A stretch of DNA of 20,550 nucleotides from a virus. Below are positions 1-20,550 of the stretch, in pieces. Location: the IMG/VR virus record IMGVR_UViG_3300037502_001828, positions 1-20,550 of that record; one strand, given 5' to 3'. How positions within the stretch are numbered: position 1 is the stretch's first letter; each line of letters opens with the position of its first letter. Under the pieces are notes generated by a model. The model ran no database searches, was not told the DNA's origin, and saw nothing but the letters and a program-made list of their open reading frames with translations. Made by a program: the position numbers and the translations under genes.

Positions 1-75
1 GCCTTCCCGAGCCTTAGTGTTCGCGCATCTCTGCAGTTGGAAAGTTTTTTGAAAATGAAAATCAAAATCAAGTAG
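1..75 (+). CDS. C-terminal end of an upstream gene (partial)
   Basis: The first frame is open from the window edge and ends at the TAG at 73-75, giving 24 residues that finish in an alternating Lys/Ile tail (MKIKIK). The other two forward frames close earlier. The stop lies 9 nt before the ATG of the next gene, and that gene's Shine-Dalgarno site overlaps the stop, the tight packing seen elsewhere here. The fragment is too short to assign a function. A 24-codon open frame can arise by chance in AT-rich DNA, so the call rests mostly on spacing. Confidence 0.5.
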   Translation, partial: AFPSLSVRASLQLESFLKMKIKIK

Positions 76-84
76 GATGTGTTT

Positions 85-576
85 ATGAATGACTTGCGTA
101 TTGTTAAAGTGAAAATAAGTTCTCTCCAATCTGACCCTGATAATGCTCGTAAGCATAGCGTTAAGAACATTGAAAGTATAGCAAATTCGTTAAAGCGTTT
201 TGGTCAGAGGAAGCCAATTGTGGTTACTGGTGGCAATGTTGTGATTGCTGGTAATGGAACTTTGGAAGCAGCCAAGCAAATTGGTTGGGATGAGATTGTT
301 GTTGCTTACACTCCGAGTGATTGGACTTTTGAGCATGCTCGGGCTTATGCACTTGTTGATAATAGAACTGCTGAACTTGCTGAGTGGGATACTGACAAGT
401 TGGCTATGCAACTGATTGAATTGGATTCTGTTGGTTGGGAGTTGGGTGATGTTGGTTTTGAAAAACTTGAACCACCGACAGGTGAGCTTAAAGAACGTAA
501 GTCTAATGTTGTTGATTGTGACGATTGTGGTCGAAAGGTTTTAGAGCGAAATGTCGAATCCACCGAAACCGATTGA
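85..576 (+). CDS. ParB-like (ParB/sulfiredoxin fold) N-terminal domain protein
   Basis: 163 aa. Residues about 6-85 look like the ParB N-terminal domain: a DPDNARKHS segment, GQRKPIVV, then VIAGNGTLEAAKQIGWDEI, which corresponds to the conserved Gly/Glu-rich nucleotide-binding box of ParB. A CxxC pair (CDDC) follows near the C-terminus. Members of this fold bind or hydrolyse CTP or act as nucleases; phage copies often sit beside the terminase or DNA-modification genes. I do not see a helix-turn-helix, so it is probably not a true partition protein. The start is chosen at ATG 85 because TAGGA (73-77) lies 7 nt upstream; a GTG at 79 would sit almost on top of that site. The 3' end overlaps the small terminase gene by 26 nt. 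The specific role in this phage is unknown. Confidence 0.75.
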   Translation: MNDLRIVKVKISSLQSDPDNARKHSVKNIESIANSLKRFGQRKPIVVTGGNVVIAGNGTLEAAKQIGWDEIVVAYTPSDWTFEHARAYALVDNRTAELAEWDTDKLAMQLIELDSVGWELGDVGFEKLEPPTGELKERKSNVVDCDDCGRKVLERNVESTETD

Positions 577-997
577 GGTTAAACGTAAACTTGGTAATCC
601 TGGTCAGCGTGCTTTGCCTGATTCAAGTGAAACCATTTTGATTGAACCTATTTCTGAATTACCTGAACCTCATAGACAATTATTTGATGCTGGTTTGGAG
701 TTGTGGAATCGTACTTGGTCTATGGGTCAGTTGTGGATTTCACCTAAGACTGATATTGAGTTGTTGTTGATGACTTGTGAAATGTTAGATGAACGTGTCA
801 GACTTCGCGCGTATGTTTGGAATAATCCTGAAGCGTGGAGAGAAAGAAAGGCGTTGCGTGAACTTGAAAAAAATATTACTAACTCTTTGTCTTTATTGGG
901 GTTTACTCCTACTGATAGGTCTCGCTTAGGGGTTGCTGAAGTTAAAGCTAAATCTAAGTTGGAAGAGTTAAGGGCTAAACGTGACCAACGCGATTGA
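551..997 (+). CDS. terS: Terminase small subunit, P27 family
   Basis: 148 aa. The N-terminus PPKPIEVKRKLGNPGQRALP is the diagnostic P27 signature (Pro-Lys-Pro, Gly-Asn-Pro-Gly-x-Arg). The rest is predicted helical, with a charged C-terminus (ELRAKRDQRD), the usual size and build of this family. The small subunit recognises the packaging site on concatemeric phage DNA and loads the large subunit. It overlaps the ParB-like gene upstream by 26 nt and the large-subunit gene downstream by 17 nt, so translation of the three is probably coupled. No strong Shine-Dalgarno site is visible before the ATG, which fits coupling. Confidence 0.88.
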   Translation: MSNPPKPIEVKRKLGNPGQRALPDSSETILIEPISELPEPHRQLFDAGLELWNRTWSMGQLWISPKTDIELLLMTCEMLDERVRLRAYVWNNPEAWRERKALRELEKNITNSLSLLGFTPTDRSRLGVAEVKAKSKLEELRAKRDQRD

Positions 998-2498
998 GGG
1001 TTGGCCGTCTCGTTGGCTGACACCTGTTGAGGATTCAGCTCTTGAGTTGAGTCGTGGTGTTGATGTTGCAGATTTTATTGATGCAATGTGTATTCAAACT
1101 AAAGATACTGTTGCAGGTCGTAGTGGGCAACCAATTGTTTTGAGACCTTGGCAGAAAGAATTATTGAATCATATTTTTGCTGTTCGTGATGATGGTCGTT
1201 TCAAACATAGAACTGCACTTGTTGGGATGGCTCGTAAGAATGGTAAATCTGCTTTGTCTTCTGGTATTGCTCTTTGGGGTTTGTTTATGGGTGAGAAAGG
1301 TTCTGAGATTTATTCTTGTGCTGCTGACAGAGACCAGGCAAGAATTGTTTTTGGTGATGCTAAGAAAATGATTGAAGCTGAACCAGAACTAATGTCTCAA
1401 GCTAAGTTGTATCGTGATGCGATTGAGATTCCATCAATGGGTTCTGTGTATCGTGTTCTTTCATCTGAGGCTTTCACTAAAGAGGGTTTGTCACCAACAC
1501 TTGTTGTTTATGATGAGTTGCACGCTGCACCTAATCGTGAACTCTTTGACGTTATGACTCTTGGAATGGGTGCAAGACGTGAACCTTTACTTCTTGCAAT
1601 TACAACTGCTGGTGTTAAAACAGATAACACAGGTCAAGATTCTGTTGCTTATTCGTTGTATCAGTATGGGCAAAAGGTTGCGCGTGGTGAAGTTGATGAC
1701 CCATCTTTTTTTATGTCTTGGTGGGAATCACCAACTGAGTCAAACCATAGAGACCCTGAAGTTTGGAAACTTGCGAATCCTGCTTTTGGTGATTTGAACT
1801 CTGTTGAAGATTTTGAGTCTGCTGTGAAACGTACACCTGAAGCTGAGTTTCGTACAAAACGAACTAACGCTTGGGTTTCATCTCAAACAGCGTGGTTGCC
1901 TAATAATGCTTGGGAGTCAAGATTTGTCAAGAAAGAAATTGATAAAGATGTTCCTGTGATTCTTGGTTTTGATGGTTCTTTCTCAGGTGATGCTTCTGTG
2001 ATTGTTGGTGTCACTATTGAAGAGTCACCACATGTGTTCCTTGTTGAGGCTTGGGAGAAACAACCAGAGGACACAGATGATTGGCGTGTGGATTCTTTGG
2101 AAGTTGAAAACGCAATCATTCAAGCATGTAATCGCATGAATGTTAAAGAGATTGCTTGTGACCCTTTTCGTTGGCAAAGAACAATGCAAGTTTTACAGGA
2201 TGCTGGTTTACCAATCGTGGAGTGGCCATCAACCTCAGCAGCAAGAATGATTCCTGCTTGTTCAAAGTTTTATGATGCTGTGGTTTCAGAAAAATTAACA
2301 AATGATGGAAGCCCATTATTGACAAGACACATATCAAATGCTGTTGTCAAAGTGGATAGGCTTGGCCCTAGAATTGTTAAAGAGCACAGAGGTTCTCCAC
2401 GAAAAATAGATGGTGCAGTTGCTAGTATCATTGCTTTTGATAGGGCAACAGTTTCTCGTACAGAATCTGAAGTTCTTGTCCCACAGTTTTTTGTCTAA
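981..2498 (+). CDS. terL: Terminase large subunit (packaging ATPase and nuclease)
   Basis: 505 aa with a GTG start inside the end of terS. The N-terminal ATPase shows a Walker A-like loop GMARKNGKSAL (about residues 82-92), Walker B LVVYDELH (174-181, D178/E179) and a coupling motif AITTAG (206-211). The C-terminal RNase H-like nuclease has candidate metal-binding acidic residues D331 (GFDGSFSGD), D394 (ACDPFRW) and D477 (RKIDGAVAS). Length and order match phage TerL proteins paired with P27 small subunits. The protein docks on the portal, cuts DNA concatemers and drives DNA into the prohead. Coding-strand composition is T/G-rich in the first four-fifths and turns A-rich toward the 3' end, continuing into the portal gene. 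Confidence 0.95.
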   Translation: MTNAIEGWPSRWLTPVEDSALELSRGVDVADFIDAMCIQTKDTVAGRSGQPIVLRPWQKELLNHIFAVRDDGRFKHRTALVGMARKNGKSALSSGIALWGLFMGEKGSEIYSCAADRDQARIVFGDAKKMIEAEPELMSQAKLYRDAIEIPSMGSVYRVLSSEAFTKEGLSPTLVVYDELHAAPNRELFDVMTLGMGARREPLLLAITTAGVKTDNTGQDSVAYSLYQYGQKVARGEVDDPSFFMSWWESPTESNHRDPEVWKLANPAFGDLNSVEDFESAVKRTPEAEFRTKRTNAWVSSQTAWLPNNAWESRFVKKEIDKDVPVILGFDGSFSGDASVIVGVTIEESPHVFLVEAWEKQPEDTDDWRVDSLEVENAIIQACNRMNVKEIACDPFRWQRTMQVLQDAGLPIVEWPSTSAARMIPACSKFYDAVVSEKLTNDGSPLLTRHISNAVVKVDRLGPRIVKEHRGSPRKIDGAVASIIAFDRATVSRTESEVLVPQFFV

Positions 2499-2507
2499 GG
2501 AGTTTTT

Positions 2508-2645
2508 TTGTTTGCCACAATAATCCAAGTCGTAGGCCTAGTTTTAGTTTCTGTTGGTGTTGCATTGATTTCATTACCAGCAGGTATAACAGTCGCAGGT
2601 TTGTCATGTGTTGCTTTAGGTCTCGCTATTGAAAGAAGTAAATAA
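2508..2645 (+). CDS. Small hydrophobic membrane protein, 45 aa, TTG start
   Basis: The 147 bp between terL and the portal gene holds a 45-codon frame starting at TTG 2508, with a strong Shine-Dalgarno AAGGAG (2497-2502) 5 nt upstream. Its TAA (2643-2645) overlaps the portal ATG as TAATG. The product is almost wholly hydrophobic: one segment around residues 5-23 (VVGLVLVSVGVALISLP) and a second around 25-40, ending in ERSK, so one long or two short membrane spans. Small membrane proteins between terminase and portal genes recur in actinophages; their role is not known to me. The ribosome site, exact gap filling and stop/start overlap make it a credible gene despite its size. Confidence 0.78.
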   Translation: MFATIIQVVGLVLVSVGVALISLPAGITVAGLSCVALGLAIERSK

Positions 2646-4180
2646 TGTTAAATAATCTTTTTAATCTTCCTGAAAGAAGAGCTATAAGTTTTCAATCCAT
2701 TTGGGGTGCTGGTGACACATTTGCTTTCACCACAGATTCAGGTGCACCAATTGATGAGAACACTTCAATGCGTATCAGCGCATTTTATGCTTGTGTGCTT
2801 TTAATCTCTGACACCATTTCAACACTCCCAGTTGATTCTTATATAAGACGTGATGGCAACCGAGTTCCTTACCGACCAAGACCTGAGTGGGTACAAAAAC
2901 CTGATATTGATTTATTAAGAAGCGAACATTACCAACAAGTACTTGTTTCTTTATTGCTTGATGGAAACGCTTTCGTTCGTATCTTTCGTGATAGTCGTGG
3001 TGATGTTGCAAACCTTGTTTGTTTAGACCCACTAAGAGTTTCAATTGTTAGAAACCCTGAAACAAGAGAACTTGAATATTTAATTGATAACGCTGTTGCT
3101 GGAACTGTCAAACAAAAAGACATGTTACACATTACAGAAATTCGTAAACCAGGTGCACCAAGAGGTTTAAGTCGTGTATCAGAATTAAAAGAAAACCTTG
3201 GTTTAGCTTCAGCATTACAAAGTTTCGCTGCAAGATTTTTTGGTCAAGGTGCAACAGCACAAGGAATCATTGAATACCCAGGTAACTTAACAGCAGAACA
3301 AGCAAAAGATTTACGAAACAATTTTGACAACGCACATAAAGGTTACAAAAAAGCACATAAAACAGGAATCCTTTCAGGTGGCGCAAAGTACACAAAGACT
3401 GCAGCAAACCCAGATGAAGCACAAATGTTGCAATCTCAACAATTCGCTGTTGAACAAATAGCAAGAATGTTCAGAGTTCCATTACACATGATTCAAGTCA
3501 CAACACCTGGGGCAATGTCTTACGCCTCTGTGGAACAAAACAACATAAACTTTGTAACACACACTTTAAGACCTTATGTACAAAAAATTGAAGATGCTTA
3601 CTCAAGTCTTCTACCATCAGATGCTTTCATAAAATTCAATGTTGATGGTTTATTACGTGGAGACTACACAACAAGAATCCAAGGATACTCAATTGGTTTA
3701 CAAGCAGGTTTTTATTCTGTGAACGATATTAGAAGATTTGAAGATTTAAGACCTGTGGATGAGGGCGACCAGTTCAGAGTTCCTTTGGCTAACATAAATA
3801 TTGCTGAAGCTGATGTCATTGAGCAAGATAAAAAAGTTCAGATGGCTCAAAGACTTGTTCAATCAGGTTATGACCCAACACAAGTTCTTTCAGCTCTTGG
3901 TCTTCCAAAGATTGCACACACAGGTCTACCAAGCACACAACTACAACAAGTTGCACAGATTGACCCACAAGACCCATCAAGTGTTTATGATGTCACACGC
4001 ACAAGTGAAGTTAATGTGCAGATACCTGAAACAATTGTTAATGTACCACCAGCAATCATTAATGTTGCACCACCAGTTGTGAACGTTACTAGCCCAGAAT
4101 CTAAACAAACAATTAGAACTGTTGAAAGAGATGAAAATAATTTGATTACAAGAATCATTGAAACAAGTGAGGAACAATAA
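2645..4180 (+). CDS. Portal protein, HK97 family
   Basis: 511 aa. The N-terminal MRISAFYACVLLISDTISTLP (residues 42-62), the GNAFVRI segment (107-113) and the segment FRVPLHMIQV (276-285) are typical of HK97-type portals. Twelve copies form the ring at one head vertex through which DNA enters; the protein also nucleates head assembly and binds the connector and TerL. The family core ends near residue 400. Beyond it is a low-complexity tail with repeated Asn-Val-Pro units (residues 456-484) and a charged end (RTVERDENN...). The ATG overlaps the stop of the small membrane protein (TAATG), and its own TAA overlaps the next ATG. Codons here are A-rich, unlike most of terL. Confidence 0.95.
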   Translation: MLNNLFNLPERRAISFQSIWGAGDTFAFTTDSGAPIDENTSMRISAFYACVLLISDTISTLPVDSYIRRDGNRVPYRPRPEWVQKPDIDLLRSEHYQQVLVSLLLDGNAFVRIFRDSRGDVANLVCLDPLRVSIVRNPETRELEYLIDNAVAGTVKQKDMLHITEIRKPGAPRGLSRVSELKENLGLASALQSFAARFFGQGATAQGIIEYPGNLTAEQAKDLRNNFDNAHKGYKKAHKTGILSGGAKYTKTAANPDEAQMLQSQQFAVEQIARMFRVPLHMIQVTTPGAMSYASVEQNNINFVTHTLRPYVQKIEDAYSSLLPSDAFIKFNVDGLLRGDYTTRIQGYSIGLQAGFYSVNDIRRFEDLRPVDEGDQFRVPLANINIAEADVIEQDKKVQMAQRLVQSGYDPTQVLSALGLPKIAHTGLPSTQLQQVAQIDPQDPSSVYDVTRTSEVNVQIPETIVNVPPAIINVAPPVVNVTSPESKQTIRTVERDENNLITRIIETSEEQ

Positions 4181-4563
4181 TGGCAACTGGTTTAAGTGCT
4201 TACACAGCAAATAAATTTCTTGATGCTTTAGGAAACGCAACAGCATTTTCTGTTACAGATGTTTACATAAAACTTCATGTGGGAGACCCAGGTGCAAATG
4301 GAACAAGTAACCCTGCAACTGAAACTACAAGAAAACTTGTGACCTTTGCAGCAGCATCAAATGGAAGCATTGCATCAGACGCAGCAGCAACTTGGACAAA
4401 CATTGTAGGTTCACAAGACGCAACACATTTTACTGCTTGGGATAATTTAACTACAGGAAACTTTTTATTCTCAGGAACAATTACCTCAAATCCTTACACA
4501 GCAGGAGACACTGTAACGATTGCTTCAGGTTCTTTAACTGCATCTCTAACAGTCGCAAGCTAA
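4180..4563 (+). CDS. Small phage structural protein (LHVGDPGANGT family)
   Basis: 127 aa, starting in a TAATG overlap with the portal gene. It begins MATGLSAYTANKFLDALGN and carries LHVGDPGANGTSNPATETTR (residues about 28-47), a motif I recognise from small phage virion proteins variously annotated as tail fibre-like or head-fibre/decoration proteins. The rest is Ala/Thr/Ser-rich with alternating beta pattern (NFLFSGTITSNPYTAGDTVTIASG), suggesting a compact beta domain. It sits directly after the portal gene and before a repetitive protein, in the head block. A virion surface role is inference from family and position. Confidence 0.6.
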   Translation: MATGLSAYTANKFLDALGNATAFSVTDVYIKLHVGDPGANGTSNPATETTRKLVTFAAASNGSIASDAAATWTNIVGSQDATHFTAWDNLTTGNFLFSGTITSNPYTAGDTVTIASGSLTASLTVAS

Positions 4564-4567
4564 AACA

Positions 4568-5275
4568 ATGAGTGCCACAGGCTCACTCATTCTTGATTCC
4601 GAAGTCAGAGGAATTTTAGATACCAATACGTTGTATGGTACGGCTGAAAACATTGAAGCCACAGGTTCATCAAATCTAAATGGTTTATCTTCATCAGCCA
4701 CAGCCTCTGTTGTTAATCCTCAAACAGCGCAAGCCTTGCTTGGTGCTATCACTTCAATATCATCAGCAGATGTAGCACATTTTGCTGAGGGTGCTACAAA
4801 TCTTGGTGCACTTGAATCTTTAGTTGAAACAGTTATTACAAAAACAGTTTCAGCGCAAGCCTTGTTTGATTCATTATCAGCTCAAGCAGAAATAAACATA
4901 AATGTTGAATCGGGTGCTGAGTCTTTATTTGGTGGCCTTGAGAGTTCAGCAACTTTAGGTGTAGTTCTTGAGGCTTCAGGGGAAGCAAATCTTGGTGGGC
5001 TTTCTGCGTCAGGTACAGCAACAGGTGGAGAACCACCAGTTCCCCCAACACCTGAACCTGTTTATGGTTCAAGAGGTTATGTTCAAAAGAAAATCAAACC
5101 TAAACTTGAACCTGTTTTTGAACCTGAGATTCCTAAAATTGTTCAAACAAAACCATTAAATAAAATTGTTCTAATTAAAGCCAACACCCTAGCATCAAAT
5201 TTTAATGCCTCTGCCGAAATTCGTATAGACTTTTCAATAAGACAAGATGAGGCAGAATTGCTTCTTTTAATTTAG
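4568..5275 (+). CDS. Repetitive structural protein with 21-residue repeats
   Basis: 235 aa. Six units spaced 20-22 residues start near residues 33, 53, 75, 95, 116 and 137 with a shared pattern like G(A/S)xxLxGLxSSAxAxV: GSSNLNGLSSSATASV, TAQALLGAITSISSA, GATNLGALESLVET, SAQALFDSLSAQAE, GAESLFGGLESSAT, GEANLGGLSASGTA. A degenerate copy (ANTLASNFNASAEIRI) follows at about 205-220. Between them lies a Pro-rich linker (GEPPVPPTPEPV) and a Lys/Pro-rich segment (KKIKPKLEPVFEPEIPK). The regular period suggests a beta-solenoid or fibrous trimer. I do not recognise a named family. Its place between the portal and the protease suggests a head fibre or decoration protein, which is inference. ATG 4568 lies 4 nt after the previous stop. 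Confidence 0.6.
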   Translation: MSATGSLILDSEVRGILDTNTLYGTAENIEATGSSNLNGLSSSATASVVNPQTAQALLGAITSISSADVAHFAEGATNLGALESLVETVITKTVSAQALFDSLSAQAEININVESGAESLFGGLESSATLGVVLEASGEANLGGLSASGTATGGEPPVPPTPEPVYGSRGYVQKKIKPKLEPVFEPEIPKIVQTKPLNKIVLIKANTLASNFNASAEIRIDFSIRQDEAELLLLI

Positions 5276-5283
5276 GTGGCATT

Positions 5284-5568
5284 TTGATAATTAGTAAAAG
5301 ACTCACAGTAGGAACGGCTGCGATTCAATTAGTTTCTCCTCATAATCAACCACAATCAGTCAAATTTGTAAATGCTGGAACTGAAGTTGTAAGAATTAGT
5401 GGTGATGAAGACATTGACCCAGCAGATGCTTATGGTTTAGCAAGACTACCTGATAGCCCAAATACAACAAGAAATATTTGGGAATTTGAATTAAATCCTG
5501 GAGAAGCTATCTGGGGAAGAACTGCTGCAAATTCATCTATTCTAAACGTTTGGATACAAAAAAAATAA
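5284..5568 (+). CDS. Hypothetical protein, 94 aa, TTG start
   Basis: 94 aa with a TTG start at 5284; AGGTGG (5274-5279) lies 4 nt upstream and the previous stop is 8 nt away. The sequence is soluble, with predicted beta strands (SVKFVNAGTEVVRIS, WEFELNPGEAIWG). The segment FELNPGEAIWGRTAANSS resembles small virion decoration domains that order a beta sandwich, but I cannot name a family. It ends in a TAATG overlap with the protease gene, so it belongs to the same translation chain. A minor capsid-associated role is a guess from neighbours. Confidence 0.55.
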   Translation: MIISKRLTVGTAAIQLVSPHNQPQSVKFVNAGTEVVRISGDEDIDPADAYGLARLPDSPNTTRNIWEFELNPGEAIWGRTAANSSILNVWIQKK

Positions 5569-7349
5569 TGCCATATTTTATTACTGATTCATCACCTGAT
5601 TGCTCAGGCTGGGCAACAATTAAAGAAGATGGCGAAGTTATTGGTTGCCATGAAAATAAACAAGATGCTATTGACCAAATGGTTGCTGTGTCACTTGCTG
5701 AAGAAATTGAACCTGGTGGGGAAAGAGTAAACAAGCCTTACAAGAAAATGAAAAAAGATAAAAGAGTTTTACCTGAGAATTACAGACCATCTTTATCAGA
5801 AGATGTTCCAGATGGTCGTGCTTGTGGTAATTGTATTTTTTACAAAGAAGATGATGTCAAAGAGTTTGCTGATGGTGAGCTTCGTGCTTGGTGCGAGAAA
5901 TGGGATGACTACGTTAATGGTGCATACTATTGCAATGCTTGGGAACCTGCTCAAGAAGAAAGAGCTGAACCTGATTCTTTGAAGACTGGTGATTTTGTTT
6001 CTTGGAACACTTCAGGTGGTAGGTCACAAGGAAAAATTGAAAGAATTGAAAGAGATGGGCAAATAAATGTTCCTAATTCTTCTTTCACAATTCAAGGTAC
6101 ACCTGATGACCCTGCTGCATTAATTGTTATTTATCAGGAAACAGAAGATGGTTTTGAAGCAAGTGATGTAAAGGTTGGACATAAGTTTTCAACTTTAACA
6201 AAAATTAGTGATTTAAGAACTTTAGAAATAAGACAAGTTAATTTGACACCACCAGCTTATATGCGTGCTGCTGCTCGCAGAGGACTTGAACTAAATCGTC
6301 AAGGTTTTGGTGGAGATGGTTTGACAGATAAAACTAAACAAGAGGCAAGAGATATGGCTGCTGGTCGAGTATCTGAAGACAAGTGGCGCAGGATTGCACC
6401 TTGGATTGCTCGTCATCTTGTTGATTTAGATGCACCAAAAAATTCAAACACTTCTGACCCAGGTTATCCAGGTGCAGGTCTTGTTGCGCATCTTTTATGG
6501 GGAAGTGGGCCAAGCAAAAGAGCAGCACAAAGAACTTTGGATTATGCCCAAGGTGTTATAGATAGGTTAGATGCTGAAGAACAACAATCACGTTGGTCAT
6601 CAGTTAATGTAAAATTAAACAAAGAGAAAAAGGAAAACAACGTGACTAAAGTTGAACGCAGAGTAAAAACTGATATTGATTTTGAATTAAGAATAGATAA
6701 CGCTGAAGCTGATGGTATGCGCTTCACAGGTTACGCAGCCGTTTTCAATAGTGACTCAGAGCCACTTCCATTCATTGAAAGAATTATGCCTGGCGCATTT
6801 AATCGTTCTTTGAAAGCACGTAATGAAGTGAAACTTTTCAAGAATCACAACATGGATGAAGTCCTTGCTTCAACACGTTCAAAGACATTAAAACTTACAG
6901 AAGATTCAACAGGTTTGTTAGCAGAAGCAACATTGCCTGATACAACAGCAGGTCGCGATTTGGCTGTGCTTATGAAACGTGGAGATGTTCACGCAATGAG
7001 TTTTGGTTTCTCTGTTCCAGCAAAAGGCGATAAATGGTCTGAAGATGGAATGACTAGAGAGTTGCATCAAATCAGATTGCATGAAGTTTCAATTGTTACA
7101 GGCTTTCCAGCTTATGAGGCAACAACTGCAACTGTTCGTTCTTTAGATATTTTAGCTTCAAGAACAAATGTTGATGCTGATGCTTTGGCTGATGCAATGA
7201 TTAAACTTGAATCAGGTGAAAAGTTAGCAGGTTCACAAGCCGATTTATTACAAGAAGTTGTGACTAAGTTAAGAGATAACGAACCAAGTCAAGATGATTT
7301 ATTAGAATTAAAACGTAAACAACTTGACCTATTATTAAAGGTTGTATAA
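5568..7349 (+). CDS. Multidomain prohead protease (HK97/S78 family) with N-terminal extension
   Basis: 593 aa from ATG 5568, which overlaps the previous stop (TAATG); a TTG at 5550 is possible but less likely. Domains in order (ATG numbering): a MPYFIT...GCHENKQDAIDQM module (1-50); a four-cysteine module C86-x2-C89-x19-C109-x12-C122 ending YCNAWEP, resembling a HiPIP-type site; a Tudor-like segment (138-213, LKTGDFVSW...GKIERI...HKFSTLTKI); a helical PPAYMRAAARRGLELNRQ domain (228-340); and the HK97 prohead protease (about 365-530). Probable catalytic residues are H427 (FKNHN) and S478 (HAMSFGF), with H505/E506 as the third position. The protease removes the delta domain of the capsid protein during head maturation. 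Family members are usually near 200-250 aa, so over 350 extra residues are fused here. An internal start at 6642 could give the short form. Confidence 0.85.
   Translation: MPYFITDSSPDCSGWATIKEDGEVIGCHENKQDAIDQMVAVSLAEEIEPGGERVNKPYKKMKKDKRVLPENYRPSLSEDVPDGRACGNCIFYKEDDVKEFADGELRAWCEKWDDYVNGAYYCNAWEPAQEERAEPDSLKTGDFVSWNTSGGRSQGKIERIERDGQINVPNSSFTIQGTPDDPAALIVIYQETEDGFEASDVKVGHKFSTLTKISDLRTLEIRQVNLTPPAYMRAAARRGLELNRQGFGGDGLTDKTKQEARDMAAGRVSEDKWRRIAPWIARHLVDLDAPKNSNTSDPGYPGAGLVAHLLWGSGPSKRAAQRTLDYAQGVIDRLDAEEQQSRWSSVNVKLNKEKKENNVTKVERRVKTDIDFELRIDNAEADGMRFTGYAAVFNSDSEPLPFIERIMPGAFNRSLKARNEVKLFKNHNMDEVLASTRSKTLKLTEDSTGLLAEATLPDTTAGRDLAVLMKRGDVHAMSFGFSVPAKGDKWSEDGMTRELHQIRLHEVSIVTGFPAYEATTATVRSLDILASRTNVDADALADAMIKLESGEKLAGSQADLLQEVVTKLRDNEPSQDDLLELKRKQLDLLLKVV
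6642..7349 (+). CDS. Possible internal-start product: stand-alone prohead protease (235 aa)
   Basis: Within the long protease frame, a GTG at 6642 is preceded 7 nt upstream by AAAAAGGA (6627-6634). It lies exactly where the linker (a Lys/Asn/Glu-rich stretch, KLNKEKKENN) meets the conserved protease domain. A product starting there would be 235 aa, the normal length of HK97-family proheads proteases. Nested in-frame starts are known in phage head protease/scaffold genes such as lambda C/Nu3. The site is visible; whether it is used is inference. If so, the phage would make a long form with metal-binding and Tudor-like domains and a short free protease. Confidence 0.4.
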   Translation: MTKVERRVKTDIDFELRIDNAEADGMRFTGYAAVFNSDSEPLPFIERIMPGAFNRSLKARNEVKLFKNHNMDEVLASTRSKTLKLTEDSTGLLAEATLPDTTAGRDLAVLMKRGDVHAMSFGFSVPAKGDKWSEDGMTRELHQIRLHEVSIVTGFPAYEATTATVRSLDILASRTNVDADALADAMIKLESGEKLAGSQADLLQEVVTKLRDNEPSQDDLLELKRKQLDLLLKVV

Positions 7350-7351
7350 CA

Positions 7352-7531
7352 ATGGATAAAGCAAAAGTTAAAGAAGCGATTCTAAAAGTTGCAGGAAATC
7401 CCACTTCAGGTGTAATTGCTGACTTGGCTGATGATTTAGCACAAGCCATTATCGATATTGAAAAACCTGAAATCAAAAATTACAATCCTGTACAAGAAAC
7501 AAGAATTGTTGAAATAAAAGAAACGCGTTAA
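7352..7531 (+). CDS. Small conserved phage protein, 59 aa
   Basis: An ATG at 7352, 2 nt after the protease stop, opens a 59-codon frame ending TAA at 7529-7531. The product starts MDKAKVKEAILKVAGNPTSG, has an acidic helical middle (IADLADDLAQAIIDIEKPE) and ends RIVEIKETR. I recall similar short proteins with a VAGNP(S/T)SGxIAxLA motif and a TETR-like end in the gap between protease and capsid genes of actinophages, always unassigned. It has no membrane segment and no cysteines. Conserved position in the head operon suggests a role in head assembly, but nothing in the sequence shows it. Confidence 0.7.
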   Translation: MDKAKVKEAILKVAGNPTSGVIADLADDLAQAIIDIEKPEIKNYNPVQETRIVEIKETR

Positions 7532-7546
7532 AACCTGATATACAAT

Positions 7547-7582
7547 AATAATGATGGTTGCGTGGATGCCACCACCATTATT
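7547..7582 (+). promoter_or_regulatory. Hairpin in the leader of the major capsid gene
   Basis: The 117 bp between the 59-aa gene and the capsid ATG contains an imperfect stem: AATAATG (7547-7553) with CATTATT (7576-7582), an A/C mismatch, TGGT (7555-7558) with ACCA (7571-7574), a T/C mismatch, then GCG/TGC closing a tetraloop. A smaller stem CGAG/CTCG follows at 7588-7600. There is no T-run after either stem, so they do not look like intrinsic terminators. A 5' stabiliser or translation control of the capsid mRNA is inference. Confidence 0.4.
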
Positions 7583-7648
7583 ACTGTCGAGTGAGCCTCG
7601 CAGTTTCACAATCTCAAAACAAATACTATCGCTATTGGAGTGCATTTA

Positions 7649-8833
7649 ATGTCTGAATACATTAAGCAACAACATGAAGCACGTCAGCAAGCATGGGCAG
7701 AGGCAAAAGCTCTGTTAGATGCTGCTGCTGCTGAAAAGCGCGACCTAACAGCCGAGGAAAACGAAAAATACGAACGTATTTCTCAAGACCTTGACTCACG
7801 CGCTAAGGTAATCGAAACCCTCAAGACTGATGCAGAACGTGAAGAACGTGCTGCTCAAGCCATGAAAGGTATGGAAAACCAAGCAAGACCAGTTGCAGAA
7901 TCACGCAACGAAAAATCTGATGCAGAAGCAATTCGCGCATTAGCAAAAGGTGAAATCCGTTCTTACGACTTTGAAAAAAGAGACGTAACAACCGGAAGTC
8001 AAGGAAGCCCTGTTCCAACTTCTTTCTATGACAGAGTTCTGTTCTTAGCAAGATTCGTTGGTCCAATGCTAGAAACCTCAACCATCTTAAATACTGCAGG
8101 TGGCGAAAACCTACAAATTCCATCATTGAGTGCATATTCAGTTGGAACTGTAACTTCAGAGGGTAACGCAATTGGAGAATCTGACCCAACATTCAATGAT
8201 TTCGTAACTCTTGGTGCATACAAGTACTCATTCTTGACCCAAGTTTCACGCGAATTAATTGAAGATGCTGGTGTGGATATTCTTGGATTCCTTGCAGAAC
8301 AAACAGGTAACGCAATGGGATTTGCTGTAAACGAAGCCTTAACAGTTGGTACAGGAACTGTACAACCAAACGGCATTGTTTCAAGAGCAGGTTCAGCATT
8401 AACTGGAACTTCTCTAAATCCAACAGCAGATAACCTAATAGACCTTGTTTATTCTGTTAATACTGCTGGAAGACGTTTACCAGGAACAGGTTTCCAAATG
8501 AACGCAACCTCTATTGCAAATGTTCGTAAGTTAAAAGATGGTTCAGGACAATACTTGTTCACACCATCACTTTCAGCAGATACAAGAGACTTGCTACTTG
8601 GTTACCCAATCTATGAAAACCCAGCAATGGCATCAGCAGCTTCAGCAGTTAGACCAGTTATATTTGGTCACTTGCCAAGTTACTATGTTCGCCAAGTTGG
8701 TGGCTTGAGATTAGATAGGTCAGATGACTTCGCGTTTTCTAACGACCTAGTAACTTTCAGAGCTACTTTCAGAGTTGATGGAAACTTGATTCAAACAAGT
8801 CACGTCAAATACTTCAAGTCTTCAAACTCCTAA
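7649..8833 (+). CDS. Major capsid protein, HK97 fold with delta domain
   Basis: 394 aa from ATG 7649, chosen because TTGGAG (7635-7640) lies 8 nt upstream; a GTG at 7640 would overlap that site. Residues 1-105 are charged and helical (QQHEARQQAWAEAKALLDAA..., AEENEKYERISQDLDSR), the delta/scaffold domain. The HK97 core begins near residue 112 (TTGSQGSPVPTSFYDRVLF), so protease cleavage is probably close to EKRD (109-112). The core has SAYSVGTVTSEGNAIGESD and the late FSNDLVTFRATFRVDGN strand typical of actinophage capsids. Hundreds of copies form the icosahedral shell. The gene ends in a tandem stop (TAATAG) and is bracketed by structured intergenic RNA, unlike the other tightly overlapping genes. 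Confidence 0.95.
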   Translation: MSEYIKQQHEARQQAWAEAKALLDAAAAEKRDLTAEENEKYERISQDLDSRAKVIETLKTDAEREERAAQAMKGMENQARPVAESRNEKSDAEAIRALAKGEIRSYDFEKRDVTTGSQGSPVPTSFYDRVLFLARFVGPMLETSTILNTAGGENLQIPSLSAYSVGTVTSEGNAIGESDPTFNDFVTLGAYKYSFLTQVSRELIEDAGVDILGFLAEQTGNAMGFAVNEALTVGTGTVQPNGIVSRAGSALTGTSLNPTADNLIDLVYSVNTAGRRLPGTGFQMNATSIANVRKLKDGSGQYLFTPSLSADTRDLLLGYPIYENPAMASAASAVRPVIFGHLPSYYVRQVGGLRLDRSDDFAFSNDLVTFRATFRVDGNLIQTSHVKYFKSSNS

Positions 8834-8855
8834 TAGTTTGCTGATTTGAAAAACT

Positions 8856-8889
8856 GTCTGGGACACGAAGCGCAGGTCGTGTCCTAGAC
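8856..8889 (+). promoter_or_regulatory. Strong hairpin 1 after the capsid gene
   Basis: A 13-bp stem pairs 8856-8868 with 8877-8889 (GUCU/AGAC, one G-U, then GGACACGA/UCGUGUCC), with an 8-nt loop AGCGCAGG (8869-8876). It begins 22 nt after the capsid stop. No T-run follows, so it is not a classic intrinsic terminator. It could protect the 3' end of the capsid message or act as an attenuator. The loop is complementary to two later CCTGCG(T) copies. Confidence 0.7.
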
Positions 8890-8895
8890 TCAAAT

Positions 8896-8924
8896 TGAGC
8901 CAGCACTCTTGTAGTGTTGGCTCA
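8896..8924 (+). promoter_or_regulatory. Strong hairpin 2 after the capsid gene
   Basis: A 12-bp stem pairs 8896-8907 (TGAGCCAGCACT) with 8913-8924 (AGTGTTGGCTCA), with a single G-U pair and a 5-nt loop CTTGT. It follows hairpin 1 by 6 nt and ends 15 nt before the GGAG of the glycosyltransferase gene. No T-run follows. Together the hairpins separate the capsid gene from the glycosyltransferase cassette and probably set different expression levels. Confidence 0.7.
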
Positions 8925-8954
8925 CCTGCGTAATATTTGGAGTCCTGCGTGAAT
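8925..8954 (+). repeat. Direct repeat CCTGCGT-(G)AAT around the ribosome site
   Basis: CCTGCGTAAT (8925-8934) and CCTGCGTGAAT (8944-8954) form a short direct repeat on either side of TTTGGAG (8937-8942). The second copy covers the first two bases of the GTG start at 8949. Either copy can pair with GCGCAGG in the loop of hairpin 1 (8870-8876), six Watson-Crick pairs plus one G-U. Confidence 0.5.
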
Positions 8955-10178
8955 CGTGAAGAACGAAGAGCTTTAGCAAAAAATAAAAAAGTTGATAAAT
9001 CAAAACCTGCCAGAATCCTTTGGGTTTCTAATGCCCCCTGGGCCAGTACAGGTTATGGAACACAAACAGCACAATCAACAATCAGATTAAAACAACATGG
9101 CCACGAAGTTGCTATTGCAGCAAATTATGGTTTAGAAGCAAACACAACAAATTGGAACACGCCTTTTGGTGACATAAAAATTTATCCAAGAGGTCATGAG
9201 CAATGGTCTAATGACATTATTCCTGCTCACATGTATGACTGGTCTCAAGAAGACCCTGAAGCACAAAATCTTCTCATCACTTTGTTTGATGTTTGGGTTT
9301 TTCGTGGAGATAGATGGTCTGATTGGAATGTTGCTTCTTGGACACCAATTGACCACATGCCAGCACCACCTGATGTTATGAAATGGTCTAAACAAAAATT
9401 TGTTACACCCATTGCAATGAGTCAGTATGGTCAAAAAATATTTGAGAACTCTGATGTTGAATCATTGTATGTGCCTCACGCAATTGAACCTGTTTTCAAA
9501 CCAACAGAAAAAGTTAAATATAACAATACTGTTTTGACTGCTAGACAGTTGATGAATATTCCTGAAGATAAATTTGTTGTTGGAATGAATGCAGCAAATA
9601 AAGGTGTGATGCCTAACAGAAAAGCGTTTGGCGAAAACATTTTAGCGTTTTCAATGTTTGCACAAAAACACAGAGATGTTGTTTTGTATTTACATACTGA
9701 AGCTAGTGGTTCTTTGGGTGGAATTAATTTAAGAGATTTAATTTTGTCATGTGGCATTCCACAAGACCAAGTTATTTTTGCTGACCCTTATCTTTTAAGA
9801 ACTGGTATGCCTCAAGATATGTTGGCTTGTATATACACAGGTATGGATGTTTTGCTTGCAACAAGTTATGGGGAAGGGTTCGGTATTCCTACAGTTGAAA
9901 GTTTGGCTACAGGTACACCTGTTATTGTTTCCAACTTTGCTGCATCTGCTGAACTTTGTGGTGATGGTTGGCTTGTTGGTGGGCAACCTCTTTGGAATGC
10001 ACCTCAAAAGGCTTGGTTTCATTTGCCATCTGTTCCTGAGATTGTTGATTCACTTGAACAGGCGTATAACAGAGGTCGTGAGCGTAGTCAGAAAGCAATT
10101 GATTTTGCTAAGCAATATGATGCTGATAATGTTTTTGAGACACATTGGAAACCAGCACTCACGAAACTGCTTTCCTGA
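8949..10178 (+). CDS. Glycosyltransferase, GT-B fold, family 4-like
   Basis: 409 aa from GTG 8949, chosen because GGAG (8939-8942) lies 6 nt upstream; a TTG at 8937 would overlap that site. The N-terminal Rossmann half starts at ILWVSNAPWASTGYGTQTAQ (about 23-42), with the Gly-rich loop typical of GT4 enzymes. The C-terminal half has the donor-binding E-x7-E motif in GEGFGIPTVE (E309, E317), followed by LATGTPVIVSN. The enzyme would move a sugar from a nucleotide donor; donor and acceptor cannot be read. It opens a five-gene cassette inserted in the structural operon, so the acceptor may be a virion protein (capsid or tail tube) or a host cell-wall glycan. It is cytoplasmic, with no membrane segment. 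Confidence 0.88.
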   Translation: MNREERRALAKNKKVDKSKPARILWVSNAPWASTGYGTQTAQSTIRLKQHGHEVAIAANYGLEANTTNWNTPFGDIKIYPRGHEQWSNDIIPAHMYDWSQEDPEAQNLLITLFDVWVFRGDRWSDWNVASWTPIDHMPAPPDVMKWSKQKFVTPIAMSQYGQKIFENSDVESLYVPHAIEPVFKPTEKVKYNNTVLTARQLMNIPEDKFVVGMNAANKGVMPNRKAFGENILAFSMFAQKHRDVVLYLHTEASGSLGGINLRDLILSCGIPQDQVIFADPYLLRTGMPQDMLACIYTGMDVLLATSYGEGFGIPTVESLATGTPVIVSNFAASAELCGDGWLVGGQPLWNAPQKAWFHLPSVPEIVDSLEQAYNRGRERSQKAIDFAKQYDADNVFETHWKPALTKLLS

Positions 10179-10238
10179 TGCCTGTTAAAAGCAAAATAAA
10201 GGCAAAATTAGGCTAGAACTGATGGGGGGAATACTCGT

Positions 10239-10898
10239 TTGATACCTGCGCTGATAGTTCCTGTGTTGGTCAGATACGACCTTTTGGACAGAATGATTGC
10301 CTCAATCAACTATCCGATTAAAGATTTAGTTGTTATTGACAATGGGGCTAAGGCTAATTCTTGGCATCCTGTTTGGAATAACTGGGTTCACAAAACTCAT
10401 CACATTAAACTTCCTAGCAATTTTGGGGTGGCAGGTTCTTGGAATCTTGGAATTAAATCTTTACCTTTTTCTGATTATTGGTTGATTTCAAATTTTGATG
10501 TTGAGTTTGGTGGGGATGCTTTACAAATGTTTGCTGAAAAATCTCATCCTGAAAAACTTTTATTATCTGGGGGTGCACCTGAATGGTGTGCTTTTTCTGT
10601 TGGTTGGAAAGTTGTAGACAAGGTTGGTTTATTTGATGAGTCTTTGCATCCAGCTTATTTTGAGGATAACGATTTTGAAAGAAGATGTTTAGAAAACAAT
10701 ATGACTGTTGAACATTCTTTTATCCCTGTGGCACACGATAACTCTTCAACCCTTAAAGCAGGGTTTCAACATTTGAATGACACAACTTTTGCAGACAACG
10801 CTTCGTATTATCAACAAAAAATTGCCAACAAAGATTTAACTGAGGGAAAATGGTCTATCAGGAGAAGAAGAAGAAATGCTTGGGACAATGAAAGCTGA
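10239..10898 (+). CDS. Glycosyltransferase, family 2-like (GT-A)
   Basis: 219 aa, TTG start at 10239 with GGGGGGA (10224-10230) 8 nt upstream. It opens with the GT-A strand ALIVPVLVRYDLLDRMI and VVIDNGAK (31-38), then the family segment LPSNFGVAGSWNLGI (58-72). The metal/donor region is ISNFDVEF (83-90), where a classical DxD reads DVE, and a second acidic cluster YFEDNDFERR (140-149) fits the catalytic base region of rhamnosyltransferase-like GT2 enzymes. Size is small for GT2 but complete. The C-terminus is very basic (SIRRRRRNAW). It overlaps the next gene by 23 nt. Substrates are unknown; the neighbours suggest a short oligosaccharide built in steps. Confidence 0.8.
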   Translation: MIPALIVPVLVRYDLLDRMIASINYPIKDLVVIDNGAKANSWHPVWNNWVHKTHHIKLPSNFGVAGSWNLGIKSLPFSDYWLISNFDVEFGGDALQMFAEKSHPEKLLLSGGAPEWCAFSVGWKVVDKVGLFDESLHPAYFEDNDFERRCLENNMTVEHSFIPVAHDNSSTLKAGFQHLNDTTFADNASYYQQKIANKDLTEGKWSIRRRRRNAWDNES

Positions 10899-11487
10899 TG
10901 TAACAATTTGTACTGCCACAATTCCAACTAGGTCAGAACTTTTGAAAAGAGCTGTAAGAAGTGTGGAAAATCAAACTCTGCAACCTGAAAAACATTTAAT
11001 TAAACTTGATGAAAAACGTGAGGGACACGTTGCAATGTTGGATGCAATGATTGCTGAAGCAAACACAAAATATGTTGCAATTCTTGATGATGATGATGAA
11101 CTTTTACCAAGACACATTGAAGCAATTTATGGTGCGATTGAAGAGACAGGTGCTGACCTTGTTTATCCTTGGTTCAAATATTCAAGTTTGCCTGATGGTG
11201 GGCATTTACAAATATATGCTTACAAACCTTGGTCTAACGCAAATGTTCATCAAGTGCCTATAACTTGGATTGCTAAACGTGAAGCCTTGCTAGAAGTTGG
11301 GGGTTTTTCTAAAGGTTTTGATATTGATAGTTATGAAACAGATTTTCAGGGCAATCGTATTGGTCATGATTTTGTGATGATTAAAAAACTTGTAGAGGCA
11401 GGTAAAGTTATATACCATCACCCAGAATTAACTTGGATTTATCATGTTGGTCACCCATCAACTTTAGGGATGCCTTTGAGATGGTAG
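10876..11487 (+). CDS. Glycosyltransferase, family 2
   Basis: 203 aa. It starts with the GT2 strand VTICTATIPTRSELLKRAVRS and has VAILDDDDELLP (68-78) with the DxD metal site at D71-D74. A C-terminal GHDFVMIKKLVEAG stretch corresponds to the catalytic/acceptor region. The start is put at ATG 10876, with AGGAG (10860-10864) 11 nt upstream; ATG 10888 is in frame and possible but has a poorer site. It overlaps the preceding gene by 23 nt and the following one by 7 nt (ATGGTAG), so the three GT2 genes are translationally coupled. Confidence 0.85.
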   Translation: MLGTMKADVTICTATIPTRSELLKRAVRSVENQTLQPEKHLIKLDEKREGHVAMLDAMIAEANTKYVAILDDDDELLPRHIEAIYGAIEETGADLVYPWFKYSSLPDGGHLQIYAYKPWSNANVHQVPITWIAKREALLEVGGFSKGFDIDSYETDFQGNRIGHDFVMIKKLVEAGKVIYHHPELTWIYHVGHPSTLGMPLRW

Positions 11488-12101
11488 ATGTAACAATTAT
11501 TACAGCCGTTTATGGCGAGGGTTATGAACATTTTATTGATGGTTGGGTTGAGGCAATAGATAATTTAGAGGTTAAACCAAAACAAGTTTTAGTTGGTACA
11601 GATAAAAAAAGGAATATTAAATTCAAGCAGCTTGTCAAAGATACAAAAAATGTTAAATGGCGTTCTCCTTTCTTTTGGAATGCGTGTGCTGCAGAAGTTG
11701 AAACAAAATGGATATGGGTTTGTGACATTGACGACAGACTTAAACCTCATGCTTTGAATAATCTTGCAATTCAGGATTGTGATATTTGGCAAGTTGGTTA
11801 TCAAGTACAAAACTCTTATGAAACTTATGTTCCACCTGTTATGAATAATCAACAAATATTTACTGAGCCTTATTGTTTTTTTTGCTGCGCTTCACCAATT
11901 CAAAAGTCTTGGTGGGAACAATGTCATTACCCTGAAGTTGCTTACGCTGATTGGGCTATGTGGAGAAAGTCTGCCAGGTTAGGTGCACGTTTTGGTTTTG
12001 CTAACGAGCCTCTTTATGATTATCGAAAAGATTTTGCTAATTCAATGTCAGGTTGGGCTGATGCTGATGCAAATAACAGAAAAGAAGCTCTTGAATATTA
12101 A
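11481..12101 (+). CDS. Glycosyltransferase, family 2-like, divergent
   Basis: 206 aa from ATG 11481, which overlaps the previous stop; an upstream in-frame ATG at 11433 lies deep in the previous gene and is unlikely. The N-terminus MVDVTIITAVYGEGYEHFID and WIWVCDIDDRLKPHAL (77-92) give a GT-A fold with DID/DD at 82-85 as metal site. The middle is rich in Trp and Cys (FFCCASPIQKSWWEQCHYPE), and YADWAMWRKSARLG fits the late acceptor helix. The sequence is more divergent from standard GT2 than its neighbours, so the activity is less sure. It is the fourth transferase in the cassette. Confidence 0.7.
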   Translation: MVDVTIITAVYGEGYEHFIDGWVEAIDNLEVKPKQVLVGTDKKRNIKFKQLVKDTKNVKWRSPFFWNACAAEVETKWIWVCDIDDRLKPHALNNLAIQDCDIWQVGYQVQNSYETYVPPVMNNQQIFTEPYCFFCCASPIQKSWWEQCHYPEVAYADWAMWRKSARLGARFGFANEPLYDYRKDFANSMSGWADADANNRKEALEY

Positions 12102-12711
12102 ACAATTCAAAAAACAATTCAAATTGCAAACCCCTAAAATAATTGGTGAATCAAAAATACAAGGGTGGGGGTCTGATAGTCCAGCATTTTCAAAAGTGAT
12201 TGAAATTACTAAGCCTAAAACCATTATTGAGGTAGGCACATGGTTAGGGGCCTCAGCTTTTTTTATGTCAGAACTTTTAGAACAACAAAATATTGATTTT
12301 GAAATGATTTGTGTGGATACATTTCTTGGTAGCAATTCTGATTTGTGGATTGAACAACATTTAACAAATTTGAATACTAAGTTTGATTCAATATATAATC
12401 AGTTTTGTGTGAATGTCACAAATAAAAATTTGAACGACAAAATCACACCTTTACCAATGACCTCATCAAGTGCAGCAGAACTTTTACAAAAATTTGATGT
12501 TAAAGCTGATTTGATTTACATAGATGCAGGTCATAGGGAAAGAGAATTATATGCTGATTTACAGGATTGGTGGCCTTTAGCAAAAAAAGGCATCATTGGT
12601 GATGATTACAGTCCAACGTGGCCTGGTGTCATGGCTGGTGCTGACAGATTTGCAAATGAGAATAATTTGAATTTAGAAATTGTGGATTCTAAGTTCTTAC
12701 TAATCCGATAG
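12067..12711 (+). CDS. Class I SAM-dependent methyltransferase (Methyltransf_24-like)
   Basis: 214 aa from ATG 12067; a TTG at 12091 is an alternative with a shorter overlap (11 instead of 35 nt). Motif I is TIIEVGTWLGASA (about 52-64), the acidic end of strand 2 is ICVDTF (81-86), and the later motif is LIYIDAGHRERELYADLQDW (149-168), followed by KKGIIGDDY. This layout matches Methyltransf_24/CmcI-like enzymes that often O-methylate sugars in glycan gene clusters. Last gene of the cassette, so methylation of a sugar added by the preceding enzymes is a reasonable inference. The N-terminus is basic (NIKQFKKQFKL). Confidence 0.82.
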   Translation: MQITEKKLLNIKQFKKQFKLQTPKIIGESKIQGWGSDSPAFSKVIEITKPKTIIEVGTWLGASAFFMSELLEQQNIDFEMICVDTFLGSNSDLWIEQHLTNLNTKFDSIYNQFCVNVTNKNLNDKITPLPMTSSSAAELLQKFDVKADLIYIDAGHRERELYADLQDWWPLAKKGIIGDDYSPTWPGVMAGADRFANENNLNLEIVDSKFLLIR

Positions 12712-12738
12712 ACTAACCACTAGAACTTAGGAGTTATT

Positions 12739-13344
12739 TTGGCTATAACAAACGGCTATGCCTCACTTAACGAAGTGAAAGCAGCCCTACGAATTACTGA
12801 CGCTGTGGATGACTCATTGCTTGAAATGGCAGTTGAATCTGCCTCAAGACTTATTGATGGTCATGCAGGAAGACAATTTTATTCTGCTGGAACTGCGACC
12901 AGGTACTTTGTTGCACAAGACGATTTTGTTGTTGAAGTTGATGATTTAGCAAATGGAACTGTAACAATAACTACAGCTCAAGATGCTGATGGTGTTTTTG
13001 ATACAACTTGGGGAACAGATGATTACCAACTTGAGCCTTTGAATGGAATCCTTGATGGCATTCCTTGGCCTTACACAACAATTCGTGCCGTTGGAGATTA
13101 TCTTTGGCCTATCTCAGGTGGTGAAGCGTTAATCAAAGTTCAAGGAACTTATGGTTGGCCATCAGTACCTATTGCAATTAAACAGGCTTGTATCATTCAG
13201 GCTTCAAGAATTTACAAACGACTTGATTCACCTCTTGGTGTAGCAGGTTTTGGAGACCTTGGCGCAATTAGAGTGACAAGAGACCTTGACCCAGACGTTG
13301 CACAACTTGTTATGCCTTACAAGAGAATGAGAAACTTTGCGTAA
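12739..13344 (+). CDS. Head-tail connector, gp6-like adaptor
   Basis: 201 aa, TTG start at 12739 with TTAGGAG (12727-12733) 5 nt upstream. The N-terminal helices YASLNEVKAALRITDAVDDS and LLEMAVESASRLIDGHAGRQ are the signature of phage gp6-like/Ad1 adaptor proteins that form a ring under the portal. The middle is a beta-rich insert and the C-terminus has IKQACIIQASRIYKRLDSP, the third adaptor helix. It resumes the structural operon after the glycosyltransferase cassette. It overlaps the next gene as TAATG. Confidence 0.85.
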   Translation: MAITNGYASLNEVKAALRITDAVDDSLLEMAVESASRLIDGHAGRQFYSAGTATRYFVAQDDFVVEVDDLANGTVTITTAQDADGVFDTTWGTDDYQLEPLNGILDGIPWPYTTIRAVGDYLWPISGGEALIKVQGTYGWPSVPIAIKQACIIQASRIYKRLDSPLGVAGFGDLGAIRVTRDLDPDVAQLVMPYKRMRNFA

Positions 13345-13751
13345 TGGCATCAATAACTGATTTAAGAACTGGTTTAGCAACTAATCTTGCAACAATTACT
13401 GGTTTGAGAACTTCATCTTTTGTGCCAGATAACCCAAACCCACCTATTGCAGTTGTTGTTCCAGTTTCAGTTAGTTTTGATGACTCTTTCAAAAGAGGAA
13501 TGCAAACCTACACTTTTACTGTGCTTGTGATAGTTGGTAGAGCAGATGAAAGAACAGCGCAAAATAAACTTGATGGATTTGTTTCAAGCACAGGTTCATC
13601 CAGCATCAAACTAGCAATCGAGAGTGATAAATCTCTTGGTGGCAAAGCCTTTGACGTAAGGGTTAGTGAGATGAGAAATTACGGGCAGATACCGATAGGT
13701 GAGGTAACATATCTATCAGCAGAGTTTTCAGTTCTCTGCTACGCAGACTAG
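13344..13751 (+). CDS. Tail terminator / neck protein
   Basis: 135 aa in TAATG overlap with the adaptor gene. The N-terminus MASITDLRTGLATNLATITG and the phrase FVPDNPNPPIAVVVP are typical of a short actinophage protein placed just before the tail tube gene, followed by FTVLVIVGRADERTAQNKLD and the late RNYGQIPIGEVTYLSAEFSV strands. Position and size (gpU-like, 130-140 aa) point to the tail terminator or the stopper that joins head to tail. The distinction between these two roles cannot be made from sequence by eye. Confidence 0.72.
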   Translation: MASITDLRTGLATNLATITGLRTSSFVPDNPNPPIAVVVPVSVSFDDSFKRGMQTYTFTVLVIVGRADERTAQNKLDGFVSSTGSSSIKLAIESDKSLGGKAFDVRVSEMRNYGQIPIGEVTYLSAEFSVLCYAD

Positions 13752-13769
13752 GAAAAAGGAAAAAACAAG

Positions 13770-14180
13770 ATGGCAAAATTTGCAGCAACAGACTACAAAA
13801 TCACCATCAATTCATTAGACTTCTCAACTAATCTCAACTCAGTTGAATTAGCACAAGAAGCTGACGACTTGGAGACCACAGCTTTTGGTCAATCATGGCG
13901 TTCACGAATTGGTGGATTAAATAACGCAACAGTAACTTTGAACTTTATGCAAGATTTCGCAGCAGGTTCAGTAGATGCAACATTGAATCCCCTACTTGGC
14001 TCAATTGCCACAGTTGTGATTCAAAGTGCATCAGGAACAGTTTCAGCAACTCAACCTAAATACACAGCAACATGTTTAGTGACTTCATATTCCCCATTCG
14101 CATCAAGCGTTGGCGATATTGCAACACTTTCTGTAACATGGCCTGTATCAGGAACAGTTGTAAGAGGAACGTCAGCCTAA
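13770..14180 (+). CDS. Major tail tube protein
   Basis: 136 aa; AAAAAGGA (13753-13760) lies 9 nt before the ATG. The sequence is nearly all beta: DYKITINSLDFSTNLNSVEL, DLETTAFGQSWRSRIGGL, TVTLNFMQDFAAGSVDATL, and a final VGDIATLSVTWPVSG strand. The DDLETTAFG...SRI(G)GL...QDFAAGSVDATL pattern is that of small actinophage tail tube subunits. It stacks in rings to form the non-contractile tail. Its place before the frameshifted chaperone pair and tape measure is the standard order. It is also a candidate target for the phage glycosyltransferases, which is inference. Confidence 0.85.
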   Translation: MAKFAATDYKITINSLDFSTNLNSVELAQEADDLETTAFGQSWRSRIGGLNNATVTLNFMQDFAAGSVDATLNPLLGSIATVVIQSASGTVSATQPKYTATCLVTSYSPFASSVGDIATLSVTWPVSGTVVRGTSA

Positions 14181-14432
14181 ATGAAAATCAATCTGCGCGT
14201 TGAATACATAACAGGTGAACCAAAAGAAGTAACTTGTTCAGCAAAAGACCTAGTTGCGTTTGAAGATAAATTTAACAGGTCAGTAGCAAAACTCGAATCA
14301 GAGTTCAAACTTACTGACCTGTTATATCTTGCATGGCATTCTGAAAAAAGAAACAATGCAACTAAAAAAGATTTTGATTCATGGTTAGACGAAGTTGATA
14401 ATATCGGGGTTAGTGAGAACGACCCAAAATAA
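14181..14432 (+). CDS. Tail assembly chaperone, short form (gpG-like)
   Basis: 83 aa, starting directly after the tail tube stop. The sequence has a beta start (KINLRVEYITGEPKEVTC), a mid helix LVAFEDKFNRSVAKLE and LTDLLYLAWHSEKR, matching the gpG-type chaperone fold (LxxLxYLAWxA). It ends EVDNIGVSENDPK at a TAA directly after the slippery heptamer CCCAAAA. The chaperone coats the tape measure protein during tail assembly and is not part of the finished tail. Most ribosomes would end here. Confidence 0.85.
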   Translation: MKINLRVEYITGEPKEVTCSAKDLVAFEDKFNRSVAKLESEFKLTDLLYLAWHSEKRNNATKKDFDSWLDEVDNIGVSENDPK

Positions 14433-14587
14433 TTCCGTTGGGGGATTCCAGCCAACATTGGTATATCGCTTATCTTGCTTGTGAAACTGGAATCTCTCCC
14501 TCTTTGCTTTTACAAGAATCTGAACGTATGCTTTTCACAATGGGAATGTATCTGCGTTGGAAGAGTACAGAGCAAAACAAGAGGTAA
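14181..14587 (+). CDS. Tail assembly chaperone, -1 frameshift fusion (gpGT-like)
   Basis: A -1 slip at CCCAAAA (14423-14429) carries translation from Lys83 into the -1 frame at 14429, adding 52 residues to a TAA at 14585-14587, 135 aa in all. The added part begins IIPLGDSSQHWYIAYLACET and includes GISPSLLLQESERMLFTMGM, the W-x-x-A-x-L-A...G-x-x-P-S-x-L pattern of T-type extensions. This explains an otherwise empty stretch between 14433 and 14594. The ratio of gpG to gpGT is critical for tail assembly in lambda-like phages. The T domain is thought to bind the tube protein. Confidence 0.85.
14423..14498 (+). promoter_or_regulatory. Programmed -1 frameshift signal (slippery site plus stem)
   Basis: The heptamer C CCA AAA (14423-14429) is in the correct frame for tandem -1 slippage and is followed directly by the 0-frame TAA. 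After a 10-nt spacer, GGGGGATTCCAG (14440-14451) can pair with CTGGAATCTCTC (14487-14498): ten Watson-Crick and two G-U pairs around a 35-nt loop. This is a plausible stimulatory stem. The slippery site is clear; the stem's role is inferred. Confidence 0.82.
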
Positions 14588-14594
14588 ACATTAA

Positions 14595-15218
14595 ATGGAA
14601 TTTGAAAGAGATAGTTCTCAATTCAAAGTTGAGAATCAAAATCTCAACATGTATGTTCCTCAACTTATTGGGGTCAAAGAAGTTATTCAAGAGCTTAACA
14701 ATTTAGATAAAGATTTGCTTCGCCAAATGAGGCGCGAAATAATTACAGAAATTAGACCTCTGTATGGGGTTATTAAAAGCCGTATTCCCTCAACTAGACC
14801 TTTAAGTGGTTTTGACCACAATGGTAGAACTTCTTGGAATCAACCAGTAAGAGTTACAGGAAAAGTTTCTTATAGAAGTCGTCAAGGTAAAAATTCTTTG
14901 GTTAGCATTAGGACTTCTAGTAGTGCAGTTGAAATTGCTGATATGGCAGGTAAGCGTAATAAGTTTGATGTTGGTCGTGAGGGTTCTTATAGAGGATTTT
15001 CTGCAGAGTACATAAAAAATGGTAGAAAAGTTAGACATAGATTGAATGGTCAAGGTAAAAAAATGATTGAAAAACTTGGTGGCACACCATCAAGGTATGT
15101 TTGGCCAGCAGTTGAACAATTTAGACCTATGATTACTCAAAAAATTAAAGGTATTGTGGATTCTTATGCCGAAATTGTAAACAGAAAATTAATTCAAACT
15201 AAGGGTGGTAATTTCTAA
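14595..15218 (+). CDS. HK97 gp10-like tail component (tentative)
   Basis: 207 aa between the chaperone pair and the tape measure. From residue 19 it reads MYVPQLIGVKEVIQELNNLD with basic helices (LLRQMRREIITEIRPLYG), then LSGFDHNGRTSW and a final RYVWPAVEQFRPMI. This resembles HK97 gp10-like minor virion proteins of the neck/tail, but the position after the chaperones is unusual for that family, so the role is uncertain. Start: ATG 14595 has AGAGG (14580-14584) 10 nt upstream; ATG 14649 fits the family N-terminus better but has no ribosome site. The protein is strongly basic. It overlaps the tape measure gene as TAATG. Confidence 0.6.
   Translation: MEFERDSSQFKVENQNLNMYVPQLIGVKEVIQELNNLDKDLLRQMRREIITEIRPLYGVIKSRIPSTRPLSGFDHNGRTSWNQPVRVTGKVSYRSRQGKNSLVSIRTSSSAVEIADMAGKRNKFDVGREGSYRGFSAEYIKNGRKVRHRLNGQGKKMIEKLGGTPSRYVWPAVEQFRPMITQKIKGIVDSYAEIVNRKLIQTKGGNF
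14615..14648 (+). promoter_or_regulatory. Mutually exclusive hairpins at the start of the gp10-like gene
   Basis: TTCTCAA (14615-14621), TTGAGAA (14629-14635) and TCTCAAC (14642-14648) allow two competing stems with 7-nt loops. The central arm can pair left (7 bp) or, as GTTGAGA 14628-14634, right (7 bp). The right stem ends directly against the alternative ATG at 14649. This may be chance in coding DNA; a role in start choice is speculation. Confidence 0.3.
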
Positions 15219-17473
15219 TGGCAATTATTGTCCCGATTTTAACAACTTTTAACGATAAAGGAATCAAGTCTGCTGTAAGAGAATTTCAAACAGCAACGAC
15301 TGCTATACAAAAATTTGGTGCGACAGGTAAAATATTTGAGGGTATCGGTAAAGGTTTAACAAAGAATGTAACAGTTCCTATCATTGGTGTTGTTGGCGCT
15401 TTAGGAATGATGGTCAAAGGGGCTATAGAAGCTGAGGCTGCACAATCAAGATTAAAGCAAATTCTTTTAACAACTGGTGGTGCATCTAGCGCACAAGTTG
15501 ATGTTCTTTTGAAACAAGCTGCTGCATTAGAAAAGATTGGAGTTGTTTCAAAGGAAAGCATTGTTACGACACAATCACAATTAGCAACTTTTGATTTACA
15601 AGCCAGCACTATTGCAAAACTGACACCTGCGATTCTTGATTACGTAACTGCTGAAAAAGGCGCAATGGCCACAGCAGATGATTTCAAATCTATGACTAAT
15701 GGTTTAGCCCAAGCCTTAAATGGTCAATTTGGTGCTTTAACTAGAGTTGGTTTCGTTTTAGATGAAGATACTAAAAAGAAAATTTCTAATGGAACTGAAT
15801 CTGAAAGAGCAGCAGCAATAGTTGAGGTTCTTAACTCAACTTACAAAGACTTCAATAAATCTTTAGCAGAAACACCTCAAGGTCAAATAATTTTATTGTC
15901 AAGAGAGTTTAGTCAATTAAGGGATGAATTAGGTTCTGCTTTTATTCCAATTGCTTTACAGATTTCTAAAATAATTCGTGAACAAATTCTTCCACAGTTA
16001 CAAAGATTTGTGGACAGGATTAAGGCTTTAAGCCCAGAAACAATTGCCTTAGCAACAAAAATTACATTCCTTGTTGCTGCTATAGGACCTTTGTTGATTG
16101 TTATTGGAAAAGTCATTGGCGCAGTCAAAGGATTTATTGTTGTTTTCAAAGCACTATCTTTAGCATTATTAACCAACCCTATTTATTTAGTAATTGCAGG
16201 TTTGACCTTATTGGGTATTGCTATCTTCAGGGCTTGGCAAACCTCAAATCGTTTCAGAGAGGGATTAGCAAAATTAGGAAACATTATTGTTGGGGTTGCT
16301 CAAGGGGCAATAAATTTATTTATTAAATTAATCAACCAATTCATTAAAGGATTCAACACACTTGTTCCTGTTTTGAAATTCTTTGGCGCAGACGTTGAAA
16401 AACTTGGTGAAATTAGTGAAGTTTCTTTTGCCAAAATCTCATTTGGCTCAGTTGATGCAGGTAAAAAGATTACTGGATTAAGTGAAGAAGCAAGTGATTT
16501 AACTTCAACTTTTAATTCAGATTTGACCCCATCAATTGACGACACAACAGCTTCTTTGACCAGAAATGCTTCAAAGTCAGAAAAAGCTAAAGATGGATTG
16601 AAAAAGTTAAGAGAAGAAGCTAGAAAAGCAGCACAAACAATTGTTGATAATTTAGAAGATTCTTTAAGAAGTGCTGAAAGTAAACTTGATGACGCAAGGA
16701 ACGCTTTTGAGAATTTCAAAAATTCTATAAAAGGTGTTGTTGCTGGTGTTTTGAACTTTGGTAGAGCTGCTGAGGATGGCAGTTTCATTGAAAATATAAC
16801 TAATCAAGCTGCTCAAGCAACAGTTTTTGCTGACAAAGTTAGAAAACTTATTGTTGGTGGTTTGTCTGAAAGGGCAATCAAACAAGTTTTAGATGCAGGT
16901 TTTGAAGCAGGTTCAAAGATTGCTGATGAAATTATTGCTGGTGGCACAACAATGGTTCAACAAGTGAATGCTTTAGTTGATTCTGTTGATTTTATTGCTA
17001 ATGAAGTTGGTGTGTTTGGTGCTCAAACTTTTTATCAAGCAGGAGTGTCTCAAGGTGAGGCTTTAGTTGCTGGGATAAGAGCAGCATTAGAAAATGCTAG
17101 AGCAGAATTAAAAAGAATTGTTGATTCTTTAGCAACTGGAGACCCTGTTGCACCGAAAACTACAAAAACAACAAAAACTACAGGAAAAATTACAACTGTT
17201 CTTCCACCAGATACTTCTGGTTTTGGGTTGAATAGATTTTCACGTATGGCTAAAGGTGGAATTGTTCTTGGTCCAACTAATGCTTTGATTGGTGAAGCAG
17301 GACCTGAAGCCGTTGTTCCTTTATCAGGTGCTAATTCAGCAAAACTTGGAACAACTTACAACATTGTTGTCAATGCTGGTATTGGAACTTCAGGTGCTCA
17401 AGTTGGTAGAGAAATTGTTGATGCCATTAAAAAGTTTGAGAAAACTTCTGGCCCTGTATTTGCGAGTGCTTAA
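15218..17473 (+). CDS. Tape measure protein
   Basis: 751 aa, the longest gene in the window, in TAATG overlap with the preceding gene. The N-terminus (GIKSAVREFQTATTAIQKFG) and VPIIGVVGALGMMVKGAI (53-70) are tape-measure-like. A hydrophobic stretch spans about 283-338, and a charged coiled-coil-like region covers 452-505. A Thr/Lys linker lies near 646-660, and the C-terminus has KGGIVLGPTNALIGEAGPEAVVPL (about 679-702), the frequent end motif of this family. At about 1.5 angstrom per residue it implies a tail near 110 nm, an estimate from the family rule. It fixes tail length and is ejected with the DNA. No lytic peptidase domain is evident. Confidence 0.93.
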   Translation: MAIIVPILTTFNDKGIKSAVREFQTATTAIQKFGATGKIFEGIGKGLTKNVTVPIIGVVGALGMMVKGAIEAEAAQSRLKQILLTTGGASSAQVDVLLKQAAALEKIGVVSKESIVTTQSQLATFDLQASTIAKLTPAILDYVTAEKGAMATADDFKSMTNGLAQALNGQFGALTRVGFVLDEDTKKKISNGTESERAAAIVEVLNSTYKDFNKSLAETPQGQIILLSREFSQLRDELGSAFIPIALQISKIIREQILPQLQRFVDRIKALSPETIALATKITFLVAAIGPLLIVIGKVIGAVKGFIVVFKALSLALLTNPIYLVIAGLTLLGIAIFRAWQTSNRFREGLAKLGNIIVGVAQGAINLFIKLINQFIKGFNTLVPVLKFFGADVEKLGEISEVSFAKISFGSVDAGKKITGLSEEASDLTSTFNSDLTPSIDDTTASLTRNASKSEKAKDGLKKLREEARKAAQTIVDNLEDSLRSAESKLDDARNAFENFKNSIKGVVAGVLNFGRAAEDGSFIENITNQAAQATVFADKVRKLIVGGLSERAIKQVLDAGFEAGSKIADEIIAGGTTMVQQVNALVDSVDFIANEVGVFGAQTFYQAGVSQGEALVAGIRAALENARAELKRIVDSLATGDPVAPKTTKTTKTTGKITTVLPPDTSGFGLNRFSRMAKGGIVLGPTNALIGEAGPEAVVPLSGANSAKLGTTYNIVVNAGIGTSGAQVGREIVDAIKKFEKTSGPVFASA

Positions 17474-18699
17474 TGTCAATCCCTGCCACAACTGTTGAAG
17501 TTGGTTTTGATTTATCAGCTCTTGGTGGACCTTTCTTTATCCTTGATGACCCCGTTCAAGGTGTTTTAGATAACACAGAGTACACACTTGGTGGAACTTT
17601 GTTTTATGACATTTCTGAATATGTTCGTTCTGTTTCCATTGCTAGAGGTAAGTCACGTCAGTTAGATAGATTTACAGCAGGTGGTGCAAATATTGAATTA
17701 AATAACAATGATAGGGCTTTTGACCCTGTAAACACAGCAAGTCCTTTCTTTGGTCAAATCATTCCTAAAAGAACAATCAAAATTGAAACTGGTGGTTCAG
17801 CAGTTTTTTATGGCGTTGTTGATGATTGGAATTTAAGTTATGACATTTCAGGTTTATCAACTGCTGGTGCTGAATGTGTTGATGGTTTCACTTTGCTTGC
17901 ACAAAGAGCTTTAACTGCTAGTACTGAAACTTCACAAAAAACTGGTGCAAGAATTAACGCAATTTTAGATAGAAGTGAAGTTAATTGGCCGTCATCTTTA
18001 CGTGATATTGATACTGGTGCAACAACTGTTCAAGCTGACATTATTGAAGATGGAACTAATGCTTTGGAATATTTGCAGTTGGTTACAAGTACTGAACCTG
18101 GTTCTATTTTTATGGGTGCTGATGGTTTCATTGTTTTTAAGGACAGAAGTGTTGCACCTGTTTCAACTGGTCTTGTGGTTTTTGCTGATGATGGTTCAGG
18201 TGTTGAGTTTAGTGAAGTTCAAGTTGTTTACGGCTCAGAACTGTTATACAACTATGTGCAGGTTGAAAGAAATAATGGTGGAACAGCAATAGCGTTTGAT
18301 ACTGATTCCATTAACTCTTACGGCCAACAAGCTCTTATTCAGTCAGGTCTTTTAATGAACTCTGATTCTGATGCTTTGGAGTTAGCAAACTATCTTCTTG
18401 GCCAATATTCTGAGCCTGAATATCGTTTTGAGACTCTAACAGTCCAATTAGAGGCTATTTCACCAACTGACCAAGCAAACGTGTTAGGTCTTGAAATTGG
18501 GGACACAGCACAGATTAAATTCACCCCTAATAATGTTGGGTCGCAGATAGACAAATATGCAACTATTATTAAGATTGACCATGAGATACTTCCAATGTCT
18601 CACAGAATTACTTTTGGTTTCCAAACCTTAGATTATGCAAGTTTGGTTTTGGATGACTTAGAGTTTGGTATCCTAGACACAAATCGTTTAGGTTTTTAA
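17473..18699 (+). CDS. Minor tail protein (baseplate/tail tip)
   Basis: 408 aa, TAATG overlap with the tape measure gene. It is beta-rich, with phrases common to actinophage minor tail proteins: YDISEYVRSVSIARGKSRQL near 46-65, TAGGANIELNNNDRAFDP, FYGVVDDWNLSYD and a final FGFQTLDYASLVLDDLEFG. A combined distal-tail/tail-hub role is likely because no other hub protein is seen before the fibre gene. It is probably the platform to which the fibre encoded next attaches. The stop is followed by AAGGAG, the ribosome site of the fibre gene. Confidence 0.78.
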   Translation: MSIPATTVEVGFDLSALGGPFFILDDPVQGVLDNTEYTLGGTLFYDISEYVRSVSIARGKSRQLDRFTAGGANIELNNNDRAFDPVNTASPFFGQIIPKRTIKIETGGSAVFYGVVDDWNLSYDISGLSTAGAECVDGFTLLAQRALTASTETSQKTGARINAILDRSEVNWPSSLRDIDTGATTVQADIIEDGTNALEYLQLVTSTEPGSIFMGADGFIVFKDRSVAPVSTGLVVFADDGSGVEFSEVQVVYGSELLYNYVQVERNNGGTAIAFDTDSINSYGQQALIQSGLLMNSDSDALELANYLLGQYSEPEYRFETLTVQLEAISPTDQANVLGLEIGDTAQIKFTPNNVGSQIDKYATIIKIDHEILPMSHRITFGFQTLDYASLVLDDLEFGILDTNRLGF

Positions 18700-18708
18700 G
18701 GAGTCGTA

Positions 18709-19422
18709 GTGGGTTCAGGTTTCAGAACGTTCACAGCAGGAGAAGTTCTTACTGCTTCAAATGTGCAAAATTATTTAATGGACCAAAGCGTTATGGTTTT
18801 TGGTGGTTCTGCTGCTAGAAGCTCTGCTATCGGTACAGCAAACTTTGAAGAGGGAATGGTTTCTTATTTAACTGATACTGACAAAGTTGAAGCCTATAAC
18901 GGCACAAATTGGGTTTCTGTTGCCCCAACAACCTCACAAGGTTTAACTTTAATCAATACAACTAGTTTTAGTGCAGTAGCAAGTCAATCTATAAATGATG
19001 TTTTTAGTGCAACTTATGAAAATTACAAAATTTTAATTAACACAACTAATTCCAATGCAAATGGTTCAATTGCAATGCGTATGCGTGTTTCAGGTGCAGA
19101 CAATACTAACAACGAATATACAAGAATGAGACTTTATTTTGATACAAGTAATACTTCTGCCGCAGATAATGGTTCTGGTGGTACTTCATCTTTTTTGGTT
19201 GGCAATTTACAAACAACTTCTGGAAGTCAAACAAGTATAGAATTATCATCACCTTTTTTAACTGAAAGAACAAAACACGTAACACTTGCAAACCAAACCT
19301 TAAATGGTTTTATTTTATCAGGGACTACAACAGTAACAACTTCATACACAGGATTTACAATACTACCGATAACTGCTGTAAGTATGACAGGAACTGTTAG
19401 CGTTTATGGATATAACAAATGA
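18709..19422 (+). CDS. Tail fibre / receptor-binding protein, expressed orientation
   Basis: 237 aa, GTG start with AAGGAG (18698-18703) 5 nt upstream. The N-terminal module (1 to about 80) has GFRTFTAGEVLTASNVQNYL, MVFGGSAARSSAIG and FEEGMVSYLTDTDKVEAYNG, the usual virion-anchoring start of actinophage tail fibres. From S88 a beta-rich C-terminal module of 150 residues follows, ending TGTVSVYGYNK. A paralogue of only this second module lies on the opposite strand at 19857-20339. The two share their first about 20 residues (SAVASQSINDVFSATYENY) and last 11, and differ in the middle, as expected for alternative receptor-binding tips. This gene is the functional analogue of Mu gene S (constant plus variable part). 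Receptor specificity is unknown. Confidence 0.8.
   Translation: MGSGFRTFTAGEVLTASNVQNYLMDQSVMVFGGSAARSSAIGTANFEEGMVSYLTDTDKVEAYNGTNWVSVAPTTSQGLTLINTTSFSAVASQSINDVFSATYENYKILINTTNSNANGSIAMRMRVSGADNTNNEYTRMRLYFDTSNTSAADNGSGGTSSFLVGNLQTTSGSQTSIELSSPFLTERTKHVTLANQTLNGFILSGTTTVTTSYTGFTILPITAVSMTGTVSVYGYNK
18968..18980 (+). repeat. Inverted repeat, left copy (possible crossover site)
   Basis: TTAGTGCAGTAGC at the junction of the constant and variable fibre modules. The same 13 bases occur inverted at 20299-20311, in the same reading frame of the silent module (AGT GCA GTA). Similarity continues inward with about 85% identity over 59 nt by eye. Outward, TAGTTT is also shared after a 3-nt offset. 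Confidence 0.65.
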
Positions 19423-19432
19423 GGAATAAATA

Positions 19433-19657
19433 ATGGCTATTGAAAAAATTATGGTTGGTATTGACGACCAAGTTATTGAACTCAAAGGTGCAGACAAAGA
19501 AGCGTTCTTGGCAGATAGAGAACAAACTAATGCCCGAATTCTTACACTCGAAGCCAAGGAGTCCGAAAGAAAGCAATTAAGAATAGATGCTATTACTAAA
19601 CTTGGTGCTGCCTCTGGACTTACAGAAGAAGAAATTAACTCAATCTTAAATATTTAG
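19433..19657 (+). CDS. Tail-fibre-associated small protein (chaperone-like), + copy
   Basis: 74 aa, with GAGGAA (19421-19426) 6 nt before the ATG and 10 nt after the fibre stop. It begins MAIEKIMVGIDDQVIELKG, has a charged, coiled-coil-like middle (LADREQTNARILTLEAKESE) and ends DAITKLGAASGLTEEEINSI. The AITKLGxASGLTxxEIN end is common in small phage proteins placed after tail fibres (XkdW-like). A fibre assembly or trimerisation role, as for Mu U, is inference from position and pairing. Its closest relative is the minus-strand copy just downstream, about two-thirds identical by eye. Its last 12 bases overlap that gene's end. Confidence 0.7.
   Translation: MAIEKIMVGIDDQVIELKGADKEAFLADREQTNARILTLEAKESERKQLRIDAITKLGAASGLTEEEINSILNI
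19445..19482 (+). repeat. 38-nt near-perfect inverted repeat, left copy
   Basis: These 38 bases match the reverse complement of 19821-19858 with two differences. The identical core GGTATTGACGACCAAGT is 17 nt (19457-19473). It covers the start of both small genes (KIMVGIDDQVIEL) and is better conserved at DNA level than the rest of either gene. Confidence 0.8.
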
Positions 19658-19873
19658 TATTGCGTTTATTTCGTCAGTTGTTAAACCTGATGCTTCGCCT
19701 AATTTAGTTATTGCATCAACACGTTTCTGTTGTTTTTCTAATGCTAAGGCTTCAAGTAGTAATGTTGCTTGTGCTGTTGCTTCTCTATCTGCAATAAAAT
19801 CTGTTTTGTCTTGACCAGTTAGTTCAATCACTTGGTCGTCAATACCGACCATAATTTTATTTGTTGTAGCCAT
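19646..19873 (-). CDS. Tail-fibre-associated small protein (chaperone-like), inverted copy
   Basis: 75 aa on the minus strand from ATG 19873; a GTG at 19879 is also in frame but would extend the protein without support. The start lies inside the end of the minus-strand fibre module, with GGTGAG about 5 nt upstream. The sequence MATTNKIMVGIDDQVIELTG...DAITKLGEASGLTTDEINAI aligns along its whole length with the + strand copy. The two genes converge on the palindrome TAAATATTTA (19647-19656), where both stop codons lie. This corresponds to U' in the Mu plan. In the orientation shown it is probably silent, because no promoter or upstream coding frame on the minus strand is evident. Confidence 0.7.
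   Translation of the reverse strand: MATTNKIMVGIDDQVIELTGQDKTDFIADREATAQATLLLEALALEKQQKRVDAITKLGEASGLTTDEINAILNI
19647..19656. repeat. Palindrome at the centre of the convergent pair
   Basis: TAAATATTTA is self-complementary and contains parts of both stop codons (TAG at 19655-19657 on +, TAA at 19646-19648 on minus). It marks the symmetry centre of the inverted cassette. It is short and AT-only, so it is not a terminator by itself. Confidence 0.5.
19821..19858 (-). repeat. 38-nt near-perfect inverted repeat, right copy
   Basis: Reverse complement of 19445-19482 with two differences. It lies at the 5' end of the minus-strand small gene. Recombination across this pair would exchange only the small genes' 3' parts; the outer repeats would exchange the fibre tip as well. 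Confidence 0.8.
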
Positions 19874-20339
19874 ACACACTCACCGTTCCAGTTATATTTC
19901 CTGCTGTTGGAATTAAAGTAAACCCATCATAAGAAGTTGAAACATTATGTCTACCACCAATAGAACCAATAGAAGCACTATTTGTTACATAATTACTAAA
20001 TACACTTAAATACGTAGCACTTGCTTTAGCAGGGTCAAATAAATGCAAAGCGCCTAATTCATAAGAAGTTCCTGAACTATTTACGACAATATCAAAAGAA
20101 GTTTGACTTGATGCTGCTGTTGTTGAAATTGTTGAACTCACTCCTCTAATTCTTTGCCATTCATAAGCGGAAGTACTAGCATCAGCACCACCAACCCTTA
20201 ATCTTAAAGTAAGACCAGAATCTGAACTGTGTAAAGTATTAAATACAATTAAATAATTATCATAAGTTGAACTAAAAACATTGTTAAAAGATTGAGTGGC
20301 TACTGCACTAACACAAACTAAATTTATGCTAAGTTGCAA
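19857..20339 (-). pseudogene. Silent alternative tail-fibre C-terminal module
   Basis: 160 codons on the minus strand from a TTG at 20339, but an in-frame TAG stands directly before it and no good ribosome site is seen (AGGAA is about 15 nt away). The product lacks the virion-anchoring N-terminal module of the + strand fibre. From S11 it aligns with S88 onward of that fibre (SAVATQSFNNVFSSTYDNY) and ends with the same TGTVSVYGYNK; both segments are exactly 150 residues, with a divergent middle. The frame is intact, so it is better seen as a stored cassette than a decayed gene. It matches S'v in the Mu G segment. It would become active only after inversion or recombination with the expressed gene. 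Confidence 0.7.
20299..20311 (-). repeat. Inverted repeat, right copy (possible crossover site)
   Basis: GCTACTGCACTAA on the + strand, the reverse complement of 18968-18980. On the minus strand it reads TTAGTGCAGTAGC in the AGT GCA GTA frame of the silent module, as in the expressed fibre. Confidence 0.65.
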
Positions 20340-20352
20340 CTAGCAAGTTAAG

Positions 20353-20377
20353 TTCCTGCGCTCAAACAACGCAGGAG
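20353..20377 (+). promoter_or_regulatory. Hairpin covering the ribosome site of the last gene
   Basis: TTCCTGCG (20353-20360) can pair with CGCAGGAG (20370-20377), seven Watson-Crick pairs and one G-U, with a 9-nt loop CTCAAACAA. The 3' arm contains the AGGAG site (20373-20377) 5 nt before the ATG at 20383, so folding would hide it. The stem uses the same CCTGCG/CGCAGG words as the capsid-downstream structure. Confidence 0.5.
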
Positions 20378-20382
20378 ACAAA

Positions 20383-20550
20383 ATGCGTTTCAAAATAACT
20401 GCACTAACAATCACTTGCGCACTAATCGCAACACCAGCAATCGCATTCACAGAACCATACCCAGGAAGTTATCGTGAAACACGCGACATAACCTGTCCTG
20501 CACAATACCCAATCAAAACAGGTGAGGGTGTAATGGGTGGTGGCTACATA
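20383..20550 (+). CDS. Secreted protein with signal peptide (5' part only)
   Basis: The frame starts at ATG 20383 and runs off the window after 56 codons. AGGAG (20373-20377) lies 5 nt upstream. The N-terminus MRFKITALTITCALIATPAIA is a clear Sec signal peptide: basic start, hydrophobic core, and a predicted cut after A-I-A at residue 21. The mature part begins FTEPYPGSYRETRDITCPAQ and includes a Gly-rich GEGVMGGGYI. It is not recognised. A secreted phage product after the fibre cassette could be an envelope-acting or superinfection protein, which is a guess. Codons end in A and C more than in the fibre genes. Confidence 0.7.
   Translation, partial: MRFKITALTITCALIATPAIAFTEPYPGSYRETRDITCPAQYPIKTGEGVMGGGYI

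Follow-up and report, generated by a model that had tools for sequence, protein, structure and literature searches.

Organization of the fibre locus

The DNA analysed here (hereafter, the window) is an IMG/VR virus record of 20,550 bp, at the 3' end of which an upstream tail protein gene, a fibre gene and a small gene follow each other on the + strand. The upstream tail protein (17473–18699, +) is constant, has PHROG tail matches and shares 45.8% amino-acid identity with the 'putative tail fiber' of Pontimonas phage phiPsal1. The fibre gene (18709–19422, +) is complete and encodes 237 aa; it comprises a constant N-terminal (anchor) part (18709–18967, +) and the active variable tip, tip A (18968–19422, +). 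The next gene, small gene A (19433–19657, +; 74 aa), occupies the position of U in phage Mu. A second small gene, B (19646–19870, −), which is homologous to A and lies in the silent orientation, meets it tail to tail: the ends of the two genes overlap in a central region (19645–19658) that forms a near-palindrome around AAATATTT. It is accompanied by a stored variable tip, tip B (19857–20311, −), which has no anchor but an intact frame, the ORF itself running from 20330 to 19857. The right constant flank (20312–20382), which contains a hairpin (CCTGCG...CGCAGG, 20355–20375) and is conserved in the relatives L009, L012, L035 and L050, is followed by the start of an ORF (20383–20550, +) with a signal-peptide-like N-terminus; this ORF is cut by the contig end and is 98% identical in L009.

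A preliminary description of this DNA had proposed that the fibre and its small gene are mirrored by a minus-strand small gene and an anchor-less tip, and this arrangement is confirmed by the ORFs and by two pairs of inverted repeats (18952–19043/20236–20327, 77%; 19445–19527/19776–19858, 81%). The starts of the two tips are homologous, with 81% identity over 79 bp. No Pfam family matched small gene A. Homologous pairs of small genes are found in all relatives with two cassettes (dual relatives); that small gene A encodes an assembly partner of the fibre is a guess.

The 20,550-bp window contains two and only two copies of TTAGTGSAGTA, one at 18968 (+) and the other at 20301 (−), where a first-order Markov model predicts 0.02 by chance. 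The left copy (TTAGTGCAGTA, 18968–18978, +) has its presumed region of strand exchange, TTAGTG, at 18968–18973; the right copy is the same TTAGTGCAGTA in inverted orientation (20301–20311, −), with its core at 20306–20311. The segment that these two sites delimit from core to core, 18968–20311 (1,344 bp), is exactly the one that had been put forward as invertible, and a homologue of it is found in both orientations (see below). Each site coincides with the boundary between the constant and variable parts of the fibre and encodes S-F-S-A/G-V. The site has 11 bp, is asymmetric and includes an exchange region of 6 bp; it is not a 26-bp dyad with a central dinucleotide. Possible dyad arms flanking the core were sought by eye; they are weak at best and are not claimed.

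Flipping 18968–20311 in silico yields an in-frame fibre of 237 aa, the native length, and thus both modules join the constant part in frame, as had been described. The two tips of the window are 44% identical. Among the dual loci, 10 of the 10 tested have both tips open and a flipped gene in frame (232–243 aa), with 30–44% identity between the tips of a locus, and all dual loci hold two tips only, the several genes of a shufflon being found in none. In the fibres of 26 relatives the first ~86 residues are strongly conserved up to the motif SFS[AG]V, and the sequence is hypervariable beyond it. AlphaFold2 predicts a beta-rich tip for the 237-aa fibre, with pLDDT mostly above 85. The matches from a fold search with this model were weak and of a lectin-like beta-sandwich type; none reached E <= 1e-3, and no receptor class is claimed. 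Overall, the layout supports what had been proposed, i.e., a constant part outside, an order resembling Sv-U/U'-S'v inside and a second, stored tip.

The segment inverts in nature in a near relative of the window

Relatives were gathered by searching with the tail and fibre proteins, and their comparison makes the proposed inversion directly visible. Two IMG/VR contigs from different metagenomes, L008 and L009, have no mismatch over 2,282 bp outside the segment, whereas inside it 1,385 bp are 100% identical but reverse-complemented. At position 7 of the site, L008 has G in the left copy and C in the right one, and L009 the reverse. As this base has moved together with the segment and the flanks have not, the exchange lies within the 6-bp TTAGTG at either end. 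A third sample provided L010, whose orientation is that of L009 where the two overlap. These data show that the segment flips in nature in a near relative of the window, and map the exchange to six bases.

The layout is shared by about a dozen further relatives from different samples. The centre of the segment (about 214 bp) is 96.7–98% identical among many dual relatives, and is in the plus orientation in L008, L071, L083 and L176 and in the minus orientation in L009/L010, L012, L035, L050, L070, L165, L174 and L175. The presence of both orientations among relatives indicates that the orientation has changed repeatedly, on longer time scales too. An exact search of IMG/VR for the window's inverted left junction gave no match; we infer that the window's own segment inverts as well.

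The ends of contigs were also compared with the positions of the sites. The L008 contig ends exactly at the edge of a core and the L092 contig at the end of a site, and 4 of 29 contig ends lie <=10 bp from a site (p about 0.008). Coexistence of the two orientations within a sample would be expected to give such contig ends, which constitute modest evidence for it.

As a separate observation, the 35.8-kb contig of L012 (35,830 bp) has a single cassette at its head (L145, 1–2430) and a dual one at its tail (the end of L146), these two ends representing the same region and being 93% identical beyond the cassette. This contig may be a chimaera of strains and was not used as proof of switching.

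The 11-bp site and the recombinase of the relatives

TTAGTGSAGTA is present at every tip start of the dual loci. In 47 distinct copies from the recombinase/anchor family, its ten fixed bases are 96–100% conserved, whereas nearby synonymous positions vary. The exact DNA of the site is found in 34 of 34 active copies of this family that have the FS[AG]V motif, compared to 8 of 13 tips from phages without the recombinase (p = 8e-4): the 11 bp are fixed as DNA in recombinase-bearing phages, with synonymous drift in the others. The silent inverted copies also keep the site, although the codon preceding it is different there. Conservation of the exact DNA in both active and silent copies distinguishes a DNA site from mere protein conservation. 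The left-junction DNA ACNACTAGTTTTAGTGSAGTA is present in at least 120 stretches of viral contigs, the tip module being very common. Almost all of these contigs with a site-bearing tip module (at least 120) have a single cassette, and no recombinase was seen in them; part of the conservation of the site may therefore reflect shared descent. One match to the right junction, L303, shares no further feature with the locus and was set aside as probably due to chance.

The preliminary description had proposed a search for a serine or tyrosine recombinase. The serine recombinase domain PF00239 was detected in 0 of 35 records, the control genomes being positive, whereas a tyrosine recombinase gene adjoins the segment: it follows it in every dual relative that extends far enough. 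The distance from the right site to this gene is about 30 bp in L014, L074 and L165 and about 0.4–0.56 kb in most others, in which the recombinase comes after an ORF homologous to that starting at 20383 in the window. In L009 this ORF ends at 4219; the recombinase gene begins 8 bp further on and occupies 4227–5060. The window contig stops inside the 20383 ORF, about 0.3 kb short of the expected position of the recombinase.

The recombinase has about 270–277 aa, the size of the armless, XerD-like enzymes, and its catalytic residues R140, K167, H220, R223, H247 and Y256 are invariant. Its best relatives of solved structure are the armless integrase Int gp33 of Brujita (5vfz), XerC-like proteins and XerA. 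It is the sole type of tyrosine recombinase found in the relatives' contigs, which reach 35.8 kb. No relative of it was found among 84,980 species genomes, a collection that may lack the hosts. Reverse transcriptase (PF00078) was detected in 0 of 14 records, and a diversity-generating retroelement was rejected on this basis.

The association between site and enzyme was counted in 53 distinct records with >= 3.5 kb beyond the tail gene. The recombinase is present in 11 of the 11 records with the site and in 1 of the 42 without it (Fisher p = 1.6e-10), although the relatives are not phylogenetically independent and p-values are optimistic. The lone carrier without an exact site, L090, has a site with one mismatch. 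L019 and L089, which belong to the same anchor family and lack the site, show no recombinase over the following 4 kb or so. Judging from these sequences, the downstream enzyme most likely performs the flip.

The recombinase is also kept by single-cassette relatives, which make up about half of the total. On the recombinase tree the single and dual states are intermixed, with 7 changes and no clustering, and the enzyme may have another role such as integration. Recombinase keepers with a single cassette and no second site are L011, L072, L075, L076, L078, L079, L080, L082, L084, L087 and L090.

A different arrangement was observed in L101 (8070–9576) and also in L102 and L103, where two cassettes of tip and small gene lie in tandem on one strand. 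Each starts with a TTAGTGSAGTA-type tip start, the two being in direct orientation, and a third tip is located further on. Direct sites would predict deletion, not inversion; no recombinase was found in these contigs, which are up to 27.6 kb long.

Interpretation and relation to known systems

We consider it very probable that 18968–20311 is a two-state, site-specifically invertible receptor-binding cassette, flipped by the downstream tyrosine recombinase at the 11-bp sites. In the proposed mechanism, the constant N-terminus of the fibre stays outside the segment, within which the two tips and their small genes are arranged tail to tail. The presumed agent of flipping is an armless tyrosine recombinase of small size, whose gene is expected some 0.56 kb beyond the right site; it would act on the inverted TTAGTGSAGTA sites and exchange strands within TTAGTG. 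With each flip, the tip stored until then would be fused in frame to the constant part and expressed together with its small gene, and the two tips would bind different receptors.

Several other explanations were weighed. Inversion could result from general (homologous or microhomology) recombination between similar tip starts, the downstream recombinase being the integrase of the phage. This would fit with the homology of the tip starts in the window, with the presence of the recombinase in single-cassette relatives and with its best database relatives, which are integrases. However, in L008/L009 the stretch in common between the two ends is just 16 bp with one mismatch, and strands were exchanged within 6 bp of it. 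In addition, conservation of the site extends to synonymous positions of its DNA, and the recombinase tracks the site and not the phage group; that no relative of the enzyme was found in the 84,980 species genomes, and no other type of tyrosine recombinase in contigs up to 35.8 kb, also counts against this explanation, which we regard as unlikely. A fixed duplication, in which the minus-strand cassette would be left over from the past or serve as a reserve for slow exchange of modules, the differences in orientation being ancient, is very improbable: the single and dual states do interchange often on the recombinase tree, modules being gained and lost, but the otherwise identical L008 and L009 differ in orientation, i.e., the flip is very recent, which contradicts this explanation for the sister phage, and none of the silent tips tested is damaged or out of frame.

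An assembly error, with the segment placed the wrong way round by way of the inverted repeat, is less probable still. That several contigs end at the site speaks for such an artefact, but the identical repeat measures about 13 bp in the window, and that of L008 has 16 bp with one mismatch. Both lengths are exceeded by the usual assembly k-mers, and the same layout is present in about a dozen relatives from different samples. Finally, we give a small but real weight to the possibility that the recombinase is a dedicated tip-exchange enzyme, responsible both for inversion within a genome and for exchange between co-infecting genomes that share the tip site. If so, tip cassettes would pass from phage to phage through its action, accounting for its presence in single-cassette phages and for the frequent changes between single and dual states on its tree.

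The reading that we favour, a two-state invertible cassette, had initially been formulated as a switch of the Mu G type. In the Mu G and P1 C segments, a serine recombinase (Gin, Cin) acts on 26-bp dyad sites with the help of a Fis-bound enhancer. The anatomy agrees: in both cases a constant fibre part lies outside and a variable part with a small gene, mirrored, inside, giving two states; the inverted sites are located at the boundary between the constant and variable parts, and a recombinase gene is found near the segment (here in relatives). The enzyme class and the site do not agree: a tyrosine recombinase lies beside the segment in relatives, and the 6-bp exchange region belongs to an 11-bp asymmetric site. 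Since the search of 35 records gave no serine recombinase, the system is not a member of the Gin/Cin class. In the R64 shufflon, a tyrosine recombinase (Rci) switches an adhesin tip; this shufflon belongs to a plasmid pilus and has multiple segments and longer sfx repeats.

The preliminary description knew of no well-described example in small actinophage-type siphoviruses. This has to be corrected, since tyrosine-recombinase shufflons of receptor-binding protein (RBP) genes exist in prophages of Bifidobacterium (Rin, with 11-bp crossover repeats; PMC6109161), and a counterpart of Rin in Eggerthella lenta prophages switches RBPs with an 8-bp repeat (PMC8778435). Like the present locus, Rin belongs to phages of Actinobacteria and combines a constant RBP N-terminus with alternative C-termini, an adjacent XerD-like armless tyrosine recombinase (here seen in relatives), a short asymmetric crossover repeat of 11 bp and inversions observed between related genomes (here L008/L009). 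The two differ in several respects: (i) Rin has several tip genes, some of them between direct repeats, whereas here there are exactly two tail-to-tail cassettes; (ii) no U-like partner gene is described for Rin, whereas each cassette has a small gene here; (iii) Rin is found in prophages with a separate integrase, whereas no second recombinase was seen in the metagenomic virus records studied here; and (iv) the Rin repeat is TTCCCTAACCC, compared to TTAGTGSAGTA. By analogy, the locus appears to combine a Mu-G-like two-state layout with Rin-like chemistry, a likeness that concerns the type of enzyme and site. The haloarchaeal virus phiCh1, an archaeal myovirus, has an arrangement different from that of the window. 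According to work cited in PMC8371274 (Rossler et al. 2004, Klein et al. 2012), inversion in this virus changes both its structural proteins and the specificity of its adhesion. Two potential tyrosine integrases are encoded by phiCh1. It resembles the present case in these two respects.

In this group of uncultured phages, near-identical members show the two-state fibre switch in both of its orientations. If it works as we propose, such phages have a second receptor-binding tip ready for use, a point of relevance to how they keep track of fast-varying host surfaces, and tyrosine-recombinase tip switching would extend from gut prophages to a compact, Mu-like layout. With a defined 11-bp site and an enzyme supplied, the system is open to direct testing.

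An actinobacterial host had been suggested, and the host is probably an aquatic actinobacterium, given that phiPsal1 infects Pontimonas and that related contigs belong to a Microbacteriaceae MAG. The nearest cultured relative, by the upstream tail protein, is phiPsal1 of Pontimonas salivibrio (46% aa). In species genomes, matches to the upstream tail protein (44–48%) were confined to one pond MAG and to two contigs of a single Microbacteriaceae MAG; neither the tip nor the recombinase had a match at these loci. We also note that the window contains, at 8937–12711, glycosyltransferase-like and methyltransferase-like genes as a block within the structural region, and that phiPsal1 has annotated glycosyltransferases and a methyltransferase at the corresponding place.
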